Assembly: GCA_003554145.1 (NCBI GenBank)
Contig: PWFS01000062.1
Coordinates: forward strand, 1 to 51,796
From: Halobacteroidaceae bacterium
GTDB taxonomy: Bacteria > Bacillota > Halanaerobiia > B1SED10-174
Reading direction: 5' to 3'
DNA length: 51,796 bases
In this document: piece by piece, positions 1 to 51,796 of the stretch
Layout: each line of letters opens with the position of its first letter
Position numbering within the stretch: the stretch's first letter is position 1
The notes under the pieces: generated by a model
Databases searched by the model: none
Seen by the model: the letters and a program-made list of their open reading frames with translations, nothing else
What the model was told of the DNA's origin: nothing
Position numbers and translations under genes: made by a program

Positions 1-549
1 CAGCTCCGCCGGGATAACCGGGAGGGAACCCTTTATAATCTGGTTGGCTTTCAAACCAGGTTGAAATGGCCTGAGCAGAAGAGGGTCTTTCGCCTGATTC
101 CTGGCCTGGAAAAAGCAGAATTTGCCCGCCTGGGGGTGATGCACCGCAACCTTTATATCAATGCCCCCCGGCTATTGCAAAAAACCCTGCAACTCCAGTC
201 CGATCCCCGGGTTTTTTTCGCGGGGCAGATCACCGGGGTGGAAGGTTATCTTGAATCAGCGTTAATGGGGGCCTGGGCCGGAATAAATGCCTGGCTACAG
301 GTAAAGGGGCAGGAGCCTTTAGCTCCCCCCCGGGAAACCGCCTCAGGCAGTCTTATTGATTATATTACTTCCTCGCATAAAAACTTTCAGCCAATAAACA
401 TGAATTTTGGGCTTCTTCCTGCCCCGGAGAAAAGGATAAAGAAAAAAGAAGAACGAAGGAAATATCAGGCTGATAAGGCGGGTACAATTATGGAGGAATT
501 TTTGCACAAAAATAAACTGCTCCAATCGTTCTGTGTCCCTGAAAAGTAA
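1..549 (+). CDS. trmFO: TrmFO, tRNA (uracil-54-C5) methyltransferase, C-terminal part
   Basis: The frame is open from base 1, so the start lies outside the window; 182 residues remain. TrmFO is a folate- and FAD-dependent enzyme that makes ribothymidine at position 54 of the tRNA T-loop. The family signature [20 protein letters not shown], the following [20 protein letters not shown] block and the FAD-binding [11 protein letters not shown] motif are all visible. Its place just upstream of hslV matches the Bacillus order, although the xerC gene usually found between them is missing. The tail is lysine-rich. Identity is firm; only the missing N-terminus limits it. Confidence 0.95.
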
Positions 550-579
550 AGGAAAATTTTTTCTGGGGAGGTCTGGACT

Positions 580-1113
580 ATGCATTCAACTACGATTATT
601 GCGATAAGAAAAAACGGAAACCTGGCTATTGCTGGTGATGGGCAGGTTACTGTGGGGAATACCATAATGAAAAAAGGGGCCAGCAAAATCCGCCGCTTTT
701 TTGAAGGAGGGGTGGTTGCGGGTTTTGCGGGTGCTTCAGCCGATGCCTTTACCCTTTTTGAAAAATTTGAGGGAAAACTCGAGAGTTATCAGGGAAATTT
801 AAAACGGGCTGCCGTTGAGCTGGCCAAAGAATGGCGTACAGATCGAACCCTGCGCCGACTGGAGGCCCTTTTAATCGTAGCTGATAAAAAAGAGATGTTT
901 ATAATATCTGGAACCGGGGATGTCATAGAACCTGATGACGATATTGCAGCCATAGGATCAGGGGGCCCTTATGCCCTGGCTGCAGCCCGAGCCTTAAGCA
1001 GGTTTGCAACAATGGATGCGGGGGATATTGCCCTGGAAGCCATGCGCATTGCAGCGGATATTTGTATTTATACTAATGATCAAATTGGGGTCGAGGTTGT
1101 GCCCGGGGATTGA
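580..1113 (+). CDS. hslV: HslV (ClpQ), peptidase subunit of the HslUV protease
   Basis: This is the 177-residue proteolytic subunit that forms a double ring capped by HslU. It is an N-terminal nucleophile hydrolase. The start MHSTT places the catalytic threonine at residue 4 after removal of a short propeptide, as in Bacillus ClpQ but with a shorter leader. The GDGQVT motif, [18 protein letters not shown] and [15 protein letters not shown] are classic. A GGGGAGG ribosome site lies 9 bases before the ATG. It is followed after a 117-base gap by hslU, its obligate partner. Confidence 0.97.
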
Positions 1114-1148
1114 ACTGTTCAGTCCTGAATAGTTAATAACAATGAAGA

Positions 1149-1187
1149 TCCGGGAACTGTCGATTTTTCCTTTTCCCGGAAAAAATC
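1149..1187 (+). other. Two mutually exclusive hairpins in the hslV-hslU spacer
   Basis: TCCGGGAA at 1149-1156 can pair with TTCCCGGA at 1173-1180 (8 bp). Alternatively GATTTTTCC at 1162-1170 can pair with GGAAAAAATC at 1178-1187 with one bulged A. The two stems share bases, so only one can form. Neither is followed by a T-run, so this is not a simple terminator. Function is unknown. Confidence 0.35.
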
Positions 1188-1202
1188 AATTTTCTGGATT
1201 TC
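1188..1202 (+). promoter_or_regulatory. Weak CodY-box-like site upstream of hslU
   Basis: The sequence AATTTTCTGGATTTC matches 11 of 15 positions of the CodY consensus AATTTTCWGAAAATT, including the whole left half. CodY is encoded two genes downstream. Four mismatches in AT-rich DNA make chance a real possibility. Confidence 0.25.
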
Positions 1203-1230
1203 AGAAGATTTTGTTCAAGGAGGTTTGATT

Positions 1231-2619
1231 GTGGAAGATTTGACTCCCCGCCAGACAGTGAATGAACTGGATAAATATATTATCGGGCAGGAACAGGCCA
1301 AAAAAGCGGTGGCCATTGCCCTGCGTAACAGGTACCGGCGGCGTCTTTTGGAAGATGAACTGCGGGATGAAATCCTACCTAAAAATATCCTGATGATTGG
1401 CCCTACCGGGGTGGGAAAAACGGAAATTGCCCGCCGCCTGGCTCGCCTGGTTAAAGCCCCCTTTATTAAAGTGGAGGTCAGCAAATTTACTGAAGTAGGT
1501 TATGTGGGCCGGGATGTGGAATCAATGATTCGTGATCTCCTGGAAACAGCCATCCAAATGGAAAAACAGGAAAAAATAAGAGAAGTAGAGGATAAAGCAG
1601 AGGAACTGGCTGAAGAACGCTTGATGGATTATTTGATGCCAGGACGAAAGAAGTCCAGTAACCCCCTGAATATGTTTTTGAGTTCTTCAGGCCGGGAAGA
1701 AGAAGGAAATGGAGAGGATAATGAAGCCAGGGAAAGAATGAAGTCCAGGCGGGAACGATTGCTGGAAAAACTTCGTTCTGGGGAACTGGAGGAGCCCCCC
1801 ATTGAAATTGAAGTGGAGGCCAGTCATTCCCCCATGCTGGAAATCTTTTCTGGGGCTGGAGTAGAAGAGATGGGCATTAACATGCAGGATCTTTTTGGGG
1901 GGATGTTTCCCCGGAAAAAGAAAAAAAGAAGGGTAAACATCGGGCAGGCCAGAGAAATCCTCAAGCAGCAGGAAGCCCAAAAACTGATTGATATGGATGA
2001 GGTTACTGAAACCGCCCGGGAAAGAGTTCAGGAGAGCGGAATTATCTTCCTGGATGAAATTGATAAAATTACTGGCAAAGATGAAAGTCATGGTCCCGAT
2101 GTATCCCGGGAGGGAGTACAGAGGGATATACTGCCCGTTGTGGAAGGCTCAACGGTAATGACCAAACATGGTCCGGTCAATACTGATCACATCTTATTTA
2201 TAGCTGCCGGGGCTTTTCACATGGCTAAACCTTCCGATTTAATTCCCGAACTGCAGGGGCGCTTCCCCATCAGGGTCGAATTATCCAGTCTCAGTGAGGC
2301 CAATTTCCGGGAAATTTTAACTGAACCTCAGAATGCTTTGATTAAACAGTACGTTGCCCTGCTCCAGGCGGAGGAAGTTGAAATTGAATTTTCGGATGAA
2401 GGAATTGCCCAGCTGGCCCGAATTGCCTTCCTGGCCAATGAACAGATGGAAAATATAGGAGCTCGGCGTCTGCATACCGTTCTGGAGAAATTGCTGGAGG
2501 AAATTTCTTTTGCCGGTCCCGAACTCAAGGGTCAGAAAATAATCATTGATGATGATTTTGTTAAAGATCAGCTGGAGGGGATTATAAAGGATAAAGACCT
2601 TAGCCGATATATTCTTTAA
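1231..2619 (+). CDS. hslU: HslU (ClpY), AAA+ unfoldase of the HslUV protease
   Basis: ATP-driven unfoldase that feeds substrates into HslV. The 462-residue protein has the [18 protein letters not shown]-terminus, Walker A GPTGVGKT at residues 57-64, the intermediate I-domain, Walker B with [10 protein letters not shown], and the sensor/arginine region near GARRLHT. The C-terminal DLSRYIL tail is the element that docks into HslV. I chose the GTG at 1231 because AAGGAGGT (1217-1224) sits 6 bases before it; the in-frame TTG at 1225 would abut the ribosome site with no spacing. Confidence 0.96.
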
Positions 2620-2736
2620 CTGGATAATTTTTGAGCAGACTCTACTAATTTGGGGGATGATTTTTCTCCGTTTAATCTGGATTGAAAAAATAAAAACACC
2701 TTTTTAAGGGTATTTGTTAAAAGGAGGCTGAAAACA

Positions 2737-3519
2737 ATGGAAAACCTATTGCAGAAAACCCGGCAGTTAAACAATCTTTTGCTGGGGGGAGCAGGAAAGG
2801 CAGTTAGTTTTAAAGAAATGGCCAGTGTTTTGAGTGAAGCCATGGATGCCAATGTTTATGTAATCAGCAAAAAAGGGAAAGTCCTGGGCCATCAACTCCT
2901 GGATCAATTTGAATGTGAAAAAATGATGGAAGAAGTGCTGGAAAAAAAACAATTTCCTGCAGATTTTAATGAAAAATTGTTGGGAATAAATGAAACCCGG
3001 GCTAACATCCAGCAGGAAGATGGTAAGTGTGTTTTTGAATTTCAGGGAGACTGTATTTTTACAACCAAGGTAACAACGGTAGTTCCGGTTAAAGGTGCCG
3101 GGGCTCGATTGGGCACCCTTATCCTGGCCAGATTCAGAAACAATTTTGAGGCAGGAGATTTAATTCTGGCCGAATATGCTGCTGCAGTAGTTGGCATGGA
3201 AATACTGCGATCCCGCAGTGAAAAAATGGAGGAAAAAGCCCGGCGTAAGGCCGCAGTACAGATGGCTTTGGACAGCCTTTCTTTTTCGGAAATGGAAGCG
3301 GTGGAGCATATTTTTGCGGAACTGGATCAAAAAGAAGGTTTGATTGTGGCCAGCAAAATTGCCGATGGAGCTGGAATTACCCGGTCAGTAATTGTTAATG
3401 CCCTGCGAAAATTTGAAAGTGCCGGGGTTATCGAGTCCCGGTCCCTGGGAATGAAAGGAACCTACATTAAAGTTTTAAATGAGTTTTTGCTGGAGGAAAT
3501 TGAAAAGATTGATCTTTAG
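2737..3519 (+). CDS. codY: CodY, GTP- and branched-chain amino acid-sensing repressor
   Basis: Global nutritional regulator of Bacillota. The 260-residue length is typical. The N-terminal GAF-like sensor domain (to about residue 155) is followed by a winged helix whose recognition part reads ASKIADGAGITRSVIVNALR and then FESAGVIESRSLGMKGTYI, both highly conserved. An AAAGGAGG ribosome site lies 10 bases upstream of the ATG. It follows hslU, as in Bacillus, with a 117-base spacer that shows no clear terminator or promoter. Confidence 0.96.
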   Translation: MENLLQKTRQLNNLLLGGAGKAVSFKEMASVLSEAMDANVYVISKKGKVLGHQLLDQFECEKMMEEVLEKKQFPADFNEKLLGINETRANIQQEDGKCVFEFQGDCIFTTKVTTVVPVKGAGARLGTLILARFRNNFEAGDLILAEYAAAVVGMEILRSRSEKMEEKARRKAAVQMALDSLSFSEMEAVEHIFAELDQKEGLIVASKIADGAGITRSVIVNALRKFESAGVIESRSLGMKGTYIKVLNEFLLEEIEKIDL

Positions 3520-3544
3520 ATATAAAGAGGAAGGAGCAATTTAA

Positions 3545-4189
3545 ATGGTCAATCCAATAGACAAGTTGACTCCTTTTCAAATTGATGCCCTGCGAGAGCT
3601 TGGGAATATTGGGGCGGGTAATACCGCTACCGCTCTGGCCCAGTTTCTGGAAAGAGAAATCCACATGGAAGTCCCTGCTGCTCGCATCCTGCCCCTGGAG
3701 GAAGTGCCCCAGATTATGGGGGTAGAAGAGCGGCGGGTGGGATGCGTACTGCTGCGGATACTCGGAGAAGCTCCGGGGAAAATGGTTTTTTTGATTGAAG
3801 AAGAGTGCCTGCGCCGGTTGTTAACCCTGGTTTTTGGGGAAGAACCTGATGACCTGGAGGGGGAACTGGAAAGGTCTGCCCTCCAGGAAATAGCGAATAT
3901 TCTCTCGGGCTCTTTTCTTAACTCTATTAATAAGATGACCGGTTTAAGTTGCGTACAGTCATTACCCAATTATGCCATGGATATGGCCGAGGCCATCCTT
4001 AGTTCAATTGCTGCTTATCAAGGGCAGTTTGGAGATCACGTTTTATTCCTGGAAACTTCTTTTTCTGAAGGCGATAATCAAATTTTTAGCAAGTTTTTTC
4101 TTATTCCCGAACCAGGAAGTCTGGAGCAGATCCTGGAAGCAATTGGAGCTGAATCTGATGAGCAAGATAATTCCGGTCCGAATGGGTGA
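3545..4189 (+). CDS. cheC: CheC, CheY-P phosphatase
   Basis: CheC dephosphorylates CheY-P and binds CheD in Bacillus-type chemotaxis. The 214-residue protein keeps both active-site motifs of the family, each of the form D/S-x3-E-x2-N followed about 23 residues later by Pro: D14/E18/N21/P44 (within ELGNIGAGNTATALA) and S111/E115/N118/P141. It should therefore be catalytically competent. GGAAGGAG lies just upstream of the ATG. It overlaps cheD by 32 bases. In Bacillus this pair ends the large fla/che operon between codY and rpsB; here it stands alone. Confidence 0.95.
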   Translation: MVNPIDKLTPFQIDALRELGNIGAGNTATALAQFLEREIHMEVPAARILPLEEVPQIMGVEERRVGCVLLRILGEAPGKMVFLIEEECLRRLLTLVFGEEPDDLEGELERSALQEIANILSGSFLNSINKMTGLSCVQSLPNYAMDMAEAILSSIAAYQGQFGDHVLFLETSFSEGDNQIFSKFFLIPEPGSLEQILEAIGAESDEQDNSGPNG

Positions 4190-4646
4190 ATTAAAAATAG
4201 ATAAAAAACCACAAAAACTGGGGTGTAATGGCCTGGGTTCCTGTATTGGCCTGATAATTTATGATGAGTTCAGGAAAATAGGGGGGCTGGCCCATATAAT
4301 ATTGCCCACAGGAAGAAAAAACGGAAATAATGAACAGAAACCAGGGAAATATGCGGACCTGGCTATTCCCCATTTAATTGAAGAACTGGGGTCAGCGGGA
4401 GCCCATCCACGCCGTTTATGGGCAAAAATGGCCGGGGGAGCCCACATGTTTTCCCTGGAATCAGATAATGATATCAGCCGCATAGGAGAACGCAATATTG
4501 AAGCAGTTCGGGAGATATTAAAACAGTACAAAATACCGGTAAAAGCCATGGATGTGGGAGGGAAATCCGGAAGAACAATTGTTTTTTATCTCAGCTCGGG
4601 AGAGTTAAAAATTAAAACCTTTCAAAAAGGTGAGAAAACATTATAA
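4158..4646 (+). CDS. cheD: CheD, chemoreceptor glutamine deamidase
   Basis: CheD deamidates receptor glutamines and activates CheC. Of the family catalytic residues, Cys29 (in GLGSCIGLIIYD) and His46 (in GLAHIILP) are present. The 162-residue length from the ATG at 4158 is normal for the family. A longer in-frame extension starting at 3972 lies wholly inside cheC and is rejected. The chosen ATG has GGAGC eight bases upstream and overlaps the end of cheC by 32 bases, so translation is probably coupled. GGAHMF and GGKSGRTI are further family motifs. Confidence 0.94.
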   Translation: MSKIIPVRMGELKIDKKPQKLGCNGLGSCIGLIIYDEFRKIGGLAHIILPTGRKNGNNEQKPGKYADLAIPHLIEELGSAGAHPRRLWAKMAGGAHMFSLESDNDISRIGERNIEAVREILKQYKIPVKAMDVGGKSGRTIVFYLSSGELKIKTFQKGEKTL

Positions 4647-4660
4647 AGGTTACCGGGCTA

Positions 4661-4689
4661 TTGATAAATAAGGGCTGCTGTGGTATACT
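4661..4689 (+). promoter_or_regulatory. Strong sigma-A promoter for rpsB-tsf
   Basis: TTGATA (4661-4666), a 17-base spacer and TATACT (4684-4689) with an extended -10 TG at 4681-4682. It lies directly after cheD and separates that pair from the rpsB operon. The core TGGTATACTA recurs in the rimP promoter. Confidence 0.85.
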
Positions 4690-4696
4690 ACCTAAG

Positions 4697-4795
4697 GGTT
4701 AAAAACACATGATCCGCAACTCCAGGGGTGGTGCCCGCCAGGGTTCCCCGGGATGGGGATGACCGGATCAGAGGAAAAACCGAGAGGAGGAAATT
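4697..4795 (+). promoter_or_regulatory. Structured 5' leader of rpsB
   Basis: About 100 bases lie between the predicted start of transcription and the rpsB ribosome site. TGATCCG at 4710-4716 pairs with CGGATCA at 4764-4770 to close a domain. Inside it, GGGG and CCCC tracts can form at least one more helix (for example CCCC 4746-4749 with GGGG 4755-4758). A long, GC-rich, closed leader in front of rpsB suggests autoregulation by S2. This is inference from structure and place only. Confidence 0.5.
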
Positions 4796-4801
4796 TATCA
4801 A

Positions 4802-5605
4802 ATGGCAGTGGTTACAATGAAACAGCTGCTGGAATCGGGTGTTCACTTCGGACATCAGACCCGGCGGTGGAATCCCAAGATGAAACCCTATATTTTTACC
4901 GAGCGTAACGGGATATACATCGTCGATCTGCAGCAAACGGTTAAAATGGTTGAGGTGGCCCATAATTTTGTGCGGGACCTGGCCATGGAGGGTAAGGAAG
5001 TTCTTTTCGTGGGAACCAAGAAGCAAGCCCAGGAAACAGTAAAAAAAGAAGCGGAAAGATGTGGCATGCCCTATGTAAATCAGCGCTGGCTGGGGGGGAT
5101 GCTGACCAACTTTGCCACAATAAGTAAACGGATCCGTCGGCTGGAGGAACTGGAAAAAATGGATGAGGAGGGACTGTTTGAAGTCCTCCCTAAGAAAGAA
5201 GTAATTCAACTGCAAAAAGAAAAAGAACGCCTGAACCGTTTCCTGGGAGGAATTCGCCACATGAAAAGGTTACCCCATGCGGTTTACGTGGTGGACCCCC
5301 GCAAGGAAAGTATTGCAGTTGCTGAAGCAAATAAGCTGGGAATCCCGGTGGTTGCAATTGTTGACACTAACTGTGACCCCGATGTAATTGATTATATTAT
5401 TCCGGGTAATGATGATGCTATTCGAGCAGTTAAGCTCTTAACTGGAGTAATGGCTGATGCTGTATTAGAGGGTAATCAAGGGCGGGAAGTTCAAATGCCC
5501 GAAACCGATGAAGAAGTAGAAGCCGGAGAAGAGAGCTCTGTGGAGGGTGAAAAGGACCTGGAAGAGTTAAAAAAAGAAACTAATGAACAGGAAAAAGCTG
5601 AATAA
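4802..5605 (+). CDS. rpsB: 30S ribosomal protein S2
   Basis: Primary S2 protein of the small subunit. The N-terminus [22 protein letters not shown] is cut here to its key part [15 protein letters not shown], and [17 protein letters not shown] plus [11 protein letters not shown] are diagnostic. Its 267 residues exceed the usual core because of an acidic, Glu-rich C-terminal tail of about 40 residues. GAGAGGAGG lies 11 bases upstream of the ATG. It is transcribed with tsf, 15 bases downstream. Confidence 0.97.
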
Positions 5606-5620
5606 GGGGGGGGAATTTAA

Positions 5621-6220
5621 GTGGCAATTACCATGGAAACCGTAAAAAAACTTCGTCAGAAAACCGGGGCCGGGGTTATGGATTGCAAAAAGGCCCTGCA
5701 GGAAACCGGTGGCGATATAGATAAAGCTGTGGAGTACCTGAGGGAAAAAGGTATTGCTGCGGCTGAAAAGAAAGCGGGGCGAACTGCGGCTGAAGGATTG
5801 GTGGGCTCCTATATTCACATGGGTGGGAAAATTGGAGTTCTAATTGAAGTTAACTGTGAAACGGATTTCGTTGCCAAGACTGAAGAATTCAAGGCTCTGG
5901 TCCATAATCTGGCCATGCAGGTTGCTGCCAGCCAGCCTGATTATGTTTCCCGGGAAGACATTCCTGGGGAAATAATTGATAGGGAAAAAAGTATCCTCCG
6001 TCAGCAGGCGCTGGAAGAAAACAAACCGGAACATGTTATAGAGAAAATGGTAGAGGGCAGGCTGGAAAAGTTTTTTGAAAACGTCTGCTTGCTGGAACAG
6101 CCCTTTATCAAAGATACTGATCAAAAGGTCAGGGAACTTTTAAAAGAAAATATAGCTCAACTGGGTGAGAACATTGTGATCAACCGCTTTTCCCGCTTTG
6201 CGGTGGGGGAAGAGGAATAG
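5621..6220 (+). CDS. tsf: Elongation factor Ts
   Basis: Guanine nucleotide exchange factor for EF-Tu. The UBA-like N-terminus [20 protein letters not shown] and the core [11 protein letters not shown] are characteristic. The 199-residue size is that of the short EF-Ts form found in many Bacillota and Thermus. It starts with GTG behind a GGGGGGG tract; an internal ATG at 5633 is a less likely start. It ends just before a strong terminator, closing the rpsB-tsf unit. Confidence 0.96.
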
Positions 6221-6230
6221 TAAAAGATTT

Positions 6231-6260
6231 AAGAGAGCACCTCTGGTGTTCTCTTTTTTT
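6231..6260 (+). terminator. Rho-independent terminator after tsf
   Basis: AAGAGAGCACC pairs with GGTGTTCTCTT (11 bp, one G-U) across a 3-base loop TCT and runs into a T-tract. It is a strong terminator that ends the rpsB-tsf transcript. Confidence 0.9.
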
Positions 6261-6310
6261 GCAGGATTATGCTATTAAAAGGCGAAAAAAAATAAAATGG
6301 GGGACAGTTT

Positions 6311-7027
6311 ATGGCTAAAGCGCTTTTTTCCAGGGTTATTTTGAAGCTGAGCGGGGAGGCCCTGGCGGGAGAACAGGAATTTGGGATTGATGCCCGGTAT
6401 ATCAGTCTGATAGCCGGGGAGATAAGGAAGACTGTACGTGAAACCGGTGTTGAAATTGCTATTGTAGTTGGTGGGGGGAATATTTTCCGTGGTCTCGCCG
6501 GTAGTGCGGAAGGGATGGATCGGAGCACTGCTGATTATATGGGAATGCTGGCCACGGTAATCAATGGCCTGGCCCTGCAGGATGCACTGGAACATGAAGG
6601 ATTGCAAACCCGGCTGCAGACTGCAGTGGAAATGAGGCAAATTGCTGAACCTTATATCAGACGCCGGGCAATCAGACACCTGGAAAAGGGTAGAATTGTA
6701 ATCTTTTCCGGAGGGACGGGAAATCCCTTTTTCTCGACCGATACAACAGCTGCCCTGCGAGCTGCTGAAATTGGGGCCGATGCAATTTTAATGGCAAAAA
6801 AGGTTGATGGAGTGTACGATTCAGATCCGGTCAGCAATCCCGAGGCAACCAGGTATACAGAACTCACCTATATGGATGTAATAAAGAAATCCCTGCGAGT
6901 AATGGATTCTACAGCAGTTTCGCTCTGTATGGATAATGAAATTCCCCTTATAGTTTTTGGACTTGCCGATCTGGACAATATTAAGCGGGCGGTGATGGGC
7001 GAAAAAATTGGAACTTCTGTTTCCTAA
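6311..7027 (+). CDS. pyrH: UMP kinase
   Basis: Bacterial amino-acid-kinase-fold UMP kinase that makes UDP for RNA and cell-wall precursors. The 238 residues include [34 protein letters not shown] and [12 protein letters not shown], all standard family blocks, and ends with a typical short tail. A GGGGGAC ribosome site is upstream. Because the tsf terminator lies before it, this gene needs its own promoter; the best I see is a weak extended -10 TGCTATTAA at 6270-6278 without a good -35. frr follows after 14 bases. Confidence 0.97.
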
Positions 7028-7041
7028 AAGGAGGCTTTGTT

Positions 7042-7599
7042 ATGTTTGATGAGGTGGTAAAAGAATCGGAAAACAGGATGCAAAAAGTTATTGAGAGGTC
7101 CAAAAAAGAATTTGCTACGATCCGAACCGGGCGGGCTACCCCTTCTCTTCTGGAGGGGATAAAAGCTGACTATTATGGTGTGCCCACTCCCCTTAATCAA
7201 ATGGCCAAAATTTCTGTTCCCGAACCACGGCAGCTTATTATTCAGCCCTGGGATAAAAATGCAATCAAGCCTATTGAAAAAGCAATTTTAAAATCCGATC
7301 TCGGTCTCAATCCTAATGTTGATAGTGACCTGATCCGGCTTGTTATCCCCCAGTTAACCGAAGAACGTCGTAAGGAGCTGGTTCGGGTAGTTCGCAAAAA
7401 AGCAGAGGAGCAGCGGGTTGGCATTCGCAATATTCGTCGTGAGGCCAATGAAACTCTCAAAGAAATGGAGAGTGACGGGGATATATCGGAAGATAATTAT
7501 CACCGGGGATTGGAAAATGTTCAGGAATTGACCAATGATTATATTGAAAAAATTGACGAACTCCTGGAGGAAAAAGAAGCTGAAATAATGGAGGTTTAA
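7042..7599 (+). CDS. frr: Ribosome recycling factor
   Basis: RRF splits the post-termination ribosome together with EF-G. The 185-residue protein has the conserved FATIRTGRATPSLLEG, YYGVPTPLNQMAKISVPE and IPQLTEERRKELVRVV segments that form the three-helix bundle and the beta domain. An AAAGGAGG ribosome site lies upstream. It follows pyrH as in nearly all Bacillota. Confidence 0.97.
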   Translation: MFDEVVKESENRMQKVIERSKKEFATIRTGRATPSLLEGIKADYYGVPTPLNQMAKISVPEPRQLIIQPWDKNAIKPIEKAILKSDLGLNPNVDSDLIRLVIPQLTEERRKELVRVVRKKAEEQRVGIRNIRREANETLKEMESDGDISEDNYHRGLENVQELTNDYIEKIDELLEEKEAEIMEV

Positions 7600-7600
7600 T

Positions 7601-7813
7601 ATGGGCAGCCTTATAGGGATTACTGCAGGAGAGGCCAGGCAAATTCCTTCGAAAAAACCTATGGTATTTCAAATTACTGGTGGAGAAAAAAGCACCCGGT
7701 TCCGGGATGATTTGCGAATAATTCGAGTGATCAATTATCCAGAAAAAATTGAATGTGTTCTGGCTGACCCCTGTTATCCCCAGGACAAGACCCCCTCTTC
7801 TGGAGGGGGTTAG
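7601..7813 (+). CDS. Unknown 70-residue protein between frr and uppS
   Basis: The ATG at 7601 follows the frr stop by one base and has a perfect GGAGG 6 bases upstream (7590-7594), so it is probably translated, coupled to frr. The protein has a short N-terminal part (GSLIGITAGEARQIP), a basic/beta-rich middle and a Cys-Pro rich end (LADPCYPQDKTP) finishing in SSGGG. I recognise no family and see no signal peptide or membrane segment. In Bacillus uppS follows frr directly. The 3' end of the ORF overlaps an 8-bp hairpin. It could be lineage-specific or spurious. Confidence 0.5.
   Translation: MGSLIGITAGEARQIPSKKPMVFQITGGEKSTRFRDDLRIIRVINYPEKIECVLADPCYPQDKTPSSGGG
7790..7810 (+). other. GC-rich hairpin at the end of the small ORF
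   Basis: ACCCCCTC (7790-7797) pairs with GAGGGGGT (7803-7810) over a 5-base loop. No T-run follows, so it is more likely an mRNA stability or attenuation element between frr and uppS than a terminator. Confidence 0.5.
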
Positions 7814-7848
7814 CTGATAAGGGAGGAGTTAAAATCAATAGGGAAGAA

Positions 7849-8568
7849 GTGGAAAAATGGCAGGAAGAATTAAAAAAGGAAAAACTCCCCCGCCATGTAG
7901 CCATTATAATGGATGGAAATGGGCGCTGGGCTCAGAAAAAGGGCTTAAGCCGGAATAAAGGGCATCGTCAGGGGGTAGAAACCCTCAAGAAAGTGGTGCG
8001 AACCTGTGGAGAAATGGGGATCTCTTTTTTAACGGTTTTTGCGTTTTCAACGGAAAACTGGGATCGACCCCGCAATGAAGTTCTGTTTTTAATGGATCTT
8101 TTTCATCGGACTTTTAAAAAAGAGGCCCGGGAATTAATTGCCAACCGGGTCCGAGTTGTTTTTATTGGCTACCGCAGTGGCCTTTCCCGGGATCTGCAGG
8201 AAACCATGAACAATATAGAAAAAGATACTCGCTCCTGTGATGGAATTCAGTTGAATATTGCTTTGAATTATGGGGGCCGACAGGAAATAATGGAAGCCGC
8301 TCGGGCTTTAGTGGATAGGGGAGATAGGGATTTTTCCCAGGAAGAGTTCAGTGGAAATCTTTTTTCTGCTCCCTGCCCTGATGTGGATCTGCTGATTCGT
8401 CCGGGGGGAGAAATGCGATTGAGTAACTTCCTGCTCTGGCAGTCCGCTTATGCTGAATTATATTTTACACCGGTTTTATGGCCTGATTTTTCGGAAACCG
8501 ACCTGTACCAGGCGGTGCAGGATTTTCAAAAAAGGCAAAGGAGATTTGGCGGGGTGGGGGGTGAATAG
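7849..8568 (+). CDS. uppS: Undecaprenyl diphosphate synthase (isoprenyl transferase)
   Basis: cis-Prenyltransferase that makes the C55 lipid carrier for peptidoglycan. The catalytic aspartate is D22 in AIIMDGNGRWA; FAFSTENWDRP and the C-terminal LIRPGGEMRLSNFLLWQ motif follow. The listed GTG start gives 239 residues, but its ribosome site is poor. A much better GGGAGGAG (7821-7828) points to the in-frame ATC at 7834, which would add 5 residues (N-terminus reading INREEV). The true start is unsettled. The gene overlaps cdsA by 8 bases. Confidence 0.93.
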   Translation: MEKWQEELKKEKLPRHVAIIMDGNGRWAQKKGLSRNKGHRQGVETLKKVVRTCGEMGISFLTVFAFSTENWDRPRNEVLFLMDLFHRTFKKEARELIANRVRVVFIGYRSGLSRDLQETMNNIEKDTRSCDGIQLNIALNYGGRQEIMEAARALVDRGDRDFSQEEFSGNLFSAPCPDVDLLIRPGGEMRLSNFLLWQSAYAELYFTPVLWPDFSETDLYQAVQDFQKRQRRFGGVGGE

Positions 8569-9376
8569 TTTGCTGCAGAAAAGAATTTTAACCGGCCTTA
8601 TTCTGTTTGGCCTGGTAGCATTTTTGATCTGGCAGGGAGGATTGTGGATTGCCGGGGGGATCCTGGTCATAGTGCTTCTGGCCCTGTGGGAATATGGAGC
8701 CCTGATGAAAAAACTTCTGGAGGGAGTAGATACCTGGATTTTATTCCCCCCCGGGATAGGAATTATTGGGGCTGTGACCTGGAGAGTGGAAACAGGAGAG
8801 GATTATCTGCCGGTGGTTTTGTTTCTGGGGTTGTTGCTGATTCTTATTTTTAATATTAAGAGAGGACCCGCTGGATATTTTCTCCGGGTGGCTCTACTCG
8901 TTTTTGGACTTTTTTATATTCCTTTTACCCTGAGTCATGCCCTTTTATTAAGGGGTGGGGTGGCTATCAGCAGCTTTAATCCCTGGCATTTAATCTGGGC
9001 GCCCCTACTGGTAACCTGGGTAACTGATATTGCAGCTTTTTTTATCGGTTCGACCTGGGGCAAGACTCCCCTATCTCCGGCCATAAGTCCCAAAAAATCC
9101 GTGGAAGGGGCCCTGGGGGGAGGGATTCTGGGGATTGGAGTCCTTCTAATTCTGGCCCTGATTTTACAATGGCCTCTGCTTCCCTTTTTGGTCCTGGGAA
9201 TTTTAATGGTTATTACAGGACAACTGGGGGATCTGGTGGAATCCTGTATCAAACGCAATGCGGGGGCTAAAGATTCCGGAAATATTCTACCGGGGCACGG
9301 CGGTTTTTTGGATCGAATAGATAGCGTAATTATTAATTTGCCCCTGGCTTATTATTTTATGGTTTTTTTCCTTTAG
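8561..9376 (+). CDS. cdsA: Phosphatidate cytidylyltransferase (CDP-diglyceride synthase)
   Basis: Integral membrane enzyme that makes CDP-diacylglycerol for phospholipid synthesis. The 271-residue chain is almost wholly hydrophobic, with about eight membrane segments. The C-terminal signature S-x2-KR-x4-KD-x-G-x3-PGHGG-x2-DR-x-D is complete (SCIKRNAGAKDSG then PGHGGFLDRIDS). I chose GTG 8561, which overlaps the uppS stop as GTGAATAG; TTG at 8570 is an alternative. An upstream extension inside uppS is rejected. Confidence 0.93.
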   Translation: MNSLLQKRILTGLILFGLVAFLIWQGGLWIAGGILVIVLLALWEYGALMKKLLEGVDTWILFPPGIGIIGAVTWRVETGEDYLPVVLFLGLLLILIFNIKRGPAGYFLRVALLVFGLFYIPFTLSHALLLRGGVAISSFNPWHLIWAPLLVTWVTDIAAFFIGSTWGKTPLSPAISPKKSVEGALGGGILGIGVLLILALILQWPLLPFLVLGILMVITGQLGDLVESCIKRNAGAKDSGNILPGHGGFLDRIDSVIINLPLAYYFMVFFL

Positions 9377-9388
9377 GAGGGGAGAAAT

Positions 9389-10465
9389 ATGAGCAGAAAT
9401 ATTCCTCCATATGTTTACTTTGCTGCTGGGGTGGTTTTGTTTTTTGTTCTGGTTTATTTCTTTGTTTCTTATATCCTGACCTATATTCTGCCCTTTTTAT
9501 TCGCAATTATTCTGGCTGCACTTATTGAGCCCCTGGTAACAAGAATGCAGAGTATATTGCGGCTGGGGCGGGGGCTCAGTGTGGCCATCTGTCTGGCAAT
9601 TATTATTTCATTATTATTGCTTCTCCTTACTGCTGGTGTTTCCCGCCTCTTTTTTGAAATGGATCGTCTGGTGCGCTCTTTGCCCGAATATCAGGCGGCA
9701 CTGCAGCATTTTGAGGTGCTCTGGGATAATGAGAGGTTGCAGGAGGTTCTGGATAACTGGGAATTTTCTCCTCAACTGCGGACCTCGCTGGAAGAGGGAC
9801 TGGAAGAAATTTATGCCACGATCGAAGGTGCCATTAGGAATATTCTGGGGATTTTGCAGGATGGAGCCCGGCGGGTGGTTAATTTTGTAACTGTTACTTT
9901 TTTGAGCTTTCTGGCGGCTTATTTTATCAGTAAGGATAAAGAATACCTGGAAACTTCAATAATGGGTGCGGTTCCGGAAAAATGGCGGGAAGAAGCATTC
10001 AGTTTTAAAAAAGAACTTTCCGTAAGCATTATTGGCTATATCCGGGCTCTTTTTATTCTGATTTCCATTACCACTATTTTAACAATTATAGGACTGGAGA
10101 TTTTCGGGGTTAATTATGCCCTGGTAATTGGAATTATTTCAGGGATTCTCGATTTGATTCCAATAGTGGGGCCGGGGTTGATTTTTGTTCCCTGGATAAT
10201 TTTTTCTTTCTTCATGGGAGAAGTGCTCCTGGGATTTCAGTTGATATTACTTTATGGAACTATGGCTGTAGTGCGTTCCATTCTGGAACCCAAGGTAATA
10301 GGAAAAAACATTGGTGTTCATCCCGTGGCAACCCTGGTTGCCCTTTATGTTGGTTTAAGGGTTTTTGGTCCCACTGGCGTTATTATCGGGCCAGCCATTT
10401 TAATTATTACTATCGCCCTTATACGGGCCGGGATAGTTGCCAGGTGGAGACTGGAAAAGGGGTGA
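9389..10465 (+). CDS. AI-2E family (UPF0118/YtvI-like) membrane transporter
   Basis: A 358-residue integral membrane protein with about eight hydrophobic segments: two pairs at the N-terminus, a soluble helical part from about residue 90 to 160, and a C-terminal bundle. The family motifs LDLIPIVGPGLIFVPW and LEPKVIGKNIGVHPVATL are intact. Members are permease-like; some export autoinducer-2 or ions, and YtvI is sporulation-linked, so the substrate cannot be named. An AGGAGGGGAG site precedes the ATG. It is inserted between cdsA and dxr, which are adjacent in Bacillus. Confidence 0.88.
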   Translation: MSRNIPPYVYFAAGVVLFFVLVYFFVSYILTYILPFLFAIILAALIEPLVTRMQSILRLGRGLSVAICLAIIISLLLLLLTAGVSRLFFEMDRLVRSLPEYQAALQHFEVLWDNERLQEVLDNWEFSPQLRTSLEEGLEEIYATIEGAIRNILGILQDGARRVVNFVTVTFLSFLAAYFISKDKEYLETSIMGAVPEKWREEAFSFKKELSVSIIGYIRALFILISITTILTIIGLEIFGVNYALVIGIISGILDLIPIVGPGLIFVPWIIFSFFMGEVLLGFQLILLYGTMAVVRSILEPKVIGKNIGVHPVATLVALYVGLRVFGPTGVIIGPAILIITIALIRAGIVARWRLEKG

Positions 10466-10469
10466 TTAT

Positions 10470-11603
10470 ATGGCCGGAGTTTTGATTTTGGGTGCAACCG
10501 GTTCCATTGGTCAGCAGAGCCTGGAGGTTTTGCAAAACTTAAAAAACCGGGGTTATGATCTGGACTTAATTGGTATTACTGCGCATAAAAACCGGGTTTT
10601 ACTGGAGAAACAAAAAGAAAGATACAGGCCCCGGGTCGCAATTCTGACCGGCCAGGAGGCGGGTCCGGATCAGGGTATTGAGTATGGTTCAGGTGCCCTT
10701 TTGCAGTCAATATATCGGGATGATGTTGATATTGTTATCAATGGCCTGGTAGGGATCAGCGGCCTGGAACCCAGCCTGGCGGCAATAGAATCAGGGAAAA
10801 AACTGGCCCTGGCCAACAAGGAGAGCCTGGTGACCGGGGGGCCTTTAATTAACGAATTGCTGGCTAAAGAGGGGTCAGGGTCGTTAATTCCAGTGGATAG
10901 TGAACACAGTGCACTCTATCAGCTCCTACAGGGCCACGGGAAAGGGGACATTTCTTCTTTGATCCTGACCGCTTCGGGGGGGCCCTTTTTCTTTTCCTCC
11001 CGGGAGGAAATGGAGCAGATAACCCCGGAACAAGCCCTGCGGCATCCAACCTGGGCCATGGGGGGTAAGATTTCAATTGATTCAGCAACAATGATGAATA
11101 AGGCCCTGGAGGTTATTGAAGCCTACTGGTTATTTGGAGTTGATTATGATAAAATTGAAGTGCTCGTTCACCCCGAGAGTATTGTTCATTCCCTCATCCG
11201 CCTGGAAGATGGGGCGGTCCTGGGACATATGGGAATCCCGGATATGAAAGTTCCCATTCAATATGCTCTTACCTGGCCCCGGCATGAGGGTGGAGAGTTT
11301 GAGTCCCTGGATCTGGCCCGCGTGGCCCGGTTAAATTTTTATCAACCCCGCTGGGCGGATTTTCCCGCCCTGGAGTTGGGTTATGAAGCAGGACGCCGGG
11401 GGGCGAGTATGCCCGTTGTTCTCAATGGGGCTAACGAAGAAGCAGTAACTGCATTTTTGCAGGGCCGGATTTCATTTTTAGAAATTGCCAGTTCGGTGGG
11501 AGGAGTTATGGCCGCCCATGACCCTTATCCCCTGACAGATCTTCAAGCAGTTCTGGAAGCGGATAAATGGGCGCGGCAAAAATTTGAAGAGGAGGTTAGC
11601 TAG
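10470..11603 (+). CDS. dxr: 1-deoxy-D-xylulose 5-phosphate reductoisomerase
   Basis: Second enzyme of the MEP isoprenoid pathway. The NADPH site GATGSIG is at residues 8-14; ALANKESLVTGG, PVDSEHSALYQLL and the serine-rich SIDSATMMNKALEVIEA block with HPESIVHS complete the active site. The ATG at 10470, 4 bases after the upstream stop and behind AAAAGGGG, gives 377 residues; an in-frame upstream extension overlaps the previous gene and is rejected. It acts with ispG, two genes downstream. Confidence 0.97.
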   Translation: MAGVLILGATGSIGQQSLEVLQNLKNRGYDLDLIGITAHKNRVLLEKQKERYRPRVAILTGQEAGPDQGIEYGSGALLQSIYRDDVDIVINGLVGISGLEPSLAAIESGKKLALANKESLVTGGPLINELLAKEGSGSLIPVDSEHSALYQLLQGHGKGDISSLILTASGGPFFFSSREEMEQITPEQALRHPTWAMGGKISIDSATMMNKALEVIEAYWLFGVDYDKIEVLVHPESIVHSLIRLEDGAVLGHMGIPDMKVPIQYALTWPRHEGGEFESLDLARVARLNFYQPRWADFPALELGYEAGRRGASMPVVLNGANEEAVTAFLQGRISFLEIASSVGGVMAAHDPYPLTDLQAVLEADKWARQKFEEEVS

Positions 11604-12698
11604 GTGGAACTTATCCTGGCTTTTACTGGAGTACTATCTTTTTTACAAACTGCGGTAACCTTTATTATTGTAATCGGGTTGCTGATTTTTTTCCATGAAA
11701 TGGGACATTTCCTTGCGGCTAAAAGGAGTGATATCCTGGTAGAGGAGTTTGCCCTTGGTTTTGGTCCCGCCCTTATTTCCCGGAAGAGGGGAGAAACCAG
11801 GTATTCTTTGCGGGCCTTTCCCCTGGGTGGTTTTTGTAAGATGGCGGGGGAAATGCCCGAAGAAGAAGGGGAGGAAAGCGATAAGTATCTGCAGGCCCAG
11901 AAAGAAGGGCGCTGTTTTTTCCAGAAACCCGCCTGGAAGAGGTTTATCGTGGTGGCCATGGGTTCGATAATGAACTTTGTTCTTGCCGCCCTCTTATTCA
12001 GCCTTGTTTTCGTGTTTTATGGTTTGCCGGTGGCTCCGGCCGAGACAACTGATATCGGGGATGTAATCCCCGGAGCACCTGCAGCTGAGGCAGGACTCAG
12101 GGCAGGAGATCGGATCATTGAGGTGGAGGGTCAACCGGTTGCAGAGTGGGATGAAATGGCGGGACTGATTCGCCAGTATCCCGAACAGGAATTAGAAATA
12201 AAGGTGCAAAGACGGGATGAAGTTTTTTCAGTTGCTTTAAGGCCTGAGATCCAGGAAGATGGGCGGGCCGCAATAGGAATATTTCCCGACGTGGTCAGGG
12301 AACCCCTTTCCTTTTTAAATTCCCTCTGGATGGGAACCATCCAGACTTTTGAAGTTATTGGAGCCCTGTTTTTAGCCCTGCGGGATATGATTACCGGTGC
12401 TGCTCCTGCTGATGTTGGTGGTCCGGTTCGAATTGCCCAGATGGTAGGAGAAGCAGCCGAAGTTGGAATGTCCTATTTATTGAATTTTACCGCATTTATC
12501 AGCATTAACCTGGGAATAATCAATCTGCTGCCGATCCCCGCACTGGATGGAGGACGATTAATTTTCATTATTGTGGAAATGGTCCGGCGTAAAAGTCTGG
12601 ATCCAGAAAAAGAGGGATTGGTCCATTTTATTGGTTTTGTCTTCCTGTTAATTTTAATTGGAGTAATAATAATCCGGGATCTGACCCAGGTTTTTTGA
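11604..12698 (+). CDS. rseP: RseP/RasP site-2 intramembrane zinc metalloprotease
   Basis: Membrane protease that cuts anti-sigma factors and leftover signal peptides. HEMGH at residues 31-35 lies in the first membrane segment; a single PDZ domain spans about 145-225; the third zinc ligand motif NLLPIPALDGGR begins at residue 307. The 364-residue size fits one-PDZ family members. It starts with GTG immediately after the dxr stop, with GAGGAGG 8 bases upstream, so the two are translationally coupled. Confidence 0.95.
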   Translation: MELILAFTGVLSFLQTAVTFIIVIGLLIFFHEMGHFLAAKRSDILVEEFALGFGPALISRKRGETRYSLRAFPLGGFCKMAGEMPEEEGEESDKYLQAQKEGRCFFQKPAWKRFIVVAMGSIMNFVLAALLFSLVFVFYGLPVAPAETTDIGDVIPGAPAAEAGLRAGDRIIEVEGQPVAEWDEMAGLIRQYPEQELEIKVQRRDEVFSVALRPEIQEDGRAAIGIFPDVVREPLSFLNSLWMGTIQTFEVIGALFLALRDMITGAAPADVGGPVRIAQMVGEAAEVGMSYLLNFTAFISINLGIINLLPIPALDGGRLIFIIVEMVRRKSLDPEKEGLVHFIGFVFLLILIGVIIIRDLTQVF

Positions 12699-12708
12699 GG
12701 TGGTAGGA

Positions 12709-13761
12709 GTGGGGGAAAAAAAGAAATCCGTCTGGCTGGGCAATATTGAGGTCGGTGGTCTAGCACCGGTTATTGTGCAATCAATGACCAATACATCCAC
12801 CGCTGATGTTGCGGCCACCTGTGCCCAGATTTCCCGGCTGGAGCGAGTGGGCTGCGAGATCGTGCGGGTTGCAGTCCCTGACCGGGAAGCGGTTCGGGCT
12901 CTGCCTGCAATAATATCCAGGAGCTCTATTCCGATTATTGGTGATATTCATTTTGATTATCGCCTGGCAGTGGAGGCCATAAAAGCTGGAGTGGCGGGGA
13001 TAAGAATCAATCCTGGAAATATTGGTTCCCGGCAGGGGTTGGAAGAGATAATTGCTGCCGCTAGGGATAAAAATATTCCCCTCCGAATTGGAGTTAATAG
13101 TGGCTCCCTGCCGGAGAAAACAATAAAAAGGTATGGTTCCCCCGGAGCTGAAGCTCTATGGGCGACCCTGGAGGAGTATATTGGGTTTCTGGAAAAGAAA
13201 TCTTTTTCAAATTTCAAGGTATCTCTAAAATCAACAGATGTTCTGACCACTATGGAGGCCAACCGACAGGCTGCTCAAAACCTGCCCTACCCCATTCACC
13301 TGGGGCTTACTGAAGCCGGTACCCTGCGGCGGGGTCTTGTCAATTCGGTAGCCTGTCTGGCTCCCCTGCTTTTGGAAGGGATCGGGGATACTATCAGAAT
13401 TTCCCTTACTGAAGATCCCGTAGAAGAAGTGCGGGCAGCCTGGGATTTACTACGGGCTGTTGGGTTAAGGCGGCGGGGCTTGAATATTTTTTCCTGCCCC
13501 ACCTGTGGGCGCTGCGAAATTGATCTGCAGAATCTGGCTAAAGAAATAGAAAGGGCCACCCAGGATATTAATAAAGATCTAACTATTGCAGTTATGGGTT
13601 GCCCGGTAAACGGACCTGGAGAAGCCCGGGAGGCAGACCTGGGCCTGGCCGGGGGCAAGGGTTTTGGGGTAATTTTTGCCCGGGGAAAACCGCTGGGAAC
13701 CTATCCCCAATCGGAACTCCTTTCAGTTTTTCTGGAGAAAATAAGAGAATGGCCGGGTTGA
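12709..13761 (+). CDS. ispG: 4-hydroxy-3-methylbut-2-enyl diphosphate synthase (IspG/GcpE)
   Basis: Iron-sulfur enzyme of the MEP pathway that converts MEcPP to HMBPP. The N-terminal TIM-barrel part has VQSMTNTSTADV and GDIHFDYRLA; the C-terminal [4Fe-4S] ligands are in SCPTCGRCEIDL and MGCPVNGPGEA. I favour the GTG at 12709 (350 residues), which has GAGGTGG 4 bases upstream; the GTG at 12700 has no comparable site. Its stop codon overlaps the -35 box of the proS T-box promoter. Confidence 0.95.
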   Translation: MGEKKKSVWLGNIEVGGLAPVIVQSMTNTSTADVAATCAQISRLERVGCEIVRVAVPDREAVRALPAIISRSSIPIIGDIHFDYRLAVEAIKAGVAGIRINPGNIGSRQGLEEIIAAARDKNIPLRIGVNSGSLPEKTIKRYGSPGAEALWATLEEYIGFLEKKSFSNFKVSLKSTDVLTTMEANRQAAQNLPYPIHLGLTEAGTLRRGLVNSVACLAPLLLEGIGDTIRISLTEDPVEEVRAAWDLLRAVGLRRRGLNIFSCPTCGRCEIDLQNLAKEIERATQDINKDLTIAVMGCPVNGPGEAREADLGLAGGKGFGVIFARGKPLGTYPQSELLSVFLEKIREWPG

Positions 13762-13787
13762 CATTAACTGCTTTTTTTTGCTAAAAT
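13758..13787 (+). promoter_or_regulatory. Sigma-A promoter of the proS T-box transcript
   Basis: A perfect TTGACA (13758-13763) and TAAAAT (13782-13787) are separated by 18 bases. The -35 box contains the ispG stop codon, so the spacer between the genes is used fully for regulation. Confidence 0.8.
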
Positions 13788-13797
13788 ACAATAACAA

Positions 13798-13999
13798 AAC
13801 AGAGTTCCAACTGCCGGGGAAGTATTAGGCTGGAAGAAAAGTTTCAGAGAACAGCCGCTGTGGTGCGAGGCTGTCTTTTCAACAGTTGAACCCGTCCCCC
13901 TTTAAAGGCAGACTTAAGAGTGTCCCTTGATGGGAAATCAGGGTGGTACCGCGGGTGGTTATACCTCTCGTCCCTAATCGGATGAGAGGTTATTTTTTT
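13798..13999 (+). promoter_or_regulatory. T-box leader, proline-specific (specifier CCC)
   Basis: T-box leaders sense uncharged tRNA and allow read-through. The T-box core GGGTGGTACCGCGGG is at 13941-13955. Stem I is closed by GGGGA (about 13816-13820) with TCCCC; the AGTA motif on the 5' side faces GAA on the 3' side, followed by CCC at 13891-13893, which is a proline codon and fits the downstream proS. The antiterminator competes with a 10-bp terminator stem (13963-13972 with 13981-13990) followed by TATTTTTTT. Confidence 0.95.
13963..13999 (+). terminator. Conditional terminator of the proS T-box
   Basis: ACCTCTCGTC pairs with GATGAGAGGT (10 bp, one G-U) over an 8-base loop and is followed by a T-tract. 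It forms when tRNA-Pro is charged, stopping transcription before proS. Confidence 0.9.
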
Positions 14000-14016
14000 A
14001 GGAAAGGAAGATGATC

Positions 14017-15717
14017 ATGAAGATGTCCCAACTTTATATTCCCACTTTGAAGGAAAAACCAGTTGAAGCAGAAACCCCGAGCCATGAGCTGATGTTAAGG
14101 ACTGGTATGATCCGCCGGGTTGCTGCGGGTATTTATTCTTTTTTGCCCCTGGGTTATAAGGTAGTTAGAAAAGTAGAGAAGATAATCAGAGAGGAACTGG
14201 AAAAAGCGGGAGCACAGGAGGTTCATTTGCCCCTGCTGCACCCGGCTGAATTGTGGCAGGAATCGGGTCGGTGGGCGGAAATGGGAGATATGATGATTCG
14301 ACTCTGTGATCGGAAAAAGCGAGAATTCTGCATTGGACCTACCCACGAGGAAGTTATGACTGACCTGATCCGTTATGAGTTGAAGTCCTATAAAAATCTG
14401 CCCCAGAATTTTTATCAGATTCAAACCAAAGTCCGGGATGAGCTGCGGCCCCGGTTTGGGCTTCTTCGGTCCCGTGAGTTTTCCATGAAAGATGCCTACA
14501 GCTTCCATACCACCTGGGAATCCCTGGATCAGACCTATCAGGATATGCACGATGCGTATTGTGAAATTTTCCGTCGTTGTGGACTGAATTATCGAGTAGT
14601 GGAGGCCGATACCGGACCTATGGGAGGCACTGACTCCCATGAATTTATGGTTCTGGCCGATACCGGTGAGGACAGTGTTCTTTTTTGCAATCTTTGTGGA
14701 TATGCTGCCAATATAGAGAAGGCGGGCAGCAGGGTGGAATTCAAAGGGGAAAAAATTGATAATCCAGGAAAAGAGGAAATTTATACCCCCGGGATAACTA
14801 CCATTGAACAACTGGAAAAAGCCCTGGAACTTCCGGGAGAATATCTCTACAAAACTCTTTTGTACCGGGGAGAAAGTGGTTATTATCTGGCAATTGTGCG
14901 CGGTTCAGATCAGCTAAACGAAAACAAATTAATGGCTCTTTTGGGTGACCCCTTATTACACCTCGCCGAGGAAGGCTATGGCAACCTTCCGGCTGGCTTT
15001 TTAGGGCCACAGGGAGAACATGGCCTGAAAATTGTGGCCGATGAACTGGTTATGAATATGGACTGGGGGGTCGCTGGAGCCAACCGGGAGGATTATCATG
15101 TTAAGGGTATAGTGCCGGGAACTGACTTCACTCCTGCTTTTACCGGCAATATTCGTAATGCCCGGCCCGGGGAAAAATGCCTGGAATGCGATGGTAAACT
15201 TGAAGAAATCCGGGGTATTGAGGTGGGCCATATATTTAAACTGGGGAAAAAATATAGTGAGGCCATGGGCGCTAACTACCTGGATGAGAATGGCCACTCC
15301 CACCCCATGATTATGGGTTGCTATGGAATCGGGGTAACCAGGACTGTTGCTGCAGCCATAGAACAGAATCATGATAATTATGGGGTTAAATGGCCTCTGC
15401 CCCTGGCTCCCTATCAGGTGGTTCTCCTGACCCTGGGTGGAGATCAGGCCTTAAAAGAGGAATCGGAAAAATTATATCAGGGACTCCAGGAAATGGGAGT
15501 GGAAGTTCTCTGGGATGATCGGCCGGAGCGACCTGGAGTTAAATTCAATGAAGCAGATTTACTGGGGATCCCCCTGCGAATTACCATGGGTAAGAAGTTC
15601 CTGGAAAGTGGAAAACTGGAAGTAAAAGATCGGTTCCATGATCAGGATCATTTACTGGGGCAGGAACAGGTTCTGGATTGGATCCGGAATTACTGTATAA
15701 AGGAGGGGGTAAGTTGA
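14017..15717 (+). CDS. proS: Prolyl-tRNA synthetase, bacterial type with editing domain
   Basis: Class II synthetase. Motif 2 is around KVRDELRPRFGLLRSREF; motif 3 is MIMGCYGIGVTR. Between them, from about residue 235 to 400, lies the inserted YbaK-like domain that removes mischarged Ala-tRNA. A C-terminal anticodon-binding domain begins near APYQVVLLTLG. I chose ATG 14017 (566 residues), 7 bases after GGAAAGGAAG; ATG 14011 is too close to that site. Its expression should depend on the T-box leader. Confidence 0.97.
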   Translation: MKMSQLYIPTLKEKPVEAETPSHELMLRTGMIRRVAAGIYSFLPLGYKVVRKVEKIIREELEKAGAQEVHLPLLHPAELWQESGRWAEMGDMMIRLCDRKKREFCIGPTHEEVMTDLIRYELKSYKNLPQNFYQIQTKVRDELRPRFGLLRSREFSMKDAYSFHTTWESLDQTYQDMHDAYCEIFRRCGLNYRVVEADTGPMGGTDSHEFMVLADTGEDSVLFCNLCGYAANIEKAGSRVEFKGEKIDNPGKEEIYTPGITTIEQLEKALELPGEYLYKTLLYRGESGYYLAIVRGSDQLNENKLMALLGDPLLHLAEEGYGNLPAGFLGPQGEHGLKIVADELVMNMDWGVAGANREDYHVKGIVPGTDFTPAFTGNIRNARPGEKCLECDGKLEEIRGIEVGHIFKLGKKYSEAMGANYLDENGHSHPMIMGCYGIGVTRTVAAAIEQNHDNYGVKWPLPLAPYQVVLLTLGGDQALKEESEKLYQGLQEMGVEVLWDDRPERPGVKFNEADLLGIPLRITMGKKFLESGKLEVKDRFHDQDHLLGQEQVLDWIRNYCIKEGVS

Positions 15718-16379
15718 TTGGCGTTGAGGAAATACTACTCCGGTTGATAATTGCCGGGGCCCTGAGCGGTTTAATTGGCTGGGAACGGGAAATCCACGAA
15801 CGACCGGCCGGCTTTCGAACCCATATCCTGGTCTGCCTGGGTGCAACCCTGATTATGATCATCTCCCAGAACATCCATCATATTTATGGGGATGCTTCGG
15901 ACCCAGGCCGAATTGCGGCCCAGGTGGTCAGTGGTATTGGCTTTCTTGGAGCGGGAACCATAATCAGGGAGGGGGTAAGCGTAAAAGGTCTGACCACTGC
16001 AGCTTCCCTATGGGCCATTGCGGGGATCGGGCTGGCCATAGGCTCGGGTTTTTACCTGGGGGGAGTGGTCACAGCCCTCCTGGTATTTTTAAGCCTGTGG
16101 TTTTTATCCAAGGTGGAGTTTAGAGCCGCTGCCAAAGCCCGCTTCCGGGAGATAAAATTCCGGGTGAAAGATGTTCCCGGACTCCTGGGTAATCTTGGCT
16201 CCGTCCTGGGGGAATTTGAGGCCAATATTGTAAATGTGCGCATGGAATATGATCAAATTGACGGCGAATTGGAAATAATTATGCGGGTGGAATTGCCTGC
16301 CCAGGTGGATCGCAATCAACTGACGCAAAAACTGGCTCAGTGTAAAGGAGTGCATCAGGTCGAATGGGTGAACATTTAG
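15714..16379 (+). CDS. MgtC/SapB family membrane protein with C-terminal ACT-like domain
   Basis: The N-terminal 130 residues hold about four membrane segments with the family signature LIGWEREIHERPAGFRTHIL and GIGFLGAGTIIR followed by VKGLTTAASLW. The C-terminal 80 residues (FRVKDVPGLLGNLGSVLGEF onward) look like an ACT domain. Relatives affect Mg/phosphate homeostasis or membrane potential; the actual role here is unknown. TTG 15714 (221 residues) overlaps the proS stop and has AAAGGAGG 7 bases upstream, better than the more upstream in-frame TTG at 15678. Confidence 0.88.
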   Translation: MIGVEEILLRLIIAGALSGLIGWEREIHERPAGFRTHILVCLGATLIMIISQNIHHIYGDASDPGRIAAQVVSGIGFLGAGTIIREGVSVKGLTTAASLWAIAGIGLAIGSGFYLGGVVTALLVFLSLWFLSKVEFRAAAKARFREIKFRVKDVPGLLGNLGSVLGEFEANIVNVRMEYDQIDGELEIIMRVELPAQVDRNQLTQKLAQCKGVHQVEWVNI

Positions 16380-19300
16380 AGCGAATTGCTATCCGGCCCC
16401 GGCCGGGCAATCAATTTATTCGGTTGTTATCCAGCCATTTTGGGCCGGGAATAAAGGAAAAAATTCTAATTAACAGGGTAGAAATTGATTCAGAAAAAAA
16501 CTGCATGATTTCTCTTGCGGTTGCCCCGGAAATCGGAACAGTAGAGATGGAGCAACTGCAAAAGATGCTGCGGAAAAGCCTGCCTGGATTGGGCCGACTG
16601 CGGGTCAAAGAGATTCCCTGGGACAATGCTGTCCAGGAAATTATGCTGGAGATTCTGGAGGGTGTAAAAGAAAGTTTCCCCCGTTTTAAAAGCTGCCTGG
16701 AAAATATGGAACTTATAATTGAACAGGACAGTGTTGTGTTTAAGCTACCCAGCCGGACCATGATCGATTTTTTAAGGGAAAAGAAACTGGATCAACAAAT
16801 TGCTCGAAGATTTGCCCAAAACGGTCTGCCGGCAGAGATCCAGATGGTCCAGATTCAGGGAGAGAAAAAAGCATCGATGAGGAAAAAAAAGCCAACAGCC
16901 CCTGATCCGGAGGAAAAAACAGTTCACCGGCAGATTAAAGGGAGATTTTTGCCTGAAGCTCCAGAAAGCCTGGATAAGGTCCTGGAGCAGGAGGGAGTTG
17001 TCGTGGTTGAAGGAGAGGTTTTCAGCGTTAATTCTCACCGGTCCAGCAGGGGAAAAACAATCCAAATTTTGAATATAACTGATGGAAAAGTTGCCCTGAC
17101 GGTAAAGATTTTTAATTTGAAAGAAGAATTGCAGCCCGGAAAATGGTACAAATTTCGGGGACCTGTCCAGTATGATGATTTTAGCGGGGAGAAAGTTCTT
17201 TTTGCCGGGGATATCCTGGAGGTGTCACCCCTGAAGAGAGAGGATAAGTCCTCTGATAAGAGAATAGAAATGCACCTGCACACCAAAATGAGTGATATGG
17301 ATGGAGTTATTGATATTGAAGAACTGGCCCAGACGCTCAAAAGGTGGGGGCATCGAGGTGCAGCAGTGACAGATCACGGCGTGGTTCAGGCTTTTCCCCA
17401 GGCCTATGCTGCTTTTAAAAAGGCCGGCTTGCAGTTTATTCCCGGCCTGGAAGTCAGTGTTATACCTGATCAGGAACAGATTTATTCGGGATCCTCCCGG
17501 GGCTCCTACAATGATTTTCCTCTGGTTTTTCTGGATATTGAAACTACCGGTTTCAGCCCCTGGCAGCATGAGATAATTGAACTGGGAGCGGTCCGCCTGG
17601 ACCGGGGGTCAACCCGGGAATTTCAGAGTTTGATAAAACCAGAAAAAGACCCATCTTCGGAGATCCTGGAATTAACCGGTATTGAAAAACGGGAACTGGA
17701 AAAGGCCCCTACCCTTAAAGAGGTGTGGCCGGAATTCATGAACTTTATTGCTGGCAGTATTGTCGTGGCCCATAATGCAGCTTTTGATTTGAATTTTTTA
17801 CGCTTCTGGGGAGAACGAGTAGGACACTCCCCTCCACTGGAACTGGGGAGCATTGATACCCTCAGCCTTTCCCGGGCTCTGAATAAAGATTTAAGGAGCC
17901 ACAGCCTGGGAGCATTGACCAGGAAGTTTAATATAAATCTGGATAATCATCACCGGGCCCTGGCTGATGCCCGGGCCACCTATCGGTTGTGGGAGATATT
18001 TTGCAGTAAGCTGGAAGCCCTGGAGATAAAAAAGCTGGAAGAAATCCAAAAAATGGCCCGGGAAATACCCTGGGAACTCAGATTTTCCTGGCACTGGACA
18101 GTATGGGCCTGGAATAAAGAGGGTCTTTTCAACCTTTATCGGCTGGTCAGTACTTCTCACCTGGAATATTTTCACCGCCAGCCCTTGATACCTCAAAACT
18201 GGCTGCAGGAAAACCGATCTGGTTTGTTTCTGGGCAGTGGCTGCCTGCAGGGCCCTCTATATCAGGTTTTGCTGGCTGGAGGGGCCCGGGAAGAAATGGA
18301 ATTACTGGGAACTAACTTTGATTATGTAGAAGTTCTGTCTCCCTCCTACTTGCTCCAGAATTCACCGCTGGAAGACCTGGAAACGGCCCGGGAAGTTACC
18401 AGAATCCTGGTGGAACTGGCTGAAAAGATGCAAAAGCCAGCAATAGCCATTTCCGATGGCCATTATCTGGAGCGAGAGGATCGGGTTTTTCGGGATGTTT
18501 TACTCCATCAAAAAGGGGGTCGAACCACGGGAGGTAATTCTCATTTATTAACCACGGAAGAAATGCTGGGGGAATTTGCCTTTTTGGGCGAAGAAAAAGC
18601 ACGGACCCTGGTCCTGGAAAACCCCCGGGCCCTGGCTGATAAAATTGAAACACTAAACCCGGTCCCTGAAGGGCTTTATCCACCCCGGGTTTCCGGGGCT
18701 GAGGAGCGGATAAAAAAACATACCCGGGAAAAAGCGACCCGATTATATGGGAAAAAGTTACCCCCTCTGGTCAAGAAAAGAATTGATCGGGAGTTGAACA
18801 GTATAGTTGGACAGGGCTTTGCGCCAATTTATGCAATTTCCCAGACCCTGGTGGGCAAATCTCTGGAAATGGGATACCTGGTGGGTTCCCGGGGTTCAGT
18901 AGGTTCTTCCCTGGTGGCTTTTCTCTGTGATATAACCGAAATCAATCCCCTACCCGCCCATTATCGCTGTTCAGAATGTAATTATTCCGAGTTTGAACCC
19001 CTGCAGGAGGTGGACTGTGGTCTGGACCTGCCTGACAGGGTTTGTCCACAATGCGGGAGCAATCTGGATCGAGATGGATTTGATATCCCCTTCGAAGTGT
19101 TTCTGGGTTTCCGGGGGGAGAAAGTTCCGGATATAGATTTGAATTTTGCCGGAGAAATTCAAAATAAGATTCACGGTCATACTGAAGAAATTTTTGGCCT
19201 GAAAAATGTTTTTAGAGCGGGAACTATTTCAACTATTGCCGCTAAAACAGCCTATGGCATGGTAAAGGGTTACCTGGAAGAAAATAATCTGGATGCCAAC

Positions 19301-20548
19301 AGAGCCCAGGTGGAGCGCTTAATTCGAGGTTGTAGCGGGGTCAGGCGCACAACCGGGCAGCATCCCGGTGGCCTGATGGTCTTGCCCGGGGACAAAAATA
19401 TTCATGAATTTACCCCCATTCAATATCCTGCCAATGATAGTTCTGCCGGGGTGCAGACCACCCATTTTGATTATCGGTCCATCAGCAGCCGTTTATTAAA
19501 GCTGGATCTCCTGGGTCATGATGACCCTACCGCCTTAAAACAGCTGGAAGAACTAACCGGTGTAAATGTTAAGGAAATTCCCTTTAACGACCCCCGGACC
19601 CTGAGTATTTTTTCTGGAACTGAGGCCCTGGGTTTAGAATCCGAAGAGGTGGGCAACAGGGTGGGGTCACTTGGTGTTCCCGAGTTTGGAACTCCTTTTG
19701 TTCGGGGAATGCTGGAAGAAACCAGGCCGGAGACCATGAGTGAATTGATCAGGATCAGCGGACTGTCCCACGGGGAAAATATCTGGCGGAATAATGCCCA
19801 GGATTTACTGGCGGCTGAGGAGGCCTCCCTGAGCCAGGTCATTTCTACCCGGGATGATATTTTAAATGATCTCATCCGCTGGGGAGTTGAGCCAGAAAAG
19901 GCTTTTCCCATCATGGAAAAAGTACGTAAAGGGCGGGGAATGACTTCCGGTGAAGAAAAGCTCCTGAAAAGCAAAGGGGTCCCCGCCTGGTATATTAACT
20001 CCTGCAAAAAGATAAAATATATGTTTCCCAAGGCGCATGCTGCTGCCTATGTGTTAATGTCCTACCGCATTGCCTACTTTAAGGTGCATTATCCCTCGGC
20101 TTTTTATGCCACCTATCTTTCCACAAAAGGAGCGGAGTTCGAGATCAGTTTTGTCCAGGAGGGATTGGACTATATTGGCCGTTGCCAGGAAAGGATCAGG
20201 GAGCGAGGCCGGCAGGCCAGCCCTAAAGAAAAAGCCACTTTTACTCTCCTGGAGATCCTGCAGGAAGCCATGCTGCGGGGAGTTGAATTCCTAAATGTAG
20301 ATCTCTATCGCTCCCATCCCCACCGGTTTTTACTCCAGGAAGGCCGTATTTTACCCCCTCTTACTGCGGTTCCCCACCTGGGTCAGAACTGTGCCGAACG
20401 GATAGTTAAAGCTCGAAGCAGCAGGAAATTTACTTCGGTGGAGGATTTTATAGAAAAAACTCAGGCTAATAAAAATGTGATTGATGCTCTGCGGGAGACC
20501 GGTGTTTTCAGGGGATTGCCTGCAAAAAACCAGCTATCCCTTTTCTGA
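16364..20548 (+). CDS. polC: DNA polymerase III alpha subunit, PolC type
   Basis: Main replicative polymerase of Bacillota, with built-in 3'-5' proofreading. In the 1394 residues: an N-terminal domain, an OB fold near 215-290, the start of the PHP domain (HLHTKMSDMDG near 303), the inserted DEDD exonuclease (DIETTGF near 391 and HNAAFDLNF), the rest of PHP, a Cys4 zinc motif (CSEC and CPQCG, about 867-905), and the palm with PDIDLNF near 922. The C-terminal tail ends LPAKNQLSLF, a beta-clamp binding motif. The start overlaps the preceding gene by 16 bases. Confidence 0.97.
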   Translation: MGEHLERIAIRPRPGNQFIRLLSSHFGPGIKEKILINRVEIDSEKNCMISLAVAPEIGTVEMEQLQKMLRKSLPGLGRLRVKEIPWDNAVQEIMLEILEGVKESFPRFKSCLENMELIIEQDSVVFKLPSRTMIDFLREKKLDQQIARRFAQNGLPAEIQMVQIQGEKKASMRKKKPTAPDPEEKTVHRQIKGRFLPEAPESLDKVLEQEGVVVVEGEVFSVNSHRSSRGKTIQILNITDGKVALTVKIFNLKEELQPGKWYKFRGPVQYDDFSGEKVLFAGDILEVSPLKREDKSSDKRIEMHLHTKMSDMDGVIDIEELAQTLKRWGHRGAAVTDHGVVQAFPQAYAAFKKAGLQFIPGLEVSVIPDQEQIYSGSSRGSYNDFPLVFLDIETTGFSPWQHEIIELGAVRLDRGSTREFQSLIKPEKDPSSEILELTGIEKRELEKAPTLKEVWPEFMNFIAGSIVVAHNAAFDLNFLRFWGERVGHSPPLELGSIDTLSLSRALNKDLRSHSLGALTRKFNINLDNHHRALADARATYRLWEIFCSKLEALEIKKLEEIQKMAREIPWELRFSWHWTVWAWNKEGLFNLYRLVSTSHLEYFHRQPLIPQNWLQENRSGLFLGSGCLQGPLYQVLLAGGAREEMELLGTNFDYVEVLSPSYLLQNSPLEDLETAREVTRILVELAEKMQKPAIAISDGHYLEREDRVFRDVLLHQKGGRTTGGNSHLLTTEEMLGEFAFLGEEKARTLVLENPRALADKIETLNPVPEGLYPPRVSGAEERIKKHTREKATRLYGKKLPPLVKKRIDRELNSIVGQGFAPIYAISQTLVGKSLEMGYLVGSRGSVGSSLVAFLCDITEINPLPAHYRCSECNYSEFEPLQEVDCGLDLPDRVCPQCGSNLDRDGFDIPFEVFLGFRGEKVPDIDLNFAGEIQNKIHGHTEEIFGLKNVFRAGTISTIAAKTAYGMVKGYLEENNLDANRAQVERLIRGCSGVRRTTGQHPGGLMVLPGDKNIHEFTPIQYPANDSSAGVQTTHFDYRSISSRLLKLDLLGHDDPTALKQLEELTGVNVKEIPFNDPRTLSIFSGTEALGLESEEVGNRVGSLGVPEFGTPFVRGMLEETRPETMSELIRISGLSHGENIWRNNAQDLLAAEEASLSQVISTRDDILNDLIRWGVEPEKAFPIMEKVRKGRGMTSGEEKLLKSKGVPAWYINSCKKIKYMFPKAHAAAYVLMSYRIAYFKVHYPSAFYATYLSTKGAEFEISFVQEGLDYIGRCQERIRERGRQASPKEKATFTLLEILQEAMLRGVEFLNVDLYRSHPHRFLLQEGRILPPLTAVPHLGQNCAERIVKARSSRKFTSVEDFIEKTQANKNVIDALRETGVFRGLPAKNQLSLF

Positions 20549-20559
20549 GGGTGTCTGGC

Positions 20560-20588
20560 TTGCATTTACCGGGTCCCTATGGTATACT
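20560..20588 (+). promoter_or_regulatory. Sigma-A promoter of the rimP-nusA-infB operon
   Basis: TTGCAT (20560-20565), 17-base spacer and TATACT (20583-20588) with an extended -10 TG at 20580-20581. The ten bases TGGTATACTA match the rpsB promoter exactly. Confidence 0.8.
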
Positions 20589-20619
20589 AACTTTAGCTAC
20601 GATCAGATAGTCGCGGTTT

Positions 20620-20644
20620 AAGAGTGGGTTCCCAGCCCACTCTT
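20620..20644 (+). promoter_or_regulatory. Leader hairpin upstream of rimP
   Basis: AAGAGTGGG-type stem: A20620 plus AGAGTGGG (20621-20628) pairs with CCCACTCT (20636-20643) plus T20644, 9 bp over a 7-base loop. Only TTAGCTT follows, so termination is weak. From memory, a hairpin of very similar sequence precedes rimP in many Bacillota, which suggests a conserved regulatory role; its mechanism is not something I can state. Confidence 0.6.
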
Positions 20645-20681
20645 TAGCTTATATTCATCAAAAATGCAGGAGGAAATTATT

Positions 20682-21140
20682 GTGAGCCAGAAAGATACTC
20701 TTTTTAGCCTGATAGAGCCGGTCATCCAGGAAGAAGGACTGGAACTGGTAGACCTGGAATACCAAAAAGAAGGGAAAAGGTGGATGCTGCGGGTTTTTAT
20801 AGACGGTCCGCAGGGAATTTCCCACAATGAATGTGTGCGCGCTACTCGGGCCCTGGAACCGGTCCTGGAGGAGGAAGATCCTATTCCCCATGGATTTGTC
20901 CTGGAGGTTTCCTCTCCGGGTCTGGATCGACCTTTAAAGAAGGATCGTGATTTTGAGAGGGTTGTAGGGAAAAAAGTAGAGATAAAAACATTTATTCCCC
21001 TGGTGAAAAACGAAAAAACCCTGCGGGGGACTTTGCTGGGCCTGGCCCAGGATAGTTTGCGTCTGGAACTGGAAGATGGGTCCACAATCAACATTCCCCG
21101 GGAAAAAATTGCCCGGGCCCGGCTGCATTTTGAACTTTAA
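20682..21140 (+). CDS. rimP: RimP, 30S ribosome maturation factor
   Basis: Assists assembly of the small subunit. The 152-residue protein shows the N-terminal ferredoxin-like part (LVDLEYQKEGKRWMLRVFID), the VLEVSSPGLDRPL motif and a C-terminal Sm-like barrel. I chose GTG 20682 because CAGGAGGA lies 7 bases upstream; an in-frame ATG at 20664 has no ribosome site and would place that site inside the coding region. It heads the operon with nusA. Confidence 0.94.
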   Translation: MSQKDTLFSLIEPVIQEEGLELVDLEYQKEGKRWMLRVFIDGPQGISHNECVRATRALEPVLEEEDPIPHGFVLEVSSPGLDRPLKKDRDFERVVGKKVEIKTFIPLVKNEKTLRGTLLGLAQDSLRLELEDGSTINIPREKIARARLHFEL

Positions 21141-21155
21141 GGGAGGAGCAGGTAA

Positions 21156-22268
21156 ATGAACTTTGAATTTCTTCAGGCTTTATCTGAGATTGAAAGAGAA
21201 AAAAATATCCCCAAGGAGCAGTTGCTGGAGGCAGCTGAAGCTGCCCTTATTTCCGCTTATAAAAGGAATTTTGGGTCCGCCCAGAATGTTACCGCCAGTA
21301 TTGACCGCAATACCGGAAAAGTTGAAGTGATTGCTCGCAAAGAAGTGGTGGAAGAGGTTGAGGATAAATCCCTGGAAATCCCCCTGGAAGAAGCCCGAAA
21401 AATTGATCCCAATTTCGACATTGGTGATATTGTGGAATTTGAGGTAACCCCGGCTAATTTTGGCCGCATAGCTGCTCAAACTGCCAAGCAGGTTGTTGTT
21501 CAGCGCATCCGCGAGGCCGAACGGGGGATTATTTTTGATGAATTCAGCAATAGAGAAGGAGATATTATTACCGGGGTGGTTCAAAGGTACAGTAATAGAA
21601 ACATTATGATTGACCTGGGCAAGACCGAAGCCATTCTGGTTCAACCGGAACAGATGCCCACAGATAATTATAAACCGGGTGACAGGATTAAGCTTTTCAT
21701 AGTTGAGGTTAAACAAACCACTAAAGGACCCCGGATTCTGGTTTCTCGGACCCATCCCGGGCTGCTAAAAAGATTATTTGAATTGGAAGTCCCCGAAATC
21801 CAGGAAGGGATTGTAGAAATAAAGGCGGTAACCCGGGAGGCTGGCTATCGCTCAAAAATATCTGTTTATTCAGCAGATGAAAATGTTGACCCGGTTGGAG
21901 CCTGTGTGGGGCAGAAAGGGATGCGGGTCCAGGCCATTGTGGATGAAATTGGGGGAGAAAAAATTGACATCGTGGAATGGAGTCCTGATCCCACTGTTTA
22001 TGTGGCCAACGCTTTAAGTCCTGCCCGGGCGGTTTCCGTAGAGATTGAACAAGATGAGAAGGTAGCCAAGGTGGTTGTTCCTGATTATCAGTTATCCCTG
22101 GCTATAGGCAAGGAAGGGCAAAATGCACGCCTGGCAGCTAAATTAACCGGCTGGCGCATTGATATAAAAAGTGAAAGTCAGTCAGATGAAGAAGCCAGAT
22201 TAATTGAACCCACTACAGAAGGGGAGGTAATGCGAGATGAAGAGGAAGAAGAAAATACCTCTTCGTAA
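21156..22268 (+). CDS. nusA: Transcription termination/antitermination factor NusA
   Basis: RNA polymerase-binding elongation factor. The 370 residues contain the N-terminal RNAP-binding domain (LQALSEIEREKNIPKEQLLE), an S1 domain (about 135-200) and two KH domains, with GACVGQKGMRVQAI and LAIGKEGQNARLAAKLTGW as the KH GxxG-containing cores. It lacks the acidic repeats of the E. coli protein, as is normal for Bacillota. GGGAGGAG precedes the ATG. It overlaps ylxR by 32 bases. Confidence 0.96.
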   Translation: MNFEFLQALSEIEREKNIPKEQLLEAAEAALISAYKRNFGSAQNVTASIDRNTGKVEVIARKEVVEEVEDKSLEIPLEEARKIDPNFDIGDIVEFEVTPANFGRIAAQTAKQVVVQRIREAERGIIFDEFSNREGDIITGVVQRYSNRNIMIDLGKTEAILVQPEQMPTDNYKPGDRIKLFIVEVKQTTKGPRILVSRTHPGLLKRLFELEVPEIQEGIVEIKAVTREAGYRSKISVYSADENVDPVGACVGQKGMRVQAIVDEIGGEKIDIVEWSPDPTVYVANALSPARAVSVEIEQDEKVAKVVVPDYQLSLAIGKEGQNARLAAKLTGWRIDIKSESQSDEEARLIEPTTEGEVMRDEEEEENTSS

Positions 22269-22509
22269 ATGTGTGGGTTGTGATCAGCGCAAAGAAAAAA
22301 AGGAACTGATTCGAGTAGTCAGGTCCCCGGAGGGGGATGTGGATCTGGATACAACTGGCAAAAAGTCGGGTAGAGGTGCATATATCTGTCCCCATAGAGA
22401 TTGCCTGGAAAAAGCCTTTAAAAATCGTCGAATTGAGAAAAACCTGGAGATCAAGTTGCCGGATACGATAAAAATTAACCTAGAGGAAAAAATCGATGGA
22501 GAAGGATAG
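22237..22509 (+). CDS. rnpM: YlxR/RnpM family RNA-binding protein (DUF448)
   Basis: Small basic protein of the nusA-infB operon; the Bacillus homologue has been reported as a modulator of RNase P. Hallmarks are RKCVGCDQRKEKKELIR and the GRGAYICPHRDCLEKA motif, within a normal 90-residue length. The start lies inside the end of nusA (32-base overlap) with GGGGAGG about 10 bases upstream. The gene overlaps the next one by 14 bases, so all three are coupled. Confidence 0.92.
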   Translation: MKRKKKIPLRKCVGCDQRKEKKELIRVVRSPEGDVDLDTTGKKSGRGAYICPHRDCLEKAFKNRRIEKNLEIKLPDTIKINLEEKIDGEG

Positions 22510-22810
22510 GGGCCTTCGGATTTTGGGCCTGGGTTACCGGGCCCGCGGGGTTAAAACAGGTTCGGTAAGTATTGAACAAAAAATAAAAAAGAGGCAGGGG
22601 TTTTTGCTCCTGCTGGCAGCGGATTGCGGTGATTCCACAAAAAGAAAATTAACTGAGCTCTGCGCGAAAAACAATATTCCCTGGAAAAAATGGGGCACCC
22701 GAGAGGAGTTTAGCCAGATTTTTCCCCGGGAAACGGTTGCTGTTCTGATTCTGGATGCCAATATTGCTAAACCTTTCTTGAACGGGAAAGGGAGGGTCCA
22801 TAATGATTAA
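22496..22810 (+). CDS. ylxQ: YlxQ, L7Ae-family RNA-binding protein
   Basis: A 104-residue member of the L7Ae/L30e/S12e/Gadd45 fold that binds kink-turn RNA. ILGLGYRARGVKTG at the start and LLLLAADCGDSTKRKLTELC in the middle match the YlxQ pattern. It sits in its invariant place between ylxR and infB and overlaps ylxR by 14 bases. The exact RNA target is not known to me. A short C-terminal extension (GKGRVHND) follows the core. Confidence 0.88.
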   Translation: MEKDRGLRILGLGYRARGVKTGSVSIEQKIKKRQGFLLLLAADCGDSTKRKLTELCAKNNIPWKKWGTREEFSQIFPRETVAVLILDANIAKPFLNGKGRVHND

Positions 22811-22827
22811 TTGATGGGGGTGTTAAA

Positions 22828-24795
22828 ATGGGAAAAATTAGGATATATCAACTGGCCAGGGAGCTGGATATCAAGTCCACAGAACTGGTGGATATGCTCA
22901 AGGAGCTGGGAGTTGAAGCTAAATCACACATGAGTACCCTGGAGGATGAAACAGCCGACCTGGTCAAAGAAATGCTTGCTGGTGATAGGGCAAGGGGCCC
23001 GGCCGAGGAACAGGAAAGCTCGGAGGCTGCAACCCCAATAAAAATCGGGGTCCCGGTTAATGTTAAAAAAATTGGGGAAGCCCTGCAAATTAATCCCAAT
23101 AAAATAATCAAGCAGCTAATTGAAGAAGGGATTATGGTCAATCTTACCCAGAACCTGACCGGGGAAGCTTTAGAACAGGTGGAACAGGTCCTGGATATTA
23201 AAGTTCAGGTGGAAGAAGAAGAAAAAACACCTGGAACTCAAAAGGAAAAAGCTGCCCGGAAAAAAAAGAAACAAAATCTGGTTCATCGACCTCCGGTAGT
23301 TACTATAATGGGGCATGTTGATCATGGAAAAACCCAGCTTCTGGACGTTATCCGGGAAGCCAATGTGGTGGCTTCTGAGGCAGGGGGTATTACCCAGCAT
23401 ATTGGAGCCTATCAGGTGGAAGTGAATGGTCGAAAAATTTCCTTCCTGGATACTCCAGGCCACGAGGCTTTTACCGCCATGCGAGCCCGGGGAGCCCAGG
23501 TAACTGATATTGCCATCCTGGTAATTGCGGCAGATGATGGGATTATGCCCCAGACTGTGGAGGCCATCAATCATGCCCAGGATGCAAAAATTCCAATTAT
23601 AGTTGCCCTGAATAAAATTGATAAAGAGAATGCCAACCCGGAACGAGTTAAGCAACAGTTAACTGAATATCACCTTGTTCCCGAAGAATGGGGAGGGGAA
23701 ACTGTAGTGGTAGAAATATCTGCGCTGGAGAGGATCAATATTGAGGAATTACTGGAAATGATCCTCCTGGTGGCGGATGTCGAAGATATTAAAGCAGATC
23801 CCGAGGAAAAAGCTGAAGGAGTAATTGTTGAGGCTGAACTGGATAAAGGTCGGGGTCCGGTAGCTACTGTTTTAATTAAAGAGGGGACCCTGCGAGTGGG
23901 AGAAGCCATTATTGCGGGAGTTGCTTACGGCCGGGTTCGAGCAATGATTAATGATAAAGGCGAACGGGTGAAAAAAGCAGGCCCATCTACCCCGGTGGAA
24001 GTTCTGGGGCTTTCTGATGTTCCTGTTGCCGGGGATTTAATGGAAACTGTGTCCAGTGAAAAAGAAGCCAAAAAGATTGCCGGGGGCAGACGGGAAAAAC
24101 AGCGGGAAAAGGAAATAAGCAGCGATCGCCCGGCCAATCTGGAACAGTTTTTTGCTCGAATGCAGGATGAAGAAGTAAAGGAATTGAAAATAATTATTAA
24201 AGGTGATGTTCAGGGATCAGTTGAGGCCCTTAAGGATTCTCTGAATCAGATAAAAAGTGAAGATGTTAATTTGAATATTATCCATAGTGGCGTGGGCGCT
24301 ATTTCCGAAAACGATGTTATCCTGGCTTCAGCTTCGCGGGCAATAATAATTGGGTTCAATGTTCGCCCCGATTCCAGGGCCCGCAGGATTGCTGAACAGG
24401 AAGGGGTAGATATTCGCACCTACCGGATAATCTATCAGGTCATAGATGATGTTAAAAAAGCCCTGGAGGGACTGTTAGATCCCGAGATCAGGGAAAAGGT
24501 CCTGGGCAGGGCTGAAGTCCGGGAGACTTTCCGGGTTCCCAAAGCGGGAACCGTGGCAGGCCTGTACGTTACCGATGGAAAAATAACCCGCAATTCAAAA
24601 GTCAGAGTTTTACGGGATGGGGTGGTCATTCATGAAGGTAGTATTGGTTCGCTAAAGCGTTTTCAGGATGATGTACGAGAAGTTGAAGCCAACTATGAGT
24701 GCGGCCTGAATGTGGAAGGATTTCAGGATGTAAAGGTTGGTGATGTTATTGAAGCATTTGTCTTTGAAGAAATTAAAAGAAAACTGACCGAGTGA
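22828..24795 (+). CDS. infB: Translation initiation factor IF-2
   Basis: GTPase that places fMet-tRNA on the 30S subunit. The 655-residue protein has two short IF2N domains (about 1-50 and 70-120), a compact linker, the G domain with GHVDHGKT at 162-169, DTPGHEAFT and NKID, then domains II-IV ending in the fMet-tRNA binding region. It is smaller than the Bacillus protein because the linker is short. A small hairpin (AGTGAT with ATCACT, 24791-24806) spans the stop codon. The ylxP gene that follows in Bacillus is absent. Confidence 0.97.
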
Positions 24796-24847
24796 TTGAG
24801 ATCACTGCCGGCAGATTCCTGAATTATTAGCCGAGGAGTGTTGCAAG

Positions 24848-25198
24848 ATGAATTACCGAGCGAACCGTCTGGCTGAGGTTCTAAAAAAAGAACTCAGTGA
24901 TCTGTTCCAGAAAGAGGTAAAGGACCCCCGTTTAAATTTTTTGACCATTACCGCGGTGGAAGTAAGTGGAGATCTCAGTGTAGCCAAGGTGTATGTCAGC
25001 ACCCTCCAGGAAAAAAATGATCCAGCCCTGATGATGGAAGGCCTGGAAAAAGCTGTTGGTTATCTGCGTAAGGAGCTGGGCCAACGGATAGAGATCCGCC
25101 ACATTCCTGAGCTGAGGTTTATTTATGATCAGTCTATAGAGCGGGGACAGAGGATTCACAATTTATTAAATGAGATAAAAGGAGAAGAGAATGACTGA
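24848..25198 (+). CDS. rbfA: Ribosome-binding factor A
   Basis: Cold-shock 30S maturation factor with a KH-like fold. The 116 residues carry NRLAEVLKKELSDLFQKEVKDPR, cut here to its first part, TAVEVSGDLSVAKVYVS and the C-terminal RHIPELRFIYDQSIE, which are standard. GAGGAG lies upstream of the ATG. It overlaps nrnA by 8 bases. Confidence 0.95.
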   Translation: MNYRANRLAEVLKKELSDLFQKEVKDPRLNFLTITAVEVSGDLSVAKVYVSTLQEKNDPALMMEGLEKAVGYLRKELGQRIEIRHIPELRFIYDQSIERGQRIHNLLNEIKGEEND

Positions 25199-26159
25199 TT
25201 GGGGCACTCTGCTTGCAGCTTTTCAATCCCAGAAAAATATTCTGCTTACCGGCCATTCGGATCCTGATGGTGATTGCCTGGGGGCTATTGCCGGGCTTTA
25301 TTATCTGGGAAAAAGTAAGAACAGCCGGTTAAAGTGTATAGTAGAAGGGCCGGTTCCCGACCGGCTCTCTTTTCTGTTACCTCCGGATATTATAATTATT
25401 GGGGATGATACAAAAGAACCGATCTCGAATGATTTTGACCTGGCGGTGGTGGTTGACAGCAGCGATTTAAAGCGGTTGGGTCGGGTTCAAAAAATTGTAG
25501 AGGGTCGGTCGGTAATAAATATTGATCATCACCCTGATAATGAATTTTTTGGTGATATTAATCTGGTGGAGGTTGCTGCTTCATCTGCCTGTGAAATTCT
25601 GGGTCTGGGGCTGCAGGATAGGGTTTTTTTGCCCCGCCCGGCAATTGAGGCCTGGGCAGCTGGAATTCTATATGACACCGGGGGGTTAAAGCATCCCAAT
25701 ACCCGGGCCCAGACCCTGCAACTATTAAGCTCCTGGATGGTCAGAGGTCTTGAATTGGCCCCTCTCCAGGAAAAATTGTTTGCCCGTCAGACCCCTGAAA
25801 CCCTGGCTCTTTATCAAAAAGCCCTGGAAAGATTAAAAATAGGAGCCCGGGGTCTTATGGCCTGGACTGTTGTTGAAGAAGGTCCTGATCTGGGTTCTGC
25901 CCGGGAAATTTCCCAGAAGGTTATTGATGAAATTCGGGGGATCAGAGGAGTTGAAGTGGCTGTCCTTTTTGTTGATCAGGGAAATGAAACCAGGGTTAGC
26001 TTGAGGAGCAAAAATTTCCCGGTCAATAAAATTGCAGCCCTCTGGGGGGGAGGAGGTCATACCCGGGCCGCCGGAATGAACCTTCAGAAACCCTTGATTA
26101 GTATCTATTCCGAAGTCTTAAATGCAGTGGAGGACAGGCTCCATGAATGGAATAATTAA
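25191..26159 (+). CDS. nrnA: DHH-family nanoRNase / pAp phosphatase (NrnA-like)
   Basis: Degrades oligoribonucleotides of 2-5 bases and 3'-phosphoadenosine 5'-phosphate. The 322-residue protein has the DHH domain, with HSDPDGDCLGA near residue 22, VVVDSSD near 87 and IDHHPDN at 111-117, and the DHHA1 domain ending in GGGGHTRAAG. AAAGGAGAAG precedes the ATG. Placement between rbfA and truB is common in Clostridia. It overlaps truB by 17 bases. Confidence 0.93.
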   Translation: MTDWGTLLAAFQSQKNILLTGHSDPDGDCLGAIAGLYYLGKSKNSRLKCIVEGPVPDRLSFLLPPDIIIIGDDTKEPISNDFDLAVVVDSSDLKRLGRVQKIVEGRSVINIDHHPDNEFFGDINLVEVAASSACEILGLGLQDRVFLPRPAIEAWAAGILYDTGGLKHPNTRAQTLQLLSSWMVRGLELAPLQEKLFARQTPETLALYQKALERLKIGARGLMAWTVVEEGPDLGSAREISQKVIDEIRGIRGVEVAVLFVDQGNETRVSLRSKNFPVNKIAALWGGGGHTRAAGMNLQKPLISIYSEVLNAVEDRLHEWNN

Positions 26160-27015
26160 TTTTTTAAAACCGCCAGGGATCAGTTCGGCCCGAGCCATTA
26201 ACCGAATAAAAAAGAGGTGGAATTGGAAAAAAGTTGGCCATGTGGGAACCCTTGATCCCATGGCGGCTGGTGTATTACCGCTTTGCGTTGGCAAAGCTAC
26301 CAAGGTTGCCAGTTTTTTACTCCTGGAGGATAAAACTTACTGGGGAGAAATATTTCTGGGACAGGAGCGGGATACCGATGATGCTTATGGGCAGGTCTTA
26401 ACTGAGTTTCCAGTGGATTGTTCTTCCCTTGAAGTCGAGGAGGAATTAAAAAGGTTTCGGGGGCTGATAACCCAGATTCCCCCCCGGGTTTCAGCGATTA
26501 AAGTCAGGGGAGAAAGAGCCTATCGACGAACTCGCAGGGGAGAAGATTTTGAAATTCCATCCCGCCAGGTCCAGGTGTTTGCTCTGCATCCCCTGGAGAT
26601 CAATCCGCCCCGGGTGCGGTTCTGGATTCATTGTTCTCGGGGAACTTATATCAGGTCCATTGCCCGGGATCTCGGTCAGGCCCTGGGAACAGGCGGGTAC
26701 TTAAATTTCCTTATTCGGACCAGCACTGGCCCCTTTGGCCTGAAAGATAGTATCAGCTGGGAGGAAATGGAAACAAAAAAACTGGAGGAGTTTTTGCAGT
26801 CTCCGGATCTGGCTTTAAAGCACATCCCTTTCCTGATTATTGATGAAGGGGGCCGCGAAAAAGTGCAATTTGGTCAGACCCTCAATCCTGAAGATTTCCT
26901 GAACCCTCCTGGGGAAAAGGCGGATTACTTCCGTCTTTATGATCGGGACCAGAATTTTCTGGCTTTATGCCGCCCCGAGGAAGACGGTTATCATCCCTTT
27001 AAAGTTTTTATATGA
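26143..27015 (+). CDS. truB: tRNA pseudouridine-55 synthase
   Basis: Makes pseudouridine 55 in the tRNA T-loop, pairing functionally with TrmFO at position 54. The catalytic Asp38 is in VGHVGTLDPMAAGVLP; the KPPGISS start, RVSAIKVRGERAY and CSRGTYIRSIARDLG are typical. I chose ATG 26143 (290 residues), 9 bases after GTGGAGGA; an in-frame ATG at 26122 lies before that site. A short PUA-like C-terminal domain follows the catalytic core. Confidence 0.95.
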   Translation: MNGIINFLKPPGISSARAINRIKKRWNWKKVGHVGTLDPMAAGVLPLCVGKATKVASFLLLEDKTYWGEIFLGQERDTDDAYGQVLTEFPVDCSSLEVEEELKRFRGLITQIPPRVSAIKVRGERAYRRTRRGEDFEIPSRQVQVFALHPLEINPPRVRFWIHCSRGTYIRSIARDLGQALGTGGYLNFLIRTSTGPFGLKDSISWEEMETKKLEEFLQSPDLALKHIPFLIIDEGGREKVQFGQTLNPEDFLNPPGEKADYFRLYDRDQNFLALCRPEEDGYHPFKVFI

Positions 27016-27029
27016 GGTGAAGCGAGCTC

Positions 27030-27959
27030 ATGGAGGTATATCAAATATCATCCCAGGAAGAAATAAATGTTCGAGGGCTTTTTCTGGCCCTGGGAACCTT
27101 TGATGGTGTGCATATCGGCCATCAGAAGGTTATTGAAACAACCATACAAAGAGCAAGAGTTGAAGGTGTTCCTGCCGGTGTCTTTACTTTCTGGCCCCAC
27201 CCCCTTTCGGTAATAAATCCCCCAGGGGCTCCTACTCTCCTTACTTCCCTGGAGGATAAGCTGTTTCATATGGGTGCCCTGGGGGCTGATATTTGCCTGG
27301 TCCAGCAGTTCACTCCTGAATTTGCCCATATGCATTATCAGGATTTCCTGACAGAATACCTGGTTGAAAAGCTGGATGTGCGGGGAATTGTGGTGGGGAA
27401 AAAGTTTCGCTTTGGTGATCGGGGGCAGGGGGATACAGGAAAAATTAAGGAAGCCGGGACTACCTTTGGTTTTGAAACCCGTATTCTGGATCCAGTTACT
27501 ATTGATGGCTTTAATGTCAGCAGTACCCTTATTCGACGCCTCATAAAAGCAGGTAGGGTGGCAGAAGTTCACCGCTTCTTGGGTCGTGATTATAGTATCA
27601 AAGGGAGGGTGGAAAAGGGAGAGGGCCGGGGCAGTTCTCTGGGCTTTCCCACCGCCAATCTGGATTTTCCCTCGGGTTTAACGGTACCCCTGCAGGGAGT
27701 TTATGTTGTTCAGGCCCGGGTAAAAAATAAGGTTTTTCCTGGTGTTTTAAACCTTGGTTCCTGCCCTACCTTTGGTAAAGAACGGGAGGGAGTTGAGGTT
27801 CACCTGCTGGGACTGGAAGAGGAAATTTATGGGGAAGAAATTGCCGTATGGTTCAAAAATTATCTGCGACCGGTAAAACTTTTTGGGGATATTCAGGAGC
27901 TACAGGGACAGATAGAAAGGGATATTGAAACTGCCCGGGAAATCCTTAAAAGAGCTTAA
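27030..27959 (+). CDS. ribF: Bifunctional riboflavin kinase / FAD synthetase
   Basis: Makes FMN and FAD from riboflavin. The N-terminal adenylyltransferase domain has ALGTFDGVHIGHQKVI and VVGKKFRFGDRGQGD; the C-terminal kinase domain has KGRVEKGEGRGSSLGFPTAN. Length, 309 residues, is normal. GAGGTGA lies upstream of the ATG. It is the last gene before the rpsO promoter. Confidence 0.96.
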   Translation: MEVYQISSQEEINVRGLFLALGTFDGVHIGHQKVIETTIQRARVEGVPAGVFTFWPHPLSVINPPGAPTLLTSLEDKLFHMGALGADICLVQQFTPEFAHMHYQDFLTEYLVEKLDVRGIVVGKKFRFGDRGQGDTGKIKEAGTTFGFETRILDPVTIDGFNVSSTLIRRLIKAGRVAEVHRFLGRDYSIKGRVEKGEGRGSSLGFPTANLDFPSGLTVPLQGVYVVQARVKNKVFPGVLNLGSCPTFGKEREGVEVHLLGLEEEIYGEEIAVWFKNYLRPVKLFGDIQELQGQIERDIETAREILKRA

Positions 27960-27969
27960 ACCCCTATTC

Positions 27970-27998
27970 TTTACAGGGAGCGGGGTTTATGATAAAAT
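27970..27998 (+). promoter_or_regulatory. Sigma-A promoter of rpsO
   Basis: TTTACA (27970-27975), 17-base spacer and TAAAAT (27993-27998) with an extended -10 TG at 27990-27991. It overlaps a weak inverted repeat AAACCCC/GGGGTTT (27958-27964, 27982-27988) just after ribF. Confidence 0.75.
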
Positions 27999-28004
27999 TG
28001 AGAT

Positions 28005-28091
28005 TGTCAAAATCGTATTCCCTTTTCTAGGATTGGAGATGCTCCGACTCCTCTCTTGGATTGGGGTTTAACCTAAAGAAGGAGGTCAAAC
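28005..28091 (+). promoter_or_regulatory. rpsO leader with possible anti-Shine-Dalgarno
   Basis: A leader of about 85 bases. GGAG (28035-28038) can pair with CTCC (28042-28045), and CTCCT at 28048-28052 is complementary to AGGAG of the rpsO ribosome site (28080-28084). S15 represses its own translation in several bacteria through unrelated leader structures, so autoregulation is plausible but unproven here. Confidence 0.4.
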
Positions 28092-28355
28092 ATGGATAAC
28101 GAAAGAAAGCAGGAAATTATTGCCCAGTACCAGACCAGGGAAAGTGATACTGGATCGCCAGAAGTACAGATTGCAATTCTCACTCACCGGATCTTTGAAT
28201 TAACTGATCATCTGAAGAATCATCCCAAAGATCATCATTCCCGCAGAGGATTGTTAAAGCTGGTTGGGAAAAGAAGAAAGCTTCTGCGATATCTCAGGAA
28301 TAAAGACCTGGATCGCTATCGGGACCTAATTACAGAACTTGGTATTAGGGGATAA
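28092..28355 (+). CDS. rpsO: 30S ribosomal protein S15
   Basis: Primary binder of the 16S rRNA three-way junction. The 87-residue protein shows the invariant [31 protein letters not shown] and YLRNKD segments. GAAGGAGGTC gives a near-perfect ribosome site. The rpsO-pnp pairing is nearly universal. Confidence 0.97.
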
Positions 28356-28370
28356 TAATAATTCTTATTA

Positions 28371-28391
28371 GGAGCGGGTTGTCCCCGCTCT
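28371..28391 (+). other. rpsO-pnp intergenic hairpin
   Basis: GGAGCGGG (28371-28378) pairs with CCCGCTCT (28384-28391) over TTGTC, followed only by TAATTG. It may act as an attenuator or as an RNase processing site between rpsO and pnp, as known in E. coli; the sequence alone does not show which. Confidence 0.55.
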
Positions 28392-28429
28392 TAATTGTAC
28401 CTGGAGAAGATGTGAGGAGGAGAAAAATT

Positions 28430-30643
28430 ATGTTAAAAAAGTGGGAACTGGAACTTGGTCCAAGGGGAATTACCCTGGAAACAGGGAAATATGCCAAACA
28501 GGCTAATGGTTCTGTTTTGGTGAAAGGTGGGGATTCTGTCGTCCTGGTGACTGCAACCATGTCCGATCCCCGGCCCGGGGTGGATTTTTTGCCCCTGATG
28601 GTAAATTTTGAAGAGCGGGTTTATGCTATAGGGAGAATTCCCGGTAGCTGGAACCGCAGGGAAGGACGTCCCCGGGATATTGCTACTCTGAATTCGCGGC
28701 TGATTGATCGGCCCCTGCGCCCTCTTTTCCCCGAAGGATTCCGCAACGATGTGCAGATTATAGCTACTGTTCTTTCTTTTGATCCTGATTATGAACCTGA
28801 GATGCTGGCTTTTATTGGAGCGTCAGCTGCCCTGATAATATCCGATATACCATTTACCACCCCCATCGGCGGATTGAAGGTAGGTATGGTGGAAGATGAA
28901 CTGCTAATTAATCCTACTGAAGAAGAAAGGGAAAAAAGCTCCTTAGAATTAATTGTGGCTGGAACCAGGGATGAAGTTACAATGGTGGAGGCTATGGGCC
29001 ATGAAATTCCCGAGGAAAAAATGATAGAAGCCCTGGAATTCAGCCAGGATTATCTGCGGAAAATTGTGGAAATTCAGGAACAGATGCAAAAGGAAGTGGG
29101 CCAGGAAAAAATTGAATTTGAACCAGCCCAACCTGATGCGCAGATAGTTAAAGAAGTTCAAGCCTATTCCTCGGATTTAAATCAGGCCCTGCGGGTTGAG
29201 GATAAACTGGATCGAAAAGAGGCTGTGGATTCCCTCCAGGAACAGATCCTGGAACTCCTGATTCCCCGTTTTACAGAAGCAGGCGAGGAAGAGGAAGGGG
29301 AAAAAATTATTAAAAAAGAATTTGAAGCCATGCTCAAGGATAATGTCCGTCAGATGATAATTAAAGAAAAGAAAAGGCCTGATGGACGGGAACCTGGAGA
29401 CCTACGGGAATTGAACAGCGAAGTTTCCATACTACCCCGGGTTCATGGTTCAGCAGAATTTTCGCGGGGACAGACCCAGGCCCTTTCAGTCCTTACCCTG
29501 GGGGCCATTGGGGACAGCCAGATAATGTTTGACCTCGGGGAATTTGAGCAGAAGCGATTTATGCTCCATTATAATTTCCCTCCCTACTCGGTTGGAGAAA
29601 CATGGCCCATGCGTCCCCCGGGTCGCCGGGAAATCGGTCACGGAGCTTTAGGGGAAAAAGCCATTGAACCAGTTCTTCCCGATAATGAGGAGTTTCCCTA
29701 CACCATTCGCCTGGTCTCAGAAATCCTCGAATCCAATGGTTCTACTTCTCAGGCGAGCATATGTGCCAGTTCCCTGGCCCTGATGGATGGGGGGGTTCCC
29801 CTGAAATCCCATGTGGCGGGAATTGCCATGGGCCTGATGAAAGAAGGGGACGAGCATGCGGTCCTGACAGATATTCAGGGCCTGGAGGATTTTTATGGAG
29901 ATATGGATTTTAAGGTAGCCGGTACCCGCAAAGGGATAACTGCTTTGCAGATGGATATTAAGATTGCGGGAATCAGTCGACCGATTATGGAGCAGGCCCT
30001 GTTTCAGGCCCGTCAGGCCCGCCTGGAAATTCTGGATAATATGGAAGCCGCCATTTCCGAACATCGCGAAGAGCTTTCTCCCCATGCACCCCGGATGATT
30101 ACTCTGCAAATTGATCCGGAACAGATCCGGGAAATCATTGGCCCCCAGGGCAAAACCATTCGGAAAATAACCGAAGAAACGGATACCAAGATTGATATTG
30201 AAGATAGTGGAAAAATATTTATCCTGGGTTACAGCCGGGAAGATGTAGATAAAGCAATTGCAATGGTCGAAGAGTTAACCAGGGATGTTGAGGTGGGAGA
30301 AACCTATCTGGGCAAAGTAAAAAGACTTATGAATTTTGGTGCCTTTGTAGAGGTTCTTCCCGGAAAAGAAGGCCTGGTCCACATTTCTCGCCTGGCCGAT
30401 TATCGGGTAAAGAGTGTTGAGGATGTTGTAAGCGTCGGGGATGAGATCTGGGTTAAAGTTACTGAGATTGATGATAAAGACCGGATCAATCTTTCCCGGG
30501 AAGCTGTTCTAAAGGAAAAAGGTGAAGAGTGCCTGGAGGAAGAAAGCCGCAATCCCAAGCCTAAATCCAGCACAGGTGGTTCGGGTCGGAAAAATGGTTC
30601 CAGGGGTGGTCAGCGGGGAGGAAACCGCGACCGCCGCGGGTAA
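28430..30643 (+). CDS. pnp: Polynucleotide phosphorylase
   Basis: 3'-5' phosphorolytic exoribonuclease and tRNA/mRNA processor. The 737-residue chain carries two RNase PH domains with a helical linker, then a KH domain ([12 protein letters not shown], about 560-610) and an S1 domain ([20 protein letters not shown], about 625-690), ending in a Gly/Arg-rich tail rich in GGSGRK and RGGNRDRRG. The ATG at 28430 has GAGGAGGAG upstream; a longer frame from 28379 overlaps the hairpin and is rejected. Confidence 0.97.
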
Positions 30644-30654
30644 AGGAGCACCTG

Positions 30655-31482
30655 ATGCGACTGGGAATTCATCTTTCGATGGGACGCGGGTTAAAGCGGA
30701 CCATGGAGGAAGCTCAGGAACTTGGTTGCAATACTGTGCAGATTTTTTCCAAAAATCCTCGCAGCTGGAAGGCGGGGAAATTTGATCAGGAGGGGGCGGA
30801 CCTGGTCTACCGGGAAAAACAGGACCGGGATCTTAGGCCCTGGGTTGTTCACGCCACCTACCTGATCAATCCCTGTTCTCCTGATGATGATCTTTATTAT
30901 CGTTCCCGGGAGGGCCTGGAATTAGAAATAGGGCGGGCCGAACTTATGGGGGCAGACTATTATGTTTTGCACCCTGGCAACCGCAAGGACAGCAGCCCTG
31001 AACAGTCAATTAAGCGCCTGCAGCACAATCTGGCTTATCTCCTGGAAAAATTTAATTCCATTAACCTGCTGGTGGAAGGAATGGCAGGACGAGGCAGTGA
31101 ACTGGGGGCCAGTTTTTTAGAATTGAGCAAAATTGTTGCCCCCTTTTCTCCAACCAGGGTTGGGATTTGCCTGGATACCTGCCATCTTTTTGCTGCAGGG
31201 TGGGATATTCGTACCGATAAGGGCTGGAGAAAAACATTGGATTTATTTTTTTCCCATATTGATTATCAACGCCTGCAGTTAATTCATGTTAATGATTCCG
31301 TTTATCCCCTTGGTTCTCGCCAGGATCGTCATACTCATCTGGGCCAGGGTAAAATTGGCAGGGAGGGGTTTCGAGCCATGATTAACCGGCCGGAATTGAG
31401 AGAGATCCCTTTAATCCTGGAAACTCCCGGTTCTGTCCGGGAGGAGGGGCGCAAAAACCTTGAATTTATGCGCAGGTTATAA
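30655..31482 (+). CDS. nfo: Endonuclease IV (AP endonuclease)
   Basis: Zinc-dependent AP endonuclease of base-excision repair. The 275-residue TIM barrel shows QIFSKNPRSW, VLHPGN, CLDTCHLFAAGWDI, HVNDS, DRHTHLGQGKIG and the C-terminal LETPG; together these supply the three-zinc site. AAAGGAG precedes the ATG. It follows pnp after only 11 bases. Confidence 0.95.
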   Translation: MRLGIHLSMGRGLKRTMEEAQELGCNTVQIFSKNPRSWKAGKFDQEGADLVYREKQDRDLRPWVVHATYLINPCSPDDDLYYRSREGLELEIGRAELMGADYYVLHPGNRKDSSPEQSIKRLQHNLAYLLEKFNSINLLVEGMAGRGSELGASFLELSKIVAPFSPTRVGICLDTCHLFAAGWDIRTDKGWRKTLDLFFSHIDYQRLQLIHVNDSVYPLGSRQDRHTHLGQGKIGREGFRAMINRPELREIPLILETPGSVREEGRKNLEFMRRL

Positions 31483-31491
31483 AGGGGAGTA

Positions 31492-33513
31492 ATGATGATT
31501 AATAATAAAGAGGTGGAGGACTTTTTCGCTCCCGGCGGGCTTTTGCAAAATAATTTCCCCCAGTTTGAAATTCGGGATTCCCAGTTGACTCTGGCCAGCA
31601 AGATTACCCGTGCTCTGAACGACAAAAGGTTTTTGATTGCTGAAGCGGGAACGGGAATTGGAAAAACCCTTTCCTATCTGGTTCCGGTAATGTTATGGGC
31701 CGGGAAAGAAAAAAAACCGGTTATTATTGCTACCTATACCAAAAACCTGCAGATGCAGCTCGCAGAAAAAGATATTCCCCAGGTTCAAAAAATCCTGGGA
31801 ACCGACCTGAACAGCACAGTTCTCATGGGGCGGGGGAATTATCTCTGTCAGACCCGGTTACGTTTACTGTCCCAAAAAAAAGATAGCTTTTCTGCCCGGT
31901 TGTTACCGGAAATATATTTATGGGCCGAAGAGACTTTAAATGGCACCTATGAAGAGTGGCCTTTTAGCGAATACCCTGAAATATGGCCTTTGATTGCTGC
32001 GGATGCTGATGGCTGTCATGGGCAATTCTGTCGTTATCAGGAAAAATGCTATCTTCAAAAAGCCCGCAGGCGCTGTCAGCAGGCAGATATTATAGTTGTG
32101 AACCATCATATTTTTTTCAGTGATCTGCAATTGCGGTGTAATGAGGAGCAGGGATTTCTTCCTGATTATAAGGTGATTATTTTTGATGAAGCCCATCATC
32201 TGGAACAGACCGGGATTGATTTTCTGGGGACCGATTTTTCCCGGCGGGAATTTGTGGAAACAGTTGGAGAAATGCGTGAACTACTGCAAAAGCTGCAGAA
32301 AGAAAAAAAAGACGCTCTGAATTTTGTCCAATTATTTTCTATCCTGCAGGGCCTGGAGGAAGAGGCCCAGGCTCTTTTCTTTGAAGTCAATCGGATTATC
32401 AGTTCTCAAGAACCCAGGTTTATTGAACCCTCCTGGTGGCAGAACCTGCAAAATTGCCCCGTGCGCCTCTGTGAGAAAATGGATGAAGTGTATCATAATA
32501 TAAAAACTGGAGAGGTTGAGTTTTCGGAGGAATTACAGGTTGCGCGGGGGGAAATATGTAATAGGTGGAAAAAAAATATTCAGTCCCTGGATTATTTTAT
32601 TAATTTGCCGGAAAGGGGATTTGTTTCCTGGCTGGAGGAAAGGGGGAGAAATTTGAGCCTGCGTTCTCTACCCCTTTCGGTGGACGATTTTCTCCAGAAA
32701 AGTTTTTATCCCCGTATGGACAGTATCGTTTTTACCTCGGCTACTCTTTCCATCAATGATAAGGGTCTCTATTATGCCCGCAACATGGGGTTATCCCCCG
32801 ATCGAACCGATACCCTGATTTTGGGTTCTCCTTTTGATTATGATCAGCAGGCAACCCTATTAATTCCAAGGGAAATACCGGCCCCCTCTGATAAAGATTT
32901 TGTGGATTGTAGTGGGGAGTATTTTAAAAAAATTTATCCCGCTCTTGGTCCCCGTTCCCTGCTTCTATTTACCTCCTATGAAATGCTGAATAGTTTCCAT
33001 TCCTGGATAGAAAAATTCTGTGACCGGGAGGGGATCGAAGTTTTTGTCCAGGGAAACAACGCAGTCAGCCGGATTATCTCTGAGTTTAAAAATAGCTCCC
33101 GGGGAATAATTCTGGGGACCGCCAGCTTCTGGGAAGGCATAGATTTACCAGGGGCGGATCTGACCTCGGTGCTGCTGTTTCGACTCCCTTTTCCTGTGCC
33201 CAGTGATCCCTGGATTAATGGGAAGGCCCTGGAACTCCAGCAAAAAGGGCATAATCCTTTCTTCGATTTAATGTTGCCCCGCGCCCTTATTCGTTTTAAA
33301 CAGGGTTGGGGACGTTTAATCAGGAGTTTTTCTGATCGGGGGATTTTAATTATTTTTGACCGGCGCTTATTGACCAAAAGCTATGGAAAAAATTTTTTGA
33401 ACACCCTGCCCGATCGTTTGCCTGTGCGGGAGGGAGAGGCCGAGGAACTCCTTCAGGCCGGAATTAAATTCTGGGATCGTGCAGGAGAAATATGGACCGA
33501 AGTGGAAAAATAA
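31492..33513 (+). CDS. DinG/XPD-like superfamily 2 DNA helicase with Fe-S cluster
   Basis: 5'-3' DNA helicase of the DinG/YoaA class. Walker A AEAGTGIGKTLSY is near residue 50, the DEAH box is in IIFDEAHHLE, and the C-terminal motif VI region reads RFKQGWGRLIRS. Cys119, Cys175, Cys180 and Cys186 are spaced as the [4Fe-4S] ligands of XPD-like helicases. At 673 residues it lacks the DnaQ-like exonuclease domain that Bacillus DinG carries. ATG 31492 or 31495 can serve; AAAGGGGAG is upstream. Confidence 0.92.
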   Translation: MMINNKEVEDFFAPGGLLQNNFPQFEIRDSQLTLASKITRALNDKRFLIAEAGTGIGKTLSYLVPVMLWAGKEKKPVIIATYTKNLQMQLAEKDIPQVQKILGTDLNSTVLMGRGNYLCQTRLRLLSQKKDSFSARLLPEIYLWAEETLNGTYEEWPFSEYPEIWPLIAADADGCHGQFCRYQEKCYLQKARRRCQQADIIVVNHHIFFSDLQLRCNEEQGFLPDYKVIIFDEAHHLEQTGIDFLGTDFSRREFVETVGEMRELLQKLQKEKKDALNFVQLFSILQGLEEEAQALFFEVNRIISSQEPRFIEPSWWQNLQNCPVRLCEKMDEVYHNIKTGEVEFSEELQVARGEICNRWKKNIQSLDYFINLPERGFVSWLEERGRNLSLRSLPLSVDDFLQKSFYPRMDSIVFTSATLSINDKGLYYARNMGLSPDRTDTLILGSPFDYDQQATLLIPREIPAPSDKDFVDCSGEYFKKIYPALGPRSLLLFTSYEMLNSFHSWIEKFCDREGIEVFVQGNNAVSRIISEFKNSSRGIILGTASFWEGIDLPGADLTSVLLFRLPFPVPSDPWINGKALELQQKGHNPFFDLMLPRALIRFKQGWGRLIRSFSDRGILIIFDRRLLTKSYGKNFLNTLPDRLPVREGEAEELLQAGIKFWDRAGEIWTEVEK

Positions 33514-33547
33514 TAAGGCACTACCTGTATGGCGGAGGAGGTATTTT

Positions 33548-34459
33548 ATGGAGCAAATCAAAGCAGCTAAGTGGGTATTACTTATCGTTGTGCTTGTTTT
33601 GTTAAGTACTTCTTCCGGACTGGCTTCAGGTTTTTTCCCGGATTTTTACCTGGTTTATGAGGTCAAAGAAGGAGATACTCTGAGCAACATAGCCCAGAAT
33701 TTTGGAGTCAGTGTTGCTGGCTTGCGGTGGGCCAATGGCCTACAGGGTGATATCATTCGTTCCGGCGATGAACTGATTATACCATCCAAACCTGTAAAAG
33801 ATTTTCCTGGTCTCAACCAAAAACTTGAACCTAATGGGTCAGAGGATCTGCGCCTGGAAAACCTGCCTCAGCCCGTTCATATTCGCCCAGCAATGCCCGA
33901 GGTTGATATTCCCCGGGATGAGCTAATTATCTATCAGGTTCGGAGAGGAGATCGTCTTTACGATCTGGCCCGAGATTTTAATACTACCGTGGCTTTTCTC
34001 CAGGCTTTAAATGAATTAGATAGTCCCCAGATCAGGGAGGGGCAGCGGGTTTATCTGCCCATAAAGAATCTTAGTCCACGTCAGGCACTGGAACGGACCA
34101 TAAGCTCAGATGAGAAAGATATCCTGGCCCGGGCAATTCACGCTGAAGCCCGGGGAGAGCCTTTTATGGGTCAGGTGGCAGTGGGAGCAGTAATTATCAA
34201 TCGGGTCCTCAGCCCCCACTATCCAGATTCATTCCGGGGGGTAATTTTTCAACCCGGTCAGTTTTGTGTAGTTCAGGATGGTCAAATCAACCTTCCCGCC
34301 AATCAGCAGGCATTTGATGCTGCCAGGGAAGCTTTAGAGGGAACAGACCCGACCCGGGGAGCAATTTATTACTTCAACCCTGATACTGCAACCAATACTG
34401 CCTGGACCAGAAGCCGGGAAATAACAGTTACTATTGGCAACCATGTTTTTGCGCGGTAG
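33548..34459 (+). CDS. Secreted cell wall hydrolase, two LysM domains plus SleB/CwlJ domain
   Basis: The 303-residue protein begins with a signal peptide (about 1-27), followed by LysM 1 (YEVKEGDTLSNIAQNFGV, about 37-81), a linker, LysM 2 (YQVRRGDRLYDLARDF, about 131-175) and a C-terminal hydrolase_2 domain with ARAIHAEARGEPFMGQVAVG and VIINRVL. This is the layout of spore-cortex lytic enzymes of the SleB type, but related vegetative hydrolases exist. GGAGGAGG lies 8 bases before the ATG. Upstream in-frame sequence inside the helicase gene is rejected. Confidence 0.92.
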   Translation: MEQIKAAKWVLLIVVLVLLSTSSGLASGFFPDFYLVYEVKEGDTLSNIAQNFGVSVAGLRWANGLQGDIIRSGDELIIPSKPVKDFPGLNQKLEPNGSEDLRLENLPQPVHIRPAMPEVDIPRDELIIYQVRRGDRLYDLARDFNTTVAFLQALNELDSPQIREGQRVYLPIKNLSPRQALERTISSDEKDILARAIHAEARGEPFMGQVAVGAVIINRVLSPHYPDSFRGVIFQPGQFCVVQDGQINLPANQQAFDAAREALEGTDPTRGAIYYFNPDTATNTAWTRSREITVTIGNHVFAR

Positions 34460-34465
34460 AGAAAA

Positions 34466-34495
34466 AAAGGGGGCCCTGACGGCTCCCTTTAGTTT
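34466..34495 (+). terminator. Probable terminator after the LysM-SleB gene
   Basis: AAAGGGGGCC pairs with GGCTCCCTTT (10 bp, one G-U) over CTGAC, followed by AGTTTT. The T-tract is short, so some read-through into dut is likely. Confidence 0.6.
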
Positions 34496-34517
34496 TATCA
34501 GGAGAGGAGAAGGGAAA

Positions 34518-34952
34518 ATGGAAATTCAAATTAAGCTTCTGGAAGAGAACTGGGAATGCCCGGCCTATCAACACCCCGGCGAAGATGCGGGGATGGATCT
34601 CCAATCCCGGGTAGATTGTACAATTAATCCCGGGGAATTTGTTCAGGTTCCAACTGGCATTGCCATTGCCCTGCCCCCCGGTCTGGTAGGCTATGTAAAC
34701 CCCCGCAGTGGCCTGGCCCGACTTTATGGTATTACAGTTTTAAATGCTGATGGGGTTATTGATTCAGGGTATAGGGGGGAAATAGCGGTGATTTTAATCA
34801 ATCATGGGTCCCGGCCATTTTCCATAAAAAAAGGAGATCGCATAGCTCAACTTATAATCCATCGTTTTGAACAGGTTCAGTGGCTGCCCGTAACCGAACT
34901 AACAACTTCTGCCAGGCAGGATAAAGGTTTTGGACAGTCGGGAAAGCAGTAG
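34518..34952 (+). CDS. dut: dUTP diphosphatase
   Basis: Hydrolyses dUTP to keep uracil out of DNA. All five motifs of the trimeric family are present in 144 residues: AGMDL, PRSGLA, GVIDSGYRGEI, GDRIAQLII and a C-terminal RQDKGFGQSG. The fifth motif is slightly atypical (QDK in place of the usual Gly-x-Gly) but keeps Arg, Phe and Ser/Gly. GGAGAGGAGA lies upstream of the ATG at 34518; the in-frame upstream extension overlaps the previous gene and is rejected. Confidence 0.95.
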   Translation: MEIQIKLLEENWECPAYQHPGEDAGMDLQSRVDCTINPGEFVQVPTGIAIALPPGLVGYVNPRSGLARLYGITVLNADGVIDSGYRGEIAVILINHGSRPFSIKKGDRIAQLIIHRFEQVQWLPVTELTTSARQDKGFGQSGKQ

Positions 34953-35029
34953 TTATTCTTTAAAGACATTTGTTTTTTAGTCCAGGCAGGGAGTGGCGAA
35001 ATTTCAGGGCTATAAAATAGGGCTTTTTC

Positions 35030-35058
35030 TTGTTTTTTTAGAAACGCTGTTGTATAAT
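35030..35058 (+). promoter_or_regulatory. Sigma-A promoter of rnj
   Basis: TTGTTT (35030-35035), 17-base spacer and a perfect TATAAT (35053-35058). A leader of about 45 bases follows, containing GGGAGGTG as the ribosome site. Confidence 0.75.
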
Positions 35059-35109
35059 AGGTACGGTTTAATTGCTCCGGGACAATGTTTGGGAGGTGTT
35101 TTTTTATAT

Positions 35110-36765
35110 ATGGACAGTATTAAAGCCATTCCCCTGGGTGGGGTGGGCGAAATTGGGAAAAATATGATGTTGATCGAAAAAAATGGACGTATTCTGATTA
35201 TTGATGCCGGGGTCATGTTCCCCGAAGATGATTTGCTGGGAATTGACCTGGTGATTCCGGATATTTCCTACCTGGTTGAGAATAAAGAGCGAATAGATGG
35301 AATGGTTTTAACCCATGGTCATGAGGATCATATTGGGGCTATACCCTATATTATTGAAGAACTGGATATTCCTATCTATGGAACCCGCCTGGCTCTTGGC
35401 CTGGTCAAAGCAAAGCTTAAAGAATTCCACCTTTCCCGGGAGGTGAAGTTTAAGGAGGTAGCTCCCCGGAAAAAGACCAAAATAGGTACTTTTGAAGTGG
35501 AGTTAATTCGGGTCAATCACAGTATTGCTGACACCTGTGCTCTGGCCATAAAGACTCCTTACGGCCCTATCATCTATGCCAGCGATTTTAAGTTTGATCA
35601 AACTCCAGTTGATGGGATTGTTGTTGATTATCATAAATTGAGTCAATATGGGGATTCCGGTGTCCTGGCCCTTTTTTCAGACAGCACCAATGCTGAACGG
35701 GAAGGATTTACTAATTCGGAGCGGGTGGTCGGAGAAAAAATTGATGATGTTTTTTCCACTGCTCGGGGGCGAATTATTGTTGCTACTTTTGCTTCCAATA
35801 TTCACCGGATTCAACAGGTTTTTGATGCTGCTCGGCGATACCGGCGCAAGGTGGCTATAACCGGGCGGAGCATGGTGCATAACTGTCAGATTGCTTCAGA
35901 ATTAGGATATTTAGACATTCCCGAGGATAGCATGGTGGAATTAAGGGATTTACCGGCCATGGATCATGATAAAATTGCAATTTTAACAACAGGCAGCCAG
36001 GGTGAACCACTGGCGGCATTGACCCGCATGGCCAATGGGGAACCCCGGCAGGTAAATGTATGTGCTGGAGATACAGTTATGGTTTCTGCTTCTCCTATCC
36101 CCGGAAATGAAAGACTGGTGGGGGAAACAATAAATAAATTGTACCGGTTGGGTGCGGATGTTATATATCAGGCCATCTCCGGAGTTCATGTTTCAGGACA
36201 TGCCAGCAAGGAAGAACTGAAGCTGATGTGCAACCTGGTCCGTCCCCGCTATTTTATTCCTGTCCATGGGGAATACCGGCACCTGTACCATCATGCCCAA
36301 CTGGCAGAAAATATGGGTATTGAAAGGGACAATATCTTTGTTCTGGAACCGGGCTCAGTCCTGGAATTAAACTCTGAGCAGGGAAAAATTAAGGGCAATG
36401 TTGGAGTGGATCGGGTTCTGGTTGATGGCCTTGGTATTGGGGATGTGGGAACAGTGGTCTTGAGGGATCGCAGGCTCCTGTCCCAGGATGGAATTTTGAT
36501 TGTGGTAATGACCATTGATAGAAAAAACGGCCAGATGATTTCCGGCCCGGATATTGTTACCAGGGGTTTTGTTTATATGCGGGAATCGGAGGAGTTAATC
36601 CAGCAGGCCACTGATATCGTGGAAAGGACCATGGAAAAATGCCTTAATAATGGGGAAAAACAATGGTCCCGAATGAAAAACAGGGTTCGTGATGCCTTAA
36701 GTGGTTTTGTTTATCAGAAAATAAAGCGGCGTCCGATGATTTTACCCATTATCATGGAAATATAA
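35110..36765 (+). CDS. rnj: Ribonuclease J
   Basis: Metallo-beta-lactamase/beta-CASP RNase with 5'-exo and endo activity, key to mRNA decay in Bacillota. The zinc motif THGHEDHIGA is at residues 68-77; GVGEIGKNM at the start, SDSTNAEREGFT and the beta-CASP HVSGHASKEEL and PVHGEYRHL motifs follow. The length of 551 residues is standard. ATG 35110 is used; a longer in-frame reading from 34993 crosses the promoter and is rejected. Only one rnj copy is in the window, so J1/J2 status is open. Confidence 0.96.
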   Translation: MDSIKAIPLGGVGEIGKNMMLIEKNGRILIIDAGVMFPEDDLLGIDLVIPDISYLVENKERIDGMVLTHGHEDHIGAIPYIIEELDIPIYGTRLALGLVKAKLKEFHLSREVKFKEVAPRKKTKIGTFEVELIRVNHSIADTCALAIKTPYGPIIYASDFKFDQTPVDGIVVDYHKLSQYGDSGVLALFSDSTNAEREGFTNSERVVGEKIDDVFSTARGRIIVATFASNIHRIQQVFDAARRYRRKVAITGRSMVHNCQIASELGYLDIPEDSMVELRDLPAMDHDKIAILTTGSQGEPLAALTRMANGEPRQVNVCAGDTVMVSASPIPGNERLVGETINKLYRLGADVIYQAISGVHVSGHASKEELKLMCNLVRPRYFIPVHGEYRHLYHHAQLAENMGIERDNIFVLEPGSVLELNSEQGKIKGNVGVDRVLVDGLGIGDVGTVVLRDRRLLSQDGILIVVMTIDRKNGQMISGPDIVTRGFVYMRESEELIQQATDIVERTMEKCLNNGEKQWSRMKNRVRDALSGFVYQKIKRRPMILPIIMEI

Positions 36766-36777
36766 AATATTCAAGGA

Positions 36778-36822
36778 ACCCTCCTGCTCTGATCTGAATC
36801 CTGAACAGGAGGGTGTTTTTTT
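36778..36822 (+). terminator. Rho-independent terminator after rnj
   Basis: ACCCTCCTG (36778-36786) pairs with CAGGAGGGT (36806-36814) in a perfect 9-bp stem over a 19-base loop, followed by GTTTTTTT. It closes the rnj transcript. Confidence 0.9.
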
Positions 36823-37038
36823 CCCAGGGTTAGGAGCAACCAATAAAAAAATTAAATTTCCTGTCGAAAAATTCCCATGAAGCTTAATATAAAAAGGAAT
36901 CCGGGGCCTGCTCATAGAAAGAAGGGTTAGTAACCCCGCCAAAAAAAATGAAGATAGATTATCTTCAATCAGGTTTAGGTAAATAACCGGCCAGTTTCTT
37001 CCGGCCTGCATTTAGCTGTGATTAGGAGGGTGTGGGGA

Positions 37039-38685
37039 TTGTCGTATTTTATGATTTTTGAGTTGCTGGGCGGCGTTGGCCTATTTATATTTGGCATGCG
37101 GCAGATGGGTGAGGGTCTTCAGAAGACTGCAGGAGATCGTCTGCAGCGGTTTATTGAACTTTTAACCACCAATCCCCTGGCTGGCATCCTGGTAGGCGCT
37201 GGAGTTACCGCAATTATCCAGAGCAGTAGTGCCACTACCATCATGACTGTCGGTTTTGTTAATGCCGGTTTAATGTCCCTGCGACAGGCAGTGGGGATAA
37301 TTATGGGAGCCAACATTGGCACAACCATAACCGCCCAGCTGATTGCTTTCGATCTGGGAAATTATTCTCTCCCCGCAGTGGCTCTGGGAGCATTCCTCCT
37401 GTTTTTTTCCAGGAAAAAGCGTTTTAAACAGATTGGGCAGGTGATTTTCGGATTCGGCCTTTTGTTTTTGGGGATGACTGTAATGCAGGATACCATGTTA
37501 CCCCTGGCTGAATCAGAAGCTTTCCGGGAGTTTTTTAAAACTTTTGGAGCCATGCCTGTCCTGGGGATCCTGGTAGGTGCGATGACTACTGCGCTGGTTC
37601 AGAGTAGCAGTGCCACCATTGGTATTCTGATCAGCCTTGCCTCGGTGGGAGCTATTGATTTTGCCATTGCTATTCCCATACTCCTGGGAGATAATATTGG
37701 AACCACCTTTACTGCCCTTCTTTCCAGTATAGGAGCAAAATTAGCTGCTCGTCGTGCTGCCATGGCCCACATGGTTTTTAATGTTCTGGGCACTGGGTTT
37801 TTTATTCTGGTTTTTTATTTAGTCCCGGGTTTCTCCGGTCACCTGGAAACTTTCTTCCAGAGTATCGCTGAGTACTTTGGTCATACCTGGAATGTGCAGC
37901 GCCTGGTAGCCAATACTCATACTGCCTTTAACCTGACCAATACCCTGCTCTGGTTTCCTTTTGTGGCCTTTCTAACCAATCTGGTGATCCGCATGATCCC
38001 CGGTAAGGAAGATATTTTACACAAAGGGCCCATTTACCTGGACGAAAGAATGTTAAAAACCCCGGCAGTAGCGCTGGAGCAGGCTCATAAAGAACTTTTG
38101 AGGATGGCCGACCTGGCCTATGTTAATGTGGGGGATGCCAGGCGGATATTTATGGATGAAGAAGAAAATCTCATGGATAATTTTTATGAAAGGGAAGAAG
38201 CCATTGACGCCCTGGAGACTGCTATTACTGATTATCTGGCCAAATTATCGCGTCAGCCCATGGATGAAAGCCATTCCAACCGATTGAATAATTTTTTCCA
38301 TCTGATTAATGATATTGAACGTATTGGGGATCATGCCGAAAACGTTGTTGAACTGGCTGAATATAAAATGGAGCACCGCCTCCCGTTTTCCGACAAGGCC
38401 GTTGCAGAATTAGATAATATGTTTGATCGGGTGATGCAAACTATTGATGAGGGGATCAGCTCTTTGAGTACCGGGGATCTGGCAACTGCAGTAAAAGTCC
38501 TACGCTTTGAAGATGAGGTTGATGAGCTGGAAAATGAATACCGGGAAAATCATATAAAGAGATTAAATGAAGGTTTGTGCTACCCCGGTTCAGGGATTGT
38601 TTTTGTTGATATTTTAAGTAATCTTGAGCGAATCGGGGATCATGTTTCCAATATTGCCAAGATAATTCTAAAGGATCGCAATTAA
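37039..38685 (+). CDS. Na/Pi cotransporter family protein with C-terminal PhoU domain
   Basis: NptA/YjbB-type phosphate transporter. Two inverted halves each carry the QSSSAT motif (residues 61-67 and about 187), each followed by a GxNIGTT sequence. About nine membrane segments reach to residue 330; the rest is a PhoU-like helical bundle with two repeats around LINDIERIGDHAENV and ILSNLERIGDHVSNI. I chose TTG 37039 (548 residues), 8 bases after AGGAGGG; GTG 37018 and 37030 are further upstream or too close to that site. Direction of transport is uncertain. Confidence 0.9.
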   Translation: MSYFMIFELLGGVGLFIFGMRQMGEGLQKTAGDRLQRFIELLTTNPLAGILVGAGVTAIIQSSSATTIMTVGFVNAGLMSLRQAVGIIMGANIGTTITAQLIAFDLGNYSLPAVALGAFLLFFSRKKRFKQIGQVIFGFGLLFLGMTVMQDTMLPLAESEAFREFFKTFGAMPVLGILVGAMTTALVQSSSATIGILISLASVGAIDFAIAIPILLGDNIGTTFTALLSSIGAKLAARRAAMAHMVFNVLGTGFFILVFYLVPGFSGHLETFFQSIAEYFGHTWNVQRLVANTHTAFNLTNTLLWFPFVAFLTNLVIRMIPGKEDILHKGPIYLDERMLKTPAVALEQAHKELLRMADLAYVNVGDARRIFMDEEENLMDNFYEREEAIDALETAITDYLAKLSRQPMDESHSNRLNNFFHLINDIERIGDHAENVVELAEYKMEHRLPFSDKAVAELDNMFDRVMQTIDEGISSLSTGDLATAVKVLRFEDEVDELENEYRENHIKRLNEGLCYPGSGIVFVDILSNLERIGDHVSNIAKIILKDRN

Positions 38686-38773
38686 TCCCCCGCCATCGAA
38701 TTGACCGGAGGGCGGAGATGGGAGCAGGACAAAGCCCAGTAAGAGAGAAAATAATACATGAGGTGAAGCTCCC

Positions 38774-40834
38774 ATGAAAAGGCTTTCCGAAAAAAGAAAA
38801 AATGAAATTCTGGGCATTATTTTATTTATTCTTGGTTTAATTAACATTCTCCATCTGTTCTGGGGAGAAACCGGAAGGTTTGGAGAAAGAATGTTTGAAT
38901 TTATTGAGCTATTTATAGGCCAGGGAGTTTACCTGTTTCCGCTTTTTTTGTTTTATCTGGGTTACCAGTTAATTCAGAAAAAAAATATCCAGGTAAATAT
39001 TGCTCATCTGGGTATTACCATGGTTTTTCTGGTCTTTTTAGCCTTTTTTCATTCCGGGTTACCTGCGGGAGAAGAACTTTCTGAAGGCCTGCGGGGGCGT
39101 GGCGGGGGCATTATGGGCGGGAGCCTGATCTGGTTGCTCCGACAGTTTTTTGCTGATGTGATTGGCTATATTATACTGGTGGGACTGGGATTGATAGGAG
39201 TGCTATTGTGGTCAGGCCTGGATCTAAAGGACATGGGTAAAAAACCTTTTGAGATTTTTTCTCTTCGCCGTCGTAGCAAGAAGGCCCCTCCCAGAAAAAA
39301 AGCCCGTAAACCTCGACCAAAACGAATTAAAAAAGAGAAAGAAAAAATTCGGGAAGAGGATATTGTCGAAGAAGATGAAGAAGAGGGGGTTATTACTCCC
39401 CGGCCCCAGCAGGGATATCAATTACCCCCGCTGGATGTTCTCCGCTCCCATAACGGGGGTTCTGGAAAAAAGCCGGATGATCAGAGCAGGCTTTTGGAAA
39501 AAACCCTGGCCGATTTTGGAATAGAAGCCCAGGTGATAAAAGTTACCCATGGTCCCCGTATATCGCGCTATGAAATTCAGCCTGCTCCAGGGGTCAAGGT
39601 TAGCCGAATTGTTAACCTGGCCGATGATCTGGCCCTGGCTCTGGCTGCTCCTGATGTCAGGATTGAGGCCCCAATTCCCGGTAAAGCTGCTCTGGGAATT
39701 GAAGTTCCTCATAATGCCCAGCAGGTTGTTGGGCTGCGGGAAATTCTTTCCAGCACCGCTTATACTGATAATCCCTCTCTTTTAGCCCTGGTTTTGGGTA
39801 AGGATATCAGCGGGCAACCAGTAATTAAAGATCTGGGCAAAATGCCTCATCTGCTTATTGCCGGGGCAACGGGAACCGGAAAAAGTGTTGCTCTTAACAC
39901 ACTTATCCTCAGCATTCTGTACCGGGCTACTCCTCACGAGGTCAGATTGGTTTTGATTGATCCCAAGCAGGTGGAGCTGACCAATTTTAAAAATCTTCCC
40001 CATCTCCTGGTTCCTGTGGTCAACCATGTTAACAAGGCTGCAGGGGTATTACAGCAGATGGTAGAAGAGATGCAGCGCCGCTATGAATTATTTGCTGAAC
40101 TGGGAGTCAGGGGGATTGGGGAATATAATGAAATTCAGGAAACAGATGAACCGGAAAAGGTTTTACCCCTGATTGTAATAATAATAGATGAACTGGCGGA
40201 TCTTATGATGGCGGCTCCCAAGGAGGTTGAGGATTCTATCTGCCGCCTGGCTCAGATGGCCCGAGCTGCCGGAATTCATCTGATAATTGCTACCCAGAGA
40301 CCTTCAGTAGATATAATTACCGGTTTGATTAAGGTAAATATTCCCACGCGAATTTCCTTTTACGTTTCTTCCCAGACCGATTCCCGGACCATTCTGGATA
40401 TGGGAGGAGCCGAGAAACTAATGGGAGATGGGGATATGCTTTATTCGCCGGTAGGGGCTATTAAGCCGACGAGAATTCAGGGCCCCTTTGTTTCCACTGC
40501 AGAAGTAAAGAAAGTGGTAAAATTTGTCCGGGATCAGCAGGACCCTGATTATGAAATGAATCTGGAGGATATTGGTAGCGCAGAAACCAGGGTTTCTTCC
40601 GAGAAAAGGGATTCTCTGTACCCCGAAGCCGCCCGACTGGTGGTAGAAAGTGGCCAGGCATCTATATCCATTTTACAAAGGCGTTTAAATATAGGCTATA
40701 CCCGGGCTGCCCGGTTAATTGATACCATGGAACAGGACGGGATTATTGGTTCTTTTGCGGGAAGCAAGCCCCGCAAGGTCCTGCTGGGAGAAGAAGAGCT
40801 GGAGGATTTTCTTGAAGGAATTCAGGAAGGATAG
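38774..40834 (+). CDS. ftsK: FtsK/SpoIIIE DNA translocase
   Basis: Pumps chromosomal DNA through the closing septum. The 686 residues comprise four N-terminal membrane segments (to about 155), a very basic then acidic linker (about 165-215), the alpha and beta motor domains with Walker A GATGTGKS at 364-371 and Walker B VIIIDELADLM, and a C-terminal gamma winged helix (about 615-670) that would read KOPS/SRS sequences. GAGGTGAAG precedes the ATG. Whether it is the vegetative or sporulation type cannot be told from sequence. Confidence 0.95.
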   Translation: MKRLSEKRKNEILGIILFILGLINILHLFWGETGRFGERMFEFIELFIGQGVYLFPLFLFYLGYQLIQKKNIQVNIAHLGITMVFLVFLAFFHSGLPAGEELSEGLRGRGGGIMGGSLIWLLRQFFADVIGYIILVGLGLIGVLLWSGLDLKDMGKKPFEIFSLRRRSKKAPPRKKARKPRPKRIKKEKEKIREEDIVEEDEEEGVITPRPQQGYQLPPLDVLRSHNGGSGKKPDDQSRLLEKTLADFGIEAQVIKVTHGPRISRYEIQPAPGVKVSRIVNLADDLALALAAPDVRIEAPIPGKAALGIEVPHNAQQVVGLREILSSTAYTDNPSLLALVLGKDISGQPVIKDLGKMPHLLIAGATGTGKSVALNTLILSILYRATPHEVRLVLIDPKQVELTNFKNLPHLLVPVVNHVNKAAGVLQQMVEEMQRRYELFAELGVRGIGEYNEIQETDEPEKVLPLIVIIIDELADLMMAAPKEVEDSICRLAQMARAAGIHLIIATQRPSVDIITGLIKVNIPTRISFYVSSQTDSRTILDMGGAEKLMGDGDMLYSPVGAIKPTRIQGPFVSTAEVKKVVKFVRDQQDPDYEMNLEDIGSAETRVSSEKRDSLYPEAARLVVESGQASISILQRRLNIGYTRAARLIDTMEQDGIIGSFAGSKPRKVLLGEEELEDFLEGIQEG

Positions 40835-40845
40835 GACTGGATGGT

Positions 40846-41610
40846 ATGGATAGGTTTTATCTGGAGTATAAAATTCTGGTGAATCGGGTTGGGCTGCTGG
40901 GAGATGTTTCCTCCCTGATGGGAATGCTGGGGATTAATATTATCAGCATTGGAGGAATTCCTCCTGATCGCAGATGCTTCCTCCTTGAAGTGCCGGGATC
41001 CGAATACCTAACCCCGGTAAAAAGCTCGCTGGGACTTTCTCCGCACCTGGAATTACTGGAACTTCACCCTCCCACTTATATTGATTTGCTGACCATGCGT
41101 CATGGCCGCAAAATCTACTCTCAGGGAGATCCCCCCATGTTTCATTTTCAAAGGCAGGAGCTTCCCATTCTGGTGGATTTTATGGCTGAAACTATCCGGG
41201 AAAAAAGGTTGCCCCTGATAGGCATTCAGGGTTCACCCCGGGTGGGAAAAACTGAAGCTGCTATTGCTGCCTGTGTTCATGCCAGCAAAAAATGGATTCT
41301 TTTTTCCACTACTTTTATCCGCCAGATGGTCAGAGAGGAAATGGACTTTTCTGCCCTGGACGAGGACAGTGTAATTATTATTGATGCTCTTACTTCTCTT
41401 CACCGGTCCGGACCCCGCCACCGGCGGCTCCTAAAAGAAATCCTGCAACAGCCTCAGGCCAAGATTGTGGAACATCCCCGTGTATTTGTGGAGGAACTGG
41501 ATTATGAGTTTGAAAATTTTGATGCCCTGATTTTCTTAAAGAAAGATGCAGAGGAGAATGGAGAGGAAGAACTGGAACCAAATCCGTTTAATCATTTTGA
41601 TATAAGCTAA
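40846..41610 (+). CDS. YmfK-like protein (DUF3388) with ACT-like and P-loop regions
   Basis: I recognise this as resembling Bacillus YmfK by layout and place between ftsK/spoIIIE and a RodZ-like gene. Residues 1-75 look like an ACT-type sensor (LVNRVGLLGDVSSLMGMLGI). Then comes GIQGSPRVGKTEAAIA (127-142), a P-loop with an extra Arg, and a likely Walker B VIIIDALTSL. The acidic tail ends near residue 254. It may be an ATPase; its substrate is unknown. The ribosome site is weak, and it starts 12 bases after ftsK. Confidence 0.75.
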   Translation: MDRFYLEYKILVNRVGLLGDVSSLMGMLGINIISIGGIPPDRRCFLLEVPGSEYLTPVKSSLGLSPHLELLELHPPTYIDLLTMRHGRKIYSQGDPPMFHFQRQELPILVDFMAETIREKRLPLIGIQGSPRVGKTEAAIAACVHASKKWILFSTTFIRQMVREEMDFSALDEDSVIIIDALTSLHRSGPRHRRLLKEILQQPQAKIVEHPRVFVEELDYEFENFDALIFLKKDAEENGEEELEPNPFNHFDIS

Positions 41611-41624
41611 AAGGGTGGATGCAA

Positions 41625-42047
41625 ATGAATCAAATAGGAAAAGAATTAAAAGAGATCCGTGAAGAAAAGGGAATTTCCCTGGAAGAAGTGGCCGAGAAAA
41701 CAAAAATCCCTCTTCGTTTCCTACAGGCCATAGAAAACGGGAGATGGGAGGAATTGCCAGAAGAAGTGTACCTGCGGGGTTTCATAAAAACCTACGCCGA
41801 AGTTTTGGGGCTGGATGGCAAGAAATTTGTGGACAATTATAAACGGTCTCAGTCCCAGGAAGTTACCCCCGATGTTCCAGAAAAAGAAGCCGAGGTAGGG
41901 GAAGAGGAGGATCAAGATCAATTTCTCCATGTTCCCGAAGAAGACCTGGAAGAAGAAGATCAGGGACAGTTCCTTTTAATAATCATTATTCTGGTCCTGG
42001 TCGGGTTGGGGGTAATAGGTTTTCTGGCCTGGCAATTCTGGTTTTAG
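41625..42047 (+). CDS. RodZ-like (YmfM) Xre-family HTH membrane protein, short form
   Basis: The N-terminal 65 residues are a Cro/CI-type helix-turn-helix of RodZ (IGKELKEIREEKGISLEEVA, then YLRGFIKTYAEVLGLD). A Glu-rich linker and a single membrane segment (about 117-138) follow, and the protein stops there. It therefore lacks the usual extracytoplasmic domain. RodZ links MreB to the cell-wall machinery. I chose ATG 41625 (140 residues), 7 bases after AAGGGTGG; ATG 41619 is the alternative. Confidence 0.85.
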   Translation: MNQIGKELKEIREEKGISLEEVAEKTKIPLRFLQAIENGRWEELPEEVYLRGFIKTYAEVLGLDGKKFVDNYKRSQSQEVTPDVPEKEAEVGEEEDQDQFLHVPEEDLEEEDQGQFLLIIIILVLVGLGVIGFLAWQFWF

Positions 42048-42057
42048 GAGCTAAAAT

Positions 42058-42759
42058 ATGACCTGGTACCAAATGATTTTTGTGGGGCTTCTTCTGCTGG
42101 CAATGGTGGTTGGTGGAAGAAGGGGGTTTTTCAGTTCCCTTCTTCGATCCATCAAGTTCCTGATCACCCCTGTTCTGATTTATTTCTGGTCTTTCCCTAT
42201 AGCTCGTTCTATAATTGATAGTTTAAACCTGAAGCAATATATGGAGTTGGGTTTGCAGGAGGTACTTAATCCAGTAACCGGAAAAGCTAAAGAACAGGTT
42301 ATTTCTTATCTGGAACAGCTCTCTGTTTCCAATCCCAGCCATTTTCTGGTGCGGGAATCTTTGCATACCGAAAAAGTTATGGGAACCGGGCTGGAATCAA
42401 TGGAAATCATTGAACTTCTGGCTGGTACCCTTGCTGTTGTTTTTGCCCTGCACGTTGCTTTTTTGTTAATTTTTATTATTGCTTTCCTTGCAGAAAAGAT
42501 TTTGATTTTACTGGTAGAAACAATTATTTCGCGAAATAGAATAATATCTCTCTGGTCCCGCCTCCTGGGAGGGCTATTAACAGCAGGACACGCCACAATT
42601 TTTCTGGCTTTCATTTTAATTCTTATTCAACCCTTATTTGATTTTTTCATTATTGATTTTCCCGAATATCTAAACCCTTATGGTTATTTTAAGTCCTGGC
42701 TGGAACCCTTCAGCCCCTGGCTGGTTGATCAAATCCGCAATTTTGTCCTGGGGGGTTAA
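42058..42759 (+). CDS. CvpA-like integral membrane protein
   Basis: A 233-residue protein with an N-terminal pair of hydrophobic segments carrying a GGRRGFFSSLLRS turn, a soluble middle part (about 60-115), and two more strongly hydrophobic stretches. The pattern resembles the CvpA family, which is tied to envelope functions in other bacteria, but identity is not certain. It starts 10 bases after the RodZ-like gene with AGGAG upstream, and abuts the CPBP gene directly. Confidence 0.6.
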   Translation: MTWYQMIFVGLLLLAMVVGGRRGFFSSLLRSIKFLITPVLIYFWSFPIARSIIDSLNLKQYMELGLQEVLNPVTGKAKEQVISYLEQLSVSNPSHFLVRESLHTEKVMGTGLESMEIIELLAGTLAVVFALHVAFLLIFIIAFLAEKILILLVETIISRNRIISLWSRLLGGLLTAGHATIFLAFILILIQPLFDFFIIDFPEYLNPYGYFKSWLEPFSPWLVDQIRNFVLGG

Positions 42760-43470
42760 ATGATGCGCCACGAAACCCGAGAACCGTTCAAGGTCTGGTG
42801 GGGACCAGGTGAACTTTTATTGGTTTTTATTGGGCCAATTCTGTTTTTTATTCTGGTTGATTTGTTTTTTGCTCCCCGGGGAATCTGGGCCCCCTTAATT
42901 TCCGGATTAATTCAGGGCCTCGGCATTTTGTTATTTTCCTGGCTTTTTGTAGGAACTGGTTATGGTTATAGTTTATGGGCCCAAAAGTTTTTGCCGGTTA
43001 AGGGCAGGGTTTTAAAGATAATCAAGTGGAGCCTGCTATTATGGTTGGGGGCTACTTTTTTAAATTTCGTTATGCAGGTTCTTCTGGCGGGCTTTCTGGG
43101 ATTATCCCCTGAACCCCAGGAAATGATAGTTTATATCGTGGAACAGGTAGAAGGGATCCACTTATTATTATATCCCCTGCTGGTTGTAATTCTGGCTCCA
43201 GTGGCAGAGGAGGTTTTTTTCCGGGGCCTCCTTTATAATTATCTTCGGGGGTTGTTGCCTCTGAGATGGGCTGCTATAATCAGTAGCGGGCTCTTCGCCC
43301 TGGCCCATGGTGAAATATGGGCCTTTTTCCCTACCTTCCTGGGGGGACTGGGGTTTGTCTACATTTTTGAAAAAGCCAAAAGTTTATGGGCACCGGTAAT
43401 TGCCCATATTATATGGAATGGCATGGGTTTTGTTCTGTTGTATGCCGGAAGATTTCTGGGCCTTTATTAG
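42760..43470 (+). CDS. CPBP family intramembrane metalloprotease
   Basis: An eight-segment membrane protein of the CAAX-protease/bacteriocin-processing (ABI) family. Motif 1 is EEVFFR (Glu150, Glu151, Arg155), motif 2 FALAHGE (His183) and motif 3 HIIWNG (His216, Asn220), so the glutamate-histidine catalytic set is intact. The start ATG abuts the stop of the preceding gene, so the two are coupled. Substrate is unknown; the neighbours suggest an envelope role. Confidence 0.9.
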   Translation: MMRHETREPFKVWWGPGELLLVFIGPILFFILVDLFFAPRGIWAPLISGLIQGLGILLFSWLFVGTGYGYSLWAQKFLPVKGRVLKIIKWSLLLWLGATFLNFVMQVLLAGFLGLSPEPQEMIVYIVEQVEGIHLLLYPLLVVILAPVAEEVFFRGLLYNYLRGLLPLRWAAIISSGLFALAHGEIWAFFPTFLGGLGFVYIFEKAKSLWAPVIAHIIWNGMGFVLLYAGRFLGLY

Positions 43471-43484
43471 GGGGGATAAAATTA

Positions 43485-44234
43485 ATGAAAATTTTATTAA
43501 CCAATGACGATGGTTTGTATGCACCCGGAATCAACTGTCTTTTTAATGTTCTAAAAGAAAAGCATACTGTTTATGCAGTTGCCCCCGAAAGAGAAATGAG
43601 TGCTACCGGCCATGCCATAACCCTGCACAAACCTCTAAGGGTTAAAGAGGTGGAATTGGAGGCAGGAATGGCCCAGGCGGTTAATGGAACTCCTTCGGAC
43701 TGTGTAAAACTGGCCCTGGAGGCCATCCTTCCTTCGCCTCCTGATCTTGTAATATCGGGAATTAATCGCGGTCCCAACCTGGGAAATGATGTTTTTTATT
43801 CTGGAACAGTTTCTGCTGCAGTGGAAGGATATTTTCTGGGGTTCCCTGCTCTTGCGGTTTCCCTGGTAATAAAAAATGACTTTGCTGATTTTGATTTTGG
43901 TGCCCGATATATTAATGATTTACTTTCTCGCCACGGGCAGAAAATAATTAACAGCAGGTATCTTTTGAATATTAATTTTCCTCCCGGAGGTCAGGAAGAA
44001 ATTAGGGGAACCAAAATTACCCGCTTAAGCAAGAGAAATTTTTCCAATATTTTTGATCAAAGAATTGACCCCCGGGGTGAAAAATATTACTGGATGACTG
44101 GAAGCATTGAAGAAAAGAAGGAAGAAGGTAGCGATACACTGGCTATTGAAGAGGGGTTTGTTTCTATTACTCCCCTTTGTGTGGATCTGACCCATCATGA
44201 GCAGTTAAAAGATCTGAAAAACCTGGACTGGTAA
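43485..44234 (+). CDS. surE: SurE, 5'/3'-nucleotidase
   Basis: Metal-dependent nucleotidase and exopolyphosphatase of stationary-phase survival. LLTNDDGLYAPG begins at residue 4 with the metal ligands Asp8 and Asp9; APEREMSATGHAIT, NGTPSDCV and GINRGPNLGNDVFYSGTV complete the site. The ATG at 43485 is behind AGGGGGG; an in-frame upstream extension lies within the CPBP gene and is rejected. The length of 249 residues is normal. Confidence 0.96.
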   Translation: MKILLTNDDGLYAPGINCLFNVLKEKHTVYAVAPEREMSATGHAITLHKPLRVKEVELEAGMAQAVNGTPSDCVKLALEAILPSPPDLVISGINRGPNLGNDVFYSGTVSAAVEGYFLGFPALAVSLVIKNDFADFDFGARYINDLLSRHGQKIINSRYLLNINFPPGGQEEIRGTKITRLSKRNFSNIFDQRIDPRGEKYYWMTGSIEEKKEEGSDTLAIEEGFVSITPLCVDLTHHEQLKDLKNLDW

Positions 44235-44268
44235 ACATCCTGCGATTAACAGGCTGGAAATAGTTTGT

Positions 44269-44296
44269 TTGATAATGTTCCAATCTATGTTATAAT
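44269..44296 (+). promoter_or_regulatory. Sigma-A promoter of degV
   Basis: TTGATA (44269-44274), 16-base spacer and a perfect TATAAT (44291-44296), 30 bases upstream of the degV start. Confidence 0.75.
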
Positions 44297-44326
44297 CAAT
44301 TAAAATGAGATGGGGAGGGCTGAAAT

Positions 44327-45160
44327 TTGGGGAAAATTAAGGTTATTACTGATGGTGCTTCAAGCTTGCCCCGTTTTCTGACGGAAAAACTGAACATTGG
44401 GGTGGTAAATATCCCTGTTGTCTGTGAGGGTCAGGAGATTCCTACCGATACCATGGATGAATTTTATAATGTTCTGGAAAAAGGGAAAATGCCCAAAACT
44501 TCGGCACCTGCTCCCGGCGATTTCCTGAAAAAATTCCAGGAAACACTAAAAGAATATGATACCATAATTTCTATACACATCAGTGGGAAAGTTAGTGCTA
44601 CCTACCAGTCTGCCTGCCTGGCCCGGGAAATGCTTCCTGAGGAGGATATCCATGTGATTGATTCCAACAATATTTCCATGGCTACCGGGTTTATGGTGTT
44701 AACTGCTGCCAGGAAGGTTATTGAAGGCTTATCTGTTGAGGAAATCAAGGAACAGGTAGAAACTCTGAAAGAAAAGGTAGGAGGAATGGTGGTTTTGCCC
44801 ACCCTGAAATATCTGGCCCGCAGTGGTAGGGTTTCTCAGATTCAGGCGCTGCTGGGAAATATTCTTTCTATTAAACCCATTTTGATAATTAATTCCGGTG
44901 AGGTTAAGGTAATAGATAAAACCAGATCGGTTGGTGGGTCTCTTAACCGTATGCTTGAACTGGCCAGGAAACGAGTGGGGGAATCCCGCCTGCAGGTTGC
45001 GGTTATCCATTCCAATGCCGTGGAAAAAGCCAATAATTTTGTCGACCGGGTTTGGGAAAACTTAAATTGCTCCGATGTTTTTATCTCGGAAATGGGTCCC
45101 GGCCTTGCTGTGCATGGCGGCCCCACTATGATTGGTCTGGTCTGGATGAAAGAAAATTAA
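44327..45160 (+). CDS. DegV family fatty-acid-binding protein (FakB-like)
   Basis: DegV/FakB proteins hold a fatty acid for phosphorylation by FakA. The 277 residues show KVITDGASSLP at the start, TSAPAPGDFLKKF, ISIHISGKVSATYQSA and the C-terminal GPGLAVHGGPTMIG, where the fatty-acid head group is bound. It begins with TTG 7 bases after GGGGAGGG. It is a single-gene unit between its promoter and a terminator; no fakA is in the window. Confidence 0.92.
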   Translation: MGKIKVITDGASSLPRFLTEKLNIGVVNIPVVCEGQEIPTDTMDEFYNVLEKGKMPKTSAPAPGDFLKKFQETLKEYDTIISIHISGKVSATYQSACLAREMLPEEDIHVIDSNNISMATGFMVLTAARKVIEGLSVEEIKEQVETLKEKVGGMVVLPTLKYLARSGRVSQIQALLGNILSIKPILIINSGEVKVIDKTRSVGGSLNRMLELARKRVGESRLQVAVIHSNAVEKANNFVDRVWENLNCSDVFISEMGPGLAVHGGPTMIGLVWMKEN

Positions 45161-45162
45161 AG

Positions 45163-45185
45163 AAAAGCCTTCCGAGGCTTTTTTT
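45163..45185 (+). terminator. Rho-independent terminator after degV
   Basis: AAAAGCCT pairs with AGGCTTTT over the stable tetraloop TCCG and continues into a T-run. Strong terminator. Confidence 0.9.
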
Positions 45186-45472
45186 ATTAGGAATTCTGGA
45201 AAAATAGCTGGGGTTTACTTGGAGAAGCTTGGAAAAAGATGTTACCAGAAATCGTTCTTAATAAGGCGTTTTTCCCCGTATATGGAGGAAAGGATTAGTA
45301 GAGATGATTTCTTGACTGATTATAAAACTTGCTTTTTGGAAGAAAAAATGATAAAAATATCCTAGTAAATCTCCCGGGGAAATGGGGTTTTTTCTAATCG
45401 ATTAAAGGAATAAACCCTGGGAAAAGAGAAATATTAGGGAGAAAGAAATTACATGCAAAGGGAGGAATGAAA
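45186..45472. other. Gene-free spacer before the catalase
   Basis: No ORF with a ribosome site is seen. The best promoter candidate is TTGCTT (45329-45334), 17 bases, TAAAAA (45352-45357) with an extended -10 TG, leaving a leader of about 105 bases. I looked for a PerR box (TTATAATNATTATAA) and found only the half site ATTATAA at 45319-45325. Confidence 0.4.
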
Positions 45473-46972
45473 ATGGGAAAAAAGAAAAAGTTGACCTCTA
45501 TTCTGGGGCAACCAGTTGGTAACGATCAGGCTTCTTTAACTACAGGAAAACCACCCTTTACTCTCCTTGGTGATACTCACCTTATAGAAAAACTGGCTCA
45601 CTTTAACCGGGAGAGAATTCCCGAAAGGGTGGTCCACGCTAAAGGGGCAGGGGCCTATGGGTATTTTGAGGTTACCCATGATGTTTCAAAGTATACCTGC
45701 GCTTCGTTCCTGTCAGAAGTAGGAAAGAAAACGGAAGTTTTTGCTCGCTTTTCTACGGTAGGTGGAGAGAAAGGTTCGGCCGATTCGGAAAGAGATCCCC
45801 GGGGGTTTGCTGTTAAGTTTTATACTGATGAAGGGAACTATGATATGGTGGGTAACAATACCCCGGTATTTTTTATCAGGGACGCCATCAAATTCCCTGA
45901 CTTTATCCACACTCAAAAGAGAGATCCAGTCAAAAATACCAAGGATCCCGATATGTTCTGGGATTTCCTTTCCCTGACCCCGGAATCAATTCATCAGGTT
46001 ACCATACTTTTTTCCGACAGGGGAACTCCCGCCGGATACCGGAACATAAATGGCTATGGTAGCCACACCTTTATGATGTATAAGAATCAGGAGGATTATT
46101 GCTGGGTAAAAATTCATTTTAAAACGGAACAGGGCATAAAAAACCTTACCATGGAAGAGGCTGGCGAACTGGCCGGGAAAGACCCGGATCATGCCACCCG
46201 AGATCTGTTTGATAGTATCGAGCAGGGAGATTATCCTTCCTGGAAAGTATATATTCAGGTTATGACTCCGGAACAGGCTCGGGAATACAAGTTTGATCCT
46301 TTTGACGTTACCAAAGTCTGGTTTCAGTCCGAATTTCCCCTGATCCCAGTAGGAAGAATGGTTTTAAACCGTAACCCGGTAAATTATTTTACTGACGTGG
46401 AACAGGCTGCTTTTTCCCCTGGGAATTTTGTTCCCGGTATCTGGGCTTCGCCGGATAAAATGCTGCAGGGCAGGATGTTTGCTTACCCTGACACTCATCG
46501 TCACCGCCTGGGAGTTAATCATCATCAGATTTCGGTTAATGCTCCCCGGGCTGCAAATCCCCTATCCTATCAACGGGATGGAACAATGAGTAATTTCCAG
46601 GTTGGAGCTCCTAATTATTATCCCAATACTATGGAAGAAGTGGAAGTTTCCCCGGAAAAGCTACCTCCTTCACTGGAAGTCGGAGATGGCGTTCAACGCA
46701 GCGAGTATGAATTGAAAGAAGTCGATTTTGTTCAGGCCGGGGAACTATATCGGCGGGTAATGAGTGAACAGGATCGCAAAAACCTGGTAAAAAACATTGC
46801 CGCTCACTTGCAGAATGCCCAGGAAAGGATACAATATCGGCAAACAGCCCTCTTTTTTAAGGCTGATGAAAATTATGGGGCCGAAGTAGGCAAAGCCCTG
46901 GGAATCGATATGGACCGGGTAAAAAAACTGGCGGCCCTGGATCAAGAAGAGAGAGTGGCTGCTACAGAATAA
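45473..46972 (+). CDS. Monofunctional heme catalase, small-subunit clade
   Basis: Breaks down hydrogen peroxide. The catalytic His55 is in [14 protein letters not shown], the Asn near 128 in [14 protein letters not shown], and the proximal heme Tyr in [14 protein letters not shown]. The 499-residue size fits the small-subunit catalases. I chose ATG 45473, about 7 bases after AAAGGGAGGA; ATG 45467 abuts that site. It stands alone between two terminators. In a presumed anaerobe it points to exposure to oxygen. Confidence 0.95.
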
Positions 46973-46990
46973 AAAAATAGGGCAATGAGG

Positions 46991-47026
46991 TTGGGCTGCG
47001 GGTTTAACTGCAGCCCAATTTTTTTT
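46991..47026 (+). terminator. Rho-independent terminator after the catalase
   Basis: TTGGGCTGC pairs with GCAGCCCAA in a perfect 9-bp stem over a 10-base loop, then eight T. Strong terminator. Confidence 0.92.
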
Positions 47027-47504
47027 AAAAAGATATTAGTAAGCAAAAAAGATTACCCCCGGGGGTAATGTTCATCCCATTTAATTAATGCTATATTGTA
47101 ACTGATAAGAGCAAATGCGTTTGTTTCCCGCAAAAGTGTATTCTGGGGTTGTAATTTGCATTAGGTGAAGGAGGTTTAAATTGAGAGAGGAATATATTTA
47201 ATTAAGGGAATGGAGTTCAGTTAATGGCTTATACTTAAACCTGGCAATTTGAATAATACTTTAAATGAAAAGGAAAAAGTTGGTTCTGGATAAAGTGTTT
47301 TGATCTCTTTTTTTTCCAGAAAAAAGTATTTGTGTTAAAAAAAAGGTGAGGAATAAAAGTTTGAAAAAGGGAGGGAGCTTACTAAGGCCCGAGGTTTGAT
47401 CATTAAAGATTTTGATACTGTTTTTAAAACGGAAAAATAAACTGGGAAATCGGCGGATTTTTCTCTTTCTTATTTTTAATTTCCAACAAAAAAGGGGGCT
47501 AAAA
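47027..47504. other. AT-rich gene-free region with short translated-looking remnants
   Basis: No ORF of useful size. It holds the palindrome at 47052-47069 and an extended -10 after it. Two good ribosome sites lead only to tiny frames: GAAGGAGG before TTG 47180 (6 codons) and AAGGTGAGG before TTG 47361 (12 codons, to 47399). These may be remnants of a lost gene or leader peptides. The rest looks unstructured. Confidence 0.5.
47052..47069. promoter_or_regulatory. Perfect 18-base palindrome, candidate operator
   Basis: ATTACCCCCGGGGGTAAT is fully symmetric. A C-tract/G-tract flanked by TA/AT resembles operators of CsoR/CstR-type copper or persulfide repressors, but without their usual central spacer. 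It ends 20 bases before an extended -10 (TGCTATATT, 47089-47097), which would place it over or just upstream of a -35. No such repressor is encoded in the window. Confidence 0.5.
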
Positions 47505-48008
47505 ATGAAAAAAGAAATGGTTATAGTCGTTCTGATCCTGATCTTCTTGGTTTCCTTATCTTCAGCAGCGGAAGCCAGGTTTTATATTGGGGGTATGTAT
47601 GCCCGGCAACTGGAACATGATGCTCCGGGCACCAGCTGGCTGGGGATAACCCTTCGTTCTCTGGGAAATGGTCTTTTTGGCTCCGACCTTGATTTCCGCT
47701 TTCATTCTGGGGATTATATGGGAGAAGACTATTTTATCTTAAGAATCAATCCCTTTCTCCATTTAAATTTAAAACTGGGACAATTAAACTTATATGGAGG
47801 TATCAGTCCCTTTACAGTTCAGTACCTATCCTATGGCGAAGGGGAATGGGAGTTTGATTTTCACCTTTTTTATGCAAAAGCTGGCGCCCAATACGATTTT
47901 GGTCCACTGGGAGTTTTTGCCCATGGGCTCAATCGTCTGGAACTTGATGATATTGAGGGGTCTTTACGGCAAATGGGGCTGGAATTTGGTGCGGCCTTTG
48001 GATTTTAA
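47505..48008 (+). CDS. Small exported protein, probable outer-membrane beta-barrel
   Basis: I do not recognise a family. The 167-residue protein has a clear signal peptide (hydrophobic core VIVVLILIFLVSLSSAAEA, cleavage near residue 24). The mature part alternates polar and non-polar residues in short stretches separated by turns (YIGGMYARQ, LDFRFHSGDY, FDFHLFYAKAGAQYDFG), as beta-barrels do, and ends in AAFGF with a terminal Phe, typical of outer-membrane proteins. ATG 47505 follows AAAGGGGG; a longer frame from 47412 has no ribosome site. Confidence 0.65.
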   Translation: MKKEMVIVVLILIFLVSLSSAAEARFYIGGMYARQLEHDAPGTSWLGITLRSLGNGLFGSDLDFRFHSGDYMGEDYFILRINPFLHLNLKLGQLNLYGGISPFTVQYLSYGEGEWEFDFHLFYAKAGAQYDFGPLGVFAHGLNRLELDDIEGSLRQMGLEFGAAFGF

Positions 48009-48095
48009 GAATTAGCCGGGGAAATAGTTTACAAAGTAAGAATTCCCCCTGGTATTTATCTATTTGGGGCTATGGACACAACAGGAGGGGTGGAA

Positions 48096-48485
48096 TTGGC
48101 CAAAAAGGATTTTAAAATTCTGTATTGTGATGATTCTTTGCTGGTTCGTAAACAGCTAAAGGAAATTTTGAACCAGGAGGGCTACACAAACCTTATAGAA
48201 GCCGCAGATGGTGAAGAAGTCGTAAAGAAGTACCAAAGCGAAAACCCTGATCTTGTTTTCTGTGATATTGTTATGCCTCGTCTGGATGGGTTGGAAGCTT
48301 TAAACAGGATTAAAGCCCGGGATCAGTCTGCCCGGATAGTAATGATTTCAACATCGGGGACCAGAGCTAACCTGATCAGGGCCCTGGATGAGGGAGCGGT
48401 GGATTTTGTGCAAAAACCCTTAAATCCGGAAAGGGTAAAAAAAATTGTTGCTCGGGAAATCAAAGGAGGCAGGGGCCTTGTTTAG
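48096..48485 (+). CDS. Single-domain response regulator (CheY-like)
   Basis: A 129-residue receiver with the acidic pair Asp12/Asp13 (LYCDDS), phospho-acceptor Asp57 (LVFCDIVMPRLDG), the Ser/Thr of VMISTSG and Lys107 in FVQKPL, so it should be phosphorylated. There is no output domain. I chose TTG 48096, 5 bases after AGGAGGGG; ATG 48072 and GTG 48090 lie before or in that site. Its stop is overlapped by 8 bases with the next gene, a putative CheX-like phosphatase, making a functional pair likely. No histidine kinase is nearby. Confidence 0.9.
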   Translation: MAKKDFKILYCDDSLLVRKQLKEILNQEGYTNLIEAADGEEVVKKYQSENPDLVFCDIVMPRLDGLEALNRIKARDQSARIVMISTSGTRANLIRALDEGAVDFVQKPLNPERVKKIVAREIKGGRGLV

Positions 48486-49341
48486 TCAATACCTGGGGAG
48501 CTATCTTTTGCGCAGGGAATTAATTTCTGCGGAAGAGCTGGGCTCATTATTAAAAAAGGAAAAAGAGCACCGAATAAAGCTGGGAGTTCTGGCCATTGAC
48601 CGGGGCTATATGACTGTAGATCAGGTTGAGGAGATCCATGCCCAGCAGAAAAAAATTGATCGCAGATTCGGAGAACTGGCAATAGATAAGGGTTATCTTA
48701 CTTCTTCAGCCCTGGAAAAATTGTTAACTGAACAGAAGGAGGCCCATGTTTCCCTGAGTGAGATTCTGTTGGATGAAGGATATTTTTCCCTGGCAGAAAT
48801 AGAAAAAATTGTTCGGGAGTACAAAGAGGATGCGGGCATATCTGATAGAGATATCAGAAGTTTACAGGAAGGCGATGTAGCAATTGCTGTTGATAGGTTA
48901 GTGGAGTTTAATAAAGCAGATGAGTTTTTTCGAAATTATGTCATCCTGTTTTTACGGAATTTAATCCGATTTGTTGACCCTCGCTCCCGAATTTTGAGTT
49001 CCCAGGAAAAAATAGAGATCCCCAAGGGGCTTGTTATTGAACAGGCAATCCGGGGAGAAGTTGATATTAATACTGCTGTAATGATTGATAGCAGGGATGC
49101 GGGTGAAATAGCTTCTCGTTTTAGCCGCCGGGATATTTCTTCTCCCGATCCCCTGATTTCGGAAACACTTAAAGAGCTTTTGAACCTACATAACGGGTTG
49201 TTTGCGGTTAATCTATCCAACCAAGGTGTTGAAGTTAATCTTAACCCTCCCGAGATTGCCCAGCAGGCCCCCTATAAATTTAGTGAGGAAATTGAGTTTC
49301 GAACCTCGGTGGGGGATATTAAGTTATTCCTTGGAAGCTGA
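48478..49341 (+). CDS. Four MshEN-like repeats fused to a CheX-like phosphatase domain
   Basis: 287 residues from TTG 48478, which has AAAGGAGG 8 bases upstream. The N-terminal 116 residues are four repeats with an exact 29-residue period (LG/FG/LS at 6, 35, 64 and 93). Repeats 2 and 3 keep the MshEN pattern, with Gly43/Gly72 at position 10 and Gln57/Gln86 at position 24; the 24+5 spacing equals the cyclic-di-GMP-binding MshEN motif. From about 165 the chain looks like CheX, with the active-site form E233-x2-N236 and Pro258. It likely acts on the overlapping CheY; cyclic-di-GMP binding is inferred. Confidence 0.7.
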   Translation: MFSQYLGSYLLRRELISAEELGSLLKKEKEHRIKLGVLAIDRGYMTVDQVEEIHAQQKKIDRRFGELAIDKGYLTSSALEKLLTEQKEAHVSLSEILLDEGYFSLAEIEKIVREYKEDAGISDRDIRSLQEGDVAIAVDRLVEFNKADEFFRNYVILFLRNLIRFVDPRSRILSSQEKIEIPKGLVIEQAIRGEVDINTAVMIDSRDAGEIASRFSRRDISSPDPLISETLKELLNLHNGLFAVNLSNQGVEVNLNPPEIAQQAPYKFSEEIEFRTSVGDIKLFLGS

Positions 49342-49382
49342 TTGAAATTTGGCTGGTCAGATTAATAATGGGGAAATCAAAA

Positions 49383-49404
49383 AAGCGGGGTTAAAACCCC
49401 GCTT
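49383..49404. terminator. Bidirectional terminator between the CheX-like gene and tRNA-Thr
   Basis: AAGCGGGGTT and AACCCCGCTT are perfect inverted repeats around AA. On the plus strand ATTTTC follows; on the minus strand, downstream of the tRNA, TTTTTT follows. It is therefore strongest for the tRNA but serves both converging transcripts. Confidence 0.85.
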
Positions 49405-49411
49405 ATTTTCA

Positions 49412-49487
49412 TGGAGCTGGCGACCGGATTCGAACCGGTTACCTGGTGATTACAAGTCACCTGCTCTACCGTTTGAGCTACGCCAGC
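49412..49487 (-). tRNA. tRNA-Thr (anticodon UGU)
   Basis: Read on the minus strand from 49487, the 76 bases fold as a cloverleaf. GCTGGCG pairs with CGCCAGC in the acceptor stem, the anticodon loop is CTTGTAA with anticodon TGT (reads ACA), and the T-arm loop is TTCGAAT. The discriminator is T and CCA is encoded. All parts are intact. Confidence 0.95.
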
Positions 49488-49498
49488 CTGCCTGAACT

Positions 49499-49527
49499 AT
49501 TATAACTTAAAAGCCGCAAGTGGTCAA
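49499..49527 (-). promoter_or_regulatory. Promoter of tRNA-Thr
   Basis: On the minus strand TTGACC (49527-49522), 17-base spacer and a perfect TATAAT (49504-49499). Transcription would begin about 5 bases before the mature tRNA end. Confidence 0.85.
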
Positions 49528-49536
49528 GGTTAAACA

Positions 49537-49558
49537 CCTTCTGTTCGGAAATAGAAGG
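49537..49558 (-). terminator. Weak hairpin after the beta-propeller gene
   Basis: On the minus strand CCTTCT pairs with AGAAGG over 10 bases, directly after the stop codon, followed by TGTTTAA. The short stem and poor T-run make it a doubtful terminator. Confidence 0.3.
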
Positions 49559-49559
49559 A

Positions 49560-50810
49560 TCAAAAGGAAGGGAGAAAAAGGGTAACAATTTTCCCACCCC
49601 TATTGGTAACGTGTAGTAAATTGGGGTCATCATCGGAAGAAATGCTGGTAATTCTGCTCCGAACTGCAAGAGACCTTTTACCCAGAACCTCACCGCTATC
49701 TTTACAGAGAATAAAAACACTGCCATCATGGGTTCCAAAGTAGAGGTGATCTTCAAAGAAAGCAAAAGCAGAGGTCGGAGTATAAAGGGGTCTTTCCCAG
49801 GCTTTATCTCCCGTTTCTAAGTCAAAAGCGGTCATAACCCCCTGATTGTCACCCCAGACTAAAAGTTGGGAGGTCAGGAACAGATTGTTGAGGCCGGGAA
49901 CATCAAAACCATCCCAGAGCTCAGGACTTCCACTTTCCTTATCCCATAACAGTAGAGTATTTTCTTTTCCCACGGCTGCAAGCTTATTGCGGTTCTGAGC
50001 CACATCCATTATTTCCCCAATATCAAAGCCCTCAATCAGGGAAACTTCCCCGTCAGCAAGGTCAATAGCCAGCAGGTCTCCTTTTCGGGAGAGAACTACT
50101 GCTTCTCCCTCTCCCGAAAATAGGCTGCCACGAATCAGTTCCCTTTGGGGGTCGCTTTCCCAGAGTATATCACCTTCATAATCCAGGGCAATTAACTGGC
50201 TGCGGAAGGAAATTCCCAAAAGGCCTTGATCGGTAGCAAGCAGTTCGATCAGGCGCTCGGGAATAGAGGCTTCCCAGACAATGTTTCCTTCAGCCTGATC
50301 CAGGGCCAGAACGGGTCCATAGAATGAAGGAATAAACACCCTGTCCTCAGCAGTTACCGGCTGATAAAGAAAGGTTTCATTCTCTGCCTGAGTTTCCCAG
50401 ACTTTATCCTTACTTTTTTTATCAATTGCAAAAATACGCCCGTCGGTAGTTGGCAGATAAAGGTGTTCTTCGTGGGAAAAGCTCCCACCGGAGGTGGTAG
50501 CAATAACTTCAAAGTGGGGGCCTATTTCAATATCCTTATCCGAGAGATAGACAATAAGCTGGCGCTCACTCCCGGGATTAAACTGAAACAACCTGCTGTA
50601 GGTTTCATAACCTTCTTTTCCAACACTAACTTCTCTTAGACCCAGCTGGACTCCGGTAATCCGGTCGGGAGAGGTTCCTACCTCGCCACCGTCTATAAAA
50701 ATACGGGCTTCTTCTGGATAGGTGGTTACTTCCAGAACTCCCTGGGAAGCGGTAGCCGAATAATAAACATATCCGGCCGCACCCGCAATTACCAGGAGTA
50801 ATAACAACAA
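49560..50810 (-). CDS. Membrane-anchored PEGA-domain and PQQ-like beta-propeller protein
   Basis: A hydrophobic N-terminal segment (LLLLLVIAGAAGYVYY) anchors or exports the protein. A PEGA domain follows (about 26-95, with TYPEEARIFIDGGEVG), then a WD/PQQ-like propeller of repeated blocks such as IFAIDKKSKDKVWE, VLALDQAEGNIVWE and MTAFDLETGDKAWE. No enzyme activity is evident; BamB-like scaffolding or ligand sensing is possible. The listed TTG start (416 residues) has no good ribosome site. An ATT at 50837 behind AAGGGGTG would add 9 residues starting with S-R-T-N-I after the initiator. It is probably co-transcribed with the ABC permease, whose stop is 18 bases upstream of that ATT. Confidence 0.8.
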   Translation of the reverse strand: MLLLLLVIAGAAGYVYYSATASQGVLEVTTYPEEARIFIDGGEVGTSPDRITGVQLGLREVSVGKEGYETYSRLFQFNPGSERQLIVYLSDKDIEIGPHFEVIATTSGGSFSHEEHLYLPTTDGRIFAIDKKSKDKVWETQAENETFLYQPVTAEDRVFIPSFYGPVLALDQAEGNIVWEASIPERLIELLATDQGLLGISFRSQLIALDYEGDILWESDPQRELIRGSLFSGEGEAVVLSRKGDLLAIDLADGEVSLIEGFDIGEIMDVAQNRNKLAAVGKENTLLLWDKESGSPELWDGFDVPGLNNLFLTSQLLVWGDNQGVMTAFDLETGDKAWERPLYTPTSAFAFFEDHLYFGTHDGSVFILCKDSGEVLGKRSLAVRSRITSISSDDDPNLLHVTNRGGKIVTLFLPSF

Positions 50811-50855
50811 CGCCCAGTGAATATTTGTCCGGCTAATTTAAACCACACCCCTTAA

Positions 50856-51796
50856 TTAATCTCGCCCTTTTAGCTTGGGATCAAGGGCATCCCGCATGGC
50901 ATCTCCCAGGAAGTTAATGGAAAGAAGAGTGAGGAAGATGCAGAGTCCTGGCCAGACTGCCAGCCAGGGAGCAGTTGTTAAATACTGGCGGGCATTCATC
51001 AGCATGTTGCCCCAGGAAGGGGTTGGCGGTTGAATTCCCAGGCCCAGGTAACTGAGCTGCGATTCAGATAGAATTGCACCGGCAACCATCAGGGTCATGG
51101 CTACCAGAACTGGAGCCAGGGTGTTAGGAATAATGTGCCGTAATATGATTCTCCGGTTGGTTGCTCCTAAAGCACGCGCAGCTTCAGTAAAATCCTGCTC
51201 TTTCAAAGAAAGGGTCTGACTTCGAACCACCCTGGCTATAGACATCCAGCCCAGAATGGCCAGTGCTATAATCATGGTTTGAAAGCTGGGTCCCAGAATA
51301 TAGGTCAAGATCATCAGAATGGGCAGGGCGGGAATAGAAAGCAAAAAGTCAACAAAACGCATAATTATGCTATCTACAACTCCCCCGAAGTAGCCTGAGG
51401 TTGCACCGACTACTGTTCCCACTGTAACACAGACTATAGAAACGATAATCCCCAGAGAAAGTGATACCCGTCCCCCGGCCAGGATCCGGGAAAAAACATC
51501 CCGGCCCAGTTCGTCTGTTCCCAGGATGTGAATATCGGAAAAACCCTGAACCATTCGGGAGGAAGTAGTGCCGCCTGTTTCCAGGTTGATAATCCGGTGG
51601 CTTCCATTATTCCAAAAAGTTTCCACCCGGTGCTCTTCTCCGGCCCGGACAGAAATCAGTTGGCCGGAATCCTCTCTGTCCCAGATTACTTCGCCTTTTT
51701 CCGGGTCAAATCCCTTGGATAGTCCACCGCTAAAAGCAAGGAAAAGATATTCCTGGTGGTAATGAATTTTAACTGGTTCATCTGTTATTCCATTGA
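50856..51796 (-). CDS. Oligopeptide ABC transporter permease (DppC/OppC type), 5' end missing
   Basis: The frame is open to the window edge, so the start lies outside; at least 312 residues are present. The permease core begins at HILGTDELGRDVFSRILAGG and has about five membrane segments and the ATPase-contact EAA loop EAARALGATNRRIILRHIIPN. In front of it is a hydrophilic stretch of at least 95 residues, with segments such as FDPEKGEVIWDRED that look like one propeller blade. This is longer than the loop usual in OppC and would lie outside the membrane. The other subunits are probably beyond the edge. Confidence 0.85.
   Translation of the reverse strand, partial: NGITDEPVKIHYHQEYLFLAFSGGLSKGFDPEKGEVIWDREDSGQLISVRAGEEHRVETFWNNGSHRIINLETGGTTSSRMVQGFSDIHILGTDELGRDVFSRILAGGRVSLSLGIIVSIVCVTVGTVVGATSGYFGGVVDSIIMRFVDFLLSIPALPILMILTYILGPSFQTMIIALAILGWMSIARVVRSQTLSLKEQDFTEAARALGATNRRIILRHIIPNTLAPVLVAMTLMVAGAILSESQLSYLGLGIQPPTPSWGNMLMNARQYLTTAPWLAVWPGLCIFLTLLSINFLGDAMRDALDPKLKGRD

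Follow-up and report, generated by a model that had tools for sequence, protein, structure and literature searches.

The CheC and CheD protein families are known and their structures have been solved. At about 15 outgroup Bacillota loci, including those of Brevibacillus, Alkaliphilus, Geosporobacter and Tepidibacter, the corresponding genes belong to the end, cheC-cheD-sigD-fapA-rpsB, of the flagellar and chemotaxis (fla/che) operon. The published CheC-CheD interface involves a Met-Phe pair of CheD and an Asp residue of CheC (PMC3513319), and in Bacillus subtilis CheC it is D149 that binds CheD (PMC3513319). The third member of the CheD triad in Thermotoga maritima is Thr21, and NTAN1 has a Ser at the equivalent place (PMC7022378).

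The window, by which we mean the whole stretch of 51,796 nucleotides analysed here, is contig C128 of a Halanaerobiales-type metagenome-assembled genome (MAG; hereafter referred to as G000) of 2.1 Mb, with 259 contigs and 94% completeness. Its nearest named relatives are the Halanaerobiales MAGs Halobacteroidaceae bacterium T1Sed10_148 (L135) and Halanaerobiales bacterium B1Sed10_174 (L136). In the window, codY, cheC, cheD and rpsB directly follow one another, and the interval between positions 3519 and 4802 contains no flagellar gene. Pfam matches and gene order thus confirmed the initial annotation, in which cheC and cheD had been placed alone between codY and rpsB:

2737..3519, plus strand: codY, left flank of the site (Pfam CodY, 4.8e-61; HTH_CodY, 2.6e-29)
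3545..4189, plus strand: cheC, CheC/FliY/CheX family, putative CheY-P phosphatase (Pfam CheC, PF04509, 4.1e-22, two stretches)
4158..4646, plus strand: cheD, predicted member of the receptor glutamine deamidase family (Pfam CheD, PF03975, 5.9e-36)
4802..5605, plus strand: rpsB, right flank of the site (identified as ribosomal protein S2 from its sequence; tsf-pyrH-frr come next)

The genes hslV and hslU lie upstream of codY, and further housekeeping genes are found beyond frr. The order codY-cheC-cheD recurs in the four other genomes of the genus and is therefore due neither to chance nor to misassembly. The most likely start of cheD is the ATG at position 4158, rather than the start of the open reading frame at position 3972, and the Cys29/His46 numbering is then that of the initial annotation. 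The gap between codY and cheC is only 25 nt long and contains a ribosome-binding-like AGGAAGGAG, cheC and cheD share 32 nt, and rpsB follows cheD after 155 nt; given this spacing, cheC and cheD are probably co-transcribed with codY, in place of SigD control. Promoter and terminator scans at the site yielded nothing above chance, and an Rfam search there returned no RNA element.

The isolation of cheC and cheD at this site is explained by the presence of the flagellar genes elsewhere in the genome. With concatenated proteins of G001, a member of the same genus, as the query, matches were obtained for FliM, FlgG, FlgE, MotA, the neighbouring phosphoglucose isomerase gene and hpf. The contigs concerned, with genes named by similarity to G001 and by eye, are as follows:

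C31: flgB-flgC-fliE-fliF-fliG-fliH-fliI-fliJ
C77 and C96 (two variants): fliK-flgD-flgE-motA
C90: fliM-fliY-fliO-fliP-fliQ-fliR-flhB, the contig ending inside flhB
C173: fapA-like-flgF-flgG-flgA, the contig ending inside the fapA-like gene
C162: flgA-flgH-flgI-flgJ-...-sigH-hpf-secA-prfB

The order of the flagellar genes over these contigs is that of a single piece in G001, and more than 20 of them are present as open frames in this syntenic order. The flagellar cluster exists and has been broken up by assembly. FlhA, SigD and flagellin had no match in this fragmented, 94% complete assembly, a pattern that could also reflect a recent loss of flagella in this lineage, with the che genes on their way out or reused. 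Flagellar loss was initially read from the absence of flagellin and FlhA, but this reading was dropped once FliM, FlgG, FlgE and MotA had been found on other contigs, and we consider it very unlikely. Given the ends of contigs C90 and C173, the expected place of flhA, flhF and sigD is the assembly gap between these two contigs. Moreover, FlhA and flagellin are present in the genus members G001-G004, and in G001 and G003 the flagellin genes form multi-copy arrays on a separate contig, a type of sequence that short-read assembly tends to lose. The parallel versions of fliK-flgD-flgE-motA in one bin (L089, G000:C77; L090, G000:C96) suggest that strains were mixed in the assembly, and strain mixing breaks assemblies. 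The gaps at contig ends and the gene content of the close relatives make a working flagellum likely, and illustrate that flagella have not necessarily been lost when an operon is missing from a fragmented metagenome bin.

The other chemotaxis genes were also found outside the window. The genes cheW-cheA-cheY-cheY are on contig C27, in the neighbourhood that they also have in G001 and G002, cheB-cheR is on contig C14, and two chemoreceptor fragments are present in the genome. The genome has one CheA, one CheB and one CheR, the cheD of the window is its single copy, and all members of the Bacillus-type chemotaxis set (CheA, CheW, CheY, CheB, CheR, receptors, CheC and CheD) are represented. On the basis of C27, C14, the receptors and the single cheD, the genes in the window are the CheC-CheD part of one complete chemotaxis system.

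The initial annotation had proposed, as one of two possibilities, that the pair had a job apart from flagellar chemotaxis, and had pointed to a CheY/CheX-like pair at 48 kb as a potential partner. The first gene of that pair (48072-48485) does encode a response regulator, but the CheX-like assignment of the second (48445-49341) did not hold: no CheX match was detected in its protein, which gave only a weak, below cut-off Pfam match to DUF4388. A search of five other family members (G001-G005), in all of which the che block at the codY-rpsB site is identical to or larger than that of the window, gave no match to this DUF4388-like gene, and other genes occupy the equivalent region in G001 and G002. 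The gene was either gained here or lost elsewhere, and is not a conserved partner of cheC-cheD; in view of its absence from five relatives and the lack of a CheX match, we rejected the partnership originally suggested. Within the window, positions 47412-49341 comprise a protein without a Pfam match, the response regulator and the DUF4388-like protein, next to a tRNA gene (49415-49487, minus strand). Retention of cheC and cheD for some non-flagellar pathway after the departure of the operon, be it one involving the 48-kb response regulator or type IV pili, would fit their physical separation from the flagellar genes and the occurrence on the same contig of a response regulator with a protein once taken for CheX-like. 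We nonetheless hold it to be very unlikely, because the single CheA, CheB and CheR leave no second chemosensory core among the genes found, and the sister genus has cheC and cheD in one block with cheY, cheA and cheW. A role outside flagellar chemotaxis also gains no support from the receptors, the flagellar cluster and the lack of any other cheD.

The two proteins retain the features expected of their families. Both active sites of CheC (ExxN; E18/N21 and E115/N118) and Cys29 and His46 of CheD are intact, as initially reported. In an 11-sequence alignment, D146 of CheC is invariant and is the likely counterpart, assigned by eye, of B. subtilis D149. C29, H46, M97 and F98 are invariant in the CheD alignment, M97-F98 being the counterpart, again assigned by eye, of the published M101/F102 pair for CheC/receptor binding. 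The third triad residue was not covered by the initial annotation: it is Cys23 rather than Thr. This position is occupied by Cys in all five members of the genus and by Ser in the sister genus; the loci examined yielded 107 distinct CheD cores, of which 88 have Thr, 11 Ser, 5 Cys and 3 Val. As the Ser of NTAN1 indicates that the position varies in active relatives, Cys23 alone does not exclude membership of the CheD family, and we regard it as a small testable oddity.

In comparisons of this genome with the other genus members, dN/dS was 0.08-0.09 for cheC and 0.12-0.15 for cheD, values that are rough because synonymous sites are near saturation; those for codY and cheA were about 0.06 where computable. 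Both cheC and cheD are under purifying selection. This is difficult to reconcile with the pair being a decaying relic without function, as might be supposed from its stranded position and from the cheD of G004 (L043, G004:C39, 1500-2160, minus strand), in which an extra G in a homopolymer shifts the C-terminal frame. That frameshift may be a sequencing error or a sign of early decay; cheC and cheD are intact in G000-G003, the Cys/His, ExxN and contact residues are kept, and there is no second cheD to take over, such that decay is, in our opinion, extremely improbable. The genome thus has no further cheC-cheD pair accompanying the moved operon, of which the window pair might have been a degenerating duplicate.

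Comparison of the locus in related genomes revealed four arrangements, from the full operon to cheC-cheD only:

State A, codY, full fla/che operon, cheC-cheD-sigD-fapA, rpsB: G007 (family f3) and G013 (f6; stretch read up to fapA)
State B, codY-cheY-cheA-cheW-cheC-cheD-rpsB: the sister genus (G005) and members of f2, f4, f5, f8 and f9 (genomes G005, G008, G009, G011, G016, G018, G022, G026, G034, G039 and G049)
State C, codY-cheW-cheC-cheD-rpsB: G043 and G044
State D, codY-cheC-cheD: all five genomes of the genus (G000-G004), with rpsB next in four and the G003 contig ending just past cheD

At the state B site of G036, cheY was not detected. Among the genomes with state B, C or D, those checked (f1, f2, f4, f5, f8 and f9) have the flagellar cluster next to flgG/H/I/J-sigH-hpf, usually followed by secA-prfB; in members of the genus, this cluster and the codY-cheC-cheD site are on different contigs. 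In the state A genomes, flgF-flgG-flgH-flgI-flgJ form a group apart from the main operon, and none of sigH, hpf and secA was seen in the flanking sequence retrieved. The shared derived neighbourhood of flgG/H/I/J-sigH-hpf favours a single relocation. However, in a concatenated protein tree based on eight markers, with weak backbone support and an unstable outgroup (G080), the full-operon families f3 and f6 were placed within the reduced-site group at a low support value (48), and the AU test mildly rejected a single relocation with f3 and f6 outside the rest (p = 0.026, from a number of replicates that the program itself flagged as too small). One relocation or several may therefore have occurred. 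The direction, which rests on the outgroups, appears to be from state A to state B and then to state D. At L104, L109 and L121, from some members of the class (f2 genus g9 and G006, f7), cheC-cheD-cheY directly precedes flgB, and the che genes sit with the flagellar cluster, away from rpsB. A literature search of limited extent turned up no report on the codY-cheC-cheD-rpsB arrangement.

Gene content, gene order, purifying selection and conserved residues together argue strongly that the pair represents the adaptation module (CheC-CheD) of a Bacillus-type chemotaxis system that is complete in other respects, very probably stranded by genome rearrangement. The other possibility raised in the initial annotation, that the operon had moved and left the pair behind, is supported by the flagellar genes elsewhere in this genome and by relatives with either the full operon (G007 and G013) or a che block and the shared second flagellar site. 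In an ancestor, the flagellar structural operon would have left the codY-rpsB interval and joined flgFGAHIJ beside sigH-hpf-secA, with cheYAWCD remaining behind codY; in this genus, cheW-cheA-cheY would later have moved to a further site, or been replaced there, leaving cheC and cheD alone. The module most likely has the function known for it in B. subtilis, serving swimming chemotaxis. By analogy with that species, CheD would bind receptors, deamidate their glutamines and raise CheA activity, CheC would dephosphorylate CheY-P and, at high CheY-P levels, draw CheD off the receptors, and CheY would act on the flagellar switch. The Thr-to-Cys change in the active site of CheD in this genus and a presumed shift of cheC and cheD to hslVU-codY transcription, away from SigD, might instead mean that CheD is mainly a receptor-binding adaptor and less a deamidase, and that the levels of CheC and CheD follow nutrient (CodY) status and not flagellar assembly, a proposal that we consider unlikely. 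The significance of the locus as the stranded module of a moved operon is modest and lies in operon history: the Halanaerobiales provide a stepwise natural record of the breakup of the Bacillota fla/che operon, from the full operon to a che block and then to cheC-cheD.

With respect to the described systems, this CheC-CheD module is of the ordinary kind, and it is the operon that has eroded. The two ExxN sites, the Cys and His of CheD and the interface Met-Phe and Asp are as in the CheC-CheD of B. subtilis and T. maritima (PDB 2F9Z), whereas the triad Thr of CheD is Cys in this genus. The cheC-cheD order and the rpsB-tsf-pyrH-frr right flank are common to this site and to the Bacillota fla/che operon ending in cheC-cheD-sigD (Brevibacillus, L202; Alkaliphilus, L195; Geosporobacter, L199), and the codY left flank is that of the full operon in the class members G007 and G013, but here the codY-rpsB interval lacks all flagellar genes, cheA, cheW, cheY and sigD. 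Another close counterpart is the codY-cheY-cheA-cheW-cheC-cheD-rpsB block of other Halanaerobiales (G005, MAG B1Sed10_174, L136; G009, L208), which has the same site, order and orientation and, as here, a flagellar cluster elsewhere; in that block, cheY, cheA and cheW have stayed at the site, whereas here they are at another locus.
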